Source of the DNA: Roseburia sp.
Lineage (GTDB): Bacteria; Bacillota; Clostridia; Lachnospirales; Lachnospiraceae
DNA length: 64,000 nucleotides
Assembly (NCBI GenBank): GCA_017937095.1
Contig: JAGBEG010000002.1
Coordinates: forward strand, 1 to 64,000
Direction of reading: 5' to 3'
This document shows positions 1 through 64,000 of this stretch, piece after piece (the first letter of the stretch is position 1; each line of letters opens with the position of its first letter). The notes below the pieces were generated by a model that did no database searches, had not been told where the DNA came from, and saw only the letters and a program-made list of their open reading frames with translations. Made by a program: the position numbers and the translations under genes.

Positions 1-68
1 TCCATAAACAACGTCATGGCGAAGTAGCACCTTCGCTCTTTTGTCATGTCATTTTTTATTTTCAATTC

Positions 69-97
69 ATTATACACCATTTTTGACTATTTGCGAA
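69..97 (-). promoter_or_regulatory. possible leftward promoter at the window edge
   Basis: A perfect TATAAT lies at 74..69 on the minus strand. A weak -35 (TTCGCA, 97..92) sits 17 bp upstream. It points out of the window. A possible start (ATG at 17..15 behind GAAGGTG) follows, but too little is visible to call a gene. Confidence 0.35.
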
Positions 98-484
98 ATT
101 TCCTATAAAGGAACAAAGTGTGCTTCGCACACTCCTCGCGAATTTGCTTCAACTTACATGCGGAGCACACTTTGCCGCGCCCAAGCGATGCCGTTTACGG
201 CTATCTTCCATTCCACGAGGTGCGCATCCTGCCCGGCAGGGCTTTTTGCTCTATAGGGATCAATACTTTCACGCTTCACAGCAACGCGGTATTTCCTATA
301 GAGGAACAAAGTGTGCTTCGCACACTCTCGCGAATTTGCTCCAACTTAAATGCGGAGCACACTTTGCCGCGCCCGAGCGGTGCCGTTTACGGCTATCTTC
401 CATTCCGCGAGGTGCGCATCCCGCCCGGCAGGGCTTTTTGCTCTATAGGAATCAGTACTTTCACACTTTGCAACAACATGGTAT
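98..484. repeat. tandem duplication of a 192-bp non-coding element with inverted ends
   Basis: Two near-identical copies occupy about 98..290 and 291..482 (period 192-193). Each contains a 159-160 bp core (100..259 and 293..451) bounded by inverted ends of the form TTCCTATAGAG and CTCTATAGGAA; the first copy's ends are imperfect. Inside each core AAAGTGTGCTTCGC (115..128) is repeated inverted as GCGGAGCACACTTT (160..173), and near the right end GCCC-GGCA-GGGC followed by TTTTT resembles an intrinsic terminator. Reading frames across it carry no recognisable protein and change between copies by a 1-bp indel. I see no gene in 1..549. Confidence 0.85.
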
Positions 485-493
485 TTCCTATAG

Positions 494-532
494 AGCAAAA
501 AAAGAGCGGACTTCGCGACGCGGAATCCACTC
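494..532 (-). terminator. intrinsic terminator of hup
   Basis: On the minus strand GAGTGGA pairs with TCCGCTC around a GC-rich inner stem and is followed by TTTTTTTG. It lies 17 nt past the hup stop. The T-tract runs directly into a solo copy of the CTCTATAGGAA motif (495..485). Confidence 0.8.
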
Positions 533-549
533 TTGCAAGCATCTATAGC

Positions 550-825
550 TTAGGCGTTGATCATATCCTTTAAAGCCTTTCCAGCCTTGAACTTCGGAGC
601 CTTGGAAGCCGGAATGGTCATCTCCTTACCAGTCTGCGGGTTTCTTCCTGTTCTCTCAGCTCTCTCGGATACTTCGAATGTTCCGAATCCTACTAACTGA
701 ATCTTCTCGCCCTTCTTTAATTCCTCAGCAACAACATCTGTAAATGCCTTTAATGCTGCCTCTGCGTCTTTCTTGCTTAACTCAGTCTTCTCAGCCATTG
801 CTGCTACTAATTCTGCTTTGTTCAT
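550..825 (-). CDS. hup: HU-family DNA-binding protein
   Basis: Histone-like nucleoid protein that binds and bends DNA as a dimer. The 91 residues cover the whole family: an N-terminal helical dimer part ([20 protein letters not shown]), then the conserved GFGTFEV segment, then the DNA-contacting arm [20 protein letters not shown], ending in [10 protein letters not shown]. The start ATG has GGAGG 10 nt upstream. The gene is monocistronic: it has its own TTGACA/TATAAA promoter and its own terminator. No second HU or IHF gene is visible here. Assignment is very secure; only the exact paralogue name is uncertain. Confidence 0.97.
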
Positions 826-895
826 GTTAAAAATTCCTCCTCTGGATTTTCAATATAAATGATATTCGAGGCTTCTTTAAAATACCTACTTCCTA

Positions 896-924
896 TTTAT
901 ACTTGTTTTTTTCCCCTTTGTCAA
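896..924 (-). promoter_or_regulatory. promoter of hup
   Basis: Minus strand TTGACA (924..919), 17-bp spacer, TATAAA (901..896). The -35 abuts the terminator hairpin of the upstream pgcA gene. Confidence 0.8.
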
Positions 925-953
925 GGAAAATCCCCAAAATATGGGGATTTTCC
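925..953 (-). terminator. hairpin after pgcA
   Basis: GGAAAATCCCC (925..935) pairs perfectly with GGGGATTTTCC (943..953). The T-tract is short, so termination is inferred mainly from position, 40 nt past the pgcA stop and just before the hup promoter. Confidence 0.6.
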
Positions 954-993
954 GCGTCTTTTTTGACTTGCTGTTAAACGGCTGTCCGGGTTC

Positions 994-2727
994 CTACAGC
1001 ATTGCATCGATCATGGTATGAACCGCCTGGGACAATGCCTTGGATTTGCTGTCTGCATCCTCTAAGGAATCGCCTTTTACACCCAGATAGAACTTCACCT
1101 TCGGCTCTGTTCCCGAAGGTCTCACACATACCCATGCGCCGTCTGTCATCTCATAGTATAAAACATTGGATGACGGCAGACCGGTAGGCTTCACTGCGCC
1201 TGTCGCCGTATCTGTGATGGTATCCTTCTTGTAATCACGAACTGCCGTGACTTTATATGCACCGATTTCAGACGGAGCGTTCTCGCGAAGCGTATCCATA
1301 ATCTTCTGAATCTTCGCAAGCCCCTCGATTCCCTTTAAGGTAATGGAGGTCACATCATCCTTGTAATAGCCGTAACGCTCGTACATTGCAAGCATTGCAT
1401 CCCACAGGGTCATATTCTTCGTCTTATAGTAAGCCGCTGCCTCGCACAATGTCATGGATGCAACGATGGCGTCCTTATCTCTCGCATAAGTTCCCGTCAG
1501 GCAGCCGTAACTCTCCTCCATACCGAAAAGGTAGGTTCCCTTGCCTGTCTTCTCGAACTCAAGAATCTTCTGTCCGATGAACTTGAATCCGGTCAGAACC
1601 TCGATCAGCTCTATTCCGTAGTATTCCGCAATCGCGTCCGCCATATTCGTTGATACGATAGAACGGATAAATGCGCCGTCTGCCGGCAGTCCGAAAAGCT
1701 CCTTGCGCTGTCCGATGACATAATCACCGATCAGGCATCCGGACATATTACCGGTAAGGCTGTGATATTCGCCTGTCTTAGAATCCTTGACATACACGCC
1801 GAGGCGGTCCGCATCCGGGTCTGTCGCAAGGATCAGATCGGCATCCACCTTCTTGCCAAGCGCAAGTCCCAGTTCAAACGCCTCCGCCGCTTCCGGATTC
1901 GGATAGCTGACCGTCGGGAACTCTCCGTCCGGAAGTTCCTGCTCAGGTACAACATAGACATTCGGGAAACCAAGCTCCTTTAACACGCGGCGCACCGGGA
2001 TATTTCCTGTGCCGTGGAGCGGAGTGTATACAATCTTCATATCGGCGCCCACTGCATCGATGCAGTCCTGATGCAGTACCAGCTTCTTCAACTCTGCAAT
2101 ATACGGATCATCAATGTCGGCCCCGATGACCTGATACAGTCCTGCCGCCTTTGCATCCTCCAGAGACATCGTCTGAACCGTCGCATAGTCGGTCACTGCA
2201 CGCACCTCGTCCATGATTCCGGTATCGTGCGGCGGCGTGATCTGTGCGCCGTCCTCCCAGTATACCTTATATCCATTGTACTCCGGCGGATTGTGGCTTG
2301 CCGTAATATTGATACCAGCCGTACATCCGAGCTTGCGCACCGCATAGGACAGCTCCGGGGTCGGTCTTAAGGACTCGAACACATACGCTTTGATTCCGTT
2401 CGCCGCCAGACAGAGCGCCGCCTCATCTGCAAACTCCGGCGACATTCTTCTGGAGTCATACGCAATCGCAACGCCCTTCGCCTTTGCTCCTACCTTTGCA
2501 ATGTAATTTGCCAGACCCTGCGTCGCCTTGCGCACGGTGTAAATATTCATGCGGTTCGTTCCCGCTCCGATAATTCCGCGCAGACCTGCCGTACCAAATT
2601 CAAGATCCATGTAAAAGCGCTCCTCGATCTCCTTCTCATCGCCGGAAATACTGCGAAGCTCCTCTCTTGTCGCCTCATCGAAATACGGATTATTCAGCCA
2701 TGCTTCATAATTCTCCCTATATCCCAT
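994..2727 (-). CDS. pgcA: phosphoglucomutase / phosphomannomutase
   Basis: Cytosolic alpha-D-phosphohexomutase that interconverts hexose 6- and 1-phosphates, feeding glycogen, UDP-sugar and cell-wall precursor synthesis. The 577 residues match the long form (PgcA type). Visible landmarks are the phosphoserine loop TASHNPPEYNGYKVYWEDGA (Ser in TASHNP), the metal loop DPDADRLG, the sugar-specificity loop GMEESYG, and the C-terminal phosphate-binding segment RPSGTEPKVKFYLG. The start has GGAGG 8 nt upstream. It has its own promoter. glgC and glgD, which use its product glucose-1-phosphate, lie 30 kb away in the same window. Whether it prefers glucose or mannose cannot be told from motifs. Confidence 0.95.
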   Translation of the reverse strand: MGYRENYEAWLNNPYFDEATREELRSISGDEKEIEERFYMDLEFGTAGLRGIIGAGTNRMNIYTVRKATQGLANYIAKVGAKAKGVAIAYDSRRMSPEFADEAALCLAANGIKAYVFESLRPTPELSYAVRKLGCTAGINITASHNPPEYNGYKVYWEDGAQITPPHDTGIMDEVRAVTDYATVQTMSLEDAKAAGLYQVIGADIDDPYIAELKKLVLHQDCIDAVGADMKIVYTPLHGTGNIPVRRVLKELGFPNVYVVPEQELPDGEFPTVSYPNPEAAEAFELGLALGKKVDADLILATDPDADRLGVYVKDSKTGEYHSLTGNMSGCLIGDYVIGQRKELFGLPADGAFIRSIVSTNMADAIAEYYGIELIEVLTGFKFIGQKILEFEKTGKGTYLFGMEESYGCLTGTYARDKDAIVASMTLCEAAAYYKTKNMTLWDAMLAMYERYGYYKDDVTSITLKGIEGLAKIQKIMDTLRENAPSEIGAYKVTAVRDYKKDTITDTATGAVKPTGLPSSNVLYYEMTDGAWVCVRPSGTEPKVKFYLGVKGDSLEDADSKSKALSQAVHTMIDAML

Positions 2728-2758
2728 CTTACTAACCTCCTGTATTTATTCTATCTCT

Positions 2759-2787
2759 ATCTTATCTTTGACGCACCACTTTTTCAA
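2759..2787 (-). promoter_or_regulatory. promoter of pgcA
   Basis: TTGAAA (2787..2782), 17-bp spacer, TAAGAT (2764..2759), 32 nt before the pgcA start. Confidence 0.55.
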
Positions 2788-2826
2788 GTACTATTCTTGT
2801 TCAAATGTGATACAATTCGTTCTTTC

Positions 2827-4239
2827 TTACTCATCTTTCAGATTCAGCAGCGCCTCTACGATGGTAGAGAGGTAATCCGAGGTCTTTTCCCCGTCTTCCT
2901 CGTCGAGCAGTTCACTGACAATCTCATTTAACTCCGCCTCGCTGGTCGCGCTCGACACGCTGCCCGAACCGGATGTACCCGTACTGCCTGTACCGCTCGT
3001 GCTTCCTGTACCGCTCGTGCTTCCTCCGCTGTAGCTTCCCGCGAGGCTGCCTGCAAGCGATCCCGCCGTTCCTGCTGCCTGCGTCGTCGTTCCTGTATCG
3101 CCCGCCGCATCCGTATTGGTCGCTGCCGCATCCGAACCGGAAGAAGTGTCTCCCCCTGTCATTCCGATCACAATCGTCGCTTCCTTCGAATTGACATACA
3201 GCTTCTTGCTGTAGGTATCGTAGGAATCCGCCGTCACCGTCAGCGTGTGAACGCCGTACTGCAGTTCCACCGGGCCGCTGTAGTCGACGACCTTACCGTC
3301 AATCTGCAGAACCGCCCCTTCGACGTCGACCGCGAAAAGAATGCTGCCGAACTTAGGTCCTTCGCCCTTTAGGGTATCAAGGTCGAGCACGGTCTCCTGT
3401 CCTCTGGCGATCGTGACCTCCGTACTGCCGCCCCAGCCGTTATTTGCAACCGCTACGGTATAGGTTCCCTCCGGAACCTCTATTGTCATTTCCCCGGTGA
3501 TTTCCGAGAAAATCTTACTGCCGACCTGAATATAGCTTCCGTCGAACAGGCTCGTGTTCGTGAGCTTTAAATCTCCGTGCCCCGTCGTCACGGAGATGGA
3601 ATAAATCTCCTTATCAATTCCAACGACCCGCAGCGTATCCATCGCAGTCAGATCCGAAAGCGCAAGCAGATTTCCGTCCGAATGAATGAAAAGCCCGTCC
3701 CCGTAAGAATAATTGGTATCTGCGATTGTAAATACACCGCGCTCTTCATCATACGAATATCTCGTCACATCCGGGTACTCCCATGCCACATCGGACACCT
3801 GCGCCTCAAGCAGCCGCCCCTGCATATCCTTTTCCCCGACACAGATGATCCTGCCCGGCTCAAAATAGGAAACCATCGTCCGGTTGCCGTATTTGTCAAG
3901 GAATCTGGTGGCAATCGAGTAATTATACATATATTGCTTCCCCGAGGCAAGTTGTTCTAAAATCAGGCATTCCGACTGCATATCATTGGTCGTGATCATA
4001 AACAGATCCGCGCTAAGCGGTGTCTGTTCCTGCTGCTCTCCCGCAAGCTCCGTCGCCTCCGCTGCTTCCGCAGTCTCCGTTACGCTCTCCTGCTCCGCCT
4101 GCGGCGTGCTCTCCTCTGCCGTCTCGTTCGCAGGATTGTAATAACGCCCCGTAACGACCGAATCCGCTCTGCCGCCGCAGCCCGCAAGCATGAGGATGCA
4201 GCATAACGGGATCAAACAATGAAATAATTTTATCTTCAA
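2827..4239 (-). CDS. PEGA-domain lipoprotein
   Basis: Exported, lipid-anchored protein of unknown role, 470 residues. Residues 1-21 are a lipoprotein signal ending in LAGC, so Cys21 should be acylated. An acidic Glu/Ala/Thr-rich linker follows to about residue 75, then a beta-rich middle. At about 245-360 there are PEGA-like repeats (TIEVPEGTYTVAVANNGWGG; QYGVHTLTVTADSYDTYSKK), a fold usually found in surface proteins. A Ser/Gly/Thr low-complexity stretch (about 390-440) precedes an acidic C-terminus. The start is TTG, with GGAG 7 nt upstream and no better ATG. The low-complexity part contains short DNA repeats near 2975-3030. A role in the envelope is inferred only. Confidence 0.8.
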   Translation of the reverse strand: MKIKLFHCLIPLCCILMLAGCGGRADSVVTGRYYNPANETAEESTPQAEQESVTETAEAAEATELAGEQQEQTPLSADLFMITTNDMQSECLILEQLASGKQYMYNYSIATRFLDKYGNRTMVSYFEPGRIICVGEKDMQGRLLEAQVSDVAWEYPDVTRYSYDEERGVFTIADTNYSYGDGLFIHSDGNLLALSDLTAMDTLRVVGIDKEIYSISVTTGHGDLKLTNTSLFDGSYIQVGSKIFSEITGEMTIEVPEGTYTVAVANNGWGGSTEVTIARGQETVLDLDTLKGEGPKFGSILFAVDVEGAVLQIDGKVVDYSGPVELQYGVHTLTVTADSYDTYSKKLYVNSKEATIVIGMTGGDTSSGSDAAATNTDAAGDTGTTTQAAGTAGSLAGSLAGSYSGGSTSGTGSTSGTGSTGTSGSGSVSSATSEAELNEIVSELLDEEDGEKTSDYLSTIVEALLNLKDE

Positions 4240-4303
4240 GTGGGTTCTCCTTTATGTAAATTCATGGGTTTTCGTCTTGGCACTGCTCATTGCTTACGTG
4301 GAC

Positions 4304-4309
4304 ATTATA
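4304..4309 (-). promoter_or_regulatory. possible -10 of the lipoprotein gene
   Basis: GGGTATAAT lies in the 72-nt gap upstream of the lipoprotein gene. No convincing -35 is present. Confidence 0.35.
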
Positions 4310-4311
4310 CC

Positions 4312-5292
4312 CTATTTTGAGGTAAAATGAAACAACATCTCGAGGAAGCGTTCCCGGTCCTCCTCCTGTCTGATAAATTTTTCAAGCTTTTCAATGTTGC
4401 GCCCGGACACCCACGCCTTGTGCGTGTTATAATAATGGTTCGCAATTTTCCAGAATTTTTCAGGGTACGCAAGGTGCAGATACAGATAGGAAAGCTCCTC
4501 CCCCGTCAGCCTGCGCACATCGTCGTACGCCCGGATGAGGTCCATGCCAAGCCCGGTATTCCAGTTATTCTTCTCCAGCATCTTGCGCATGAAATTTGCG
4601 AGGTCGCTCACGCGTATCTGATACGCAAAGCTGTCAAAATGCACGATCGCCATACCGTTTCTGGTGAACACCACGTTGTGCTGATTGTAATCCCCATGGC
4701 AGAAGCCGACCATCTCCTCCGACGGTTCCATCTCGCGCAGGCGCTCCGTAACGCGCTGCGCCTTCTCCATGAACCTCGGATATTGTCCGAAAAAGAGCAT
4801 CTCGAACTCGTTCTTTTTCTTCTTGGTACGTATGTAGTTCTTCACCTTTACCAGTTCCCTGTTGTGCTTTTCATAGAGGAGCAAAAGCTCTTTCGAATCA
4901 GAACGCACGAACTGGGGAATTTCCTCGCGGTAAGACTCCGCCGCTTCATGAAGTCCGGCAAGCTTTCCCGCCGCCGCAGTCATATCATCCCGGCTTCTGG
5001 TATCACATTCCGCACCCTGATACGACGACAGCAGCATATATTTCGTCTCATCCTCCGCCACGGCAATCGGCGCGCCCTCCCTTGTACGGGTCACGGACTC
5101 CGCCATCAGTCCCTGCCCGCGAAGGTGCGAAAGCATCCCCGCCAGAAATTCCGCACGCTCCATAGAGCCTCTGTATTCCTTTAAAAGCTTCTGTCCCTCG
5201 CTTGTGTCACAAATATAACTTTCACGCCCCTTGGAAACAGCTTTCACTTCCAGCTCATATTGTTCCAATACCTGTTCCGGTCGATTATACAC
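4312..5292 (-). CDS. CotS-family spore coat protein (kinase-like fold)
   Basis: Member of the CotS/YutH group, proteins with an aminoglycoside-phosphotransferase (APH) fold found in spore coats. The catalytic loop is recognisable as FCHGDYNQHNVVF, followed by the metal-binding region IVHFDSFAYQIRVSDLANFM, so the phosphotransferase core appears intact. The N-terminus carries the typical QYELEVKAVSKGRESYIC segment. The longest frame begins at 5346 with no ribosome-binding site; I place the start at GTG 5292, which has GGAGGGG 5 nt upstream, giving 326 residues. It follows cca by a short gap. A structural or kinase role in the coat is family knowledge. The substrate is unknown. Confidence 0.85.
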   Translation of the reverse strand: MYNRPEQVLEQYELEVKAVSKGRESYICDTSEGQKLLKEYRGSMERAEFLAGMLSHLRGQGLMAESVTRTREGAPIAVAEDETKYMLLSSYQGAECDTRSRDDMTAAAGKLAGLHEAAESYREEIPQFVRSDSKELLLLYEKHNRELVKVKNYIRTKKKKNEFEMLFFGQYPRFMEKAQRVTERLREMEPSEEMVGFCHGDYNQHNVVFTRNGMAIVHFDSFAYQIRVSDLANFMRKMLEKNNWNTGLGMDLIRAYDDVRRLTGEELSYLYLHLAYPEKFWKIANHYYNTHKAWVSGRNIEKLEKFIRQEEDRERFLEMLFHFTSK

Positions 5293-5364
5293 GAAAACCC
5301 CTCCATACGATTCATCTACGGTCAAATCACCGTGTCTATTCATCATATGTAAGGGGTTCCCAAT

Positions 5365-6708
5365 TCATGACCGAAGCTCTGATACGATTTTTAAAAGTTC
5401 TTCTTTCGTATTCCTTTCCGGCTCATCCAGCACGGCTTCCAGAAGCTTCTTTAGCATAACTCCGATTTCCTTTCCCTGCTCCATGCCTGCCGCAATCAGA
5501 TCCTGCCCCGTCACGGCAAGCTCCCTTATCGTAAGGCATTCCTTCTGCGCCAGAATGTCCTCATACATCCGCTCATATGCATCGAGATAAGCAAGCTTCT
5601 TCTCCCGCCTGTACTCGCTCTGCGCAAGGATGTCTGCACGCTTCACCTCAAAAAGCGCCGGATACTGCTCCGTTCCGATCCGGCTGATCGCCCTGCGGAC
5701 ACTTCTGCCGGTCAGCTCCGGGTTATCGTCATGCCACTGCACGAGACGGCAGACGCGATCCGTCGTATCATTGTCAAATTTCAGTCTTTGCAGTATCATA
5801 CGCGCCATCCTGCTCCCCTTCGCGGGATGCCCGTAAAAATGGTCGATTCCCCGGTCGTCTGTCGTCCGGCAGGCGGGCTTTGCCACATCGTGAAGCAGCA
5901 TAGTAAGCCGCAGTACCTTATCCTGCGGCACGCCCTCCATCGCGGCAAGCGTATGATTCCCGACCGTGTAGCAGTGATGCGGATTATTCTGTTTCGTCGC
6001 CATCATCCGGTCAAATTCCGGCAGAAACACTGCAGTCAGCCCGGTGTAATACGCCGTCTCAAGCTCTCTGGGATTCGCAGACGTAAGAAGTTTTACCAGC
6101 TCCACCTGAATCCGCTCCGCGCTCACCTTGGCAATGTTCTCCGCAAGCGCTCCGATTGCCGCCCGCGTTCTCTCATCAATGTGAAACCCAAGCTGCGCTG
6201 CAAAGCGAATCGCCCGAAGCATCCGAAGGGCGTCCTCCGAGAAGCGCTCCCTTGCATTCCCCACGCACCGTATCACGCCGCGCTCTAAATCCCGGATTCC
6301 GTTAAACGCGTCAACAAGCCCGTTCTCCTCATTGTACGCCATCGCGTTGATTGTAAAATCCCTGCGCCGCAGATCCTCCAGAAGGCTCGAAGTAAAGCAG
6401 ACCTCTTTGGGATGTCTCGCGTCCTCATACTCCCCGTCGATCCGGTAGGTCGTGACCTCAAAGCCCTCGTGGGCGAGCATGACCGTCACCGTGCCGTGCT
6501 GTATGCCGGTATCGATCGTCGGATGAAAAAGCTCCTTGACCTGCTCCGGTTTCGCCGACGTCGTGATATCCCAGTCCTGCGGCTCTCGCCCCAGCAGCGA
6601 ATCCCGCACGCAGCCGCCCACCGCATAAGCCTCATAGCCGTTTTTATTCAGGGTATTTAATATATAGCTTACCTTTTCCGGCAGTTCAATCCGTATGTTC
6701 CTATCCAC
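5365..6708 (-). CDS. cca: CCA tRNA nucleotidyltransferase (HD-domain class II)
   Basis: Adds or repairs the 3' CCA end of tRNAs using CTP and ATP. The head domain shows AVGGCVRDSLLGREPQDWDI (GG and DxD motifs of the nucleotidyltransferase). RRDFTINAMAY and the RFSEDALRMLRAIRFAAQLG helix follow, then an HD-type domain with LLHDVAKP and FYGHPAKGS. The longest frame starts at ATG 6741, but that codon lies inside the proS terminator hairpin. GTG 6708 has AAGGAG 6 nt upstream and is preferred (447 residues). An HD domain fused to CCA-adding enzymes is common in Clostridia. Some such enzymes are only A- or CC-adding, but this one has no obvious reason to be split. Confidence 0.93.
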   Translation of the reverse strand: MDRNIRIELPEKVSYILNTLNKNGYEAYAVGGCVRDSLLGREPQDWDITTSAKPEQVKELFHPTIDTGIQHGTVTVMLAHEGFEVTTYRIDGEYEDARHPKEVCFTSSLLEDLRRRDFTINAMAYNEENGLVDAFNGIRDLERGVIRCVGNARERFSEDALRMLRAIRFAAQLGFHIDERTRAAIGALAENIAKVSAERIQVELVKLLTSANPRELETAYYTGLTAVFLPEFDRMMATKQNNPHHCYTVGNHTLAAMEGVPQDKVLRLTMLLHDVAKPACRTTDDRGIDHFYGHPAKGSRMARMILQRLKFDNDTTDRVCRLVQWHDDNPELTGRSVRRAISRIGTEQYPALFEVKRADILAQSEYRREKKLAYLDAYERMYEDILAQKECLTIRELAVTGQDLIAAGMEQGKEIGVMLKKLLEAVLDEPERNTKEELLKIVSELRS

Positions 6709-6721
6709 ACATTTCTCCTTC

Positions 6722-6757
6722 AAACACACAAGGGAACGCATGCATCATACGTTCCCT
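6722..6757 (-). terminator. terminator-like hairpin after proS
   Basis: AGGGAACG pairs with CGTTCCCT across 11 nt, followed by TGTGTGTTT. It lies between the proS stop and the preferred cca start. The weak T-tract suggests partial termination, with cca reached by read-through. Confidence 0.5.
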
Positions 6758-6764
6758 CGTACTT

Positions 6765-8207
6765 TTAATATGCTTTTCCCCAGTATACAAGCTTATGCGC
6801 CGGTCTGCCGCAGCACACACAGGTACCTGCGATCTGCTCCTGATCGTCAAAGGGCATACAGCGGGAAGTCACTGCAAGTTCTTCCTTGATCTTATCCTCA
6901 CATGCCTGATCCTCGCACCACATACCGCGAATGAAGCCCGGCTTGTTCGCTGCAATATCCTTAAGTTCCTCATAGTTATGCGCATCCCAGATATGTGCGT
7001 CGCGGTGTGCCTTCGCCCGCTCGAACATCTCGTTCTGGATTGTCTCAAGAAGCTCCGGCACTTTCTGCTCTACCTCATCCAGACGAACCTCGATCTTCTC
7101 TCTGGTATCCCTGCGTACGACCACACATCTGCCTGCCTCAATATCCTTCGGACCAAGTTCAATACGAACCGGAATCCCACGCATCTCCTGCTCGGAGAAC
7201 TTCCATCCCGGGCTCTTATCGGAATCGTCTAACTTCGCACGGCATACCTTGCCAAGACGCTCACACACGTCCTTCGCCGCATCCATCACGCCGTCCTTGA
7301 ACTGCTGAATCGGAATCACCATCGCCTGTACCGGTGCGATTCTCGGCGGCAGCACCAGACCGGAATCGTCTCCATGCACCATGATGATCGCACCGATCAG
7401 ACGCGTCGTCATGCCCCATGAAGTCTGATATACATACTGAAGCTTATTGTCCCTGTCCGTGAACTGGATGCCGAACGCCTTCGCGAAGCCATTGCCAAAG
7501 TTATGGCTCGTTCCGGACTGCAGCGCCTTTCCGTCATGCATCAGCGCCTCGATCGTGTAGGTCGCTTCCGCACCGGCGAACTTCTCCTTCTCGGTCTTAC
7601 GTCCGCGGATAACCGGCATTGCGAGAACCTCCTCGCAGAAGTCCGCATAGAGATTCAACATCTGCACCGTACGCTCCTCGGCTTCCTCCGCCGTTGCGTG
7701 CGCTGTGTGTCCCTCCTGCCACAGGAACTCTCTCGAGCGCAGGAACGGCCTTGTCTCCTTCTCCCAGCGCACGACAGAGCACCACTGGTTGTACACCTTC
7801 GGCAGATCCCTGTAGGACTGGATAATATTCTTATAGAAATCACAGAACAGCGTCTCGGAGGTCGGTCTTACGCAAAGACGCTCCTGCAGCGGGTTCAAAC
7901 CGCCGTGTGTCACCCATGCCACTTCCGGGGCAAATCCCTCTACATGATCCTTCTCCTTCTCGAGCAGGCTCTCCGGAATGAACATCGGCATATAGACATT
8001 CTCCACACCCGTCTCCTTGAATCTGCGGTCAAGCTCCTTCTGGATATTCTCCCAGATCGCATAGCCCGCCGGACGGATAATCATGCATCCCTTTACCGAC
8101 GAATAATCAATCAGTTCTGCCTTCTTCACAACATCCGTGTACCACTGGGCGAAATCTACATCCATAGAGGTAATCGCCTCGACCAGCTTCTTATTCTCCT
8201 TTGCCAT
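6765..8207 (-). CDS. proS: proline--tRNA ligase (short, archaeal/eukaryote-like type)
   Basis: Class II aminoacyl-tRNA synthetase that charges tRNA-Pro. The 480-residue size and the layout (no editing insertion between motifs 2 and 3) mark the short type 3 form. Visible segments are motif 1 ([20 protein letters not shown]), motif 2 ([20 protein letters not shown]), motif 3 ([19 protein letters not shown]), the anticodon-binding domain, and a C-terminal zinc-type region (CEDQ...[11 protein letters not shown]) ending in the invariant-like KLVYWGKAY. Two adjacent ATGs are possible; 8207 has the better spacing (7 nt) from GGAG. No T-box is visible in the 86-nt gap upstream. Confidence 0.96.
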
Positions 8208-8295
8208 CATCTATCTCCTTTTCATAGCTCTTACTGCCATTGCAAGCAGCTTTCAGGTTGTCTTCCGTGCAAAACCTTCTGCACATCTTTAGATT

Positions 8296-8949
8296 TTATG
8301 ATAAATGGTAGGGCTTGTCAATTTCAAACACAAGATTCTTATGACTTTTCGGATGGCGGAAGCCAATCCGGTAAGAGCAAAGGCAAAGTTCCTTCCCCGA
8401 GGGCGTCATATTTTCCCTGAAATTGTACTTGCGGTCGCCCACAATCGGCATCCCCGCATGTGCAAGCTGGACGCGGATCTGGTGATGTCTCCCCGTCTCA
8501 AGCCTGATTTTCAAAACGGCGCGTCCGTCCTTCTGCTCAATGACCTCATAGGAGAGTTCTGCGCGTCTGGCGCCCTCTGCGCCGCGCTCTGCAACCGCAG
8601 AGGTATTCGTCCGCCCGTCACGCACCAGATAGTCCTCAAGCGTTCCCTTTTTCTGCTCCGGCGTGCCGTCCACCATTGCATAATAGCACTTATCCACAAG
8701 CTTTGATGCGATCTGACGGTTAAGCGCCGCTGCCGCCTCTTTCGTCTTGGCGAACACCATTACGCCCTCCACAGGCTGGTCCAGTCTGTGCACCACGCCG
8801 ATATAGGGCGGCTCTCCACGTCCCGCGCGGTAATTTTTCAGCAGGCTCTCCATATCCGCCTGCCCCAGTTTCTTCGTCTGTACCGCCACGCCCGCGGGCT
8901 TACGGCAGACGAGAAGCTCTTCGTCCTCATATAAGATTGACAGATTCAT
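8296..8949 (-). CDS. RluA-family pseudouridine synthase
   Basis: Converts uridine to pseudouridine in rRNA or tRNA. The catalytic motif is VVHRLDQPVEGVMVFAKT (Asp of HRLDxP), and the second conserved block is RLETGRHHQIRVQLAHAGMP with GDRKYN. At 217 residues it has no N-terminal S4 domain, which resembles RluA/YlyB short forms; the target site cannot be deduced. Its ribosome-binding site (GGAG, 6 nt from ATG) lies inside the 3' end of the upstream AlbA_2 gene, and the two frames overlap by 23 nt, so they are probably translationally coupled. Confidence 0.92.
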   Translation of the reverse strand: MNLSILYEDEELLVCRKPAGVAVQTKKLGQADMESLLKNYRAGRGEPPYIGVVHRLDQPVEGVMVFAKTKEAAAALNRQIASKLVDKCYYAMVDGTPEQKKGTLEDYLVRDGRTNTSAVAERGAEGARRAELSYEVIEQKDGRAVLKIRLETGRHHQIRVQLAHAGMPIVGDRKYNFRENMTPSGKELCLCSYRIGFRHPKSHKNLVFEIDKPYHLS

Positions 8950-10378
8950 GGTTGTCTCCTTTTACAAACTTTTGCTTCGAGCTTTTCGGCTTCTGGGGCA
9001 GGGTAAGCTTTAAACTGCCATTATCCACCAAAGGCTGTACCAACTGCGACATTGTATAAGTACGCGACTTTCCTGTGAACGCAATCAGTTCCGCACGGGT
9101 TCTCGGTATACTGCAAAATTCCACGATCGCTTCGGCGAGCGATACATTTTCAGAATAATATCCGTTTTTCATAATAACCTTAAACTCACCGTGAACCGCG
9201 GAAAAAACCGGAGCAGGCAGCCCCGCATTGAGAAATTCCCTCTGCATTGTCGGGATTCCGGAATATCTGTTTTCGGTTATCTTTAAAAGTTCCAGCATAT
9301 TCGCAAGTGCGGCATTTCTTGTTTCGGGACGTACCTTACCGAGTGCATCAATGGAGATTTTTCCATATAGTCCGCCACTGTTTATAATTTCCATCCGGTC
9401 ACGATACATTTCAATGCGCACAGGTACATTTTCCGTATGCATACTGTAATCACGGTGCACCAAAGCATTCAGTATCGCCTCGCGGACAGCCTTGATGGGA
9501 TATTCCGGTTTATCGGCTCTATGCCCGTTATCGTCAATAATCGTTTTCGTGCGGCTGTTTTTGCGGACAAATTCAACCGCTTCTTCGAGCATATCAGGGA
9601 TTGCTCCCGTAATACGCTTGTTATCAATAAACCTTTCGCCATCCTCGCCAACGCTTCCTTGCTCCGTGCCCGGAAGCGCGACAGCCGTGATGCAGAGCTG
9701 CGGAAAATATGTCTGCGGATATTTCGAAAAAGTCATCAGCCCGGCAAGTGTAGTCTTCCCGTCCACCGTCACTCCCATCAGTTCCAGAATCTCTTCATCA
9801 GAAACATTCTCTGCAAGGTTTTTTCGCTCTGTTTTAACTGCGAGAAGATAATCATCCATCCGCTTTTCGTCAAACATTTTCAGCTTTGCATGGTCGACCG
9901 TGCGGATATCGTCACGAATCCGCTTGCGAAACGCTTCGTAACTGTAAATCTCGTATTCGCTCATTGGCTCATCGGACTCGCCCACCCGGACGTAAGAGCC
10001 CTTCATGCGCCCCACGCCTTTATAGAACACAGGACGTTCAGAGACATCTGCCCCCGGAATTTCCGCAGATACAATGGCTTTACCGTCTATCTCGCACACC
10101 GTAAACAACGCACGGACAGACGGCTCCATCTGCTTACATTGTTCCGTCACCTTCTTCTGCAAATCCTGCGCATCATAAACACCGTTTATTGCATAATTCT
10201 CTTTTTCATCAATACCAAAAATCAGAATACCGCCTTCGTCCTGATTCGAAAAAGCCGAAAGTGTATCGAACAATCTCGTAGGGCAGCCGCATCCGGCAGC
10301 TTTCAATTCAACTGTCTGCGTTTCTGTCCGCAAAGCTTTTATATCGTAAACAAGTTTTTTAAGGGCTTCTGGCTGCAT
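8927..10378 (-). CDS. AlbA_2 (Schlafen-type) putative transcriptional regulator with C-terminal ATPase-like domain
   Basis: 483-residue protein of the AlbA_2 group. Residues about 10-130 form the Schlafen AlbA_2 domain (ETQTVELKAA, DTLSAFSNQDEGGILIFGID). At about 285-390 comes a GHKL/HATPase-4-like segment (AVREAILNALVHRDYSM, RDRMEIINSGGLYG, NAALANMLELLKITENRYSG). The C-terminus (about 400-460) looks like a winged-helix (RAELIAFTGKSRTYTMSQLVQPLVDNG). Related proteins are usually labelled ATP-binding transcriptional regulators with no defined ligand. The start has GGAGG 8 nt upstream. It has its own TTGACA/TACAAT promoter and a 21-bp-spaced repeat array just upstream, suggesting autoregulation (inference). 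Confidence 0.85.
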   Translation of the reverse strand: MQPEALKKLVYDIKALRTETQTVELKAAGCGCPTRLFDTLSAFSNQDEGGILIFGIDEKENYAINGVYDAQDLQKKVTEQCKQMEPSVRALFTVCEIDGKAIVSAEIPGADVSERPVFYKGVGRMKGSYVRVGESDEPMSEYEIYSYEAFRKRIRDDIRTVDHAKLKMFDEKRMDDYLLAVKTERKNLAENVSDEEILELMGVTVDGKTTLAGLMTFSKYPQTYFPQLCITAVALPGTEQGSVGEDGERFIDNKRITGAIPDMLEEAVEFVRKNSRTKTIIDDNGHRADKPEYPIKAVREAILNALVHRDYSMHTENVPVRIEMYRDRMEIINSGGLYGKISIDALGKVRPETRNAALANMLELLKITENRYSGIPTMQREFLNAGLPAPVFSAVHGEFKVIMKNGYYSENVSLAEAIVEFCSIPRTRAELIAFTGKSRTYTMSQLVQPLVDNGSLKLTLPQKPKSSKQKFVKGDNHESVNLI

Positions 10379-10405
10379 ACGTCAAACCTCCAAAATAATG
10401 ATTAT

Positions 10406-10434
10406 ATTGTACTTAAATGATTACTTGTTGTCAA
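10406..10434 (-). promoter_or_regulatory. promoter of the AlbA_2 gene
   Basis: TTGACA (10434..10429), 17-bp spacer, TACAAT (10411..10406). The -35 lies inside an imperfect palindrome (CTTG-N4-CAAG) next to the repeat array. Confidence 0.8.
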
Positions 10435-10437
10435 GAT

Positions 10438-10572
10438 TTGATAAGTATATCGGTTATTTTGATAAGTAGTTTTAAAAATAAGATAAATGTTTTTTGAGTT
10501 TGTTATATAAATTGCAACACTTGACAAATACTTCCCAAAATTTGATAAGTAGTTTTCAAAGTTTGGCAAGTA
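10438..10572 (+). repeat. array of TTGATAAGTA direct repeats (candidate operator)
   Basis: TTGATAAGTA occurs at 10438, 10459 and 10542. Close variants are TTGACAAATA at 10521 and TTGGCAAGTA at 10563, and a degenerate copy lies at 10480. Starts are 21 bp apart within each group (10438/10459/10480 and 10521/10542/10563), i.e. two helical turns. The copies at 10459 and 10542 share TTTGATAAGTAGTTTT. The stretch is AT-rich and lies directly upstream of the AlbA_2 promoter. Confidence 0.8.
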
Positions 10573-10608
10573 ATGTTTATAATTTAAGCGAGCAATATTG
10601 AAAGCTTA

Positions 10609-10648
10609 CAAAAAAACAGGAGAAAGCAAATCTATTGCTGACTCCTGT
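10609..10648 (-). terminator. terminator of the two-component operon
   Basis: ACAGGAG (10648..10642) pairs with CTCCTGT (10622..10616), with an inner AGCAA/TTGCT stem, followed by TTTTTTTG on the minus strand. Confidence 0.85.
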
Positions 10649-10696
10649 TCTTTGGTATGCACCTCAATCGACTATCGACAATATGGGGCTCACTCT

Positions 10697-11386
10697 CTAC
10701 AGCTTGAACCGATACCCCACGCCCCAGATCGTCTCGATATACTGCGGCTTATTGGTATTCATCTCGATCTTCTCACGTATCTTCTTGATATGCACCGTGA
10801 CGGTCGCGATATCGCCGATGGACTCCATATCCCAGATCTCACGAAACAGTTCTTCCTTCGTAAAGACATGATTCGGGTTCTCCGCCAGAAATGTCAGAAG
10901 ATCGAACTCCTTCGTCGTAAACTGCTTTTCCTCCCCGTTGACCCACACACGGCGTGCCGTCTTGTCAATGCGGATGCCGCGGATCTCAACGATATCATTC
11001 TCCGGCATATTGCTTCCGATCAGGCGCTCGTAACGCGCCAGATGCGCCTTGACACGCGCGACCAGCTCGCTCGGTGAGAACGGCTTTGTGATATAATCGT
11101 CCGCCCCAAGACCAAGCCCGCGGATTTTATCGATATCGTCCTTCTTCGCGGAAACCATCAGAATCGGCGTATTCTTCTCCTCTCTGATTTCCTTACAAAT
11201 CTCAAAGCCGTCCACGCCCGGCAGCATCAGATCGAGAATGAACATGTCAAAATCCTCCGAGAGCGCCCGCTTTAAGCCGACTGTCCCGTCATTCTCCGTC
11301 TCAACCTCGAAACCGCTCAGCTCCAGATAGTCCTTCTCAAGGTCCGCAATCGCCACTTCATCCTCAATAATCAACACCTTACTCAT
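10697..11386 (-). CDS. OmpR/PhoB-family response regulator
   Basis: DNA-binding response regulator, 229 residues. Receiver domain 1-120 with acidic pair E8/D9, phospho-acceptor Asp52 (FILDLMLPG) and Lys101 (YITKPF). The winged-helix output domain (about 130-229) shows FTTKEFDLLTFLAENPNHVF and GDIATVTVHIKKIREKIE, ending IETIWGVGYRFKL. It overlaps the upstream kinase gene by 8 nt, so the two are co-translated and surely partners. Target genes are unknown; no transporter or resistance gene adjoins. Confidence 0.95.
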   Translation of the reverse strand: MSKVLIIEDEVAIADLEKDYLELSGFEVETENDGTVGLKRALSEDFDMFILDLMLPGVDGFEICKEIREEKNTPILMVSAKKDDIDKIRGLGLGADDYITKPFSPSELVARVKAHLARYERLIGSNMPENDIVEIRGIRIDKTARRVWVNGEEKQFTTKEFDLLTFLAENPNHVFTKEELFREIWDMESIGDIATVTVHIKKIREKIEMNTNKPQYIETIWGVGYRFKL

Positions 11387-12866
11387 ATGGTACCTCCTGA
11401 TATTTACGAATTACAAAATACATGACCGTTCCGATCGACTCCTTGCTCGTCGCCCAGATCTTCCCGCCGTGATCCTCGATGATCTTCTTCACGATCGACA
11501 GCCCGATACCGCTTCCGCCTGTCGCCGAATTGCGGGACGCATCCGCGCGGTAGAAACGGTCGAAGATATAGGGAAGGTCGCGCGATGCAATTCCCCTGCC
11601 GTTGTCCTCAATCTCGACCTGAATGAAATCGCCGACGTCCTTGATGCGCATATTGATCTGTCCCTTCTGCTTGTCCAGATACTTGACAGAATTACCGATA
11701 ATGTTGTTGACAACGCGCTTTAACTGCTCCGGATCTGCGATAATCTGCACATCCTCGTCCGCATAGTTGAAATACCCCAGACCGATATTCTTCGCCTCAA
11801 GATCGAGTCCGATCTCCTCCACACAGTCGTTAAAATAATCCGAGACATTCAGCTTCGCAAAATTGTAAGGAATACGGTTCGTGTCGATCTTCGCATACAG
11901 CGTCAGCTCGTTGATGAGCGTATCCATCTCATTTGCTTTATTGTAAATCGTCTTAATATACTTATCGCGCTTCTCCGGCGTATCCGCCACACCGTCGATC
12001 AGCCCCTCCGCATAGCCCTTGACCGCCGTAATCGGCGTCTTTAAGTCATGCGCGATATTACTGATCAGCGTCTTATTCTCACGCTCTCCGGAAAGCTTCT
12101 CCTCCGTGTTATCCTTCAGTCTCTGCCGCATCTCCTCAAACGTGCGGCAAAGCTCTCCGATCTCGTCGTTGCTCTCCACATCCACAGTGAAATCCAGATT
12201 TCCATCCTTGATATTCTGCGCCGCCACCTGAAGCTTCTTGATCGGGTTGATAAAGCTCGTATAAATCCAGATCGTAAGCATGACCGCCGTCAGCACAAGA
12301 ATCATCGCAATCGCAACAAGCCCATCCGCAATCAGGCTCTTGATTTCAGGAACAGTCTCCTCTAAAATCGTGACGATAAAAATACTGCCTTCGCTGCCGT
12401 CCTCGCAGATGAAATCGATCTGCTTGATGAGCGCCTGCTCCTCTCCGTCTACATAAACTCCGCGGTTAGCTCCCTCCTTGGCGCCTCCGTAGGGCGGGAG
12501 CTCTTTCAGGAAAGGCAGATCGACATCCCCGCCGACATAAAGTATCTCGTCTTCCTTGCGCACCACCAGATAGGAATATTTCTCCTCAAGCTGCGCATTG
12601 AGCTGTTCGAGATACTTCTCATCCTCCAGCTTTCCGGGATTCTCACTTGCCAGATCCTCCAGTCTCTCAAATGCCTCCTGCGTAAAACGGCTGAGCAACT
12701 GCATGGAATTGGAAAAATAACTGAGGTCATCATTCTCGACGCCATACGTCTGCTGGATCGCCTTTAACTGGATCTGCTGAAAACTAAACAGCACGGCAAC
12801 CGCCAGAAGAATCGGTATGAATATGATAATACAAAAAGAAATGATAATTTTGTTTTTGAACTTCAT
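11379..12866 (-). CDS. membrane sensor histidine kinase
   Basis: 495 residues. First membrane segment about 7-29, extracellular sensor about 30-178 without a recognised fold, second segment about 181-204, HAMP linker about 205-258, dimerisation/phospho-acceptor helix with His273 (ISNIAHDLKTPITAVKGYAE), then the ATP-binding domain with N box (RVVNNIIGNSVKYL), G1 (VEIEDNGRGI), F (FDRFYRADASRN) and G2 (GGSGIGLSIVKKI). It phosphorylates the regulator encoded immediately downstream. The gene follows the metK terminator. A TGATATAAT extended -10 at 12944..12936 overlaps that hairpin and may be its promoter. The signal is unknown. Confidence 0.95.
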   Translation of the reverse strand: MKFKNKIIISFCIIIFIPILLAVAVLFSFQQIQLKAIQQTYGVENDDLSYFSNSMQLLSRFTQEAFERLEDLASENPGKLEDEKYLEQLNAQLEEKYSYLVVRKEDEILYVGGDVDLPFLKELPPYGGAKEGANRGVYVDGEEQALIKQIDFICEDGSEGSIFIVTILEETVPEIKSLIADGLVAIAMILVLTAVMLTIWIYTSFINPIKKLQVAAQNIKDGNLDFTVDVESNDEIGELCRTFEEMRQRLKDNTEEKLSGERENKTLISNIAHDLKTPITAVKGYAEGLIDGVADTPEKRDKYIKTIYNKANEMDTLINELTLYAKIDTNRIPYNFAKLNVSDYFNDCVEEIGLDLEAKNIGLGYFNYADEDVQIIADPEQLKRVVNNIIGNSVKYLDKQKGQINMRIKDVGDFIQVEIEDNGRGIASRDLPYIFDRFYRADASRNSATGGSGIGLSIVKKIIEDHGGKIWATSKESIGTVMYFVIRKYQEVPYE

Positions 12867-12902
12867 ATTATGCCCTTCTTGTCCATAATTTCCTATAGAG
12901 TA

Positions 12903-12938
12903 AAAAATGGGTCATAGAACATGATCCTATGACCCATT
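12903..12938 (-). terminator. terminator of metK
   Basis: An 11-bp perfect stem (ATGGGTCATAG / CTATGACCCAT) followed by TTTTTTAC on the minus strand. The T-tract runs into another solo CTCTATAGGAA motif (12900..12890), the same arrangement as after hup. Confidence 0.85.
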
Positions 12939-13023
12939 ATATCACGAAACGCCCAAAAACCTATTTATTTTATGTAAAATTATCTAAACTTTTCATAAAT
13001 AGCGGACTGCCGCAGCTTTTGCC

Positions 13024-14205
13024 CTACAGGTACTTCCTCAAGACTTCCACCTTATCGGTCTCCTCCCAAGGAAGCGCCAGATCCGTGCGTCCGAAATGAC
13101 CATATGCTGCTGTTCCCCGGTAAATCGGTCTTCTCAAATCCAGCATCTTGATGATACCCGCCGGACGCAGATCAAAGTTTTCGCGGATAATAGAAACCAG
13201 CTTCTCATCGGAAAGCTTTCCTGTTCCGAAGGTGTCGACCATGACAGACGTCGGCTGCGCCACACCGATCGCGTAGGACAACTGAATCTCACACTTGTCT
13301 GCAAGCCCTGCCGCGACAATGTTCTTCGCCACATAACGCGCCGCGTACGCTGCGGAACGGTCTACCTTCGTACAGTCCTTGCCGGAGAAAGCGCCGCCGC
13401 CGTGACGCGCATATCCGCCGTAGGTATCTACAATGATCTTGCGTCCGGTAAGACCTGCATCCCCGTGAGGTCCGCCAATGACAAAACGTCCGGTGGGATT
13501 GATGAAGAACTTCGTCTGGTCGTCTACCATCTCCTTCGGGAGCACCGGATCGAACACATACTTGCGGATATCCGCATGAATCTGCTCCTGTGTCACATCC
13601 TCGTCGTGCTGTGTCGAGAGAACGACCGCCTCCAAACGTACCGGCTTCCCCTCTTCATCATACTCCACAGAGACCTGTGTCTTTCCGTCCGGTCTTAAGT
13701 AGGGGAGCGTACCGTCCTTGCGTACCTTCGTAAGCTGCAGTGCAAGCTTGTGCGCAAGAGAAATCGGATACGGCATCAGCTCCGGCGTCTCGTTCGTCGC
13801 ATAGCCGAACATCATACCCTGATCGCCCGCGCCTGTGTCAAGCTCGTCCTTTAACGCTCCCGCCTTCGCCTCAAGCGCCTTGTCAACGCCCATCGCGATA
13901 TCCGGCGACTGCTGGTCCAGCGCCACCATGACCGCGCAGGTATTTCCGTCAAATCCGGTCTTCGCGTCATTGTAACCGATCTCATTGACCGTCTGGCGCA
14001 CAATTGCCGGAATGTCCAGTTTCGCCTTCGTCGTAATCTCACCCGTTACCAGAACAAATCCGGTGCAGCTCGCCGTCTCGCATGCAACGCGGCTCATCGG
14101 ATCCTCCGCCATGCAGGCATCCAAAATCGCGTCAGAAATCGCATCGCATACCTTATCCGGATGCCCTTCTGTTACAGACTCTGAGGTAAATAATCTCTTT
14201 TCCAT
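13024..14205 (-). CDS. metK: S-adenosylmethionine synthetase
   Basis: Makes S-adenosylmethionine from methionine and ATP in the cytosol. 393 residues, the usual length. Recognisable segments are [32 protein letters not shown] (metal/ATP region), [20 protein letters not shown] and [20 protein letters not shown]. The longest frame begins 45 codons upstream and reads through the riboswitch. ATG 14205 is chosen because GGAG lies 6 nt away and the protein begins with the conserved [10 protein letters not shown]. Controlled by the SAM-I riboswitch just upstream (feedback by the product), followed by its own terminator. Confidence 0.98.
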
Positions 14206-14242
14206 CTTATACTCCTTTTTCTGTGCGGTGCAAAAACACCCG

Positions 14243-14447
14243 TGAAAATAAAAAAGCCACTTGCGAAAAACAAGTGGAAGTGACAAATATAGATAATCAA
14301 ATCCTCTTATTGTTCGAACTATCACAGACATTCCGCTCATCAGCAGTCCGTCTAAAAACAGTAATTTGCTCGCTCAGGTTGGCACCTTCCGTAGAGGGGT
14401 TGCCGTGACTTCACAGATCCTATGTATCTCCATCACTCTGAATAAGA
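14243..14447 (-). promoter_or_regulatory. SAM-I (S-box) riboswitch with terminator
   Basis: On the minus strand the aptamer runs about 14447..14305. P1 is closed by TCTTATT (14447..14441) and AATAAGA (14311..14305). Conserved S-box pieces are present: CAGAGTGATGGAG, GTGAAGTCACGGCAACC and AAGGTGCCAACCTGAGCGAG. A terminator follows: CCACTTG (14277..14271, as CCACTTG on the minus strand) pairs with CAAGTGG (14263..14257), then GCTTTTTTATTTT. SAM binding should favour the terminator and switch metK off. Confidence 0.92.
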
Positions 14448-14487
14448 AAATTTACACAATATTGAATTTTCAAATCTACGGTAATAC

Positions 14488-14514
14488 ATTATACCCATTG
14501 CCTATATATGTCAA
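14488..14514 (-). promoter_or_regulatory. promoter of the metK leader
   Basis: TTGACA (14514..14509) and TATAAT (14493..14488), both perfect, with a short 15-bp spacer. It points into the riboswitch. Confidence 0.65.
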
Positions 14515-14522
14515 GCTTTTTA

Positions 14523-14551
14523 TTGACTTTCCTGTTCTAAAATCCTATACT
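14523..14551 (+). promoter_or_regulatory. promoter of the HD-GYP gene
   Basis: TTGACT (14523..14528), 17-bp spacer, TATACT (14546..14551). It overlaps and diverges from the upstream edge of the metK promoter region. Confidence 0.75.
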
Positions 14552-14592
14552 ATTAGTAGTTGGAACAAATTTACAATGCGGGGAGCCTTGCT

Positions 14593-15669
14593 ATGAAAGA
14601 AGTTGCATCGTACAATCTCAAAGAAGGAATGATCCTTGCCCGGGACGCGACGACCAGAAGCGGACAGGTCGTTATAGAAAAAGGCAAGACGCTTTCAAAA
14701 CAGTCTATTCTGCGCCTCTCCTTCTACAATATCCAGTCCGCATTCATCCGGGACGAGGAAGATGAAAAGCCGGACGTTTCATCCGCTCCGGCGGCATATT
14801 CGCAGAAGATCAAGCAGTCGCAGAAGTTTCAGTCTTTCCAGATCGACCATACCATCGTCTTAAGCCAGATCAAGGATTCCTTTGAAGGCTATGTGAACAA
14901 CGGCGCGCCTTTAGACACGGAACTGCTGGTTTCCAGAGTAGAGGAATTATTTGATTCCTGCAAGACCTCGCTGGAGCTTTTTAACATGCTGCACAACATG
15001 CATTCCTCAGACGACAGCGTTTACGGGCATTGTCTCAATGTCGCTCTGATCTGCCGTCAGATTGGGAAATGGTCGAAGGTGGATGACGACACGTTAAAGA
15101 CCTTAACGCTCGCCGGACTCCTTCACGACATCGGCAAGTTAAAGATTCCAAACGAGCTTTTAAATAAGCCGGGCAAATACACGGATGAGGAATATGCGCT
15201 TGTCAAGATGCACACGCAGTACAGCTATGATCTGCTGGCGCCGCTTGACCTGAACGAGCATGTCAAAGCCGCTGCGTTGTATCACCATGAGCGCTGTGAC
15301 GGCTCCGGTTATCCGAATGGTCTCTCAAAGGACGAGATTGACGTCTACGCAAGAGCTGTCACAATCGCAGACGTCTATGACGCCATGACGACCGCCCGCT
15401 CCTACCGCGCACCGTTATGTCCGTTCGAGGTCATCGAGAAGTTCGAACGCGAGGGCTTACAGCGGTATGACACCAAGTTTATCCTCACATTCTTAAACCA
15501 TATCGCCAACACTTATCAGAATCACCGGATTCTCCTAAGCGACGGGCGAAGCGCCAATATCGTCATGCTCAACAACCAGCACCTTTCCAAGCCGATTGTT
15601 CAGTTGGACGACGGTTCCTGCATCGATTTGTCAACGGCAGGCGGGTTACATATTCAGGCTGTTTTATAA
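14593..15669 (+). CDS. HD-GYP domain protein, probable cyclic-di-GMP phosphodiesterase
   Basis: 358-residue cytosolic protein with no membrane segment. The N-terminus (1-60) is a small beta-rich domain ([20 protein letters not shown]) seen in other HD-GYP proteins. The HD-GYP domain spans about 120-330 with intact metal ligands: [20 protein letters not shown] (His178/Asp179), [23 protein letters not shown], and [14 protein letters not shown]. All signature residues are present, so hydrolysis of cyclic di-GMP is likely (family knowledge). The start is ATG 14593 with GGGGAG 7 nt upstream. The longer frame starts at the predicted transcription start and is rejected. Confidence 0.92.
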
Positions 15670-15674
15670 AACAC

Positions 15675-15703
15675 AAGGGGCTGTTTTTTACAGCCCCTTT
15701 TTA
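15675..15703 (+). terminator. bidirectional terminator between the HD-GYP gene and murA
   Basis: AAGGGGCTGT (15675..15684) pairs with ACAGCCCCTT (15690..15699) and runs into a T-tract on the plus strand. In the other direction it could also stop murA, whose stop is 90 nt away. Confidence 0.85.
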
Positions 15704-15790
15704 TGCCTAACGATTCACTTATTCAACGCAATCTAACGCATCTGCAATCGTACCGCTTATTGTCAGATGCATCCTGCGCTTCCCCGCATC

Positions 15791-17083
15791 CTATGATACT
15801 TTCAGCGAGAACTTCTGGATATCCTTCTCTGTACTTACCTTCTCAATCAATGCGCCAAGCTGGGAAAGCTTGTGCTCGAACGCTTCGTAACCACGCTCGA
15901 TGTAATAAATATCATCGACAACCGTAATCCCCTCTGCCGCAAGCCCCGCGATAACAAGCGCCGCGCCTGCCCTTAGATCCGGCGCGTTCACACGCGCACC
16001 TGTGTACTGCTCCACACCGCCGATAATCGCGATGTTGCTCTCCACCTTGATGCTCGCGCCCATCCGGGTCAGTTCATCGACATATTTGAAACGGTTCTCG
16101 AAAATGCTCTCCGTGACCGTGCTCGTTCCCTGGGAAATTCCAAGCACGACCGCCATCTGCGGCTGCATATCCGTCGGAAATCCCGGATACGGAAGCGTCG
16201 TCACCTGTGTATGATGAAGCGGCTTGGATGCGACAACACGCACCGCATCGTCGAACTCCTCCACCTCACAGCCAACCTCTAACAGCTTCGCGCTGATTGC
16301 CTCAAGATGCTTCGGAATCACATTCTTGACCGTGATATCCCCCTTTGTCGCCGCAGCGGCAAGCATAAAGGTTCCCGCCTCGATCTGATCCGGTATGATC
16401 GAATATTCTGTTGCATGAAGCTTCTCCACGCCCACAATACGGATCACATCCGTACCCGCGCCGCGGATATTCGCGCCCATGCTGTTCAAAAAGTTCGCGA
16501 CGTCTACGACATGCGGTTCCTTCGCCGCATTCTCGATGATCGTCTTGCCCTCCGCCATGGATGCCGCCATCATGATATTGATCGTCGCGCCTACGGACAC
16601 CTTATCCAGATAGATGTGCGTCCCGACCAGCCTGTCGGCAGAAGCCATCACAAGCCCGTATTTGATATCAACATTTGCCCCCAGCGCGCGGAAACCCTTC
16701 ATATGAAGGTCAATCGGACGGCTTCCGATATCACAGCCTCCCGGAAGCGCGACCTCTGCTCTCTTGTATTTGCCAAGCAGCGCGCCGATCAGATAATAAG
16801 ACGCGCGAATCTTGCGGATATATTCATTGTCAACATTCAGATCCCGGATAAACGAACCGTTGATCCTGACGGTATGCGCATCCAGACGCTCGACCTTCGC
16901 GCCGATTTCCTGTATCGCATTGAGCAGGACATTGGTATCTCTGACATTCGGGACATTTTCTATTGTAACGGTCTCATCCGTCATAACGGCGGCAGATAAA
17001 ATTGCGAGTGCAGCATTCTTAGCACCGCCGATTTCCACCTCGCCGACCAACGGATTTCCACCTTTGATCACATATTGTTCCAT
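15791..17083 (-). CDS. murA: UDP-N-acetylglucosamine 1-carboxyvinyltransferase
   Basis: First committed step of peptidoglycan synthesis: transfers enolpyruvate from PEP to UDP-GlcNAc. 430 residues, normal length. KNAALAILSAA near the N-terminus carries the conserved Lys22-Asn23. Cys117 in the loop LPGGCDIGSRPIDLH is the catalytic cysteine and the fosfomycin target, so the enzyme should be fosfomycin-sensitive unless otherwise protected. It has its own TTGACA/TATAAT promoter. Gram-positives often carry two MurA paralogues; only one is in this window, and I cannot say whether it is MurA1 or MurA2. Confidence 0.97.
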   Translation of the reverse strand: MEQYVIKGGNPLVGEVEIGGAKNAALAILSAAVMTDETVTIENVPNVRDTNVLLNAIQEIGAKVERLDAHTVRINGSFIRDLNVDNEYIRKIRASYYLIGALLGKYKRAEVALPGGCDIGSRPIDLHMKGFRALGANVDIKYGLVMASADRLVGTHIYLDKVSVGATINIMMAASMAEGKTIIENAAKEPHVVDVANFLNSMGANIRGAGTDVIRIVGVEKLHATEYSIIPDQIEAGTFMLAAAATKGDITVKNVIPKHLEAISAKLLEVGCEVEEFDDAVRVVASKPLHHTQVTTLPYPGFPTDMQPQMAVVLGISQGTSTVTESIFENRFKYVDELTRMGASIKVESNIAIIGGVEQYTGARVNAPDLRAGAALVIAGLAAEGITVVDDIYYIERGYEAFEHKLSQLGALIEKVSTEKDIQKFSLKVS

Positions 17084-17119
17084 CTCACACCTCTACGAAC
17101 GCTTCCATACAAACATGTA

Positions 17120-17149
17120 ATTATAGTAGCTATTATATGTTTTTGTCAA
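17120..17149 (-). promoter_or_regulatory. promoter of murA
   Basis: TTGACA (17149..17144), 18-bp spacer, TATAAT (17125..17120). A second possible start signal, TGATATAAT, lies further upstream near 17185. Confidence 0.8.
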
Positions 17150-17243
17150 GCTATTCTTCGCCTTTACAAGCATCACTTTTCTATTATATCACGAGTACAG
17201 CCCTTTTGTATACCGCACAACTTTTTCCATATGAATAGCTGAT

Positions 17244-18902
17244 TTAATAGCTGATGTACTTTAACGGATCAACCGCCGAGCCATTGATATAGATTTCAAA
17301 ATGCACATGCGGTCCCGTTGATCGTCCTGTACTTCCGCTTAAGGCGATCGGCTCTCCCTGTTCTACCTGCTGCCCCACATGAACCAGAAGCTTGCTGTTG
17401 TGCGCATACCGGGTCATTCTTCCGTCCGGATGCGAAATGACAACGTTATTGCCGTAGCCTCCGTTATAGGACGCCTGAATGACCGTTCCGCCGCAGGATG
17501 CATAGACCGTCGTACCTGTCGGACATGCCCAGTCCACACCCTTGTGCATACGCCCCCAGCGTCTTCCGAAGCCCGAAGTATATCTTCCGCCCGAAATCGG
17601 CTTAATATAAGTCGGCGGTATGATCGTTCCCCGCTCAATGACCGCAGCCTGCGATTCTACCATGATATTCTCATGAAGCATCGTCCGGCTCGCTTCCACG
17701 CCGTTCTCATACACCACGACGTCGTTTCGCTCACGGTGTCCCGTCGTTCCCTCCTGATGTACGACCTCCTTCGTCGTATACCACGAGTCATTCTCCATAA
17801 TGACCGGATCGGCCGTGTAATCCTCTTCATAGACCTCTCCGACTGTCAGCCGTATCTTAAGATCCGGCTCCGGAACTGCAATGATCAACTCCTGTCCGTC
17901 CCGGATCATCACATCGGCATTCTCAAATCCGTTCAGTGCGACAATCGAAGAAACCGTCGTATCATGATCCAGCGCGATGACAGAGAGACAATCGCCGGGT
18001 TCCACTACATATATTTTATTCGATTCTTTCTCTTTGGTTACTTCTGCGACCTGCGTATCAATATCCGATATCTGCCCCGCATCCACGTAATTTTCGTACA
18101 CTTCCACGCTCTCGATGAACGCCATGTCCAGAATGCCGCTCTCATACCCGTTATCCTCCGGGTTCGCAAACGCATATGCCATCACATCGGAAAGCTCTTC
18201 GGTCGCACCTGCAAGCACTCCGTCCACCGACGCCTCAGCCGCCTCTCCCGCACCGGAGAACGCAGCGCTGACGCCTGCAATTCCACCGTTCGCAGATGTA
18301 TTCTCTGCCGATGCAGCCTCAGCGGCATCCGCCCCCGCGGCTGCATCCCCGGCAGCCTCACTTTCTTCCGCAGTCTCAGCCAACTGGGCGTTCAATATAC
18401 CGCTGATATGGGAATCGCCCGGGGAAATAACCGTCCCGTATGCATTCTCCTCATCAAGCGGCTCCTTTACCTTATTCAGAAATGTCTCTACATCCGCAAG
18501 GGACGTAAAATTCGCGCGGTAATCCCCGATCGCCACCGTATAGACGCGCGTCTTTCCCTGCGCTCCCTCTTCTCTAAGGATTCCCTTTACGGCTTCTTTT
18601 AATTCATCTTCCGACAGCAATCCTGTAAAAAGTTCCCGGCGTATCTCCGCGCTCCAGCCTATCTCACAGCTTATGCGCTCCCCCGTCTCATTGGACAGCT
18701 CGCGCCTTGCCTCTTTTAAAACTTCGTCCATGTCCACCCGCCGGGAGACGCAGCCAAGCACATTCCCGTTGACGGTGACACACTGGTATGCCTGTCCGAT
18801 TGCGGTTCTCTGCGAAACGCCGAGAGCGATCATAGCAACCGCCATTCCGCCGACAAACACAGCCTGTACGACCGCCTTTTTCGTGAAATCTATGTTCTTC
18901 AT
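17244..18902 (-). CDS. LysM-G5-M23 membrane-anchored peptidase
   Basis: Cell-wall hydrolase, probably a peptidoglycan endopeptidase. 552 residues: N-terminal anchor about 8-30 (VVQAVFVGGMAVAMIALGV), a helical region, an Ala/Glu-rich linker (about 180-230), LysM (YVVEPGDCLSVIALDHDTTV), a G5 domain (about 350-430), and a C-terminal M23 domain. Zinc ligands are visible in HKGVDWACP and HVHFEIYIN. The domain order resembles SpoIIQ-independent M23 wall enzymes of Clostridia. ATG 18902 overlaps the aroK stop as ATGA and has AAGGA about 9 nt upstream, better than the ATG at 18911. Co-transcribed with aroK, an unexpected partner. Confidence 0.92.
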   Translation of the reverse strand: MKNIDFTKKAVVQAVFVGGMAVAMIALGVSQRTAIGQAYQCVTVNGNVLGCVSRRVDMDEVLKEARRELSNETGERISCEIGWSAEIRRELFTGLLSEDELKEAVKGILREEGAQGKTRVYTVAIGDYRANFTSLADVETFLNKVKEPLDEENAYGTVISPGDSHISGILNAQLAETAEESEAAGDAAAGADAAEAASAENTSANGGIAGVSAAFSGAGEAAEASVDGVLAGATEELSDVMAYAFANPEDNGYESGILDMAFIESVEVYENYVDAGQISDIDTQVAEVTKEKESNKIYVVEPGDCLSVIALDHDTTVSSIVALNGFENADVMIRDGQELIIAVPEPDLKIRLTVGEVYEEDYTADPVIMENDSWYTTKEVVHQEGTTGHRERNDVVVYENGVEASRTMLHENIMVESQAAVIERGTIIPPTYIKPISGGRYTSGFGRRWGRMHKGVDWACPTGTTVYASCGGTVIQASYNGGYGNNVVISHPDGRMTRYAHNSKLLVHVGQQVEQGEPIALSGSTGRSTGPHVHFEIYINGSAVDPLKYISY

Positions 18903-19405
18903 TGAAAACATTCCTTCAATTCCAAAATTTTCTCAATCGTCTGTTCTACGTTCAGGTTCGTCTCCTCCACGATAACGTCCGCATATTTCTCATAAAGCGG
19001 AACTCTCTCCTCGTAGAGATCCCGAAGCGTCTGTCCTTCCTTTAAGACCACGCCACGCCCCTTGATGTCGCAAAGGCGCCGTTCTAATTCCCCGTAAGGG
19101 AGCTTTAAATAGAGAATCGTTCCAATCTCCTTAAGATGCGCCATCGCCTCCGCGCCGTAGACAACGCTTCCGCCTGTCGCAATAATGGCATGCTCCGCCT
19201 CAATCTGACTGTTGATGCGGTTCTCCACCTCGATAAAGCCCTCTGCGCCGACCTCGTCTATAATTTCACAGAGCAGCTTCCCTTCTTTTTCCTGTATTAC
19301 CAAATCAGCGTCCACGAACCGGTAGCCCATCACCTTCGCCAGCACTACCCCGACCGTGCTCTTTCCGACGCCCGGCATTCCGATCAATACGATATTTTTC
19401 TTCAT
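18899..19405 (-). CDS. aroK: shikimate kinase
   Basis: Phosphorylates shikimate at the 3-hydroxyl in the chorismate pathway. 168 residues. P-loop GMPGVGKSTVG (about 8-18), shikimate-binding Asp in FVDADLVIQE, GGSVVYG (the conserved GG loop), and RGVVLKEGQTLRDLYEERVPLYEKYAD lid region. The longest frame begins at 19468; ATG 19405 has AAGGAAGG 5 nt upstream and fits the family N-terminus (MKKNIVLIG). No other shikimate gene is nearby. The enzyme belongs to the AroK/AroL family, and the paralogue name is conventional. Confidence 0.94.
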   Translation of the reverse strand: MKKNIVLIGMPGVGKSTVGVVLAKVMGYRFVDADLVIQEKEGKLLCEIIDEVGAEGFIEVENRINSQIEAEHAIIATGGSVVYGAEAMAHLKEIGTILYLKLPYGELERRLCDIKGRGVVLKEGQTLRDLYEERVPLYEKYADVIVEETNLNVEQTIEKILELKECFQ

Positions 19406-19429
19406 ATGAACCTTCCTTACATAAATTTT

Positions 19430-19458
19430 AGCATACCATATCTTCTCATCAAACGCAA
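19430..19458 (-). promoter_or_regulatory. promoter of aroK-M23 operon
   Basis: TTGCGT (19458..19453), 17-bp spacer, TATGCT (19435..19430) with an extended TGG in front. Confidence 0.65.
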
Positions 19459-19466
19459 GAAAACGC

Positions 19467-19522
19467 ATGTTTGCCGCAACAAAAGCATAGCTGCAGTAAA
19501 ATCATGTTTGCCGCAACAAAAG
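19467..19522. repeat. short direct repeat of 19 bp
   Basis: ATGTTTGCCGCAACAAAAG occurs at 19467..19485 and again at 19504..19522 (period 37). The second copy supplies the T-tract of the neighbouring terminator. No gene in this stretch. Confidence 0.8.
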
Positions 19523-19546
19523 AAGCCGGCGCACAATCCGGCTTCT
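19515..19546 (-). terminator. terminator of the deaminase-antiporter operon
   Basis: AGAAGCCGG pairs with CCGGCTTCT (19546..19538 with 19529..19521) followed by TTTGTTGC on the minus strand, 41 nt past the last gene. Confidence 0.75.
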
Positions 19547-19587
19547 TTCTATCCCTTTATGAATTTTCTTTTCAGCAGTTTTTGTTC

Positions 19588-20205
19588 CTACAGTCCAAAG
19601 CGTCTCTTTACCGCTTCCACCAGATAATCCGCTGTTCCCTCCGTGCCGAGCATACTGCTGTCGATCATGATTTCCTTGAATCTCTGATCGTTCGGAAGAA
19701 ATCCTGCATAGTGCATATGGTAATGATCGCGCGCCTCATCCACCGCCTTTATCATCCTTCTGGCTTCGGCTTCCTCCAGCTTCAGGTCCTCGATACAGTT
19801 TTTTACCCGCGCCTCGTACGGCGCATATATATAGATGCGAAGCACATTCGGCTCATCCGCAAGAATGAAATCCGAACACCTTCCTACAATAATGCATGAT
19901 TCGCGTTCCGCCAGAAATTTGATGATATTTTCCTGTGCTTCAAACAACTGATTCTGCAGATCGTCCGTCTGTGTGCCCAGCGGGTACATCATCCGCCTGA
20001 AATTGTTCGTCACAACATGCTTTTTGGCGCTTTCCTCAATCTCATTGATCTTGGAAACCGGAAGATTCAGCTTCTTCGCCGCCTCCTCGACAATATCGCG
20101 ATCATAGAACTCTACGCCGAGCTTCTCGCTCATTTTCATTGCAATCGGACGTCCAAGACTGCCGAACTGCCTTGCAATCGTAACAACATACTTTTTCTTT
20201 TCCAT
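19588..20205 (-). CDS. cytidylate kinase-like protein
   Basis: 205-residue P-loop protein of the cytidylate-kinase-like (AAA_26) family. The N-terminus YVVTIARQFGSLGRPIAMKM is a variant P-loop, followed by EFYDRDIVEEAAKKL. IIVGRCSDFILADEPNVLRIYIYA is the core beta strand with Asp/Arg, and the lid-like RVKNCIEDLKLEEAEARRMI resembles nucleotide kinases. The usual GxxGxGK is degenerate, so true CMP kinase activity is doubtful. It sits 13 nt downstream of the NhaC gene, at the end of an operon headed by a CodA-like deaminase. The pairing hints at nucleoside or base metabolism, but that is inference. Confidence 0.82.
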   Translation of the reverse strand: MEKKKYVVTIARQFGSLGRPIAMKMSEKLGVEFYDRDIVEEAAKKLNLPVSKINEIEESAKKHVVTNNFRRMMYPLGTQTDDLQNQLFEAQENIIKFLAERESCIIVGRCSDFILADEPNVLRIYIYAPYEARVKNCIEDLKLEEAEARRMIKAVDEARDHYHMHYAGFLPNDQRFKEIMIDSSMLGTEGTADYLVEAVKRRFGL

Positions 20206-20218
20206 GATTTTCCCCTCC

Positions 20219-21574
20219 TTATCTCACAAATCCCAGTACCAGGAAACCAACGATCGAAACAGCCGCGCCAATCAGCACATACGGAAGCTGTGAGCCTGCG
20301 TGCTCGAGATTATCAAGTCCTGCACCGTGGGAAGCAAGCACCGTCGTGTCACAATAGAAACATGCGTGGTTGCCGAATGCACAGCCCGAAAGAATTGCCG
20401 CCATCACCAGTACCGTATCAGCGCCGACGCTTGCGCCAAGCGGAAGCAGTACCGGAGCCACCAGCGTACATACGCCCCATGCATTTGCGATCATAAATGC
20501 GAGTAAGCCGACAATGATGAATGTGATCATCGGGAAAATCGCCCCTGACATAAACGGTTTGCAGAGATCCACGAAAAATTCTGTCATCTGCATTTCACTT
20601 GCAATGCTCTGGAAGGTCAAAGCCGAGATCAAAAGGATAATGATCGGAAGCATATCTGCAAAGCCTTTTACGAAGGTCTCCCAGAACTCCGAGAACGTCA
20701 TGATCTTTCCTGCCAGATATAATACCATACAGACCAGTATGGCAACGACGGCGGCTACGACAAGATCGCCTGTTGCAACGGCGATTCCGACCAGTACTGC
20801 AAGCGGAAGCACGAAATACCACACGCTTCTGCCTTCCTCTTCGCCATATTCTGACGCCACATTATATTTTCTGCTGATGTCGCTGTATGTCTTTCCGGTT
20901 TCCGCAACACGCCTGTACGCCTTCTTCATTCCGCCGAGCTTCGGGAACCAGCCCATGCAGAATAAGAATACAATGAGCAGGGCGACAATCGGATAAACGC
21001 AATACGGAATCGCCATCATATATGTCTTTAACAGGCTTCCGTCCGCGAGCTTCTGTACGCATTCCTGCTGGAGGAAAATCGCCCCGAAATATGCTGCCCA
21101 GGAAGAAAACGGAATCAATACACAGACCGGCGCGCCCGTGCTGTCAAGAATATACGCCAGCGCTTCACGGGGAACCTTTTTCTTATCATAGGAGCCCTTC
21201 ATGGCAGTTCCGATCGACAATACATTCAGGTAATCGTCCACAAAGATCAGAATACCAAGAATAAAGGTGGTAAGCAATGTCTTTCTTTCCGAATTACATA
21301 ATTTTGTGACAATCTTTGTAAAGCCGAAGCTTCCCTTTGACGCGGTAAGAAGCGCTACCAGACTTCCGAACAGACCGCAGATGAGAATTACATATGCCTC
21401 TGCGCTCATGACGCTCTCGAGGGTCGCGACCCACTGTGTCAGGAAATCCTGTTTCCACAAAACAAGCGCGCCGACCATTGATCCTGCAATGAGAAACGCT
21501 TCGCATTTTTTTGTTGTGATCGCGCCGACTACGATAACCAGAACGATCAGCGTTGCAATTAATCCATAACTCAT
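20219..21574 (-). CDS. NhaC-family Na+/H+ antiporter-like transporter
   Basis: Polytopic inner-membrane transporter, 451 residues with about 11-12 hydrophobic segments, of the Na+/H+ antiporter NhaC superfamily. Characteristic pieces are ILGILIFVDDYLNVLSIGTAMKG (the DD in a membrane helix), ALAYILDSTGAPVCVLIPFSSW, and near the C-terminus NAWGVCTLVAPVLLPLGASV and GCAFGNHACFYCDTTVLAS. Many family members move organic substrates coupled to ions rather than only Na+. The position between a PucR regulator/CodA-like deaminase and a nucleotide-kinase-like protein suggests uptake of a nitrogenous base or related compound (inference). The start has AAAGGATG 7 nt upstream. It is preceded by a structured leader with terminator. 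Confidence 0.88.
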   Translation of the reverse strand: MSYGLIATLIVLVIVVGAITTKKCEAFLIAGSMVGALVLWKQDFLTQWVATLESVMSAEAYVILICGLFGSLVALLTASKGSFGFTKIVTKLCNSERKTLLTTFILGILIFVDDYLNVLSIGTAMKGSYDKKKVPREALAYILDSTGAPVCVLIPFSSWAAYFGAIFLQQECVQKLADGSLLKTYMMAIPYCVYPIVALLIVFLFCMGWFPKLGGMKKAYRRVAETGKTYSDISRKYNVASEYGEEEGRSVWYFVLPLAVLVGIAVATGDLVVAAVVAILVCMVLYLAGKIMTFSEFWETFVKGFADMLPIIILLISALTFQSIASEMQMTEFFVDLCKPFMSGAIFPMITFIIVGLLAFMIANAWGVCTLVAPVLLPLGASVGADTVLVMAAILSGCAFGNHACFYCDTTVLASHGAGLDNLEHAGSQLPYVLIGAAVSIVGFLVLGFVR

Positions 21575-21610
21575 AACTATTCATCCTTTCATGCGGTTTT
21601 TACACGGAAT

Positions 21611-21798
21611 AAAACAAAAAAATGCCCGGAACGACTCTTCCAGGGCACCTTTGCCAAATCCGATGTATTTATTTTTGATAATGCAATCTTAGCTTCCCAG
21701 ACGTAAAGATGCAACCATCCCTTCTATTTTCATTCCCGGGAAACAAACATGCTTCCCTTCTTTTGTTTCCGGGGAATAAATGAACGTCATCCATCTGC
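21611..21798 (-). promoter_or_regulatory. structured leader with terminator upstream of the NhaC gene
   Basis: The 224-nt gap after pucR holds three hairpins on the minus strand. The first is a long stem (21777..21732; ATTCCCCGGAAACAAA with TTTGTTTCCCGGGAAT). The second is a weaker stem (TGCATCTT with AAGATTGCA, around 21718..21685). The third is a strong intrinsic terminator (TGCCC-GGAA/TTCC-GGGCA, 21647..21623, then TTTTTTTG). Only about 36 nt separate the terminator from the NhaC start and no promoter fits there, so expression must read through it. The fold matches no riboswitch class I recognise. Confidence 0.6.
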
Positions 21799-22965
21799 TT
21801 AATTAAGGTAATAATACATAATCAGTGCGTTGAATAATTCGAGGCTCTGGAACTTGTTGTCAAAGTCCCTTCCTGTGAGCTGCTCGATGCGCTGCAAGCG
21901 GTACTTGACCGTGTTTTTGTGCGAAAAAAGCCGGTCCGCCGCCTTTTGCAGATTGCAGTCGCTCCCGAAATATGTCCACATGGTTTCAATCAACTGGGTA
22001 TGGTTCTTCGCATCGTATTCCAGAATCTCCCCTAAAATCTCATCCACAAATCTCTGCATCGGTTCGTGATTTTCATATGCCATCAAAAAACGGTAGAAGC
22101 CCATCTGGTCGTGAAATACCACCTCGTTGTGCCTGCCGATATGCCAGAGAATGGAATTTACCTTTGACGTCTCATGGAAGCTTTTCTGCAGTTCCTGCAG
22201 GCTGCCGCATTTTTCACCGATGTTTAGCGTGTAGCGGATTCCGTCATGTTCCCTCCCAAGAAACGCGTCAAATTCTCTGAAAATACCTGTGATCCGCTCC
22301 CGTTCCCCGGTACAGTCCTTCATAAAGCCTATGATCCGGTCGCCGTAGCAGGAAATGATTGCCGGGTGCTCCTGCTCCCCGAAAAGATCATTCAGTATTT
22401 CCGCATCGGCGCGCACCTCGTCATTCGAAAGCGACTCCAGATGCATGACAAAGACCTGCTCCAGAACGGAAATGTCACGTCCCATCTGCTCGCATTTGCG
22501 CTCAATGTTGTGAACGTTGACGCTGTTTCCGAAGATAATTTCCGCCAGCAGATTGTCCTGTATATCCTTGCGGTCATCCAGATAAGAAATCGCATGTCCC
22601 AATTCCTCAAAGAAATCTACCAACGGCACATCCCAGGGTATGGTAAAAAGCGGAAAGTCATTTCTTTCCGCCAGTTCCTTTACCATATCGTCAATATCCG
22701 TCACATAATTTTCCCCGACCAGAAGCAGCGCGCAGGACATCTTTAACGAAATCGCCTTCTCGATCGTTTTGTACAAATCGTAATTCTTGCGCTGCGTGAC
22801 CGGTGCGCTGATAATCAGAAGCTCCTGACCATGCACCCATTTTTCAAAGTTCAAATTCTCTGCCTTATATGCCCACCGGATGCCCCGGTCCATTCCGCCC
22901 TTACCCGCAATCACCTGCGACTGCGCCATGGTTGTCAGCGAAAGCAAATCCTTACATTGGAACAT
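21799..22965 (-). CDS. PucR-family transcriptional regulator
   Basis: 388-residue regulator. The N-terminal PucR domain (about 1-125: CKDLLSLTTMAQSQVIAGKGG, ELLIISAPV, FPLFTIPWDVPLVDFFEELG) is followed by a GGDEF-like middle domain. The C-terminal PucR_HTH_30 domain ends with LQKAADRLFSHKNTVKYRLQRIEQLTGRDFDNKFQSLELFNAL. Family members control purine catabolism, proline, or amino-acid genes as ligand-responsive activators. It lies 18 nt downstream of the CodA-like gene, so it probably regulates this operon. The ligand is unknown. Confidence 0.92.
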   Translation of the reverse strand: MFQCKDLLSLTTMAQSQVIAGKGGMDRGIRWAYKAENLNFEKWVHGQELLIISAPVTQRKNYDLYKTIEKAISLKMSCALLLVGENYVTDIDDMVKELAERNDFPLFTIPWDVPLVDFFEELGHAISYLDDRKDIQDNLLAEIIFGNSVNVHNIERKCEQMGRDISVLEQVFVMHLESLSNDEVRADAEILNDLFGEQEHPAIISCYGDRIIGFMKDCTGERERITGIFREFDAFLGREHDGIRYTLNIGEKCGSLQELQKSFHETSKVNSILWHIGRHNEVVFHDQMGFYRFLMAYENHEPMQRFVDEILGEILEYDAKNHTQLIETMWTYFGSDCNLQKAADRLFSHKNTVKYRLQRIEQLTGRDFDNKFQSLELFNALIMYYYLN

Positions 22966-22983
22966 AACAAACTCTTCCTTATA

Positions 22984-24228
22984 TTATTTTAGCAAATCGA
23001 TTGCTCCTGTGACCTTTTCCGGCTCCTTTCGGAACAGGAACTCACCCCTGCGGACAGAAGCAACGATTCCCGCTCTCTCACAAACCGCCTCAAATTCCGT
23101 CTTCGCATTGAGCACGATAAAGTTCGCCGGCTTTCCTTCCGCAATGCCGTAACGGTCCATAAGGTTCATCGTAACCGCCCCGTTTGTCGTGACAAGATCG
23201 AGCGCATTCGTAATCTCCTCCGGCGACATCATCTGCGCGATATGGATTCCATGATCCAAGATCATCATCATATTTCCGTTTCCGAGCGGATACCACGGGT
23301 CAGACATGGAGTCCTGCGCAAAGCACACATTGATTCCGTTGTCGTTCAGTTCTTTTACACGTGTAAGTCCGCGGCGCTTTGGGTAGGTATCCTGCCGTCC
23401 TTCCAGATAGATATTCTCTGTAGGACAGGAAATAAAATTGATTCCCGACTTCTTGAACAGCTTCATCATGCGGAATGCATAGCTGTTGTCGGCCGAGCCG
23501 AACGAACAGGTATGGCTGGCAGTCGTTCTCGTTCCGATGCCCTCCATCAGAACAAGCGCATTTAACAGTTCAAGAAAACGGCTCTGCGTATCATCTGTCT
23601 CATCACAGTGAACATCGATCAGCTTATCGTATTTTAACGCAAGCTCAACCGTCTTGTGAATAGATTTCTCACCAAATTCTCTTGCAAGCTCAAAGTGAGG
23701 GATCGCACCGACGCAGTCCGCACCCATCTTTAAGCCTTCCTCGACCAGTTCCGCACCGCCCTTATACGCGTACATGCCTTCCTGCGGAAAAGCGACGATC
23801 TGTAAATCCAGGATGTCTTTGACCTCCTCACGCACTTCAAGCGCTGCCTTAAGCCCTGTGAAGGTGGGGTCTGTCACATCAATGTGGGTGCGGATCGCCT
23901 GCACCCCGTGAAGCATTTCCTTGCGGATTCCCTTATAAATCCTTTCCTTCATCTGTTCAACGGTCATATTGCCCTTGGATTCGCTCCACCTTTGAATCCC
24001 CTCGAACAGTGTGCCGGAATCATTCTGCTCTCCCAGCTCCGCCGTAAAGACATAATCCAGGTGAAGATGCGGATCGACATACGGCGGGACGACAAGTTTC
24101 CCCTCAAGATCGACGGTCTCACATTCCTGCGGAATTTCCTTTGCGATTCCTGTAATGATTCCATCCTCCGTCAGGATAGATACCAGTTCCTTCTGACCCT
24201 TAAGCCGGACATTCGTAAATTTCTTCAT
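22984..24228 (-). CDS. CodA-like cytosine deaminase family amidohydrolase
   Basis: Metal-dependent deaminase closely resembling E. coli CodA along its whole 414 residues. Visible are PHLHLDYVFTAELGEQNDSG (HxH metal ligands), SGTLFEGIQRWSESKGN, LQIVAFPQEG, VGAIPHFELAREFG, DVHCDETDDTQSRF (His and Glu), TASHTCSF (His), and NVCFAQDSMSDPWYPLGNGN (Asp metal ligand). In CodA the last motif reads HDDVFDPW; here His becomes Gln and the second Asp becomes Ser, next to the substrate, so the real substrate may not be cytosine. ATG 24228 is preferred (GGGG 8 nt upstream). First gene of an operon with pucR, the NhaC gene and the kinase-like gene. Confidence 0.9.
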   Translation of the reverse strand: MKKFTNVRLKGQKELVSILTEDGIITGIAKEIPQECETVDLEGKLVVPPYVDPHLHLDYVFTAELGEQNDSGTLFEGIQRWSESKGNMTVEQMKERIYKGIRKEMLHGVQAIRTHIDVTDPTFTGLKAALEVREEVKDILDLQIVAFPQEGMYAYKGGAELVEEGLKMGADCVGAIPHFELAREFGEKSIHKTVELALKYDKLIDVHCDETDDTQSRFLELLNALVLMEGIGTRTTASHTCSFGSADNSYAFRMMKLFKKSGINFISCPTENIYLEGRQDTYPKRRGLTRVKELNDNGINVCFAQDSMSDPWYPLGNGNMMMILDHGIHIAQMMSPEEITNALDLVTTNGAVTMNLMDRYGIAEGKPANFIVLNAKTEFEAVCERAGIVASVRRGEFLFRKEPEKVTGAIDLLK

Positions 24229-24279
24229 ATTCATTTCCCCTTTTCATATCATGCCAATGCATTTGTTTGATCTGAACAA

Positions 24280-24308
24280 AGCATAGCATCCGCGCAAATT
24301 GCGGTCAA
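24280..24308 (-). promoter_or_regulatory. promoter of the deaminase operon
   Basis: TTGACC (24308..24303), 17-bp spacer, TATGCT (24285..24280). Confidence 0.7.
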
Positions 24309-24376
24309 TGAAATGGGAAATCAACGATATTATTTTATTCCGGCACACAAAAAAAATCAACCTGATTTGTCTTTTA

Positions 24377-24408
24377 GAAACAAATAGCGGGATGCGTCTG
24401 CATCCCGC
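24377..24408 (-). terminator. terminator of the PrsA-like gene
   Basis: GCGGGATGC (24408..24400) pairs with GCATCCCGC (24395..24387), followed by TATTTGTTTC on the minus strand, 21 nt past the stop. Confidence 0.75.
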
Positions 24409-24429
24409 CGTACCTTACTTTGCTTTCTG

Positions 24430-25473
24430 TTACTGCTCCGTTGCATTTTCCGTGCCAAGGCTCTCTGTGCTCTCTACCACTGTGGTGAACAGATTGTCGA
24501 AATCTACCTTCTCCCACACCTTTTCCTTAACGGTCCATGTGTGCTCTGCCTCCCAGCCTTCTAAGACCTCGCTGTAGTGATCGCTCTGACGCTGGCTGAT
24601 TAAGTTCTGTCTCGTCTTCTCGGTCTCTTCTGCATCCGTCTTCGCATCCAGACGCAGCACATAATATGCGCTCTCGGTATCAATAACATCGGACACCTCG
24701 CCCTCTTCCAATCCCTTAAGGGCTGTAAGCACAGCTTCGTCGAGCGTGTCGTTGTCTGCGGTAAAGGTTCCGGTGCTCACGGTATAGCCGTACTTCTCCG
24801 CCGCGTCCTCGAGCGTTCCCGCCTTCGCCTCCGTGTCAAAAAGCCCTACCGTAGCCGCCAGCTCCGTAAGCTCCTCCTCCGTGTACTCCACCGAATTGCC
24901 ATTGGCATCCGTATAAGTCGTATTGGAGATTCTCACATAGCTGTATGTGCTGGTATTTGCTTCCTCATCACTTACATTTGTATCTGCCTCTGCAATGATC
25001 GCCGCGTGCATCTTGCTCTGGATCGTCGCCAGTGTCAGATACTGCACGACCGTCTCCTCATCCGCACCGAGCGCTTCAAGCGCCTTATCGTCGTTTGCCG
25101 CAAGAAACGCCGAAGCCGTGTCTGCAATCGCCGTCTTCTCTGCGTCGGTCAGTTCCACATCGTATTCGACCATATGCGCTTCCAGTGTATACATGTCGAA
25201 CATCGACTGCATCACACTGTCCTTGACATTGTCCTGCATCGTCGTTCCGTTCCCGTACATATCCGACGACCAGACCTCCTCGCCGAAATAAGCCACATAG
25301 AAATCATCGTAACTTGCCTGCTGTAAGCGCGCCGCGAAATTCGCCACGCCAAGCGGTACATCTGTCTCATCAAAGGTTGCCACTGTCGCGTTTTTATTTA
25401 ATCCGCATCCTGTCAGCATGGATGCTGCCATCACACCACCAAGCAATGCTGCGGTCCATCTTTTTGTTCTCAT
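24430..25473 (-). CDS. PrsA/SurA-like lipoprotein foldase
   Basis: Extracytoplasmic, lipid-anchored folding factor, 347 residues. Signal peptide MRTKRWTAALLGGVMAASML with lipobox TGC at Cys22. The helical N-terminal chaperone region (about 35-190) precedes a short parvulin-like segment (about 215-300: TAATVGLFDTEAKAGTLEDA, GEVSDVIDTESAYYVLRLDA), then a helical C-terminus. The parvulin part is divergent, so prolyl isomerase activity is uncertain while chaperone function is plausible. ATG 25473 has AGGAGG 5 nt upstream; the longer frame runs into the tandem repeat and promoter and is rejected. It has its own promoter and terminator, downstream of mfd. Confidence 0.85.
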   Translation of the reverse strand: MRTKRWTAALLGGVMAASMLTGCGLNKNATVATFDETDVPLGVANFAARLQQASYDDFYVAYFGEEVWSSDMYGNGTTMQDNVKDSVMQSMFDMYTLEAHMVEYDVELTDAEKTAIADTASAFLAANDDKALEALGADEETVVQYLTLATIQSKMHAAIIAEADTNVSDEEANTSTYSYVRISNTTYTDANGNSVEYTEEELTELAATVGLFDTEAKAGTLEDAAEKYGYTVSTGTFTADNDTLDEAVLTALKGLEEGEVSDVIDTESAYYVLRLDAKTDAEETEKTRQNLISQRQSDHYSEVLEGWEAEHTWTVKEKVWEKVDFDNLFTTVVESTESLGTENATEQ

Positions 25474-25560
25474 AAGTTCCTCCTGTTTTCGCCTGCGCAT
25501 CCTGTCACAGACCCGGTTACTCTCATCCGCGCCCCTGTCTGCCGCGGACAATCCTGCTTT

Positions 25561-25589
25561 ATTATAGTGCTTTTGTAAAAAAGGCGCAA
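25561..25589 (-). promoter_or_regulatory. promoter of the PrsA-like gene
   Basis: TTGCGC (25589..25584), 17-bp spacer, perfect TATAAT (25566..25561). Confidence 0.7.
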
Positions 25590-25612
25590 TATATTTCATA
25601 TTTTTTTCACAG

Positions 25613-25680
25613 TCACGCATCCTCAGGCTGATAATCACGCATCCTCAGGCTGTGCCGTGACAGTCATGCATCCTCAGGCA
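25613..25680. repeat. three copies of the mfd 3' end
   Basis: TCACGCATCCTCAGGCTG (plus strand) lies at 25613..25630 and 25635..25652, and a variant TCATGCATCCTCAGGCA at 25664..25680 is the real end of mfd (codons for PEDA and the stop). The two extra copies carry the stop codon too and lie just outside the gene. Confidence 0.85.
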
Positions 25681-28600
25681 AAAGCATCTTCGCATCCGAA
25701 AGGAATTTCTCTAAGACCGCCTTCGCATCCACATGCCTGTCACGCGAATTTTTCTTCAGATGATACGTAAAATACGGCGCTTTCGCGTCCGCCGTAAAGG
25801 TCACGTTTTCCCCGCACGCCGCGACAAATTCCGGTATCTTTGCCACGTCGATCTTTGCCTTCTCATAGAGCGTGAACCGGAGCGTCTCTCCCTTCTGCGC
25901 CACCTCCGTGAAATAGACCTTGTGCGCCATGGATTTGACTCTTGCAATATAGAGCAGGTTCTCGACGGACTTCGGCGGTTCACCAAAGCGGTCGATCAGC
26001 TCCTCCAGCATCTCCTCTGTCTCCTCCTCCGTCTCAATTCCCGCAATACGTTTGTAGATATCAAGCTTCTGAAATTCGTTCGGAATATAGCCCATCGGAA
26101 TATATGCGTCAATGTCAATGTCGATGGAGGTATCAAAGCTTTCCTGCACCGCGATGCCTTTCGCCTCCTTCACCGCCTCGTTCAACATCTTGCAGTAAAG
26201 GTCGTAGCCGACCGCCTCCATATGCCCGTGTTGTCTCTCGCCCAAGAGGCTGCCCGCCCCGCGGATCTCGAGATCGCGCATTGCGATTTTAAAGCCGCTG
26301 CCAAGCTCCGTATACTCTTTGATTGCCGCCAGACGCTTTTCTGCGACCTCCTTTAGCATCTTATCCCGCTTGTACATTAAGAATGCATATGCGGTGCGGT
26401 TCGACCGCCCCACGCGCCCACGGAGCTGATAGAGCTGGGAAAGCCCCATGTTGTCCGCATCGTGGATAATCATCGTGTTGACGTTTGAAATATCAAGTCC
26501 CGTCTCAATAATCGTCGTAGACACAAGCACGTCGATTTCCCCGTTGATGAAGCGGTACATAATATTCTCCAGTTCCGTCTCCTTCATCTGCCCGTGCGCA
26601 TAGGCGACGTTCGCCTCCGGTACAAGCTCTGCAATTTTCGTCGCGACGTCCGCAATCTCGCGCACGCGGTTGTACACATAATACGCCTGTCCGCCGCGGG
26701 CAAGCTCCCTTGCGATCGCCTCCCGCACCAGTTCTTCGTTGTACTCCATCACATAGGTCTGAATCGGTACACGGTCCATCGGCGGCTCCTCTAAGACGCT
26801 CATATCGCGGATGCCGATCAGGCTCATATGAAGCGTCCGGGGAATCGGCGTCGCCGTGAGCGTCAGCACATCGATGTTCGTCTTAAGCTGCTTGATTTTC
26901 TCCTTGTGCGTCACGCCGAACCGCTGTTCCTCGTCGATGATCAAAAGCCCGAGATCCTTGTATGCCACGTCCTTCGAGAGCAGGCGGTGCGTACCGATGA
27001 TGATATCCACCTGTCCCTTCTTAAGCTGTTCCACCGTCTTTTTCTGCTCTGCGCTGCTGCGGAAACGGCAGAGCAGATCGACGTTCACCGGGAAATCCTT
27101 CATGCGCTGCACAAAGTTATTGTAATGCTGCTGCGCCAGAATCGTCGTCGGCACGAGAAACGCCACCTGCTTGCCGTCCTGCACCGCCTTGAACGCCGCG
27201 CGGATGGCGATTTCCGTCTTGCCGTAGCCCACATCCCCGCAGATCAGGCGATCCATGATCTTCGTGCTCTCCATATCCTTCTTGGTCGCCGCAATCGCCG
27301 CGTCCTGATCCTCCGTCTCCTCGAACGGGAACATTTCCTCAAATTCCTTCTGCCAGACGGTGTCGGGTCCAAACGCAAAGCCCTTTTCATTCTGGCGCAC
27401 GGCATAGAGGCGCACGAGATCCTCCGCGATCTCTTTGACCGCTCCCTTGACCTTCGACTTGGTGCGGTTCCACTCCTGTCCGCCGAGCTTGTTAAGCTTT
27501 GGCTTTCTCGCATCCGCCCCGGCATATTTCTGGATCAGTTCCAACTGCGTCGCAAGAATGTAGAGATTGCCGCCTCCCGCGTACTCGATCTTGATGTAGT
27601 CTTTGACCGTCTTATCGACCTCGATCTTCTCAATTCCGCGGTAAATTCCAAGTCCATGGCTCTCGTGTACGACGTAGTCGCCGACATTCAGATCGGTAAA
27701 GCTCGCGATCTTCTCGCCCTCATAGGTACGCCTGTGCTTCTTCTTTTTCTTCTCGCCGCCGAAAATATCGCTCTCGGAAATGACAACGAACTTTAGCATC
27801 GGGTATTCATAGCCCTTTTTGACCTTGCCGTAGCCCGTCATGATCTCCCCGGTCTTTACCTCATGGTCGAAATCCTCCGTATAAAAGGCGCTTAGGCCCT
27901 CATCCATCAGATCCTCCGCGAGGCGCTTCGCACGCGTCCTTGATCCCGACAGCAGGATGACGCGGTACCCGTTCTTCTTATAGCGCAAAAGATCCTTCAC
28001 CAAAAGCTCAAAGCTGTTGTTGTAAGGATTGACCGTCTTTGACTGAATATTGATGCGCGACGTAATCTCAAGATGCGGATTTTTCATATCAAGCGCCACC
28101 AGAGAAATACATCTTCGCCTTGCAAGCTTCGCCAATATCTCTTTACAGGAAATGAGCTCCCGCATCTGTCCCGGCAGGATATAGCCCTTTTCCAGACGCT
28201 GCTTCATGCTCTCCGTAAATTCAGTCTCCGTGGCGATTCCCCGTTCAATACCGCGCGGCGTCTCGTCCAGAAAAACCAGCGTGTCCTTCCCCGCAAAATA
28301 ATCGAGCAGCGATACGCGCTCCTCGCAGAAATAAGACAGGTACGCGTCTAATCCGGCGCTGATGCCAAGCTCGCCCGCTTCCTCTGCGATCTGCTCCGCC
28401 GCAGACTTTACGCGGTATGCCTCCTCGGTCTTCATTTCCCCGCGAAGCTTTTTTGCCACGCTCTCTGCCTCCGCTAAGATGCGCCCGATTCCCGCCTCCC
28501 GTTCCTCTTTGCTTAACACAAGCTCACACGCCGGGTAAATATGCACTTCCTCTAAGTTCTCGATCGAACGCTGGCTCTCCGCGTCAAACGAGCGGATAGA

Positions 28601-29197
28601 ATCGACCTCGTCTCCCCACAGCTCGATGCGGAACGGATTGTCCTCCGTCAGCGGAAACACATCGATGATTCCGCCGCGCACAGAAAATTCCCCTCTGGTC
28701 TGCGCCTGATAGTTCTTCTCATAGCCAAGCTCTGCGAGATGCTTTGTGAACTCCGTAAGTTCTATGGTATCTCCCACCGAAATCTTCTGCACCGCCTCTG
28801 TAAATCTTCCCGGCGCAGGCATCGGATTCATAAGTCCGTCAAATGTCGTAACTATAGTGCACGTCTCACTCTCCGACATCAACTTGAGCGCATTGATACG
28901 TTCCGCCGTCAGCACATTTCCCCGGATATCCGACTGATAGAACAGGATGTCCTTTGCCGGATAATATGCCACGTTCTTATCAAAAAAGCGGTATTCCTCT
29001 ACCAGTTCCTTCGCTTTTTGCTCATGAAAAGTAACAATGATTCTGTTTCCAGAACCATTGCCAATACTGTAGATCATATGTGGTTTTGCCGCATCAATGC
29101 AGCCGGAAATCTGAAGGACGCCGGAAAGCTTCGGCAGCGCCGCCTTAAGATCCTCAAACTCCTTCAGCCCCATCATGGGATTCGTGAACGTCTTCAT
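25664..29197 (-). CDS. mfd: transcription-repair coupling factor
   Basis: Superfamily 2 DNA translocase that removes RNA polymerase stalled at lesions and recruits UvrA. 1177 residues, full length. An N-terminal UvrB-like region (about 1-340) is followed by the CarD-like RNA-polymerase-interaction domain (about 490-560, [20 protein letters not shown]). The helicase motifs are [18 protein letters not shown] (I), [10 protein letters not shown] (Ia), IDEEQRFG (II), [14 protein letters not shown] (III), and [20 protein letters not shown] (VI), and there is a C-terminal TRCF domain. The start overlaps the pth stop by 4 nt, so translation is coupled. The 3' end is triplicated in the flanking DNA. 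Confidence 0.98.
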
Positions 29198-29778
29198 GAC
29201 TCATTCTCCCGTTTCTTTCCATTGAAATCATTCATCGCCTGATCCGTCTCCTCCCGCAGAATCATCTCCGCGGCAGATACCGCATCCGAAACTGCAAGCG
29301 CGAACCGCTCCCTGTCCTCGTCGCTCATACGCCCCAGCACATGATCTGCAAGATCCCATCCCTTGGGCTTTTCCCCGACGCCCACCTTGATGCGCTTGAA
29401 ATCCTGCGTCCCGGTCAGAGCGATAATATTCTTGATACCGTTGTGCCCGCCGGCGCTTCCTTTCTTGCGGATGCGGATATTGCCCGGTGCGAGGCTGATA
29501 TCGTCAAAAATGACAAGCAGCTCCTCCGTCGGGTCAAGCTTATAATAATTCAGAAGCTCCGCTACGCTCTCTCCGCTTAAGTTCATAAAGGTCTGCGGCT
29601 TTGCGAGCACGACCTTCTGCCCCTCAATAACGCCCTTGCCGCAGAGCGCCTTGTGCTTCTTCTCACTGATACTGATATTATATTTGTCCGCAATGGCATC
29701 CATGACATCAAATCCGGCGTTATGGCGTGTATGCTCATACTGCCTGCCCGGATTGCCAAGACCTACAATCAAAAACAT
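29194..29778 (-). CDS. pth: peptidyl-tRNA hydrolase
   Basis: Releases tRNA from prematurely dropped peptidyl-tRNA. 194 residues, usual length. Landmarks are GLGNPGRQYEHTRHNAGFDV (Asn and catalytic His of the family), KPQTFMNLSGESV, IFDDISLAPGNIRIRKKGSA (Asp), and GGHNGIKNI. Sandwiched between glmU(N) (1-nt overlap) and mfd (4-nt overlap), a gene order common in Firmicutes. The start has GGGAG 6 nt upstream. Confidence 0.97.
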   Translation of the reverse strand: MFLIVGLGNPGRQYEHTRHNAGFDVMDAIADKYNISISEKKHKALCGKGVIEGQKVVLAKPQTFMNLSGESVAELLNYYKLDPTEELLVIFDDISLAPGNIRIRKKGSAGGHNGIKNIIALTGTQDFKRIKVGVGEKPKGWDLADHVLGRMSDEDRERFALAVSDAVSAAEMILREETDQAMNDFNGKKRENES

Positions 29779-30521
29779 TATCTTCTCCCATTTCTGCGGC
29801 GGATCACAACCGCTGCTGCTTTTAGCTGTTCCTGGTCGTTCACACCTGTAATGTCCTCCGGATCATCGAGTGCGAACGCATCCACCTTCAGTCCCTTTTC
29901 CTTAATAATTGTAAGCGTATCCGGCAGATAATATTCTCCCTGCGCGTTATTCGGCTGTATCTTCTCAAGCGCTTCCTTTAATTCCCTTGTATCGAAAATG
30001 TACATGCCGGAGTTCACCTCATGCGACTTAAGTTCCGCCTCCGTCGCATCCTTGTGCTCCACACTCTTCACAAAATTGCCGTCCGCGTCGCGGATGATAC
30101 GCCCGTATCCGGTCGGATCTTCCATCATTGCAGAGAGCACCGTCACGGTATTGCCATTCTTTACGTGGTGCTCCTTAAGGCGTGTTAAGGTCTCTGCCGT
30201 AATCAGCGGCGTATCGCCGAAAAGAATCAATGTCTGTCCCTCATCCCCGAGGAAATCCTTCGCGCATTTTACCGCGTGTCCCGTTCCAAGCTGTTCCTCC
30301 TGCAAAACAAACCGGACGTCCTGATGAAGAATCGTCTCACGGACAGTCTCGTATTTATATCCCACAACAAGACAGATATCCTCTGCGCCTGCCCCTCTTG
30401 CCGCCTCGATTGCATAATCGACGAGACATTTACCCTCGATGGTATGTACGACCTTCGGCAAATCGGATTTCATACGTGTTCCTTTGCCCGCCGCAAGTAT
30501 CACTGCTTTTAACTGATTCAT
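29778..30521 (-). CDS. glmU: UDP-N-acetylglucosamine pyrophosphorylase domain (GlmU without acetyltransferase half)
   Basis: Nucleotidyltransferase that should make UDP-GlcNAc from GlcNAc-1-P and UTP. The 247 residues contain only the N-terminal half of GlmU: ILAAGKGTRMKSDLPKVVH (the signature loop with Arg and Lys), QLGTGHAVKCA, LFGDTPLI (Asp), GYGRIIRDADG, and VNSGMYIFDT, then NAQGEYYLPDTLTIIKEKGL. The left-handed beta-helix acetyltransferase domain of bifunctional GlmU (another 200 residues) is absent and no broken copy follows, since pth begins at once. Acetylation of GlcN-1-P must therefore come from another enzyme. Of two adjacent ATGs, 30521 has the better 6-nt spacing from AGGAGG. Confidence 0.9.
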   Translation of the reverse strand: MNQLKAVILAAGKGTRMKSDLPKVVHTIEGKCLVDYAIEAARGAGAEDICLVVGYKYETVRETILHQDVRFVLQEEQLGTGHAVKCAKDFLGDEGQTLILFGDTPLITAETLTRLKEHHVKNGNTVTVLSAMMEDPTGYGRIIRDADGNFVKSVEHKDATEAELKSHEVNSGMYIFDTRELKEALEKIQPNNAQGEYYLPDTLTIIKEKGLKVDAFALDDPEDITGVNDQEQLKAAAVVIRRRNGRR

Positions 30522-30599
30522 CATAGACCTCCTGCCGCCTGTTTGTAATTGACGATTTCTGGCATTTTTTGTTTTCTATTGCTTTTTTGCCCATGTTCC

Positions 30600-30627
30600 A
30601 TTTTACAGAAGTTTTCAGAATTTACAA
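30600..30627 (-). promoter_or_regulatory. promoter of glmU-pth-mfd
   Basis: TTGTAA (30627..30622), 16-bp spacer, TAAAAT (30605..30600). Confidence 0.5.
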
Positions 30628-30634
30628 GAGTTTT

Positions 30635-30671
30635 TGGCAATCAAAAGGGGATGTCCCGCGACATCCCCTTT
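30635..30671 (-). terminator. terminator of the glgC-glgD-spoVG operon
   Basis: A 12-bp perfect stem (AAAGGGGATGTC with GACATCCCCTTT, 30644..30671) followed by TTTGATTG on the minus strand, 31 nt past the spoVG stop. Confidence 0.75.
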
Positions 30672-30701
30672 CGTTACATTGCTATCCCCTTAATTATAAA
30701 C

Positions 30702-30968
30702 CTATTCCTCTGCTTCAAGTGTCTCCTGATACCGCTCTAAGATCAGCTTCTGAATCCGCTCTCTGGTATCCGAGTTGATCGGATGTGCGATATCCCGGTA
30801 TTCACCGTCCGCCGCCTTGCGGCTTGGCATCGCGATGAACAATCCCTTATCGCCCTCGATTACCTTAATATCATGAACCACAAATTCTTCGTCAATGGTA
30901 ATGGATACCACTGCTTTCATCTTGCCTTCTTTTTCAACTTTTCTGATTCTCACGTCTGTAATCTGCAT
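30702..30968 (-). CDS. spoVG: septation/sporulation regulator SpoVG
   Basis: Small nucleic-acid-binding regulator, 88 residues, the standard size. The sequence [20 protein letters not shown] is the family signature, followed by [20 protein letters not shown] and [19 protein letters not shown]. In other Firmicutes SpoVG binds RNA or DNA and affects septation, sporulation and virulence. It follows glgD by only 27 nt with a GGGGG ribosome-binding site and no visible promoter, so it is probably expressed from the glycogen operon promoter. More usually spoVG adjoins purR or glmU; here glmU is the next gene downstream, across a terminator. Confidence 0.97.
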
Positions 30969-30995
30969 AATCTTATGTCCCCCTTTATGTCCAGC

Positions 30996-32114
30996 TTAAA
31001 GCACATATCTCTCGTTGTTCTCAGATACGATCTTGATTCCGTTATCGCCGCAATAGTAGGTGTTCGCCTTTAACGTATCCCGGCTCTCAACGATACAGTT
31101 CTCGATATGTGTATTATCCCCGATGTATACGTCGTTGAGAATCACGGAGTTCTTGATCACACAATTCTTTCCGACAAATACCTTCTTGAACAGGATGGAA
31201 TTTTCCACCTTGCTGTTGATAATACAGCCGCTGGCAATCAGACTGTTGCGCACATCCGAACCGACATTATACTTCGCAGGCGGTAAATCATCCACCTTCG
31301 AATAAATCTTCGGCTCATCCTGGAAAAAGTACTTGCGCACTTCCGGCTTCAGGAAATCCATATTGGTCTGGTAATAAGACTCTACCGTCGCGATATTGCT
31401 CCAGTATTCCTTCATCTTATAACCGTAAATCTGCTTCATATTCTTGTACCGGATCAGAATATCCGTAACGAAATCCCAGCGGTCCTCGGCAGCGCTGCGC
31501 TCCAACATCTCGATGAGCTGTCTTCTGCGCACAATGTAGATACCTGTAGATACCGTGTTGGACTTGGACACCATCGGCTTCTCCTCGAACTCGATGATCT
31601 TCGCGTCTTCGTTCATGCGGACTACGCCGAAACGGCTGACATCCTCGCCCGGCGCCATATCCTTACATACCACCGTGATATCCGCCTTCTTCGCGATATG
31701 ATAATCCAATACCTTATTATAATCAATCTTATAGATACAGTCGCCGCTTGTGATGATGACATACGGCTCGTGACGCTTCTTAAGGAAGTTGATGTTCTGG
31801 TACATCGCATCTGCAGTTCCCCTGTACCACCAACTGTTGTCCACCGTCACGGTCGGATTGAATACGAACAGACCTCCCTGCTTTCTTCCGAAATCCCACC
31901 ATTTGGAAGAGCTTAAATGCTCGTTTAACGATCTCGCACTGTACTGTGTCAGAACCGCTACCGTCTGCACGTGGGAGTTGCTCATATTGCTGAGCGCAAA
32001 GTCGATGCTCCGGTAGCTTCCGCCGATCGGCATCGCTGCAATCGCTCTCTTATTGGACAATTCCTGCATACGGCTGTTATTACCACCAGCTAAAATAATT
32101 CCTATTGCCTTCAT
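30996..32114 (-). CDS. glgD: ADP-glucose pyrophosphorylase regulatory subunit
   Basis: 372-residue GlgC paralogue. In Firmicutes GlgD is the mostly non-catalytic subunit that associates with GlgC and raises its activity for glycogen synthesis. The nucleotidyltransferase fold is visible ([40 protein letters not shown]), but the catalytic loop is altered: GGNNSRM replaces GGQGSRL of GlgC. The C-terminus has the left-handed beta-helix repeats ([40 protein letters not shown]). The start overlaps the glgC stop by 4 nt (ATGA). Confidence 0.95.
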
Positions 32115-33385
32115 ACTGAGTCACCTGCCTTAATAATTACTTCACCGCTCTCAAGAATCCCATTCGGATAGTCTTCTTTTCCGGTCGCTCCGGAAATCGC
32201 TGTATTCTTGCCGACCTTAACGCCATCCGGTACAATCGAATCCTCACCTATTGTTACCAATCCAAAGGAATAGATGCTCGCGTTGAGCTTATTCGGCGCC
32301 TCTTCTCCAACACCAAGCGCGACACCTGCTCCGATCTGACAGTTCTCTGCAATGATCGACTTGTCAATCACAGTATTCTCGCCGATTGTCGTGCCCCTCA
32401 TGACGATGGAATCTCTGACCACGGCGCCCTTTCCGATGGTGACGCCAGCGCCGACAACGGAATTATGTACTTCTCCGTATACCTCCGTGCCCTCTCCGAT
32501 AATGCTCTTCTCCACAACGGAGTCTGCAGACAGATACTGCGGCTCGATAATATCACTCTTCGTATAGATCTTCCAGTATTCCTCATAGAGATTGAACTCC
32601 GGAATCAGGTCGATCAGTTCCATATTCGCTTCCCAATAAGAACCAAGCGTTCCTACGTCCTTCCAGTAGCCGTTGTACTCATATGCAAAGAGACGCTTGC
32701 CCCCTTCATGGCAATATGGGATGATATGCTTGCCGAAATCACATCCGCTCTGATCCTTCATCGCATAGAGCGCTTCCTTTAACGTATCCCAGCTAAAGAT
32801 ATAAATACCCATTGACGCCAGATTGCTGCGCGGCTGTGCGGGCTTCTCCTCGAAGTCCATAATCTTCTTATTCTCATCAGCAATGACAATACCGAATCTG
32901 CTTGCCTCCTCAATCGGCACCGGCATCGTGGCAATTGTCACATCTGCATGATTCTCTTTGTGAAAATCGAGCATCACCTCATAATCCATCTTATAAATGT
33001 GGTCGCCCGATAAAATCAGAACATACTCCGGATTGTACTGCTCCATATAATTCATGTTCTGGAAAATCGCGTTGGCAGTTCCTGAATACCATTCACTGTT
33101 ATCGCTCTTCTCATACGGCGGTAAAACCGTCACGCCGCCACTGTTACGGTCCAAATCCCACGGAATACCGATTCCAATATGGGTATTCAGACGAAGCGGC
33201 TGATACTGCGTCAGTACTCCGACGGTATCAATTCCTGAATTGATGCAGTTGCTGAGTGGGAAATCGATAATACGGTACTTTCCCCCGAACGCAACTGCCG
33301 GTTTCGCAACTTTGGCAGTGAGCACGCCCAGACGGCTGCCCTGCCCTCCAGCTAATAGCATAGCTATCATTTCTTTTCGGATCAC
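32111..33385 (-). CDS. glgC: glucose-1-phosphate adenylyltransferase, catalytic subunit
   Basis: Makes ADP-glucose, the glycosyl donor for glycogen. 424 residues. [20 protein letters not shown] is the effector/substrate loop, [20 protein letters not shown] the core, and [20 protein letters not shown] and HIYKMDY the catalytic Asp region. [10 protein letters not shown] and [19 protein letters not shown] follow, then C-terminal beta-helix repeats. Start: an ATG at 33391 lies only 2 nt from the purine-rich AGAGG, while GTG 33385 is 8 nt away and gives the typical [14 protein letters not shown], so GTG is preferred. Other glycogen genes (glgA, glgB, glgP) are not in the window. Confidence 0.95.
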
Positions 33386-33435
33386 GTCCATCACCTCTCG
33401 TCTTTCTAGTCAGTCTATTGCTCCTTGCACTACAA

Positions 33436-33464
33436 ATTATACCATAATCTTTCACCTATGTACA
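33436..33464 (-). promoter_or_regulatory. promoter of glgC-glgD-spoVG
   Basis: Extended -10 TGGTATAAT (TATAAT at 33441..33436), 17-bp spacer, weak -35 TGTACA (33464..33459). The rest of 33465..33579 is AT-rich with no gene. Confidence 0.6.
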
Positions 33465-33579
33465 TCATTTTCCACAATTTTCTTGTACCTTTTTCCTATT
33501 TTTTGACATTTCGCACAAATACTTCCAGTCTCACCATACGATTTCCTTTTTTGTCGAAAAGATTTTATCCCAAAAGAAT

Positions 33580-33607
33580 TTGCAAATTAATAATATAAGG
33601 TTATAAT
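33580..33607 (+). promoter_or_regulatory. promoter of murC
   Basis: TTGCAA (33580..33585), 16-bp spacer, TATAAT (33602..33607). Divergent from the glgC promoter. Confidence 0.65.
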
Positions 33608-33652
33608 TAGCATTGGCGTTACAATTAATCCACGAAACAGGCAGGTATGATT

Positions 33653-35032
33653 ATGTATAAAATTAATTTCAGGGAACCCATACATATCCATTTCATAGGA
33701 ATCGGCGGCATCAGCATGAGCGGTCTTGCCGAGATCCTGCACGAGGAGCACTTCACCGTCTCAGGCTCCGATGCAAGAGAATCCGAACTGACAAGGCACC
33801 TCGAGGGGCTTGGCATCACGGTCGTCTACGGTCAGACCGCAGACAACATCACAGACGGCATCGATCTGGTCGTCTACACCGCAGCCATCCGCGAGGACAA
33901 TCCCGAATTTGCCCGCGCAAAGGAGCTTGGCATCCCCATGATGCCGCGTGCGGAGCTGCTCGGTCAGATCATGGATAACTACCAGAATTCCATCGCCGTT
34001 GCCGGCACGCACGGCAAGACCACAACGACCTCCATGATCAGTCAGATCCTGCTTACCGCCAAGTGCGATCCGACCATTTCCGTCGGAGGCATTTTAAAGG
34101 CAATCGAAGGAAATCTGCGCGTAGGCAAGTCCGACTTTTTCCTCTCGGAAGCGTGCGAGTACACGAACAGCTTCCTTCATTTTTATCCGAAATACAGTAT
34201 TATCCTGAACATCGAAGCGGAGCACCTCGACTTTTTTAAGGATATTCAGGACATCCGCCGCTCATTCCATCAATTTGCCGGCAACACCCGTCCGGACGGA
34301 GTCATCTTCTTAAACGGCGAGATTCCGGATTATCAGGAAATCACAGAGGGGCTGTCCTGCAAAGTTGTCACCTTCGGTCTTAATGAGCGCTGCGATTTTC
34401 ATCCCGCAGACATCACGTTCGACGGGAAAGCCTGCGCATCCTTTACCGCAATGCACCACGATACCGCGCTCACGAAGATCACGCTTCACGTTCCCGGTAT
34501 GCACAATGTCGCCAACGCGCTTGCGGCGATCGCGCTTGCGACGGAGCTTGGGCTGTCCTGCAGCGTTATCGAAAAAGGGCTGTCGGACTTTGGCGGCGCC
34601 GACCGCCGTTTCCAGTACAAAGGCTGCGTAGACGGCGTGACGATCATCGACGACTACGCGCACCATCCCACCGAGATCCGCGCGACGCTGACCGCCGCGG
34701 CAAATTATCCGCACAAGCGTCTGGTGCTCGCTTTCCAGCCGCACACCTACTCAAGGACGAAGGCGTTTCTGGACGACTTCGCCGAGGTGCTCTCGCTCGC
34801 GGATATTGTCGTTCTCGCCGATATCTACGCCGCAAGAGAGAAGAACGTCTACGGTGTCAGTTCGAGGGATATTCTCGCGAAGCTTAAGGAGAAGGAATGC
34901 GAATGCTACTATTTTCCTTCCTTTGAAGAAATTGAGAAATTTTTATTAAAAAATTGTATGAACGGCGACTTGTTGATAACTATGGGCGCAGGAGATATCG
35001 TAAATGTCGGTGAACATCTCCTCGGGAAATAA
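33653..35032 (+). CDS. murC: UDP-N-acetylmuramate--L-alanine ligase
   Basis: Adds L-alanine to UDP-MurNAc using ATP, in peptidoglycan synthesis. 459 residues. The N-terminal Rossmann motif is HFIGIGGISMSGLAEIL, the ATP loop AVAGTHGKTTTTSMISQIL, with EACEYTNSFLHFYP and LNIEAEHLDFF in the central domain and GADRRFQYKG, IDDYAHHPTEIRATL and FQPHTYSRTKAF in the C-terminal domain. Two in-frame ATGs: 33653 has GGCAGG 7 nt upstream and is preferred over 33647. It is the only gene of its pathway step here (murA is 17 kb away). The terminator that follows contains DnaA boxes. Confidence 0.97.
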   Translation: MYKINFREPIHIHFIGIGGISMSGLAEILHEEHFTVSGSDARESELTRHLEGLGITVVYGQTADNITDGIDLVVYTAAIREDNPEFARAKELGIPMMPRAELLGQIMDNYQNSIAVAGTHGKTTTTSMISQILLTAKCDPTISVGGILKAIEGNLRVGKSDFFLSEACEYTNSFLHFYPKYSIILNIEAEHLDFFKDIQDIRRSFHQFAGNTRPDGVIFLNGEIPDYQEITEGLSCKVVTFGLNERCDFHPADITFDGKACASFTAMHHDTALTKITLHVPGMHNVANALAAIALATELGLSCSVIEKGLSDFGGADRRFQYKGCVDGVTIIDDYAHHPTEIRATLTAAANYPHKRLVLAFQPHTYSRTKAFLDDFAEVLSLADIVVLADIYAAREKNVYGVSSRDILAKLKEKECECYYFPSFEEIEKFLLKNCMNGDLLITMGAGDIVNVGEHLLGK

Positions 35033-35033
35033 G

Positions 35034-35205
35034 TTATCCACATTATCCACATTCAAATTGGGGAAAACTTCAACTTTTGAATGTGGATTTTTTGTTTACA
35101 TAACACTTCTTTTTCCTGCCGCATCCAAGCCTGTAATTTCCCTTTTTTTGCCCCGAGACTGGTTTCCATAACTTTTTCCGCCTATTTTCCCGCCAGTTAT
35201 CCACA
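35034..35205 (+). promoter_or_regulatory. cluster of three perfect DnaA boxes
   Basis: TTATCCACA occurs without mismatch at 35034..35042, 35043..35051 (directly adjacent) and 35197..35205, all in the same orientation. A degenerate TGTCCACG follows the third box. The first two overlap the murC terminator stem. The third lies 57 bp upstream of the -35 of the dnaD-like/dnaI-like operon. Confidence 0.75.
35045..35094 (+). terminator. terminator of murC
   Basis: ATCCACATTCAA (35045..35056) pairs with TTGAATGTGGAT (35077..35088), followed by TTTTTTGTTT. Confidence 0.9.
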
Positions 35206-35261
35206 CTGTCCACGTTTCTGCAAACCCTTGATTTTACTGGGTTTGTTTCAAAAAAATATAC

Positions 35262-35290
35262 TTCTCATTCCAGAATACCTGTGCTATAAT
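35262..35290 (+). promoter_or_regulatory. promoter of the dnaD-like/dnaI-like operon
   Basis: TTCTCA (35262..35267), 17-bp spacer, extended -10 TGCTATAAT (TATAAT at 35285..35290). Confidence 0.65.
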
Positions 35291-35362
35291 TCATCAATGG
35301 AACGTGTCGGGAACTGTCCTTTCACTTCCGTATTTCGTTATGAAAGAGGGTTATGATTCGTT

Positions 35363-36523
35363 ATGGCCAAAATCACGCTTCACAGTGACAACCAGATTTC
35401 TGCAACAAGTGTATCCAACACCTTTATCGATGAATATATGTCCGATGCAAACGGGGAGTTCGTCAAGATCTACCTTTATTTACTGCGCCTTATGAACGCG
35501 CCGGAGGCTTCTTTTTCTATTTCCTCGATTGCGGACAAGTTCGGGCACATGGAGAAGGATATCAGGCGTGCGCTCGCCTACTGGGAGCGCATGAACCTGC
35601 TGCAGCTTGAGTACGATGGCGATAAGAATCTGACCGGCATCCGTCTGCTTGATTCCGTTCCGAGACAGTCCGGCGGCACAGCGGTAACGGGCGGCGGACA
35701 GGACGCCTCCATGCCAGAGGAAGGACAGACCGTAAAGACGGCACAGACATCATCCGCAGGCGGGCAGGCGATCGCGCCCGCTTCCCCTGCGGGGACGCCG
35801 GAAGCTGCACCGGATGTTTGTGCTGACACAGTGCCCGCGAAGAAGAATTACTCCCCGGACGATGTTCTGCGTTTCCGCGAGGATGAAGCCTTCGCAGACC
35901 TGCTGTTTGTCACGGAGCGTTATCTCGGACGCACGCTGACCGCTACAGATATCAATACGATCTCCTATTTGTATGACAAGGACGGTCTTGGTTTTTCCAC
36001 AGAATTGATCGAATACCTGATTGAGAGCTGTGTGAGCAGCAACCACGCAAGCATCCGTTACATAGAAAAGGTAGCCCTAGGCTGGGCAAAGCAGCATATC
36101 ACGACCGTGGAGGAAGCAAAGCAGGGCTCTCCGGTGCTCGGCAAGACCTACTACAAGGTCATGAGCTGCTTTGGTCTTTCCGGACAGCGTATGCTCGTTC
36201 CCTCGGAGACCGCCTTTATCAGCCGCTGGATCAACGAATACGGTTTCTCTGATGATATTATCGCGGAAGCCTGCAATCGCACGATGCAGCGCCTGCACCA
36301 GCCAAGCTTCGAATACGCGGACAAGCTGTTAGCGAACTGGCGCGACGCCAGAGTGCACCATCTGTCGGATATCATCAAGCTGGATTCCGCGCATCAGAAC
36401 CAGAAGAAGAATGCCGCTGTCGCAGCCACTGCTGCCAGCCCGAACAGGTTCAACAATTTCAAGCAGCGCGACTACGATTTCGACCAGCTTGAGAAGATGC
36501 TTCTCACCACAAATGCACACTGA
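35363..36523 (+). CDS. DnaD-domain replication initiation protein
   Basis: 386-residue protein related to DnaD/DnaB primosome proteins that help load the replicative helicase. The N-terminal winged-helix-like domain (about 15-95: TFIDEYMSDANGEFVKIYLY, ISSIADKFGHMEKDIRRALA) is joined by a Gly/Ala/Pro/Thr-rich linker (about 100-165). The C-terminal DnaD/DnaB_2 domain (about 180-265) shows TDINTISYLYDKDGLGFSTE and RYIEKVALGWAKQHITTVEE. A second copy-like helical part follows, and the tail ends NRFNNFKQRDYDFDQLEKML (the YxxxxLE motif seen in DnaD-family tails). The ribosome-binding site GAGGG is 12 nt from the ATG, rather far. Co-transcribed with the helicase loader. Confidence 0.92.
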   Translation: MAKITLHSDNQISATSVSNTFIDEYMSDANGEFVKIYLYLLRLMNAPEASFSISSIADKFGHMEKDIRRALAYWERMNLLQLEYDGDKNLTGIRLLDSVPRQSGGTAVTGGGQDASMPEEGQTVKTAQTSSAGGQAIAPASPAGTPEAAPDVCADTVPAKKNYSPDDVLRFREDEAFADLLFVTERYLGRTLTATDINTISYLYDKDGLGFSTELIEYLIESCVSSNHASIRYIEKVALGWAKQHITTVEEAKQGSPVLGKTYYKVMSCFGLSGQRMLVPSETAFISRWINEYGFSDDIIAEACNRTMQRLHQPSFEYADKLLANWRDARVHHLSDIIKLDSAHQNQKKNAAVAATAASPNRFNNFKQRDYDFDQLEKMLLTTNAH

Positions 36524-36540
36524 TTTCCGGAGGAGACCTG

Positions 36541-37521
36541 ATGGCTTTAAGTAATTCACAGTACGACGAGATTTTTCGAACATATGACGAGAGACAGCTT
36601 CACAACCAGCATGTCATAGAGCGCCGCACTAAGGAGGCATACGCGCAGATTCCGGGCTTAAAGGAGATTGACGATGCGATCGCCTCCTGCTCCGTAGCGC
36701 AGGCAAGAAAGCTCTTAGACGGCGATTCTGACGCATTAGAGGAGCTGAAACAGCAGCTCGATGCTTACCGCAGTAAGAAAGCGGCTCTTTTAAAGGAGCA
36801 CGGTCTTTCGTCCGATTATTTCAAGCCGTCCTATACCTGTCCGGACTGCAAGGACACCGGCTATATAAACGGCGAGCGCTGCCACTGTTTTAAGCAGGCT
36901 GCGATCCGCATGATCTACACGCAGTCCAACCTTAAGGAGGTTCTGGAGAAAGAGAATTTTAACACCTTTTCCTATGACTATTATTCCAGCGAGGACATCA
37001 ATCCTGCAACCGGGCGTTCCTCTTTGGACACCATAAAAGACGCCGTGGCGAAATGCCATTATTTTATCGACCATTTTGACGACGAGTTCAATAATCTCTA
37101 TTTTTATGGAGATACTGGCATTGGCAAAACCTTTTTGTCCAACTGCATTGCAAAGGAGCTGCTTGACCGCGGATATTCCGTAATCTACTTTACGGCTTTC
37201 CAATTATTTGATATATTAGGCAAGGATAAGTTCGGACGAAACGAGAACGCGTCAGATGCGCATCAGAACATTTTCGACTGCGACCTGTTAATCATTGACG
37301 ACCTTGGAACAGAGCTTTCCAACTCCTTTACGTCGTCGCAGTTATTCCTGTGTTTAAACGAACGGATTCTGCGCCGCAAGTCCACGATCATCTCCACGAA
37401 TCTGAGAATGAACCAGCTTGCCGATATTTATTCCGAGCGCGTGTTATCCAGGATTTCCAGCAGCTACACCGTGATGAACCTTTTCGGCGCAGATATCCGG
37501 ATTCTAAAGCGCTACCGCTAG
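36541..37521 (+). CDS. DnaI/DnaC-like helicase loader ATPase
   Basis: 326-residue AAA+ ATPase that should load the replicative helicase. The N-terminal helical region (about 1-95) is followed by a Cys-rich zinc-type module (YTCPDCKDTGYINGERCHCF, four Cys plus His), then AAA+ with Walker A FYGDTGIGKTFLSNCIAKEL, Walker B LLIIDDLGTE, sensor 1 STIISTNLRMNQL and the Arg-finger region SERVLSRISSSY. The zinc module and the neighbouring DnaD-like gene favour a chromosomal DnaI role over an IS21 IstB. It begins 17 nt after the dnaD-like stop with GGAGG. Confidence 0.93.
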   Translation: MALSNSQYDEIFRTYDERQLHNQHVIERRTKEAYAQIPGLKEIDDAIASCSVAQARKLLDGDSDALEELKQQLDAYRSKKAALLKEHGLSSDYFKPSYTCPDCKDTGYINGERCHCFKQAAIRMIYTQSNLKEVLEKENFNTFSYDYYSSEDINPATGRSSLDTIKDAVAKCHYFIDHFDDEFNNLYFYGDTGIGKTFLSNCIAKELLDRGYSVIYFTAFQLFDILGKDKFGRNENASDAHQNIFDCDLLIIDDLGTELSNSFTSSQLFLCLNERILRRKSTIISTNLRMNQLADIYSERVLSRISSSYTVMNLFGADIRILKRYR

Positions 37522-37585
37522 TGTATTCCATTAGAGCAATCTATTGAAATAAATCAACGCAACAATTTTTATGGAGGAACCATTC

Positions 37586-38764
37586 ATGCCAAACGATGAA
37601 AGAAACTTAGACACCATGCCTGACGGAATCCTTGGACTCATTCCGCTCGAAAGCTGCAAAGAACTTGGTCTTAAAGTAGACAAGTATCTTGTAGGCTGGA
37701 GAGAGAAGAGACAGCATCAGCATCAGGACGATCCTGCATTTAAGGGATATCGCCGCGACTCCTACATTATCTCTACGGCTGTTCCGCGTTTCGGAACCGG
37801 CGAGGCAAAGGGCGTTATCAAAGAGTCTGTCCGTGGATACGATCTCTATCTCATGGTAGATGTCACCAATTATAATCTGACTTACACGGTATGCGGTCAC
37901 GAGAACCACATGTCTCCCGACGACCACTACGCTGATTTAAAGCGTATCATTGCCGCTGTCGGCGGAAAAGCGAGACGTATCACAGCCATTATTCCTTTCC
38001 TCTATGAGAGCCGTCAGCACAAGCGCACCGCGCGCGAGTCATTAGACTGTGCTCTGGCGCTGCAGGAGCTTACCGCGATGGGCGTTGACAATATCATCAC
38101 CTTCGACGCACATGATCCCCGTGTCCAGAATGCTATTCCGCTTAAGGGCTTTGAGACGGTACAGCCTGCTTACCAGTTCATTAAGGGCATCTTACGTGAG
38201 GTCAAGGATTTACAGATCGACGCCGATCACATGATGATCATCAGCCCGGACGAGGGCGGTACGAACCGCGCCGTATACCTTGCCAACGTGCTTGGGCTGG
38301 ATATGGGTATGTTCTATAAGCGCCGCGATTACAGCAAGATCGTAGACGGCCGCAACCCGATTGTCGCTCATGAGTTCTTAGGCTCCTCCGTAGAAGGAAA
38401 AGACGTCATCATCATCGACGATATGATTTCCTCCGGCGAGAGTATGATCGATGTTGCCACCGAGTTAAAGAAGAGAAAAGCAAACCGCATCTTCGTGGTT
38501 GCTACGTTTGGTCTCTTCACGAACGGGCTCGAGCGCTTCGACGAGGCGGTTGCAGACGGCACGATCTACAAGGTCGTTACCACCAACCTCACCTACCAGA
38601 CACCGGAGCTTTTAGCAAAGCCTTATTACATCAACTGCGATATGAGCAAGTACATTGCCTACATCATCGACACGTTAAACCACGACAGTTCCATCAGCGA
38701 TCTGTTGAACCCGTACGACCGCATCCAGCGTCTCGTTTCCAGGTATAAGGAAGAGCAGAAGTAA
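37586..38764 (+). CDS. prs: ribose-phosphate pyrophosphokinase (long form)
   Basis: Makes PRPP from ribose 5-phosphate and ATP for purine, pyrimidine, His and Trp synthesis. 392 residues against about 315 for the common bacterial enzyme. The PRPP-binding loop KDVIIIDDMISSGESMIDVA is intact, as are ITAIIPFLYESRQHKRTARE (the flexible loop), ITFDAHDPRVQNAIP and MIISPDEGGTNRAVYLANVL. Extra length lies in the N-terminal 60 residues and the C-terminal tail (YYINCDMSKYIAYIIDTLNH). ATG 37586 has GGAGG 8 nt upstream, so the ATG at 37571 is rejected. Follows the helicase loader by 64 nt; no separate promoter is obvious. Confidence 0.93.
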   Translation: MPNDERNLDTMPDGILGLIPLESCKELGLKVDKYLVGWREKRQHQHQDDPAFKGYRRDSYIISTAVPRFGTGEAKGVIKESVRGYDLYLMVDVTNYNLTYTVCGHENHMSPDDHYADLKRIIAAVGGKARRITAIIPFLYESRQHKRTARESLDCALALQELTAMGVDNIITFDAHDPRVQNAIPLKGFETVQPAYQFIKGILREVKDLQIDADHMMIISPDEGGTNRAVYLANVLGLDMGMFYKRRDYSKIVDGRNPIVAHEFLGSSVEGKDVIIIDDMISSGESMIDVATELKKRKANRIFVVATFGLFTNGLERFDEAVADGTIYKVVTTNLTYQTPELLAKPYYINCDMSKYIAYIIDTLNHDSSISDLLNPYDRIQRLVSRYKEEQK

Positions 38765-38779
38765 ATCGTCTGCTATGGA

Positions 38780-38828
38780 AAAGGTACACACCTGCGCATT
38801 TCCGGCGCAAGCGTGTACCTTTCTTATG
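38780..38828 (+). terminator. terminator of prs
   Basis: AAAGGTACAC pairs with GTGTACCTTT (38780..38822) with an inner TGCGC/GCGCA stem, followed by CTTATG. The T-tract is weak. Confidence 0.65.
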
Positions 38829-38842
38829 TATCCGGCAAACTC

Positions 38843-38880
38843 AAAAAAGAAGCTGCACGCTAAGTCATTCGCGTGCAGCT
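38843..38880 (-). terminator. terminator of the HPr-like operon
   Basis: AGCTGCACGC (38880..38871) pairs with GCGTGCAGCT (38860..38851), followed by TCTTTTTTG on the minus strand. Confidence 0.85.
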
Positions 38881-38906
38881 CCTTTCTTATGTCATAAAAT
38901 TATGTA

Positions 38907-39371
38907 TTAGAACAAGTCAACTTTGCCTGCAGTCTTCTGATTGATTACATAATATGCAGCGTAATCTTCCGGCTTCAGATAAATCTGAAGAGACTTAATA
39001 GAAGATACTCTGTGTCCTGCTGCAACGAACTGCTCCTTCGCTCTCTCAATTGCAGTCTCTACCAGCGCGCTGTTGCCCTGATACTCAACATATACTTCCG
39101 GCTTTAACTCTTCCTTCGCAGCCTTCTTCGCCGTCTTGGTTCTCGGCTTTCTCGTCTTTTTCTCTTTTACAACTTCCTCTGCCTTCTGGGCAACCTTTTC
39201 CTCTACTGCCTTTGCCGCTGTCTTCGTCTCCTCGACCTTTGCCGCAACCTTCGTCTCTGCTGCCTTTGCCGCTGCCTTGGTCTCTTCAACCTTTGCTGCT
39301 GCCTTTGTCTCTACAGCCTTTGCCGCTGCCTTCGTCTCGTCAATCTTCGCTGTCGTCTTTTTTTCCATCAT
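38907..39371 (-). CDS. Ala/Lys/Glu-rich protein with conserved C-terminal domain (DUF6465-like)
   Basis: 154-residue cytosolic protein of unknown role. Residues about 5-70 are five imperfect repeats of the pattern VETKAAAKVEETKAAAK, strongly charged and helical, like a coiled coil or a late-embryogenesis/histone-H1-type tail. A very basic stretch follows (KEKKTRKPRTKTAKKAAKEE). The C-terminal 65 residues (VYVEYQGNSALVETAIERAK to the end) form a compact domain common in Lachnospiraceae. The basic middle suggests binding to nucleic acid or an acidic surface (inference). ATG 39371 has GGAG 7 nt upstream. It lies 26 nt after the HPr-like gene, in the same operon. Confidence 0.8.
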   Translation of the reverse strand: MMEKKTTAKIDETKAAAKAVETKAAAKVEETKAAAKAAETKVAAKVEETKTAAKAVEEKVAQKAEEVVKEKKTRKPRTKTAKKAAKEELKPEVYVEYQGNSALVETAIERAKEQFVAAGHRVSSIKSLQIYLKPEDYAAYYVINQKTAGKVDLF

Positions 39372-39397
39372 GAGTCTTCTCCTCCTCAATAAAAAAA

Positions 39398-39652
39398 CTA
39401 CTCACACACTAAGAACTTCTCCATTGCTACTAATGCTTCCTTTTCGTCGCTTCCTTCAGCAACGATGTTCACTGTCATCCCTTTGGATGGGTTGAATGCC
39501 ATGATTCCCATAATGCTCTTCGCATTGATTCTGCGGTTATTGCTCTCTAATGTAATCTCGCTGTCAAATCTGCAAGCAACCTGAACCAATTCTGCGACCG
39601 GATTATTATGTTCCTCTGAGACATTTGATACAACTACCTCTTTTCTGCTCAT
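39398..39652 (-). CDS. HPr-like phosphocarrier protein
   Basis: 84-residue HPr/PtsH-family protein. His15 (phosphorylated by PTS enzyme I in true HPr) is present in VSEEHNNPVAELVQVA. The regulatory Ser46 is present in RINAKSIMGIMAF, so phosphorylation by HPr kinase is possible. However Arg17 of the active-site motif HARPA is replaced by Asn (HNNPV), and the sequence is divergent around the catalytic centre. It may therefore be a regulatory paralogue rather than the main sugar phosphocarrier. ATG 39652 follows GGAGG by 3 nt; the longer frame lacks a start signal. It has its own promoter (39718..39690). Confidence 0.88.
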   Translation of the reverse strand: MSRKEVVVSNVSEEHNNPVAELVQVACRFDSEITLESNNRRINAKSIMGIMAFNPSKGMTVNIVAEGSDEKEALVAMEKFLVCE

Positions 39653-39689
39653 AATCCTCCACTTCCTCTTTTCAAGTACTACTCCTTGA

Positions 39690-39718
39690 AATATAACCCA
39701 TCTGCCGGGAATTTGCAA
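39690..39718 (-). promoter_or_regulatory. promoter of the HPr-like operon
   Basis: TTGCAA (39718..39713), 17-bp spacer, TATATT (39695..39690). Confidence 0.65.
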
Positions 39719-39786
39719 TACACCAGCTTCAAAACTGTTAAAATTCCATGAATAATTCGTTACTTCGTTCACTTTTTTATGCATTT

Positions 39787-42318
39787 TCATTTACTGATAT
39801 AGGTAAAAAATACATTTCCTGCGTTTGCGAACATGTCGCCGGCATCCGACAAATTCCGACGGTAAGTGCTCTGAATCATCGGATCATAGATGACAACGCT
39901 GCTGCTGTCATACCCGACAACGAGTACCGCCTGATCGCTTTCCGTCATCGCAAACACCGGGCTGCCGCAGCTCACATAGTAAAGAATCTCATCCACACTG
40001 CAGCCTGTGAGGTCAAGCACCTGCGCATCCTTCATCGTATTGTTCAGGATGCTCTTGGGCGTCTCTCCGCCCTCAATCAGAGCGCTCACGCTGATGTTGA
40101 TTCCCTCTATCTCAAGCATGGCGTTAATACACTGCGCGATGCTTCCCGCTCCCGCATCCTCCGCGCCTACCACAATTTCGGAAGGTGCAGGCTGCGTCGC
40201 GTTTCTCGAGCGCTTCCAGACATATTCAAGATTATCACCAATCACAACGCCCATATTCTCATTTGCCGCAATGACCGCTTCCGTGACATTATCCGTTGCC
40301 AGCACGACGTCGCCCTTCACGTAAACATAATAATGCCTTGTAGAACTCTCATCCTTTAATACGACGGTTCTCTCTTCCTCCAGAATCGTCTCCTTCGGCG
40401 TCAGAAGCCTCGGCGTCTTTTCGCTTGCCGTGCCCGCCAATGTAAGCTGGACCTGCGTCTCCTTTTCCTCGCTCACGCTGGTAGCAATCGTAACGAGTCT
40501 GCCTGTATCGCCCTCCCGGTTCATAATCATATCCTCGTCCGCAGACACATAGGCAGTGCCATTGTACTGAATACGTCTCAGATGCATTGTGTAATCGTCA
40601 ATGTCCACGCCCGCAACATAATAGCCGCTCTTCTCGTATGTCTTAAGCTCTTTAAGTTCCTCCGAGGAGACGTCCAGAATCTTAATCTGGTACATCGGAA
40701 ACGTCACATTTCCTGCCGCATCCTCGAAAATATCCGCTTCCTTTGCAATGCCGTACACAAAGTCTTCTCCCATAAAGCCAAGCGGCTTTAATGCCTCTCC
40801 TGCGGCTCCCTTAATCTCCACGCTCTTCTGGCTCGACAGATTCATGACATGAATCGTATCGCTTCCTCTCGCAGAATCTGCCGTATCGATCCACGCAATA
40901 TAGCGGTCAGACCCGGATACTGCAAATGCCTCGTCCGCCAGCCCCTTGACCAGTTCTCTTGTTTTCAGCGTATTCAGATCAATGCCGTATATGGTTCCGT
41001 CCACCATCAGGAATAATTCGCCGCCCTCATTTACATACATGAGCTGTCCAAGCTCCGATTTCATGATCTCATACGACTTATCGGACGGAATGAACACAAA
41101 TTCCTCATTCGTATTCGACAGACTGTCATAGTGATAGACCGCAATACCGACCTCTCCCTCATGAATCCCCCGGTTCATATAACCGTAGACGATATAATCC
41201 ACGCTGCCCGCCTCATCAATCCCGACGATCTTGATCTCATGCTCACCGTAATTCTCGCGGCTGTCGATACCCTCATACCCACGGAAACCAAATACCTTTG
41301 CAAGGGTGTTCTCCACGGTGTTATAGCACCAGAGTTCTCCCTCCTGCACAAACGCAATGCTGCTTGCCGCCTCATTCGTCTTGTACTCCACCTCACCGGA
41401 ACGGATTCCGAGCTGGATGTACTGCTCATAGACGCTGTCATTCTCTCCGCGGAAAATCTGGTTCATCGTGCGCTCAAAATTGAGCAGGTAAACACGGCTC
41501 GCAGTGTAGCGCACGCGGTAATATTCTTCCACGTTATAATATTCAATCTGACCGCTCTCGCCCACGCTCGACACAACATATTGAAGCACGATCACGTTAT
41601 AAGTGCTCGTGATCTCCTTGATGGAAGGAATCGGAGCCGTCAGTTCCTCTCCCTTGAAGTTCGCCCATCCGACCTGTTTTAAAGAAGAATTTAAAGAAAC
41701 AAAGTGCAGCGTTGAATTATCTCCCGTCGTCTTCTCCATATAGGTCGCAAGCGATCCCGTCGTCTCGTCATTAAAGGTCTTATCGTGAAAGTCCAGCGCA
41801 AAATCCACGCATTCGCTCACATAACAGTCCTTCGGCTGCATGATCCTCGTATAATAGTAAATCGGCTTGTCCCCGCTCTCAAGCCGGATGATGAGCAGAT
41901 ACTCTTCGCCCGTCTCCAGCAGGTTCTGAATCTGCAGTTCCGCCGTAATCTTTCCATGCTTCTCCTCATACGAGCTGACGTCCGCATTCGCAATCAGGCG
42001 CTCTGCATCCAGGCTCCGGATCTCATAGGAAATCGTGTCCACCGCCGTCTGATAGGTCTGTATGGCAATCGGAAGCTTCCAGTCCTCCCCGATCGGTGTG
42101 ATCGTATCCCTCATATACGCCGCATTCATCTCCGTCGCATATCCATGCAGTTCATTCAGTTCCCTGCCGTCCTGATACAGCGAAATAACCGGGAGCGTCG
42201 CCTCCTCCATCTCCGTCGTAAGATCCTCGTTGGTGTGATTCGTCAGCTTTCCGAACACAAGCACTGCAATGATAAATATGATTAACAGAACGGCTGCTTT
42301 TATGGTTCCTTTTTGCAC
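39787..42318 (-). CDS. large membrane-anchored protein with C-terminal C39-peptidase-like fold
   Basis: 843 residues of unknown function. A single membrane segment at 7-23 (AAVLLIIFIIAVLVFGKL) anchors it, with the rest outside. Residues about 60-300 are beta-rich; about 300-600 look like WD/beta-propeller strands (IAFVQEGELWCYNTVENTLA, RYIAWIDTADSARGSDTIHV). The last 120 residues resemble a papain-like C39 domain (SIAQCINAMLEIEGINISVS, QAVLVVGYDSSSVVIYDPMI). The Cys is present but followed by Ile rather than Gly, and the usual catalytic His before VLVVGYD is Gln, so protease activity is probably lost. The GTG start has GGAGG 7 nt upstream. Promoter and terminator overlap just upstream. Confidence 0.7.
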   Translation of the reverse strand: MQKGTIKAAVLLIIFIIAVLVFGKLTNHTNEDLTTEMEEATLPVISLYQDGRELNELHGYATEMNAAYMRDTITPIGEDWKLPIAIQTYQTAVDTISYEIRSLDAERLIANADVSSYEEKHGKITAELQIQNLLETGEEYLLIIRLESGDKPIYYYTRIMQPKDCYVSECVDFALDFHDKTFNDETTGSLATYMEKTTGDNSTLHFVSLNSSLKQVGWANFKGEELTAPIPSIKEITSTYNVIVLQYVVSSVGESGQIEYYNVEEYYRVRYTASRVYLLNFERTMNQIFRGENDSVYEQYIQLGIRSGEVEYKTNEAASSIAFVQEGELWCYNTVENTLAKVFGFRGYEGIDSRENYGEHEIKIVGIDEAGSVDYIVYGYMNRGIHEGEVGIAVYHYDSLSNTNEEFVFIPSDKSYEIMKSELGQLMYVNEGGELFLMVDGTIYGIDLNTLKTRELVKGLADEAFAVSGSDRYIAWIDTADSARGSDTIHVMNLSSQKSVEIKGAAGEALKPLGFMGEDFVYGIAKEADIFEDAAGNVTFPMYQIKILDVSSEELKELKTYEKSGYYVAGVDIDDYTMHLRRIQYNGTAYVSADEDMIMNREGDTGRLVTIATSVSEEKETQVQLTLAGTASEKTPRLLTPKETILEEERTVVLKDESSTRHYYVYVKGDVVLATDNVTEAVIAANENMGVVIGDNLEYVWKRSRNATQPAPSEIVVGAEDAGAGSIAQCINAMLEIEGINISVSALIEGGETPKSILNNTMKDAQVLDLTGCSVDEILYYVSCGSPVFAMTESDQAVLVVGYDSSSVVIYDPMIQSTYRRNLSDAGDMFANAGNVFFTYISK

Positions 42319-42339
42319 GGTCGTCCCTCCTTAATACAC

Positions 42340-42370
42340 GAAAAATAGCTATCGCAAACGCGATAGCTAT
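42340..42370 (-). terminator. terminator of the small coat-like gene
   Basis: ATAGCTATCGC and GCGATAGCTAT form a perfect 11-bp stem (42370..42345), followed by TTTTTCGTG on the minus strand. Confidence 0.8.
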
Positions 42371-42399
42371 ATTGTATGCATTTTTGTAAAAATCTGCAA
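42371..42399 (-). promoter_or_regulatory. promoter overlapping the terminator
   Basis: TTGCAG (42399..42394), 17-bp spacer, TACAAT (42376..42371), immediately before the hairpin. Transcription would start inside the stem and lead into the C39-like gene. Confidence 0.55.
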
Positions 42400-42409
42400 T
42401 GCTTTTTTA

Positions 42410-42883
42410 TTACCACCAGCGCCGGCATCTGCGATGTCTGCATCTTCTCCGGTACATTTCATTATTCAGAACAACGCCGATCAGCTCGCGCAGATAGTTT
42501 CCCTGCCCTCTGGGCGGCGTTGGCGGCGGTCTGTGTCCCTGCGGCGGACGCCCGCCGCCCCGGTACTGCTCTGCCTCCATGTCTGCGTCCTGCTCTTCCC
42601 CATTCAATCTTCGCTCGATGCGATTGATTACCATCTCAAGCATCAGACGGTCCGGATACTCATCGAACATCAGGCTTCCCTCATATTCCATCTTGTCGCA
42701 TTCGTCTTCCACACACTCCAGAATCTTCCCGACTTCTCTCGGATACAGTTCTTTCATGCGTTCCATATCCTTTTCGTATTCCATCTCCGTCAGATAAAGA
42801 TTCTGCATCGGATAGCTCATATAAAAAGGCATCTTTGGCACTTCAAACTGCGTGCGGAAAAATTGCTCCTGATTGTAGTCCAC
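42410..42883 (-). CDS. small spore-coat-like protein of unknown function
   Basis: 157 residues. The N-terminus is aromatic-rich (FRTQFEVPKMPFYMSYPMQN), followed by an acidic helical core (YLTEMEYEKDMERMKELYPR, ECVEDECDKMEYEGSLMFDE). Then comes a Gly/Pro/Arg stretch (GGGRPPQGHRPPPTPPRGQG) and a very basic Cys/Arg end (RRRCRHRRCRRWW). The composition recalls clostridial spore-coat or appendage proteins but I do not recognise a family. The start is GTG with GGGAG 6 nt upstream. It follows the DegV-fusion kinase and a small gene by less than 350 nt. Confidence 0.65.
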   Translation of the reverse strand: MDYNQEQFFRTQFEVPKMPFYMSYPMQNLYLTEMEYEKDMERMKELYPREVGKILECVEDECDKMEYEGSLMFDEYPDRLMLEMVINRIERRLNGEEQDADMEAEQYRGGGRPPQGHRPPPTPPRGQGNYLRELIGVVLNNEMYRRRCRHRRCRRWW

Positions 42884-42971
42884 TCTATACTCCCTATAGA
42901 TAACTTCAATGCTATGATATGCCGCCGGACGCCTTCATGTTCCACTGCAGCCGTAAACTGCTGCATGTCTT

Positions 42972-43202
42972 TTATTTTGCAAGCTCCTTCATTTCATCCA
43001 GAAGTTCAAGATCCGACGGCAGCACTTTCATGTTCGTCGTAAGCGCTTCCTCACCCGGGCGCTTCACGGTAATCTCGATTATCGTTCCCTCCGTCACGCC
43101 TCTGGAAAATACTGCGTTCAAAAACGCGACAAACTTCGGATGGTTCCCCGTAAATTTGTTCTTTGCATTCATAAGCTTCATCATCGAAGACGGATTCATC
43201 AT
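42972..43202 (-). CDS. small conserved-looking protein of unknown function
   Basis: 76-residue protein, no membrane segment. The N-terminal helix (MKLMNAKNKFTGNHPKFVAF) is followed by a small beta part (GTIIEITVKRPGEEALTTNM) and a final helix. It lies 16 nt after the DegV-fusion kinase with GGAG 8 nt from ATG, so it belongs to the same transcript. A function in the signalling system is possible but not shown. Confidence 0.7.
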   Translation of the reverse strand: MMNPSSMMKLMNAKNKFTGNHPKFVAFLNAVFSRGVTEGTIIEITVKRPGEEALTTNMKVLPSDLELLDEMKELAK

Positions 43203-43218
43203 GTTGCATTCTCCTTTC

Positions 43219-45891
43219 TTACTGCCTTGTATAAAAAGCGATTCCTATTGTGCCGATTCCCGCGTTGCAGGAATTGGAAAACGATGCCTTCTGCATAAAT
43301 GCCTTCTTAAACGGCACGCACCGCATGACCTCTTCCCTTATCATTTCCTGCTGCTTTAGCGTACACCCGACATGCGTGATAATAATTACATCCGCATTGA
43401 TCTTTCGCTTGCGGCGCAGATGCCAGCGCAGAAAACGCTTCCATGCCTGCTCCATCCTTCCCATTCTTGTTCCCACGATCACAGCGCGTCCCTGACGCAT
43501 AATAATCACCGGATGAAGGTGAAACAGTTCGCACAGCTTTGCCGTAACGACGTCCGTGCGGCCGTTCTTATAGAGGATTTTTGTGTTCGGTACAAGAAAG
43601 CTGCTTACAATCTGCCCCTTTATCTGCTCGAGGCTTGCGCATATCTCATTAACGCTTCTGCCCTCGCCTGCCAGCTTGGCGGCATAGAGCACAAGCATTC
43701 CCTCTCCGCCGGAAATCAGTCCCGAATCGATTACGTGCACATGATCGAAGCCCTTCGCGGCAGCCACCGCCGTCTGATAGCTTTTCCCGGTATGCGCCGC
43801 CATCGAAATATAGATGACATACTCGGCGTGCGTGAGCATCTCGGCAAAAAAGTCCTCATACTCTTCCACCGAAGCGCCGCATGAATGCGCTTCACTGCTG
43901 TCCTGTGTCAGGTACAGGGAGAGATTATCCGAATCAATCTCCCTTGTATCTGCGAAACGCCCTTCCTTCGTCTCAATATAAAGATACATCAGCCGGATAT
44001 CGTATTTCTCCAGCAGCGCATCCGGCAAATCGCAGATGCAGTCCGAGGCGATATAGATTTTTTTCTTTTTGCTGCTTGCGATCTGTTCGATCTGCCCCTC
44101 TCCCGCCGGCGTCCCCGGCAGTTCCCTGCGATACTCCACAATATCGTCCGGCAGGAAGTTCAAAATTTCCGCCTCAAGTCTCTCCGGCTGTATCGGTTTC
44201 TCCAGATATCCGTCAAAGCCGTATTCCGCACAGAGTCTTCGCGCATCCATCAGGATATTTGCCGTCAGGATAATGATCGCCGATTCACGGCACAAGCCGT
44301 TCTCCTGCCTGCGCACCTCCTGCAGCGTCTCGATTCCGTTCATCTTCGGCATCATGTAATCCATAAGGATTACATGATAATACTTCTGCCTTGTTTTTTC
44401 AAGACATGCTTCTCCTCCGCACGCAATGTCCGTCTGCACATTCGTCTGGGCGAGAAGCCTTTGTACGATCACGGCGTTCATCTCGTTGTCATCGACAATG
44501 AGAATCCGCGCCTCCGGCGCCTCAAAGCTCTGCCTGTAGCTGCTCTCTGCGCCAATATGGCTTCTGCCTGTAAAATCCAGCTTTCCGATCGGTCTCTCAT
44601 CCACAATCCGCTGCTTTAACATGACTGTAAACGTCGAGCCTTTCGTATAGATACTGTCCACTGTAATCTCGCCGCCCATCAGATCAAGAAGCTGCTTTGT
44701 AATGGCAAGTCCCAGCCCGCTTCCCTCCACACGGTTCGTCCGCTTCTTATCCACGCGCCGGAACGCGTCGTAGAGCACATCGAAGTCCTCTTTGCGGATT
44801 CCGATTCCGGTATCTGCCACCGTAATCCTTAAGCATACCTCCCCGTCCTTTATCTCCTCGGCACGGACCGCAAAGGTAACAGAGCCTTCCTCCGTATATT
44901 TCACCGCATTGGTGAGAAGATTTAAGAGAACCTGCTTTATCCGCTTCTCGTCCCCATAAAGAGCAGCAGGAAGCGTCTCGTCGATGTCTACGCGCAGTTC
45001 CAGCTTTTTCTCCCGGATCGTGACCTGAATCATATCGATCAGTTCCTTAAGCAGCCCGGCGGTTTCATACGTCTCCGGCACAATTTCCATGCGCTTGATT
45101 TCCATACGGGAGAGATCTAAGATATCGTTGACCAGATTTAAAAGCATCCGGCTTGCGACCTGGATATTTCCGGCATATTCCTGTATTTCCTCTGCGCTGC
45201 CCCCGCGCAGGATCATTTCATTTAAGCCGATGATCGTATTGATCGGCGTGCGGATCTCATGGCTCATATTCGCAAAAAATTCATTCTTGGAATTGCTGAT
45301 TTTCTCAAGTTCCTCCTTCTGCTGTAACGTGACATTCCGCTCGATCTCATATATCTTCATCTGGAATTTAAGGATGCTTCCAACCGCAATTCCAACCACC
45401 GTTACCGCGAAAAAGGAATCTATGAATACCGCCATTCTCGACCGCATCGGGACAATCCACTCCGGATGAAGATAGCCCGCTACATAAGTTCCAACGTCCA
45501 CCGCCGCGGTCAGAATGAAAAATACAGCGAGACGTTTTCCCGAGAACATCATAAATATATAAAACAGGCCCAGCACGAACCAGATCGTCGCACCGCCCTC
45601 AACTCCGCCGCTTAAGAAAAACATACACGGAAACAGGCCCATAATGACAAGTCCCATCAGCACAGCAGCGATATCCACCTTATGGTACTTAAAAGTCGCA
45701 AAAAATGCGGCTCCCATCACCACAAGCAGTAAGAACAACGGTGCAAAAATAATGTCGATGTCCATCACAAGAATACACTCTATGATTCCCGCAATCGACA
45801 TACTTCCGCCAAGAAGAATGATAATACGGAACGTTCGCTCTTTTTGCTCCAGTTCTCTTCCAAGCACCTTGTCGCCAAGCTTTCTTAACAT
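43219..45891 (-). CDS. hybrid sensor histidine kinase-receiver fused to a DegV domain
   Basis: 890 residues in four parts. About five or six membrane segments (20-175) form a MASE-like sensor. A kinase core follows: His211 in NEFFANMSHEIRTPINTI, N box VLLNLLTNAVKYT, G boxes VADTGIGI and GSGLGLAI. A receiver (about 462-585) has Asp511 (VILMDYMMPKMNGI) and EKPI. From about 612 to the end is a complete DegV/EDD domain: YIASDCICDLP, AEYVIYISMAAHTGKSYQTA, VHVIDSGLISGGEGML, ILYKNGRTDVV, IITHVGCT and NAGIGTIGIAF. DegV (FakB-like) proteins bind a fatty acid; the His before GPG in that family is Asn here. ATG 45891 overlaps the previous stop by 7 nt. Confidence 0.9.
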   Translation of the reverse strand: MLRKLGDKVLGRELEQKERTFRIIILLGGSMSIAGIIECILVMDIDIIFAPLFLLLVVMGAAFFATFKYHKVDIAAVLMGLVIMGLFPCMFFLSGGVEGGATIWFVLGLFYIFMMFSGKRLAVFFILTAAVDVGTYVAGYLHPEWIVPMRSRMAVFIDSFFAVTVVGIAVGSILKFQMKIYEIERNVTLQQKEELEKISNSKNEFFANMSHEIRTPINTIIGLNEMILRGGSAEEIQEYAGNIQVASRMLLNLVNDILDLSRMEIKRMEIVPETYETAGLLKELIDMIQVTIREKKLELRVDIDETLPAALYGDEKRIKQVLLNLLTNAVKYTEEGSVTFAVRAEEIKDGEVCLRITVADTGIGIRKEDFDVLYDAFRRVDKKRTNRVEGSGLGLAITKQLLDLMGGEITVDSIYTKGSTFTVMLKQRIVDERPIGKLDFTGRSHIGAESSYRQSFEAPEARILIVDDNEMNAVIVQRLLAQTNVQTDIACGGEACLEKTRQKYYHVILMDYMMPKMNGIETLQEVRRQENGLCRESAIIILTANILMDARRLCAEYGFDGYLEKPIQPERLEAEILNFLPDDIVEYRRELPGTPAGEGQIEQIASSKKKKIYIASDCICDLPDALLEKYDIRLMYLYIETKEGRFADTREIDSDNLSLYLTQDSSEAHSCGASVEEYEDFFAEMLTHAEYVIYISMAAHTGKSYQTAVAAAKGFDHVHVIDSGLISGGEGMLVLYAAKLAGEGRSVNEICASLEQIKGQIVSSFLVPNTKILYKNGRTDVVTAKLCELFHLHPVIIMRQGRAVIVGTRMGRMEQAWKRFLRWHLRRKRKINADVIIITHVGCTLKQQEMIREEVMRCVPFKKAFMQKASFSNSCNAGIGTIGIAFYTRQ

Positions 45892-48800
45892 ATTCCGCCT
45901 TCCCTCCTTCCTGCTTCGATTCGTGCGCACATCTGCTCAAAGGCATCCAACGCAGACATGTAATCCGCCATCCCGATTTTTCTCCGGACAGGCTCAAGCA
46001 GCTTTTTTAAGGGCTTGCCGCAATAGCTGTACCCTTCCAGTTCCTCTACGATTTTAAGCATCGCCTCTGCGTCCAGCCCGAACACCGCTTCCTCTAACGC
46101 CTTTGTAAACGCGTCGCGCTTCGCCTCGTCCAGCTCCCGCAGTTCCGTCGTCTCTTCCGCCTTTTCTTCCCGCCGCGTCTGCGTATTCTCTTCCGATCCC
46201 GTGTCAGCGCCCATGCACCTTCTGATATTTGTAAAAACACGCTCATACGCCTCCGCCAGTTCGGCGTGATGCTCTTTGACATAGGAAATATTTCCGGCTT
46301 TGCCTGCCATCTCCTGCTCCTTTGCAAGCTCGGAGACCCGGATTGCGCCGATACTGCGCATCGCGCTCTTGATGCCGTGCACCGCGATCACATACTCATC
46401 CCACTGCCCGTTTTGGTACAGTTCCCAAAGCTTCTCCAAATGCTCCGCTCCGCGGGCGCTGTAATTCTCAAGGACCTTCCGGTACCCCTCCTCTCCCCCG
46501 CAGTAGAGCAGACCTGTGTCTCTGTCAATTCCTTCAATCTCCGGAACTGTCTCCTTATTCTCTGTCTCCTCAATCTGTGCAGATGCGCGTTCTTCCCTCG
46601 CTGCGTCCCGATCCCATCCGGGCAGTTCCCCGCCCGTCTTTGTCGCGGCTTCCTTCTCTGACACCGCTTCCTTCTCTGCTGCATCTTTCTGCTCCAACGA
46701 CCGCGGAGACGCTGCATTCTCCGTTTCCCCTTCAATCGGAATCAGCTTCTCCACAGGGAGATTGCGGCGCAGCACACGCTCCAAGACAGATACCTCCACC
46801 GGTTTCTCAAGGAAATCGGCAAACCCATCCTTTAAGAATTTCTCCCTCATTCCCGCAATCGCGTTTGCGGTCAGCACGACTACCGGGACCCTCTGGTAAT
46901 AGTTTCCAACCTTTTCACGGATACGGTGTAATGTCTCGACGCCATCCATCTCCGGCATCATATGATCCATGAACACAAAGTCGTAATCCATCGATTCGAT
47001 TTTCTCAAGGGCTTCTCTGCCGCTTCCAGCTTCCGTGACTTTAATCTGGTACTTCTCTAACAGGGCGGTTATGACCCTGATATTCATCTCATTGTCGTCC
47101 ACAACCAGCACATGCGCCGTCGGTGCAACAAAGCCGCGGTTGTGCTCTATATAGCGCGCGCACTGCCCGTCCATTTCCCCGTTAAGCACGGACACGATCG
47201 GCAGGATATAAAACGGCTTGAACACAAGGCTGATTCTCTGATTCGTCACACGCCGTTCTCCGCGCGGCTCCACGATGCAGATAATCCGAACCTCCTTTGA
47301 CAGTTCATCAAAGTACGCCCTGTCTTCCCTGTATTCCACATCGCTGATAAAAATATGCGTGAAATGCTCCCGTTGTTCCCTGCGCTTTAGTTCTGCAAGA
47401 TTACGGCAGATCCTGCACCTTACCTTAAGCTGTTCCACCATATGCGCAACATTCTGCGTATACTCGTCTCTGGTCGCATTCATCTTGAACTGCTCCATAT
47501 TGACGTACACCGCAATATTATACTTCTCACGCTCTGCAATATCCGTAATCGGCTGCTCATTCCATATCTTCTGCGGAATGACGATCCTGACTTCCGTCCC
47601 CTTTTCATACCGGCTCTTTACCGTGATGATGCCGCCCATCTTACGGACGAGCGCCTGTGAGATTGCGAGTCCGATACCGATACCTCCCTCGGAACGGTTT
47701 CTTCTGGTATCTACCTGCGCGAAGCTCGTAAAAAGCTTCTCCAGGCTCTCCTCTCTCATTCCGATTCCGGTGTCCTTCACCGTAATGCACAGGTTCATCC
47801 CATAGGCTTCCCGGCGCCCTGTGACCTTTATGCTCACATATCCCTCATTTGTGAACTTGATCGCATTCTCCACGATATTTAAGATCACCCGGCGTATCTT
47901 CTTCTCATCGCCATAAAGCCCGCACGGTATTCCCGCGTCGCAGTCCACGATCAGTTCAAGCTGCTTGTCCCCTTTCTTTGCCACAGCCATCTGAATGATA
48001 TCATTCATCATAGAGGTAACATGATATGCCTCCTCCTCCAGTTCGACCGTTCCCGCCTGCAGCTCCGAAAAGTCCAGAATATCGCTGACCATCGACATAA
48101 GATTGCGTCCGGCATACTGAATACACCGGACCTGCTGCCTGATCTTCTGCGGATCATTCTCCCCGAGCACGACCTCGCTCATTCCGCAGATCGTATTGAT
48201 CGGCGTGCGGATTTCATGACTGACGTTCGCTAAGAAATCATCCTTACTGCGTTCCGCCTGCTGCAGTGCGGCAATGCTCTCGTCGGCGCGCGCATCGTTT
48301 ATATTCCTGTGCTTGACCCATAAGTACACAACGAACTGTTCCAGAAAAATATTCGCTATCAGCAGGATGATACGTAAATTCTCTGCAAGCGACGAAAACT
48401 GTATCGTCTTTAGAATGACCCCATGATAAAAGAGCAGGACCGCCGTCGCCACCGCGATAATGCCAATCAGATCGCAAATCCCAAAGAAGCCGGCAATGAC
48501 GGCAAAGGACGCCATAATCGCAAGCGTCTGGAATATATCTTCCATATACGCTCCGAAAAGCATGAGCATGACCCCCATCATAACTGTGATGAGGAATGCG
48601 CGCGACCGGTAATCGCGCCAGTGCCCGATGTACAAGATCCATCCTGTCACCGCGTTGGCAAACAAAAAGAACGATACCCAGTCCGCCCAATCCTGCGCCA
48701 CTGATACCGCAACCATCCCGAATCCATACAAGCTAAAAAGGATCAACACAAACTTTTCTGTTTTCTGCTGCTGCAGCTTATCATAATCGATGTTTTCCAA
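45885..48800 (-). CDS. hybrid sensor histidine kinase with receiver and Hpt domains
   Basis: 971 residues. Four to six membrane segments (about 15-165) with almost no extracellular loops, then a short coil. The kinase has His195 (DDFLANVSHEIRTPINTI), N box VILNIVENAIKFT, and G boxes VKDTGIGM and GGIGIGLAI. A degenerate receiver-like domain (about 425-545) lacks a clear phospho-Asp. A true receiver has Asp612 (FVFMDHMMPEMDGV) and Lys in FLEKPV. An acidic Ala/Glu linker leads to an Hpt domain with His808 (VIAVHGIKSAMRSIG), then another helical module. All steps of a phosphorelay are in one chain. The start is TTG 48800, with GGAGG 7 nt upstream and directly behind a terminator. Confidence 0.92.
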   Translation of the reverse strand: MENIDYDKLQQQKTEKFVLILFSLYGFGMVAVSVAQDWADWVSFFLFANAVTGWILYIGHWRDYRSRAFLITVMMGVMLMLFGAYMEDIFQTLAIMASFAVIAGFFGICDLIGIIAVATAVLLFYHGVILKTIQFSSLAENLRIILLIANIFLEQFVVYLWVKHRNINDARADESIAALQQAERSKDDFLANVSHEIRTPINTICGMSEVVLGENDPQKIRQQVRCIQYAGRNLMSMVSDILDFSELQAGTVELEEEAYHVTSMMNDIIQMAVAKKGDKQLELIVDCDAGIPCGLYGDEKKIRRVILNIVENAIKFTNEGYVSIKVTGRREAYGMNLCITVKDTGIGMREESLEKLFTSFAQVDTRRNRSEGGIGIGLAISQALVRKMGGIITVKSRYEKGTEVRIVIPQKIWNEQPITDIAEREKYNIAVYVNMEQFKMNATRDEYTQNVAHMVEQLKVRCRICRNLAELKRREQREHFTHIFISDVEYREDRAYFDELSKEVRIICIVEPRGERRVTNQRISLVFKPFYILPIVSVLNGEMDGQCARYIEHNRGFVAPTAHVLVVDDNEMNIRVITALLEKYQIKVTEAGSGREALEKIESMDYDFVFMDHMMPEMDGVETLHRIREKVGNYYQRVPVVVLTANAIAGMREKFLKDGFADFLEKPVEVSVLERVLRRNLPVEKLIPIEGETENAASPRSLEQKDAAEKEAVSEKEAATKTGGELPGWDRDAAREERASAQIEETENKETVPEIEGIDRDTGLLYCGGEEGYRKVLENYSARGAEHLEKLWELYQNGQWDEYVIAVHGIKSAMRSIGAIRVSELAKEQEMAGKAGNISYVKEHHAELAEAYERVFTNIRRCMGADTGSEENTQTRREEKAEETTELRELDEAKRDAFTKALEEAVFGLDAEAMLKIVEELEGYSYCGKPLKKLLEPVRRKIGMADYMSALDAFEQMCARIEAGRREGGIC

Positions 48801-48815
48801 TGTAACGCCTCCGTT

Positions 48816-48853
48816 GAAAAAAGCATACCGATGCCTTTGGCACCGGTATGCTT
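48816..48853 (-). terminator. intrinsic terminator between the MCP and hybrid kinase genes
   Basis: Long near-perfect stem (AGCATACCGGTGCC with GGCATCGGTATGCT) followed by TTTTTTC on the minus strand. It ends 3-4 nt before the GGAGG of the hybrid kinase gene, and no promoter fits in between. Confidence 0.9.
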
Positions 48854-48875
48854 CAGACTTTTCATCGGGCAACCC

Positions 48876-50144
48876 CTACTCGCTATAAGTTTCCTCTGTT
48901 CCGTTTCCAAGCTGATAGATTGCAAGCATATCCCGCATCCGGTTCGCCTGATTGGAAAGCTCCACGCTCGCCGCCGCACACTGCTCGCTGGTCGCAGAGT
49001 TCGTCTGTACCACCTGCGCCACCTGCTCTACCGCCTGATCGATCTGTGCAATTGCCGTCGCCTGATAATTGGAGGAATCGGCAATATCACGGATCAGCCC
49101 TTCGCTCTCCTTCACTGCCTCCGTGACAAGCTCAAGCGCTCTCGCCGTATCGTCTGCAATACTGGAACCCGCTTCAACCTTATGTATGGAATCCTCGATC
49201 AGCTCCGCAGTCTCCGACGCCGCCGATGCGCTCTTCGCCGCCAGATTCCGCACTTCTTCCGCTACGACTGCAAATCCCTTTCCGGCTTCTCCTGCCCGCG
49301 CCGCCTCTACTGCCGCGTTTAGAGCAAGGATGTTCGTCTGGAATGCGATATCGTCAATGACCTTTATGATCTTGGAAATATTCTCCGACGCCTGATTGAT
49401 CTGCTCCATTGCCTCCATCATATGATGCATCTGCACATTTCCCTGCTGTACATTCTCAATCGTCTGCTCCGCCAGCTCCGCCGCCTTGATCGCCTCATCT
49501 GCATTCTGTCTTGTCTTTGCCGCAATATCCGCGATGGACGCCGTAATCTCCTCAATGGCGCTCGCCTGCTCTGTCGATCCTTCCGCCAGCGCCTCGCTCG
49601 CGCCCGCTACCTGCGAAGAGCCTAACGATACCTGCTCCGCCGCGTCCCGGATATTTAACATCGCGTGACGGTTCGTCTTTACCAACTGCTTTAAGGAATT
49701 GCCCAAAAGATCTTCGTCTGACTTCGCCGCAACCTCTATCGTCAGATCGCCGCCTGCCACTGTCTCTGCCACATGCGCCTGATAGCGGATATTATCCACG
49801 ACCTTCTGGTATTCCTCAATCATCTCACCAAACTCATCGTTGCTGCACTTTTCAAGTTCCACATCCACCTTGCCCTGAGCGATCTGGCGCGCTGCCTCGG
49901 AAAGCATTTCCGTCGACTTGCGGATCGCCCTTGTCATAGCGATTGAAATATAGCCCATCACGACCAACGCTACAGCAAACAGCACATACGAAAATATCCG
50001 GTAGCTTTTCAGATAATGCTGCGGATCGTCCACCGTGATAATTGTTTTTGCTGTGGAATATCCCAGAAATATCGTCAGGATAACCAGGATATCCACAATG
50101 ATAAACCCAATGATAAGCTTGGTATGCATCTTCATATTTTTCAT
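48876..50144 (-). CDS. methyl-accepting chemotaxis protein with minimal sensor
   Basis: 422-residue chemoreceptor. Two membrane segments (about 9-28 and 50-70) enclose only about 20 extracellular residues, so there is almost no periplasmic ligand domain. A HAMP (about 70-125) leads to a long coiled-coil signalling domain. The hairpin tip, where CheA and CheW bind, reads [20 protein letters not shown] and [20 protein letters not shown]. Candidate methylation Glu/Gln pairs ([20 protein letters not shown]) are present. No CheR-binding pentapeptide is at the C-terminus. The start overlaps the cheW stop by 4 nt. The signal may come through the membrane or from the cytosol. Confidence 0.94.
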
Positions 50145-50647
50145 AGTTCTTCTTCTCCTTCTTCCGGCGCTTCCTGTGCCTGTTCCATCGCAGATAAATC
50201 CTCATCGTTGATCAGTTTATCCGGGTCAAGCAGCAGCTTTACATTATCCCCGACTTTTCCAATCGCATACACATACTGGTTCTGCGAGTTATCCCCGTGC
50301 CCCAGTGTCGGCGACGGCAGAACATTTTCTTCCGGTATCTCCGCCACCTCTGCAATCTTCTCCACAATCAGCCCCACGACCGTGGACTTGACGTTAATGA
50401 CAATGATACAGGTGCGGTCATTGTATTCAAACGGTTCCTGCTTAAAGCGGATTCTTACATCTATGACCGGAATGATTTTTCCGCGCAGATTGATCAGTCC
50501 CTTTATGTAATCCTCGCTTTCCGGGATTGCCGTAATCTCCTGAAACACGATAATCTCATTGACATATTCAATCTTAAGCCCAAAATATTCATTTCCGGAC
50601 TTGAAGGTTACATATTTATCCTTCTGCGTGTCATGTTGTTCACTCAT
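50141..50647 (-). CDS. cheW: chemotaxis coupling protein CheW
   Basis: Links receptors to CheA in signalling arrays. 168 residues, one CheW domain: [70 protein letters not shown]. The C-terminal 20 residues are acidic ([14 protein letters not shown]). ATG 50647 is chosen (AAAGG 5 nt upstream). It lies 27 nt after cheA and overlaps the mcp start, confirming the operon. Confidence 0.95.
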
Positions 50648-50674
50648 ATGTACCTTTCCTTTCTCCAAGAGCAG

Positions 50675-52816
50675 TCATTCTATCATTCCCGCCGCATCCA
50701 GAATCAGCGCAATGCTTCCGTCACCAAGCTGCGTACAGCCTGTAAGTCCTTTTACCTTGCGTATATAGCCCGGAATCGGCTTTACAACGATTTCCTGTTT
50801 TCCGACCAGACGATCCACAAAAATGCAGATGTTCTTCTTCTCCACCTCTGTGATTACCATCATGCCCTCTTCCACATTGGTCTTGTAGCCGTCAAGGTGA
50901 TACCAGTCGCCAAGCCGAAGTACCGGATAGCATTCGCCGCGGATCATGACATGCTCCTTGCCGTTTGGCTCGCGCACCATCATATCTTCGTTCACACTCA
51001 CAAATTCCTTCACAACGCCCGTCTCCATGACAAAGGAGGAATTGCCGACCTCCATCACGACGCCGTCGATAATTGCAAGCGTCAGCGGAATCTTAAGAAG
51101 CATCGTGCTTCCCTCTCCCGGCGTACTCTCTATCTCAAGCGCGCCTCCGATCGACTGAAGGTTCGATACTACAACATCCATACCGACGCCTCTTCCCGAA
51201 TATTCTGTGACCTGTTCGTTCGTGGAGAAACCCGGCAGCGTGATAAACTGATATACCTCCTTATCGGTATACGAGCTTTCCGCTCTGGACGGATCGAGAA
51301 GCCCCTGTTTTCTCGCCTTCGCCATGATCTTGTCGCGCTCCAGTCCTCTGCCGTTATCCGTCACGCCGATCCATACCTTGCCGGATTCGGTCTTTGCGGA
51401 GAGCGTTACCTTGCCCTTTTCCTTCTTGCCTGCCGCCTCACGCTCCTCCTTCGTCTCAACGCCGTGATCGACGGAGTTGCGCACCAGATGCATCAGCGGA
51501 TCGGAAATGTGCTCGATGATATTCTTATCCACCTCGGTCGTCTCTCCGATCATCTCGAACTCAATGTCCTTTCCGAGCTTTCTTGACACATCGAAGACAA
51601 TACGGTTCATCTTCTGGAAGGTGTTGGTCAGCGGTACCATACGCATACTCATGATCACGTTCTGCAGATCGGTGGAAATCTTCGCCATCTGCGCCGCCGC
51701 TTTGTTAAAGTTGTCAAGCTTAAGCCCCGGCACCTTGAGATCCTGATTCTGCAATACCACCGATTCCGAGATAACAAGCTCGCCGATCAGATCCATCAGC
51801 ATATCCATTTTGGACACGTCCACGCTGATGAACGCCGCCTTCTCGGACTTCTTCGGCTTATCCTTTGCGAGCTTTCTGGACTTTCCGGGTTCCTTGGAGG
51901 CGATGACGAAATCACCGGGCGCCATCTCTTTCTTCGGCTCCGCCTTTTCCTGCTGCTTCGCCTTTGCCGTAATCTCCTCCACGCTGGAATCCAGATCGAT
52001 TCTTATCTCAGAACCAATCCCTTCAAAGCCCTGCTGATAGTCCTTCGCACTGCAGGGATAAATCTCCACCTTCTCAAGCTCGTAACCGGTCTGAATCATC
52101 TTCTTTAATTCTGCTTCCGTGCTCTGCGTCTGAAGCAGAATCTTAAAGCCGTTCTCTAAAATTTCCTCGGCGCTGTGCTCGTTGGAAATGATATCCTCCG
52201 GGGAATAGAGAATGTCCTCGGCAATCCCCTTTAACGCGTACACCGTCTTATATGCATGTACATTTGCAAGCTCGATTCCCGGGCTGTAGGTCAGATATAT
52301 TTTATAAAAATGGCTGTCGCTTGTTGCCATGGGGGCAATGTAGAACTGCTTGGGTTCAACGTGCACATTCTTTTTCTCTTCCCCGTCCGCTCCGGCGTCT
52401 CCGTTTTCTTTCTTTATGGTGTTAAGAAACTTATCGATCTTCTCGATGATCTCACTCGAATCGCCGTCCGCCGTCTCGCCGTTCTCAATCTTTTCCATCT
52501 CGCCTGTGATGAAATCCGCCACCTCAAGCACATGCTCTACCAGCTCCAGATGCGGGACATTCTTAGGATGTGACTCTCTCAGATAGAAAAACACATCCTC
52601 GAGCTTATGCGCGGCAGCCGTAATGTCGTCGAACATCATGATTCCGGACGAGCCTTTGATCGTGTGCATTGTACGGAATATCTCATTGATGCTTTCCTCA
52701 TCGAAGCACTCCTCGTCCTTCTGCTCTAAGACGATCTCCTGCAGCCGTTCAAGCAACTGTCCGTTCTCATATAAGTACATGTCAAGCATGCCGTCTGTGT
52801 TGAACTCCTCCGCCAT
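50675..52816 (-). CDS. cheA: chemotaxis histidine kinase CheA
   Basis: 713 residues. P1 (Hpt) about 1-110 with phosphorylated His51 (IFRTMHTIKGSSGIM). A P2-like domain at about 160-270 (FYKIYLTYSPGIELANVHAY). P3 dimerisation begins about 335 (FISVDVSKMDMLMDLIGELV). P4 ATP-binding at about 400-560 with N box DPLMHLVRNSVDHGVE, G1 VTDNGRGL, and G2 GRGVGMDVVVSNL. P5, the CheW-like domain, is at about 570-713. All catalytic motifs are present. Its partners CheW, CheY and CheB are encoded alongside. AGGAGG lies 6 nt before ATG. Confidence 0.97.
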   Translation of the reverse strand: MAEEFNTDGMLDMYLYENGQLLERLQEIVLEQKDEECFDEESINEIFRTMHTIKGSSGIMMFDDITAAAHKLEDVFFYLRESHPKNVPHLELVEHVLEVADFITGEMEKIENGETADGDSSEIIEKIDKFLNTIKKENGDAGADGEEKKNVHVEPKQFYIAPMATSDSHFYKIYLTYSPGIELANVHAYKTVYALKGIAEDILYSPEDIISNEHSAEEILENGFKILLQTQSTEAELKKMIQTGYELEKVEIYPCSAKDYQQGFEGIGSEIRIDLDSSVEEITAKAKQQEKAEPKKEMAPGDFVIASKEPGKSRKLAKDKPKKSEKAAFISVDVSKMDMLMDLIGELVISESVVLQNQDLKVPGLKLDNFNKAAAQMAKISTDLQNVIMSMRMVPLTNTFQKMNRIVFDVSRKLGKDIEFEMIGETTEVDKNIIEHISDPLMHLVRNSVDHGVETKEEREAAGKKEKGKVTLSAKTESGKVWIGVTDNGRGLERDKIMAKARKQGLLDPSRAESSYTDKEVYQFITLPGFSTNEQVTEYSGRGVGMDVVVSNLQSIGGALEIESTPGEGSTMLLKIPLTLAIIDGVVMEVGNSSFVMETGVVKEFVSVNEDMMVREPNGKEHVMIRGECYPVLRLGDWYHLDGYKTNVEEGMMVITEVEKKNICIFVDRLVGKQEIVVKPIPGYIRKVKGLTGCTQLGDGSIALILDAAGMIE

Positions 52817-52830
52817 TTTGCGCCTCCTTC

Positions 52831-53223
52831 CTAAATCAGTCCCAGCTTCTTAAGCGCCTGTTCAAACCGCTCCTGATCGATCGGCTTGCCCGAATAAATG
52901 GTGCATCCCAGTTCAAATGCCATCTTCACATTCTTCTCGTCATTGAGCGCGGTCGTCATAATGACCTTCACCGCCTTATCCTCCGGGATATTCCGCTCTT
53001 TTTCGAGATTGCGGATTCCCACAAGCGCCTGATAACCGTCCATGACCGGCATCATGATATCCAGGCATACCAGATCATAGGGCTGGTCATCCTCAAGCGC
53101 CATCATAAACGCGTCTACAGCCTCCATACCATCTACCGTAACGTCGCATTCCCCATACTTTGACAGGAACGTCGTCATAAACTTGCGCGTCACAAAATCA
53201 TCCTCAGCCAATAAGATTCTCAT
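52831..53223 (-). CDS. cheY: CheY-like single-domain response regulator
   Basis: 130-residue receiver with no output domain. Acidic pair Glu7/Asp8, phospho-acceptor Asp55 (LVCLDIMMPVMDGY), Thr90/Thr91 and Lys113 (SGKPI) are all in place. It resembles the CheY/stress-type receivers found with atypical che operons. It could act on a flagellar switch, but no flagellar gene is near, so it may instead feed another relay. GGAGG lies 7 nt upstream of the ATG. Confidence 0.92.
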   Translation of the reverse strand: MRILLAEDDFVTRKFMTTFLSKYGECDVTVDGMEAVDAFMMALEDDQPYDLVCLDIMMPVMDGYQALVGIRNLEKERNIPEDKAVKVIMTTALNDEKNVKMAFELGCTIYSGKPIDQERFEQALKKLGLI

Positions 53224-53235
53224 ATAAGTTCCTCC

Positions 53236-54264
53236 TTACATTTTGTCCAATAATGCATATGTCCGTCTTGCAATATCGCCGATCTTTTCCTGATATTCGA
53301 CTGCTCCAAGATCGTATGCGACCTTCGGCATCCCATATACAACACAGGTGGATTCGTCCTGCCCGATCGTCCGCGCTCCCCTGTTTCGCATCTCAAGCAG
53401 CCCCTTGGCTCCGTCTCCGCCCATTCCTGTCAGGATAATGCCGATCGCATGTTTCCCAGCCGTCTCCGCCACAGAGTGAAAAAGCATATCCACCGAGGGA
53501 CAGTGTCCGTTCACCTTGGGCGCCTTTTTGAGCACCACCTGATAGGCGCCGTTCACATTTACAAGCTGCATATGCGAATCGCCTGCCGGAGCAATTAACA
53601 CCTGCCCCGGCAGCACCGGATCCCCGGATCTGGCTTCCTTCACCCGGACGCGGCACTCATCGTCGAGCCTCTTTGCATACATTTCCGTAAATCCTGCCGG
53701 CATATGCTGCACAAGCACAGTGCCCGGTATATCTGTTCCAAACTGTTTTAAAATATTCGACGTGGCTTCCGGTCCCCCCGTAGACGCCCCGATCGCAACG
53801 ATAAGATCGTCACTCTTCTTCCCGCTCCGCTCCGCGATCACAGGTCTGACCGCCTTCTTGATCGCGCCGATATGCGCAATCGACGCGACCTTAATCTTGA
53901 TCGGAAGCTCGTTGCGCACGAACGCTTCAAGCTGCGTCCGGTCCGTCACCGTCGGCTTTGCTACAAATTCCACTGCTCCGGCGCCCAGCGCTTCAAACAC
54001 CTTGTCGCTTAACGAGCTGATGACAACGACCGGAAGCGGATACTGCGGCATGAGCTTTTTCAGAAACTCCAGCCCGCTCATCCGCGGGAGCTCAAGGTCC
54101 AGCGTCATCACATCGGGCTTATGCTCGATGATTGCATCCCTTGCCTCGTAGGGGTCGCGCGCCGTCGCCACAACGCAGATCGCAGGATCTTTATTTAAAT
54201 TCTGTACAAGAAGCTCCCGGAATACAAGGGAGTCCTCCACTACCAGCACTTTGATTTGACGCAT
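53236..54264 (-). CDS. cheB: protein-glutamate methylesterase CheB
   Basis: Removes methyl groups from receptor glutamates (and deamidates glutamines) when phosphorylated by CheA. 342 residues: receiver 1-115 with Asp56 (VMTLDLELPRMSGL), linker, and a C-terminal esterase with catalytic Ser161 (IGASTGGPEA), His187 (VQHMPAGFT) and Asp284 (TGMGGDGAKGL). All catalytic residues are intact. Its counterpart CheR is not in the window, which is unusual because the two normally adjoin. The start ATG has GGAAGGA 6 nt upstream. Confidence 0.96.
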   Translation of the reverse strand: MRQIKVLVVEDSLVFRELLVQNLNKDPAICVVATARDPYEARDAIIEHKPDVMTLDLELPRMSGLEFLKKLMPQYPLPVVVISSLSDKVFEALGAGAVEFVAKPTVTDRTQLEAFVRNELPIKIKVASIAHIGAIKKAVRPVIAERSGKKSDDLIVAIGASTGGPEATSNILKQFGTDIPGTVLVQHMPAGFTEMYAKRLDDECRVRVKEARSGDPVLPGQVLIAPAGDSHMQLVNVNGAYQVVLKKAPKVNGHCPSVDMLFHSVAETAGKHAIGIILTGMGGDGAKGLLEMRNRGARTIGQDESTCVVYGMPKVAYDLGAVEYQEKIGDIARRTYALLDKM

Positions 54265-54311
54265 TACTGTTCCTTCCCGGGGCGGCGCCGCCGCGCTGCT
54301 CCATCTGCCGT

Positions 54312-55373
54312 CTATTGAAGCTGCTTTGCAATTCTCCGCAGTATTCCGAAAAGCTCAGGATTAAACCTCTTTCCCACATCCTGCTCCATAATATCTAACG
54401 CTTCCTGCCTGCCGCACCCATCATCCTGCGTCAGCGTGCAGTACGTATCAACTACCGCCACGATCTGTGCAGAAAGCGGAATCTCCTCGCCCTTTTTGCC
54501 CTCCGGGTAACCGCTGCCATCCCAGTTCTCATGATGATAATGCGCGATCTCTTCCGCCATCTCGATGAAATCATTAAAGTCCCTTATCTTGCGGATATCA
54601 TGCAGAATCTCCGCCCCAACTGTGGTATGGCTTTCTAAAAGCGTCTGCTCCTCTTTGGACAAATGCTCCTTTCCCGATAATATATCGGTCGGAACCGCTA
54701 CGTTCCCAAGATTACAGAGCGGCGCCATCAGCTCGATCCTGTCAATATAAGAATCTGATATAAGGCTTCCATAAGCTGCGGACAACTGCATTGCCTCCGC
54801 CAGCGTGCGGCAGTTCGCCTTAAGCCTGTCCATATACGCCTCGTCATAGCTTACGCACTCTCTTGCCACCCGAAGCAATGCATAGATGACGTCCTTTTTC
54901 TCCGCCTCCATCTGCTTTAACTGTTCGCCCACCGACGTCTGAAGCTGACGGTTAATCTCCATCATATTCCTCTTCATCTCAGCGAACTTCAGGTGCACGC
55001 CGACACGCGCCTTGACGATCTCCGGGATGAACGGCTTCGTGATATAATCCTCACCGCCCAGATTAAAGCCCTGTACAATATCCGCCGGATTATCGAATGC
55101 GGAGATAAAAACGATGGGAATATCCCTTGTGTCCACATTCTCTTTCATAATCCTGCAGAACTCATAGCCGTCCATCTGCGGCATCGCAACATCCAGAATA
55201 ATGAGCTGCGGACGGCATCTCTCTACCATCTTAAGCGCCTGCACGCCATTTTCCGTGAGAATCGGAAGATATCCCATATCCGAAATAATATCCCGCAGGA
55301 CAAAGCGGTTCTCCTCGACATCATCCACGATCAATATTCCCTGCGATTCTCTTTTCTTATCCTCATGTATCAT
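54312..55373 (-). CDS. receiver fused to a degenerate HD-GYP domain
   Basis: 353 residues. Receiver 1-125 with Asp61 (LIILDVAMPQMDGYEF) and YITKPF. A helical linker follows, then an HD-GYP fold at about 165-345. In active enzymes the first motif is HDIGK; here it is CNLGN (in LMAPLCNLGNVAVPTDIL), so both HD metal ligands and the Lys are lost. Other pieces remain: ESHTTVGAEIL, HYHHENWDGSGYPEG, and VVDTY. The second Asp of the DxxD pair is Cys. Hydrolysis of cyclic di-GMP is therefore unlikely; it may bind it or act as a scaffold (inference). AGGAGG lies 7 nt before ATG. Confidence 0.88.
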   Translation of the reverse strand: MIHEDKKRESQGILIVDDVEENRFVLRDIISDMGYLPILTENGVQALKMVERCRPQLIILDVAMPQMDGYEFCRIMKENVDTRDIPIVFISAFDNPADIVQGFNLGGEDYITKPFIPEIVKARVGVHLKFAEMKRNMMEINRQLQTSVGEQLKQMEAEKKDVIYALLRVARECVSYDEAYMDRLKANCRTLAEAMQLSAAYGSLISDSYIDRIELMAPLCNLGNVAVPTDILSGKEHLSKEEQTLLESHTTVGAEILHDIRKIRDFNDFIEMAEEIAHYHHENWDGSGYPEGKKGEEIPLSAQIVAVVDTYCTLTQDDGCGRQEALDIMEQDVGKRFNPELFGILRRIAKQLQ

Positions 55374-55427
55374 AAACTATCCTCCTGCGGCAGCGTGGCA
55401 GCGCATGCCATGCCCCCGCCCTGCCGG

Positions 55428-56846
55428 TCACAGTAACAACTGCATCTTTTCATGTGCTGCAACCGTTTTCTCGTAATCGCCTTTCTGAACCGCCATCTTA
55501 AGCCGCAGCGCAGCGCTTTTTACCTCGCCCGGAGCATCTTTCGTCAATTGACGAAGCGTCTCCGCAAACATCTCCGCTTTCTCCCAGTTCTCCATCTCCA
55601 CGGAGAGAATCAGCTTCGACATCTTCTTGCGGATCTCCTCGAGATTCTCCTTTTCGCCGTAATTCCAGATATTCTGATTCTCTTCGATATCTGAAAGACT
55701 TCTGACCAACTGCGGCATCTCGTAGGGCGCCGCCTGTTCCCTGTCGCTTAAAAGCTCTTCCCCCGGAACATCCACCCAGATATGGAAGCTGAAAATGCTT
55801 CCTTTTCCCGGCTGGCTCTCCACCCGGATATTTCCGCCCATAAGCTCTACAAGCTGCTTACAGATATTAAGCCCAAGCCCCGTGCCGCCGTACCTTCTGG
55901 AAATCGATGCGTCCACCTGTGAAAAACTCTTAAACAGCTTATCCTGATCCGCCTTGTTGATCCCGATCCCGGTATCGACGACGAGGAAGAACAGCTCCAC
56001 CCGCTCGTTCATCTGCGCCGTCTTTAAGACCTCCAGCGTAACCTTGCCGACGGACGTGAACTTCGAAGCGTTCGACAACAGGTTGTTCAGAATCTGCACG
56101 ATGCGAAGCTCGTCGCCGATAATCTCCTCCGGCACCTCCGGCGAGACCGTGACGAAAAATTCCAGTCCCTTTTCCGTGATCTTGTTGCTGTGATTCGCCT
56201 TCACATAATCAATCATCGACCGTACATTGAACTTGCGCGGCTCCAAAACAAACTTCCCTGCATCCAGCTTGGAGAAGTCCAGAATGTTGTTGATGATTGC
56301 GTGCATGTCATTGCACCCACGTTCCACAAGCCGGAGCAGCTTAAGCTTCTCCTCCGCATCTTCAAGCTCCATCAGCTCTCTGGTATTGCCGAGGATGCCG
56401 TTGACCGGCGTGCGGAGTTCATGCGTGATATTCGCAACAAATTCAGACTTGACCTTAAGGGCGGTGTCCGCGTTCGCCTCCGCCTGCGCGGCGCGCTTTT
56501 CCATAAAATCCTTTTCGGTCGCATCGTATGCCATGCACAGATAATAGCCGGGATGTCCTTCCCATCGAAGCAGCCTGACCTGACTTGCAAAACACGTCCT
56601 GTTCTTGCGGTATGCCGACAAGTCACGGATTGTCATTCCAAACGGATATTCCTTAATAAACTGCGAATCCATGACGCCGAACTCTCCCGGAAATACGTCC
56701 CAGATATAGCAGCCGCACAATTCCTCTCCGTATTCCAGGCGCTGCTTTGCCGTCTGATTGGCAGATGTGATCCTTCCGCCGTCGTCAAACACCAGAATCA
56801 TCTCAAGTGCATATTCCATAGAAAACTGTTCCAGGTCCTCTTTCAT
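55428..56846 (-). CDS. soluble PAS-domain sensor histidine kinase
   Basis: 472 residues with no membrane segment. A PAS-like sensor (about 5-110: MEYALEMILVFDDGGRITSA, YIWDVFPGEFGVMD) precedes a coil. The kinase core has phospho-His142 (KSEFVANITHELRTPVNGIL), N box ILNNLLSNASKFT, and G boxes VVDTGIGI and GGTGLGLNI. The C-terminal 100 residues are helical (MSKLILSVEMENWEKAEMFA) and may be an accessory dimer or Hpt-like bundle without a clear His. First gene of the chemosensory operon. ATG 56846 has GGGAG 8 nt upstream; the longer frame is not supported. It probably phosphorylates the downstream receiver proteins. Confidence 0.92.
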   Translation of the reverse strand: MKEDLEQFSMEYALEMILVFDDGGRITSANQTAKQRLEYGEELCGCYIWDVFPGEFGVMDSQFIKEYPFGMTIRDLSAYRKNRTCFASQVRLLRWEGHPGYYLCMAYDATEKDFMEKRAAQAEANADTALKVKSEFVANITHELRTPVNGILGNTRELMELEDAEEKLKLLRLVERGCNDMHAIINNILDFSKLDAGKFVLEPRKFNVRSMIDYVKANHSNKITEKGLEFFVTVSPEVPEEIIGDELRIVQILNNLLSNASKFTSVGKVTLEVLKTAQMNERVELFFLVVDTGIGINKADQDKLFKSFSQVDASISRRYGGTGLGLNICKQLVELMGGNIRVESQPGKGSIFSFHIWVDVPGEELLSDREQAAPYEMPQLVRSLSDIEENQNIWNYGEKENLEEIRKKMSKLILSVEMENWEKAEMFAETLRQLTKDAPGEVKSAALRLKMAVQKGDYEKTVAAHEKMQLLL

Positions 56847-56989
56847 AGCTACATCTCCCGAACAACGCAAAAAGAAAGCCTCCGGTTCAGAATCAGTTCT
56901 TATCCGATTGCTTTCTCTACATACAATCCTCCTGTCGCTCTCCTCTGGTCCGTCTCTTCCCATAGTCACGCCGCTGATATTATAGTCCT

Positions 56990-57018
56990 ATTATAGTAAA
57001 TTGGTACTGATTATACAA
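56990..57018 (-). promoter_or_regulatory. promoter of the chemosensory operon
   Basis: TTGTAT (57018..57013), 17-bp spacer, TATAAT (56995..56990). A second TATAAT lies 11 bp downstream. Confidence 0.65.
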
Positions 57019-57105
57019 GTAGAATTGTCAAAAAATATTCGATTTTTCTGTTATTTTTGGCACAAAGGAGGCGTCATTTGCATTGTCAGCTTTTGATTAT
57101 CCTCT

Positions 57106-58719
57106 CTACTTCTCTCCGGTCGCCTCCTGATACTCCGCAGTTCCGACATCCGCCCACGCGTGTTTTCCGGAAGCCGTCACTTCTCCCGTCTCCTTATTGA
57201 CCGCATAGAGATCAAGGATTGCTGTACCATATTCTGTTCCGTCCTCATTGTAAAACGTCTCATAGTAGGCAAAAAGATGGCATTTCCCGTTCTTTGATTC
57301 CCTGTCATAGACTACCGTGTACTCCGCCCGAAGGTCTTCCGTTCCGCCGTCCGGGACATCCCGTCCCTCAGAGAGAAAGGCATAGAAATTGCCCTTGGCA
57401 TTGTAGTTGCAATTATACGCCGCTCCCTGTTCTTTAAAAATCTGTTCATATAAGCACAGATAAGCGCCCTCGACGGTCTGTGGTGTCGCCGCGGCTTCTT
57501 CCTGTGACTGCCCGTCTGTCTGCTCTGCGCTCTGTCCCTCTGTCTGCCCTGTGCTCTGTCCCTCTGTCTGCTCTGTGCTCTGCCCGTCTGTCTGCTCTGT
57601 GCTCTGTCCATCGGCAGCCTCCGCTTTCCCGCTGTCCCAAAAGGCTCCCGAATGTTCCCCGTACCGCTGACTGATCTGCTCTGTGATGTATGCGGTAAGC
57701 TGCTTTGTCTGCTGCGTCGTATTTCCCGCCGCATTCCCGGCTTCCGCTTCCATTCCGTCGAAGTACAGGGGCAGCATATTTGTATTTCCATCCTCATAGT
57801 AAAGCTCCAGATACAGGCACACGTCCCTTTTTCCGTATTCCGCGAAAAAGGCATCCTTTCGCACCTTCTGTATCGCCGCCGCGATTGTCTGCGCTTTTGC
57901 CTCGCCGTCCTCCTCATCGTAAACCGGAACAACAGGTGCTTCCGTCAGCACGTCTTCTATCCCTCCCTCTTCCGGTTCGCCGGGCTCCTGCGGAAATTCC
58001 GCAATAGCGGCAAATGCTTCGTCCTGACCAAGAAGCCAGTTCGCTCTTACCTGCGGGTAGTCACATGAAAAGCCATATACCGTATCGCCCGCATACATAT
58101 GCATGACAAGCTCCGGATTGCTGTCCGAAACCAAAGTGTAAACACCTATCTTCTCTTCCTGCTCCCGTTCCTTATCCTGCCTGCTTACCGTGAATTTCTC
58201 ACCGTATCGCTCCTGTGCCTTTTTCTCTATGATTTCAGACATCGGCTCGTAGCTTTTCTTTAAGAACACGGTATATGGCTCATAATACCGATACACCGGA
58301 TATGTTTCCATTCTTCCATAATACTCCGTGTGGACGCCTTCTATGATGTCCTCCGTAAGCCATGATTCCCGCTCAATGGAATCCGCCCTGAGGAATGCAT
58401 ATACAAGTGTTCCAGCCGCAAGATACGCAAACCCGATGATACCCGCTAATACCCATACCACCGTTGCCGCCGTGCGCATCCCGTCAGTCTGCCGCCACTT
58501 TGCCGCCTGCCCTGCGGCAAGCGCCAGGATAAGCAGAAGCAAAACCGGCGTGAATACGAACACAAAAAGCTCCCCGACCCTGACCACCCATGTCCGGAAG
58601 TAAAGGTCATTCCATGCAAGAATCTCCCCGACGCCCAGATACAGGATGGAAACTATCAACGATACAAAAAAGCATATGATATTCACTTTTAATGCGGTTA
58701 TTTTCGCCTTTTGTTCCAT
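57106..58719 (-). CDS. membrane protein with Gln/Thr/Ser repeat linker
   Basis: 537 residues of unknown function. Three membrane segments near the N-terminus (about 10-32, 46-70, 82-108), then a large region outside or inside the cell. Residues about 365-415 hold repeats of GQSTEQTD in slightly varied copies, a flexible linker. The final domain (about 420-537: VEGAYLCLYEQIFKEQGAAY, AEYTVVYDRESKNGKCHLFA) is compact and ends near TASGKHAWADVGTAEYQEAT. It contains no catalytic motif I recognise. ATG 58719 with GGGGG upstream is preferred over a TTG 15 nt earlier. The repeat at DNA level lies near 57500-57605. Confidence 0.6.
   Translation of the reverse strand: MEQKAKITALKVNIICFFVSLIVSILYLGVGEILAWNDLYFRTWVVRVGELFVFVFTPVLLLLILALAAGQAAKWRQTDGMRTAATVVWVLAGIIGFAYLAAGTLVYAFLRADSIERESWLTEDIIEGVHTEYYGRMETYPVYRYYEPYTVFLKKSYEPMSEIIEKKAQERYGEKFTVSRQDKEREQEEKIGVYTLVSDSNPELVMHMYAGDTVYGFSCDYPQVRANWLLGQDEAFAAIAEFPQEPGEPEEGGIEDVLTEAPVVPVYDEEDGEAKAQTIAAAIQKVRKDAFFAEYGKRDVCLYLELYYEDGNTNMLPLYFDGMEAEAGNAAGNTTQQTKQLTAYITEQISQRYGEHSGAFWDSGKAEAADGQSTEQTDGQSTEQTEGQSTGQTEGQSAEQTDGQSQEEAAATPQTVEGAYLCLYEQIFKEQGAAYNCNYNAKGNFYAFLSEGRDVPDGGTEDLRAEYTVVYDRESKNGKCHLFAYYETFYNEDGTEYGTAILDLYAVNKETGEVTASGKHAWADVGTAEYQEATGEK
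57500..57605 (-). repeat. in-frame 24-30 bp repeats inside the membrane protein gene
   Basis: Several copies of a GC-rich unit (plus strand TGTCTGCTCTGTGCTCTG and variants) encode GQSTEQT-type repeats. Copies differ slightly, as in a slippage-prone tract. Confidence 0.7.
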
Positions 58720-58741
58720 GAAACCAGCCCCCAAATGCGCT

Positions 58742-59752
58742 TTAAAATTTCCCCAGTGCTTTCAGATAAAGGAGATTGTCGATAATCATCGAGGACTTCC
58801 ACCAATTCGCACTGATTTCAAACTCTTTGTACTCCGTATGCCACTGCCAGGTGACATTCCATGCCCCATCCGGGCACTGCTGCTTTAGTATCAGCTCCGC
58901 TTCTTTTTCGCACAGCGCACGGTCAAGAATTGTAAACAGACGGTCTGTTCCGTCATAAAAGACAGACGGCTTGCAGACATATTCCGTGTACCATTTTTCC
59001 GGCTCTTTGCACACATCATTTCTGATTGTATCATATAACGCTTCACGAAAACTTTCCATATCAACAAGCGCGCTGCGCCCGCTCTTCTCAAGATAAGAAA
59101 GCAGTTCCAGATAAACCTTAAGCACATGCATCTCCTTGGTCGGTTTCTCAATAAACGCCGCGACCGCCTTTGTGATGATCTGCTCCGCTTTCTCATAGAG
59201 GCTGCTGCCCTTATCGGCATAGCACAGCGCAAAACCCGCCAGACTGACCGTGGGGTTGTCGTCCGGCAGTCCCTCGCCGTTCTCGCAACTCCACCACACT
59301 GCATGCGGATAATCGTTGTTCCCCGCGACCGTGTTGTACCATTTCCCATCGGCAAAATCAGCCCCGCTGTCTAAATAGCGGAGAATCCCGTCTATGATCC
59401 GCTGTGCCTCTGCCAGTTCACCCGCGCTCAAACACTTCTTATCCGGTCCTGCGGCAGTCTGCTCCGCCGCCGTTTTCTGCGCCACAAGTCCATCCGCCGT
59501 CGCCGGGATGCCGAGCGCTCTCAATTTCTGCGTGGCAGCCCATGTCGCGATCGGTGTGGACGCCGGATTCCAGTTGTCCGGCTCTAAGGCGTGACCGAAG
59601 CCTCCGTCACTGTTCTGGTAGCTTGCCAGAATGCGCAGCACGTCTTCTGCCGCTCCCTCCTCAAAATGATAACGGAAAAGCGCAAAATCAAGCGGTCTGG
59701 CGTTCCGGTAAACGAAGCTTTTCGCAGTTTCATAAAAGTTGTTCTCTGACAT
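58742..59752 (-). CDS. alpha/alpha-toroid (prenyltransferase-like) protein
   Basis: 336 residues, no signal peptide. Repeats of the squalene-cyclase/prenyltransferase toroid are visible (ILASYQNSDGGFGHALEPDN; LILKQQCPDGAWNVTWQWHT), each with the QnxDGgfg-type turn. The DxDD or zinc motifs of true cyclases and protein prenyltransferases are not seen, so catalysis is not assumed. The protein begins MSENNFYETAKSFVYRNARP. It lies 22 nt before the membrane protein gene and 38 nt after the TfoX-like gene, in one transcription unit. Role unknown. Confidence 0.75.
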   Translation of the reverse strand: MSENNFYETAKSFVYRNARPLDFALFRYHFEEGAAEDVLRILASYQNSDGGFGHALEPDNWNPASTPIATWAATQKLRALGIPATADGLVAQKTAAEQTAAGPDKKCLSAGELAEAQRIIDGILRYLDSGADFADGKWYNTVAGNNDYPHAVWWSCENGEGLPDDNPTVSLAGFALCYADKGSSLYEKAEQIITKAVAAFIEKPTKEMHVLKVYLELLSYLEKSGRSALVDMESFREALYDTIRNDVCKEPEKWYTEYVCKPSVFYDGTDRLFTILDRALCEKEAELILKQQCPDGAWNVTWQWHTEYKEFEISANWWKSSMIIDNLLYLKALGKF

Positions 59753-59790
59753 ATGAATCCTCCTCCCAAAAGTACGCGGCGTTATCGCCT

Positions 59791-60111
59791 CTAGCGCTTC
59801 CTGACACGCGGCTTTCGCTCGGGCAGTTCCGGGTACATGGCTCTTACCATTTCCTGCATTTTGTCACGGTCTTCTAAAATCGTGACCGGAAGCATCGGCT
59901 TCGCCCCATCATACGGCGGTTCCGGTACACTGTCCGGCATAAAAGCCCTGCTTGCCTTTGTCTCCTTCACCAGAAAACCGTTTCCGTAGATGCCGCCGAA
60001 AATGCGCTCCCTGTAATAGAAAATATATCCTCCCATCATCGGAATGTTCCGCACCTCGCCCAAGCCCGTAAGCTGCTCCATGATGTACTCTGCAAGTTCC
60101 CTGTTCGCCAT
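59791..60111 (-). CDS. TfoX N-terminal domain protein
   Basis: 106 residues with only the TfoX_N domain (MEQLTGLGEVRNIPMMGGYI, FYYRERIFGGIYGNGFLVKE). In Proteobacteria the full TfoX regulates competence, but isolated N-terminal domains are common in Firmicutes with unknown function. The C-terminus is basic (PERKPRVRKR). ATG 60111 has GGAGGGG 3 nt upstream; the longer frame overlaps the AraC gene and is rejected. Confidence 0.88.
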   Translation of the reverse strand: MANRELAEYIMEQLTGLGEVRNIPMMGGYIFYYRERIFGGIYGNGFLVKETKASRAFMPDSVPEPPYDGAKPMLPVTILEDRDKMQEMVRAMYPELPERKPRVRKR

Positions 60112-60187
60112 ATGCCCCTCCGTATTCTTTTCTTCTTCCCCGTCCAAAACCACGGCAGTCCTGTGTGTAACGTCTGAAAATAGGATA

Positions 60188-61057
60188 CTATATTTCGCCC
60201 GGCTTTTCTTGTAAAAATGCGACATCACGCAGGGCGTACTGCCTCGCCTCCCCTGGCGTCATACCGTGAAAACGCTTGAAATCATTTAAAAGATGCGCCT
60301 GATCTGCGTAGCCGTACCGGTATACGGCGTCCTGCACGTTGCACCGGCTCCAAAACAAAATATCCTGCCACAGGTACTGATAGCGCACCAGAGAAGAAAA
60401 CTTCTTCGGTGAAATTCCCATATTTTCACGAAATATCCGCTCTATCTGACGGGTGCTGACATGCAGCTCCCCTGCAAGGTCCGCCATGTTCCTTTTGCCT
60501 CTGTCCATTAAAATCTGCGCTGCCGTCTCCATAAAGAGACGGTTCTCCCTGTCCTTACGGATATGTCCAAGCAGATAGCTTTCCGTTACCGCAATCCGCT
60601 CCTCTATCGTTTCCGCATCAAAAATCCGGTTCTCCAGTTCCTTTTTCAGTTCATAAAAATGACGCCCGGCGTCTATGCGGGCGTTTTTCACATCACACAG
60701 CGAATCGTCTGCAAAGAGTACCGCGCCCCACGCATAGAACCGAATCGCAAAGACAGACGTCTTCTCGATCCGCGGCTGTACCAGTTCTTCCTGAAACGTC
60801 CGGTCATCCATTCCGCAAAAGCCGCTGTCTATCCGGTTGTCTGTATAATTCGCTGTAAAAATGAGATCCATGCAGGTGTCCGGCACAATAAGCTGCTGCT
60901 CCGGTCTGTCTGTTTTCTTTTGTTCATATGGTCTGGGACTTCCCCAAAAGCAGCGGATATACGGCCGCAACGCTTCATGGGGCAAAATTTCGATGTAGCT
61001 TTCGCTGCGCTTAAACGGCGTTGCGGTTATGGGGGTGTAAATTTCGTGTAGGTTCAT
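60188..61057 (-). CDS. AraC-family transcriptional regulator
   Basis: 289 residues. N-terminal ligand/dimer domain of the type with a YIEILPHEALRPYIRCFWGS start and a cupin-like core (QQLIVPDTCMDLIFTANYTD). The C-terminal AraC domain has two helix-turn-helix motifs (MADLAGELHVSTRQIERIFR; YRYGYADQAHLLNDFKRFHG) and the closing MTPGEARQY. It lies 19 nt downstream of crcB. The regulated genes and ligand are unknown; it may control the following TfoX, toroid and membrane genes. Confidence 0.93.
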   Translation of the reverse strand: MNLHEIYTPITATPFKRSESYIEILPHEALRPYIRCFWGSPRPYEQKKTDRPEQQLIVPDTCMDLIFTANYTDNRIDSGFCGMDDRTFQEELVQPRIEKTSVFAIRFYAWGAVLFADDSLCDVKNARIDAGRHFYELKKELENRIFDAETIEERIAVTESYLLGHIRKDRENRLFMETAAQILMDRGKRNMADLAGELHVSTRQIERIFRENMGISPKKFSSLVRYQYLWQDILFWSRCNVQDAVYRYGYADQAHLLNDFKRFHGMTPGEARQYALRDVAFLQEKPGEI

Positions 61058-61076
61058 TCTTCTCCTGTTTCGTATG

Positions 61077-61442
61077 CTATTTTACAAGCGCCTGCGCCGC
61101 GAACACTGCCAGCACGCCAAGTCCGACAGACAACAGCATATATGTAAGTGCAGTCGCGGCATGTCCTTTTTGCATAAGCTCTGTCGATTCGAATGCGAAC
61201 GTAGAAAATGTCGTAAATCCCCCGCAGATTCCCACCTTAAGAAACAATACCATGCGCGAATCCGAGACATGATTCTTCGTTGCCCACGCTGCGATAAGTC
61301 CAATCAGAAATGCGCCTGTGATATTGATGATGAGTGTTTTGAGCGGGAAGCCTGCCTGTGACTTTACCGGAACAAGACTGATGAGATATCTTAAGACAGC
61401 TCCGATGAAACCGCCGATGCCGACGACAAGACAATTTTGCAT
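61077..61442 (-). CDS. crcB: fluoride channel CrcB/Fluc
   Basis: Small dimeric F- export channel, 121 residues with four membrane helices. Signatures are GIGGFIGAVLRYLI, IINITGAFLIGL and KVGICGGFTTFSTFAFE (the TTFSTF segment holds the Phe box). Gram-positive genomes often have two adjacent crcB genes; here there is a single copy, so the channel is probably a homodimer, or the partner lies elsewhere. No fluoride riboswitch is visible upstream. ATG 61442 has GGAG 7 nt upstream. A TTGTTT/TATACT promoter precedes it. Confidence 0.94.
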   Translation of the reverse strand: MQNCLVVGIGGFIGAVLRYLISLVPVKSQAGFPLKTLIINITGAFLIGLIAAWATKNHVSDSRMVLFLKVGICGGFTTFSTFAFESTELMQKGHAATALTYMLLSVGLGVLAVFAAQALVK

Positions 61443-61476
61443 AGGGGTGCTCCTTTTGTGCGTAATTTTTTCTATT

Positions 61477-61504
61477 AGTATACCATTTCCCCTCTGAAAA
61501 ACAA
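61477..61504 (-). promoter_or_regulatory. promoter of crcB
   Basis: TTGTTT (61504..61499), 16-bp spacer, TATACT (61482..61477). Confidence 0.6.
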
Positions 61505-61527
61505 TATTCCGCTTGCACCTTTCATCG

Positions 61528-62085
61528 TCAATACAACAATTTATTTCCTTTTTCACAGATCGCGTAAATCTCGTCATACTTCTCTTCGATCAGCGGCGTT
61601 ACCTTTTCTGTCCGCCGTTCCACCACTCTCTTATAAGCAAAATAAGGAAGAATCCATCCGATAAAGCCCGGTATGGCAAGCAGAATACATAAGATGATAT
61701 GGGGCGGCTGCGCCGTCACTGCAAACGTTGCCCCCGCCATGAACGCAGTGCCAAGAATGCCAATCACCAGTGCATACATCGTCGCCGCAGAGGTTTTGGA
61801 TTTTTCCAGCGTCTCAATCTCCCTGACGCAGCTTTCAAAATTCCGCTGGAGCCTCGTAAGTTCCATCTTATTGACAATCTTCCGGTTCCGCCTGAGCCGC
61901 AGAACTATCTTTGTCTGTTTCCGTGGGTCTGTGCGTTCCCTTACATACCCGTAAACGTTCCCGTCTGCTTCCCATCCGAAATTCTCATATCCGTCCAGCA
62001 GAAAAGATACCCTGCTCTGATCTGTGACGATTTCTTTGTATTCATATCCCACAAATGCATTCTTCTTTTTTCCTGTATCATCCAT
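61528..62085 (-). CDS. small membrane protein of unknown function
   Basis: 185 residues. A charged cytosolic N-terminus (about 1-95: FVGYEYKEIVTDQSRVSFLL, KIVLRLRRNRKIVNKMELTR) precedes a helix with SCVREIETLEKSKTSAAT. Two membrane segments follow (about 105-125 and 132-152) and a basic cytosolic tail. The start overlaps the stop of the sensor kinase by 8 nt, with GGAGG 8 nt upstream, so it is the third gene of the two-component operon. It may be an accessory to the kinase or the neighbouring transporter (inference). Confidence 0.72.
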   Translation of the reverse strand: MDDTGKKKNAFVGYEYKEIVTDQSRVSFLLDGYENFGWEADGNVYGYVRERTDPRKQTKIVLRLRRNRKIVNKMELTRLQRNFESCVREIETLEKSKTSAATMYALVIGILGTAFMAGATFAVTAQPPHIILCILLAIPGFIGWILPYFAYKRVVERRTEKVTPLIEEKYDEIYAICEKGNKLLY

Positions 62086-63184
62086 TGCCGTTTCCTCCGT
62101 CCTCCCTTTGCGATACATCCGCCGCAGGCAGCGTCACAAGGAAGGTGCTTCCCTTTCCCGGCTCGCTCGAGACCTGAATATCGCCGTCTAACAGCTCCAG
62201 CACCCGTTTTACCAATGCCAGACCAAGACCGTTTCCCTCTTTGGAATGAGAAGTATCTCCCTGATAGAACTTGTCAAAAATATGATTTATGCTGTCACGG
62301 CTCATGCCGCATCCCGTGTCCGAAACCGAGACTTTCACACATTTCTTATCTGAGGTCTGCTTCACCGCAACGGTTCCCCCCGGCTCAGTGAATTTAATTG
62401 CATTGGACAGAAGATTATTCCACACAAGCTCTAAAAGGCTTTCGTCCGCTTCGACCAGCGCCGCATCCTCAATCTCCGTTTCCAGTTCGATTTCCTTGTC
62501 ATCCCACGCATCTTCAAACTGAAGGATGCATTCACACAACTGCCTGCACACGTCATACGTCTCCGTTTCGGGAACAAGTCTCTGATTTTCCAGTTTGTTC
62601 AGTCTTAAAATATTGCTGATCAGATTGGAGAGCCTTACTGCCGCCCCCTCAATATTCTCTGCGTACTCTTTTCTCTGTTCCTCTGTGATATGTTCCCCCC
62701 GCAGCAGTTCCGCATAATTTTTGATAATGGCAATCGGGGTTTTCATCTCATGGGAAACATTTGATACAAAATCAGTTTTGAGCGTTTCAATGCTCCCCAG
62801 CTCCTCGACCATTTTATTAAAATCCGTAATCATGACGTCCAGATAATCCCATTTATCCTGCGTGTGAAGCGTAGAGACATACACGGAAAAGTCTCCGTTC
62901 GCGACATTCTTAGTTGCTTCTGCCAGCCTGTGCATAGGCTCTTCATAGGTGGTTCGGATTTTTCTTCTGGTAAACAGCGTAAGCGCCACCGCCACCATTC
63001 CCCAATAAACGATAGGAACAATGGACTGCACCACCCCATTCGATTCCATCTCATTCATAAACACAATCAATCCTGTATGGACGCCTGACATCAATAGAAG
63101 AACGCCCAGATAGATTGCAAACAGGGACGGCGGAAATCTGCTTTCCCTGACGCGTTCCTGCTTTTTATCTTTTCTCATGTTCAT
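62078..63184 (-). CDS. sensor histidine kinase
   Basis: 368 residues. Two membrane segments (about 21-43 and 50-71) with almost no extracellular loop, HAMP linker (about 75-128), phospho-His145 (VSNVSHEMKTPIAIIKNYAE), N box LELVWNNLLSNAIKFT, G1 VSDTGCGM, and G2 GNGLGLALVKRV. The intramembrane sensing layout is typical of kinases that watch a neighbouring ABC transporter for antimicrobial peptides. That fits the partial permease gene directly upstream of the regulator. Overlaps the regulator stop by 4 nt. Confidence 0.93.
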   Translation of the reverse strand: MNMRKDKKQERVRESRFPPSLFAIYLGVLLLMSGVHTGLIVFMNEMESNGVVQSIVPIVYWGMVAVALTLFTRRKIRTTYEEPMHRLAEATKNVANGDFSVYVSTLHTQDKWDYLDVMITDFNKMVEELGSIETLKTDFVSNVSHEMKTPIAIIKNYAELLRGEHITEEQRKEYAENIEGAAVRLSNLISNILRLNKLENQRLVPETETYDVCRQLCECILQFEDAWDDKEIELETEIEDAALVEADESLLELVWNNLLSNAIKFTEPGGTVAVKQTSDKKCVKVSVSDTGCGMSRDSINHIFDKFYQGDTSHSKEGNGLGLALVKRVLELLDGDIQVSSEPGKGSTFLVTLPAADVSQREDGGNGNG

Positions 63185-63852
63185 ATTAATACCGCCTTAT
63201 ACCCAAGCCCTCTGACTGTCACGATCTTAAATCCGTCGCACGCCGACAATTTATCGCGCAGCTTCGTCACGTAGACGTCGACCGCCCGCAGGCTCGTCTC
63301 ACTGTCCACGCCCCAGAACTCATCCATCAACTGCGCTCTGGAAAATGTCTTTTTCGGATAGGACAACAGCTTGTATATGATGTTGAACTCTCTTGTCGTA
63401 AGACTGATTTCTTCTCCGTCAACCGCAGCGCTCATCCCATCCGCGTCCAGTTCCAGATTTCCCACTGTGATTTTCCGCTCCATTTCTATGTTCGCCCTGC
63501 GAAGCAGCGCTCTGACGCGGAGCAGCAGCTCGTCCAGTTCGATCGGCTTCACCATGTAGTCGTCAATGCCAAGCCGGAATCCCTTTTGTTTTGCCGGGAG
63601 GTCATCCCTTGCCGACATAAATAAAATCGGTATGGTCTTATTTACCTGTCTGACAGACCGGGCAAATTCAAACCCGTCAATTTCCGGCATCATAATATCT
63701 GAAATAATCAGTTCATACAGATTATTGTACATTTCCTCATATGCCTCGTTCACACAAAGGCATCCCTTTGCCTGAAATCCGCTGTCATTCAGATAGGTAC
63801 ATACAATCTGATTCAGTTTTACATCGTCTTCCACTACAAGTATGTTAATCAT
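63181..63852 (-). CDS. OmpR/PhoB-family response regulator
   Basis: 223 residues. Receiver 1-115 with Glu8/Asp9, phospho-acceptor Asp52 (LIISDIMMPEIDGF) and YMVKPI. The winged-helix domain shows SLTTREFNIIYKLLSYPKKT and ETSLRAVDVYVTKLRDKLSA, ending RGLGYKAVLI. ATG 63852 has GGAGG 8 nt upstream, while the longer frame reads through the end of the preceding gene. Partner of the downstream kinase (4-nt overlap). Confidence 0.94.
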   Translation of the reverse strand: MINILVVEDDVKLNQIVCTYLNDSGFQAKGCLCVNEAYEEMYNNLYELIISDIMMPEIDGFEFARSVRQVNKTIPILFMSARDDLPAKQKGFRLGIDDYMVKPIELDELLLRVRALLRRANIEMERKITVGNLELDADGMSAAVDGEEISLTTREFNIIYKLLSYPKKTFSRAQLMDEFWGVDSETSLRAVDVYVTKLRDKLSACDGFKIVTVRGLGYKAVLI

Positions 63853-64000
63853 TACGATTTCCTCCCGCCAGCAATTCTTTTTTCCTGATGTTCGCTGTCC
63901 ATATTCCCTGTATGCCCAGACCAAAGACCATCAGGCACACGCCCGCCCCGGTGATTCCGTTCATCTGCTTTGCAAGCGCTTCCTCTCCCTGTGCAAAAGA
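63845..64000 (-). CDS. C-terminal part of a membrane protein, probably ABC transporter permease (runs off the window)
   Basis: An open frame enters from the right edge and stops at 63847..63845, overlapping the start of the regulator gene by 8 nt. The 51 residues contain a hydrophobic segment (GITGAGVCLMVFGLGIQGIW) followed by a basic tail (RKKELLAGG), as at the end of a permease. The two-component pair directly downstream fits a sensor-regulated exporter. Too little is visible for a family assignment. Confidence 0.5.
   Translation of the reverse strand, partial: SFAQGEEALAKQMNGITGAGVCLMVFGLGIQGIWTANIRKKELLAGGNRND

Follow-up and report, generated by a model that had tools for sequence, protein, structure and literature searches.

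The closest described relatives of the protein analysed here are found in several separate systems. The protein shares its C-terminal family and fold with the FakB/DegV proteins (PF02645), such as S. aureus FakB1. Unlike them, it is fused to a hybrid kinase, its clade does not keep the residues for FakA transfer and membrane docking together, and the histidine of the carboxylate network is mostly asparagine. DhaQ, the co-activator paralogue of the dihydroxyacetone kinase DhaK, has the EDD fold of a protein that bound a kinase's substrate and became a regulator, as proposed for the domain here, but it is DhaK-like, not FakB-like, and has no histidine kinase fusion. The REC-HD-GYP regulators (Pfam PF13487) are cyclic-di-GMP phosphodiesterases. 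A comparable receiver protein with an HDxGK motif stands directly ahead of our kinase pair in 42/121 loci, whereas the copy in our window and its close relatives are without the HD motif. LadS, working with GacS/GacA, is a hybrid kinase that uses the Hpt of another kinase, according to the available part of PMC4866733. As in that system, an HK-REC kinase without its own Hpt is paired here with an Hpt-bearing kinase, and the expected path is H1-D1-H2-D2. In contrast to LadS and GacS as described in that part, the two kinase genes lie side by side here, some clades show the Hpt transferred from one kinase to the other, and the proposed input kinase bears a DegV domain. The earlier note on this DNA had allowed that the architecture might already be described; the available portions of open-licence PMC papers gave no account of an HK-DegV protein. 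As far as those portions reach, known kinds (a hybrid kinase phosphorelay and the DegV fold) are here joined in a way for which we found no account. Two other fusions also place DegV in a larger protein but with enzyme partners: a 594-aa Dak2-FakA_M-DegV protein with FakA- and FakB-type domains in one chain (L219, 617-2398) and a 556-aa HAD hydrolase-DegV protein (L220, 660-2327). Pfam found no signalling domains in either.

The window, that is, the whole stretch of 64,000 nucleotides analysed, encodes the fused protein in one frame, as the earlier note had read it; its length of 890 aa was confirmed, and the strand (minus), absent from that note, is added here. An alternative GTG start at 45930 would extend the protein to 903 aa. 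Its parts are as follows.

43219..45891, minus strand: HK-REC-DegV fused protein, 890 aa (ATG at 45891, stop at 43219)
45322..45846, minus strand: membrane region, residues about 16-190 (hydropathy and full-length model)
45100..45291, minus strand: HisKA with His211, residues 201-264 (Pfam, 69.9 bits)
44611..44955, minus strand: HATPase_c, residues 313-427 (Pfam, 95.7 bits)
44164..44505, minus strand: receiver (Response_reg) with Asp511, residues 463-576 (Pfam, 80.9 bits)
44074..44151, minus strand: linker, residues 581-606 (full-length model)
43228..44061, minus strand: DegV (FakB-like) domain, residues 611-888 (Pfam DegV PF02645)
43264..43266, minus strand: Asn876, the site of FakB1 His270 (alignment)

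The Pfam order is HisKA, HATPase_c, Response_reg and DegV, with all matches well above their cut-offs. The five DegV landmark strings, His211 and Asp511 that had been read from the sequence are all present in the translation. The protein has the marks of a hybrid histidine kinase, namely the HisKA histidine, the N and G boxes of HATPase_c, and the receiver aspartate and lysine; His211, Asp511 and Lys565 are invariant in 44/44 rows. The multi-pass membrane region proposed earlier is supported by hydropathy and the full-length model, which predict five helices followed by one long helix into the kinase; no Pfam family matched this region at E 0.01. The DegV domain is complete, as proposed, scoring 133.6 bits in Pfam (cut-off 27) and 145.5 bits against NCBIfam TIGR00762 (cut-off 99.7). 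The full-length model (pTM 0.50) places it behind the receiver on a low-confidence linker (residues 591-607 have a pLDDT below 50) and defines no packing of the domains. In one pair compared, dN/dS was 0.17 for the DegV part and 0.15 for the kinase part, indicating for this pair, at the sequence level, that selection acts against change in the DegV domain. Of the seven DegV matches found in the genome, six lie in frames of 284-363 aa; only the fused gene has a long one (905 aa). The genome encodes one Dak2 (FakA-type) protein.

The HK-REC-DegV protein is found mainly in Lachnospiraceae. With the full protein as query, and among 299 genomes from the window's family (taken to be Lachnospiraceae from record titles and from contigs in common, for instance L039 and L106), at least 47 carry a match that spans the kinase or receiver into DegV, which answers the survey of domain order suggested earlier. 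Among the 47 are the genome of the window itself, a gene with a frameshift and two fragments at contig edges; the count is a lower bound because three candidates were scored per genome, among the matches listed. At E 1e-135, a class sample of 391 genomes gave matches outside the family in only 3 genomes, all from one genus of another Clostridia family, and a phylum sample of 398 genomes gave the fused protein in no genome outside the family. The DegV profile run on the phylum sample found, among the matches listed, long frames in the window, in two genomes of the same family and in G332, where DegV lies in a 580-aa frame (contig 44, 64828-65652) of another family of the class. The fused proteins of L097, L098 and L099, from one genus outside the family, are nested within the family's clade and are candidates for horizontal transfer. 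From a DNA scan of named genomes the best 80 of 220 loci were kept. Their titles are mostly Lachnospiraceae or its genera; a few are titled otherwise (Bacillus, Alistipes, Gastranaerophilales) and may be mislabelled MAGs. The closest of the named loci is from a MAG labelled Roseburia hominis, with 77% identity in DegV. Two loci with the operon, L142 and L175, bear strain titles (D16-51 and 1xD42-87) and seem to come from isolates. A plasmid search returned 13 records, every one below 60% identity.

Two genes joined by a sequencing error, which the earlier note had named as a danger to its proposal, or a chance resemblance, can be rejected as explanations of this protein. The joint can indeed be misread, as evidenced by a frameshift in a poly-A run at the same REC/DegV joint in L074 (10440-10560). 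However, an uninterrupted frame with 551-656 residues ahead of DegV was found in 75 of the 80 named loci (L138 is one of them, although its contig stops within DegV), and trees built from 50 of the 132 fused domains group them into a single clade (SH-aLRT 99-100). In the remaining five loci, L113, L116 and L119 are cut by the contig start, L148 is frameshifted and L169 is interrupted. L148 is the same gene as L074. We considered whether L074/L148 is a natural split gene and rejected this; the HK-REC and DegV frames part at the poly-A run, so the case looks like a frameshift. Downstream in L074 (12257-12622), a 121-aa frame resembles the fused protein and is perhaps the remnant of a second copy.

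Ahead of the fused gene lie these signalling genes.

45885..48872, minus strand: partner hybrid kinase HK-REC-Hpt, 995 aa from the first TTG, true start uncertain (Pfam HisKA, HATPase_c, Response_reg, Hpt)
48876..50144, minus strand: methyl-accepting chemotaxis protein (MCP; Pfam MCPsignal, weak HAMP; hydropathy)
50141..50668, minus strand: CheW
50675..52816, minus strand: CheA (Hpt, P2, dimerisation, HATPase and CheW domains)
52831..53223, minus strand: CheY-like single receiver
53236..54264, minus strand: CheB
54312..55373, minus strand: REC-HD response regulator (Pfam HD_5, 95.2 bits; Response_reg)
55428..56969, minus strand: PAS-histidine kinase, head of the block

The stop of the partner gene overlaps the start of the fused gene, and the two window proteins share 41% identity across the kinase part and 35% across the receiver. 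To compare this arrangement across loci, we scored 129 loci after dropping 9 duplicates from 138; the loci are not independent, being 58 from genome sampling and 80 named contigs with 9-10 duplicates and many related MAGs. A co-oriented kinase of the HK-REC-Hpt type stands directly ahead of the fused gene in 121/129 distinct loci. In the other 8 the fused gene either comes first or lies close to where the contig or fetched stretch begins. With starts taken as the first ATG, GTG or TTG, the two genes overlap or lie at most 30 bases apart in 107 of 118 measured pairs. Among 117 rows of the partner type, the kinase histidine is present in 117, the receiver aspartate in 116 and the Hpt histidine in 105 of the 108 that have that column; in the window's partner kinase this Hpt histidine is His832, counted from the first TTG.

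We then compared the location of the relay Hpt, leaving aside the Hpt of CheA itself. A relay Hpt is present in 120 of 121 operons; in the single exception, L093, none was seen among the operon genes. It lies on the partner alone in 109 operons, in a separate downstream gene in 2, and C-terminally on the DegV protein in 9, where the partner is 676-695 aa long and without Hpt. No operon of the 121 has an Hpt on both partner and DegV protein. Pfam finds the Hpt behind DegV in L083, L075 and L088, finds none on the L083 partner, and finds a separate Hpt gene in L072. L088, one of the nine, has a further Hpt-bearing kinase close to the pair. In the kinase-part tree the nine loci form one clade and the least number of changes in Hpt location is 3, so that the moves rest on about three events only. 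These operons amount to a natural experiment on the movement of an Hpt domain from one partner kinase to the other. The best reading of the gene arrangement is that the fused kinase and its partner would share one phosphorelay, for which the Hpt locations provide good, though not numerous, evidence.

The fold of the fused DegV domain is complete, kept with high confidence. We compared the residues of this domain with those of FakB, using FakB1 numbering. The fused counts below come from a 132-row table that takes in truncated and frameshifted loci, and the 35 stand-alone controls are a biased set (6 come from the window's genome, and 29 are the top DegV matches by score in 60 genomes). Arg173 and Arg205 occur together in 0/132 fused domains versus 34/35 controls. 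Arg173 by itself is found in 36/132 versus 35/35, and Arg205 in 2/132 versus 34/35; the window protein has Arg and Met at these sites. Position 180 is Lys or Arg in 78/132 fused domains (Lys in the window) and hydrophobic in 34/35 controls. The window protein therefore lacks the combination of Arg205 and a hydrophobic residue at 180, which belongs to membrane docking and exchange. The His270 site aligns with Asn876, in agreement with the earlier remark that this histidine is replaced by asparagine, and is Asn in 117/132; Ser870, near Asn876, is fixed in 129/132. The carboxylate network of the window protein further shows Thr62 to Ser, Ser95 to Gly and Ser171 to Asn. Ser171 is not a family mark, because 34/35 controls have Gly there. 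The change of most of the network speaks against an ordinary fatty acid as ligand. The nearest stand-alone relatives of the fused domain keep the FakB working residues in 7/7 cases, these seven being the best-scoring stand-alone loci among the matches listed rather than a census. Position 121 is Ile, Leu or Val in 129/132 fused domains. A tunnel block at this position was considered as a fusion-specific change and rejected, because the sister stand-alone group also has Leu (7/7) and FakB1 A121I is still active in the part of the FakB1 work available.

These residues bear on what DegV does in the fused protein. The earlier note had proposed lipid-dependent signalling or a phosphorylation-controlled lipid carrier. 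As an output, DegV would act as a fatty-acid carrier, and phosphorylation of the receiver would decide whether it is loaded or presented to FakA. It does follow the receiver, the usual place of outputs, its FakB fold is complete, the genome has one Dak2 (FakA-type) protein, and the window protein retains the arginine at site 173. However, in the available part of the FakB1 work, the R173A variant shows no activity in the kinase assay; R205A, R205E and W180E do not bind membranes properly but still work with fatty acid held on BSA. The fused clade does not keep the paired arginines and often has Lys or Arg at 180, and six stand-alone DegV genes in the same genome, five with both arginines and the histidine, could serve FakA. 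A working lipid carrier is thus unlikely, and its use as a phosphorylation-switched output is very improbable. The earlier proposal is partly supported: its carrier part is unlikely, and its sensing part is plausible.

If DegV bound no ligand, it could be a structural or protein-binding module, such as a docking site for the Hpt or receiver of the partner, or a brace for the dimer. The loss of ligand and Fak residues, the presence of Hpt behind DegV in the same protein in 10 loci, and conserved hydrophobic residues specific to the fused domains (including Phe646, Phe681, Phe715 and Phe861) are in line with this, and we hold it possible though doubtful. Against it, the fold is fully kept, and the fixed asparagine and fixed Ser870 are as expected of a changed rather than an abandoned site. 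A domain sensing a non-lipid small molecule, as other EDD-fold members such as DhaK and DhaQ do, is a less probable option than such a module. The likeliest role of DegV, judged from its residues, would be that of a non-catalytic regulatory domain, probably ligand-sensing. Our main reading, to which we give a probability of roughly 55%, is that the fused protein acts as input kinase in a phosphorelay of two kinases and that its pseudo-FakB regulatory domain binds a cytoplasmic ligand.

According to this main reading, DegV would descend from a FakB and now serve a regulatory, non-catalytic role. Its cytoplasmic ligand would most likely be an acyl or similar hydrophobic acid, and ligand binding would shift the balance between kinase and phosphatase activity in the kinase to which DegV is fused. 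The membrane region may sense a second ligand. Phosphoryl groups would pass from His211 to Asp511, then to the partner's Hpt and on to the response regulator of the operon; in one clade Asp511 would instead serve the Hpt fused behind DegV. The intact HD motif of the regulator in the loci noted above makes cyclic-di-GMP breakdown the likely output there. In the window, the lost HD motif and the CheB-CheY-CheA-CheW-MCP block in the operon suggest an output that would act on an accessory chemosensory array. We propose only tentatively the more specific form, in which the FakB fold was recruited as a phosphorelay sensor that reads the acyl-acid pool and signals through a borrowed Hpt to a cyclic-di-GMP or chemosensory output. 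Butyrate or another short-chain acid is perhaps the acyl ligand in these gut anaerobes, which is a guess. That the fused kinase and its neighbouring partner are common to relatives suggests a lipid carrier recycled as a switch in a bacterial signalling relay.

To our knowledge, few sensory ligands are known for kinases of gut Lachnospiraceae. This kinase combines a domain of a well-studied lipid-carrier family with a likely relay partner and a measurable output (cyclic-di-GMP, motility), and since the architecture is widespread in the family, an answer would apply to many species. If the more specific form of the reading is true, the DegV part would represent a new input-domain class, and lipid or acid metabolism would be tied to Lachnospiraceae signalling in a new way.

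Directly ahead of the partner there is usually a receiver protein, but this regulator position varies more between loci than the kinase pair does. Besides the commonest class, the receiver protein with intact HDxGK, the position has an MCP at the end of a chemotaxis block (25 of the 121 loci), a solo receiver (14), a degenerate REC-HD protein (12), some other receiver-like protein (10), a different gene or none that was recognised (11), or the edge of the contig (7). In 24 loci CheA or CheB was detected. The REC-HD proteins examined match Response_reg and HD_5 in Pfam and have the GYP motif. In L081 (3462-5888) and L090 (2906-5281), REC-GGDEF-REC-HD regulators stand ahead of the kinase pair, so that domains for making and breaking cyclic-di-GMP occur in one protein (Pfam).

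In the window's REC-HD protein, LCNLGN replaces HDxGK while GYP is kept, and it is likely a non-catalytic HD-GYP protein; the HD motif is similarly lost in L104, L108, L117 and L052. Genes similar to the PAS-histidine kinase occur in L052, L117, L122 and L124. CheA, CheW, MCP, CheB and CheY are present together as a Che system; CheR was not found among the scanned genes around the operon. The genome has two H-kinase_dim matches, one of them this CheA, and seven flagellin-domain matches. Given the second CheA elsewhere and the flagellins, we take the window's block as an accessory chemosensory set. Its MCP has two membrane segments by hydropathy, and Pfam found no ligand-binding domain in it; as a guess, such an MCP would suit an array that takes its input from the neighbouring kinases.

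Downstream of the fused gene, the window encodes an HPr-like protein (PTS-HPr) with a longer N-terminus (39398-39790). This gene adjoins that of an 843-aa protein with a weak C39-peptidase-like match below cut-off, and the downstream block with the HPr-like gene is also kept in L100 and L101. At 38907-39389 lies a DUF6465 protein whose N-terminus is repetitive and rich in Lys, Ala and Glu.
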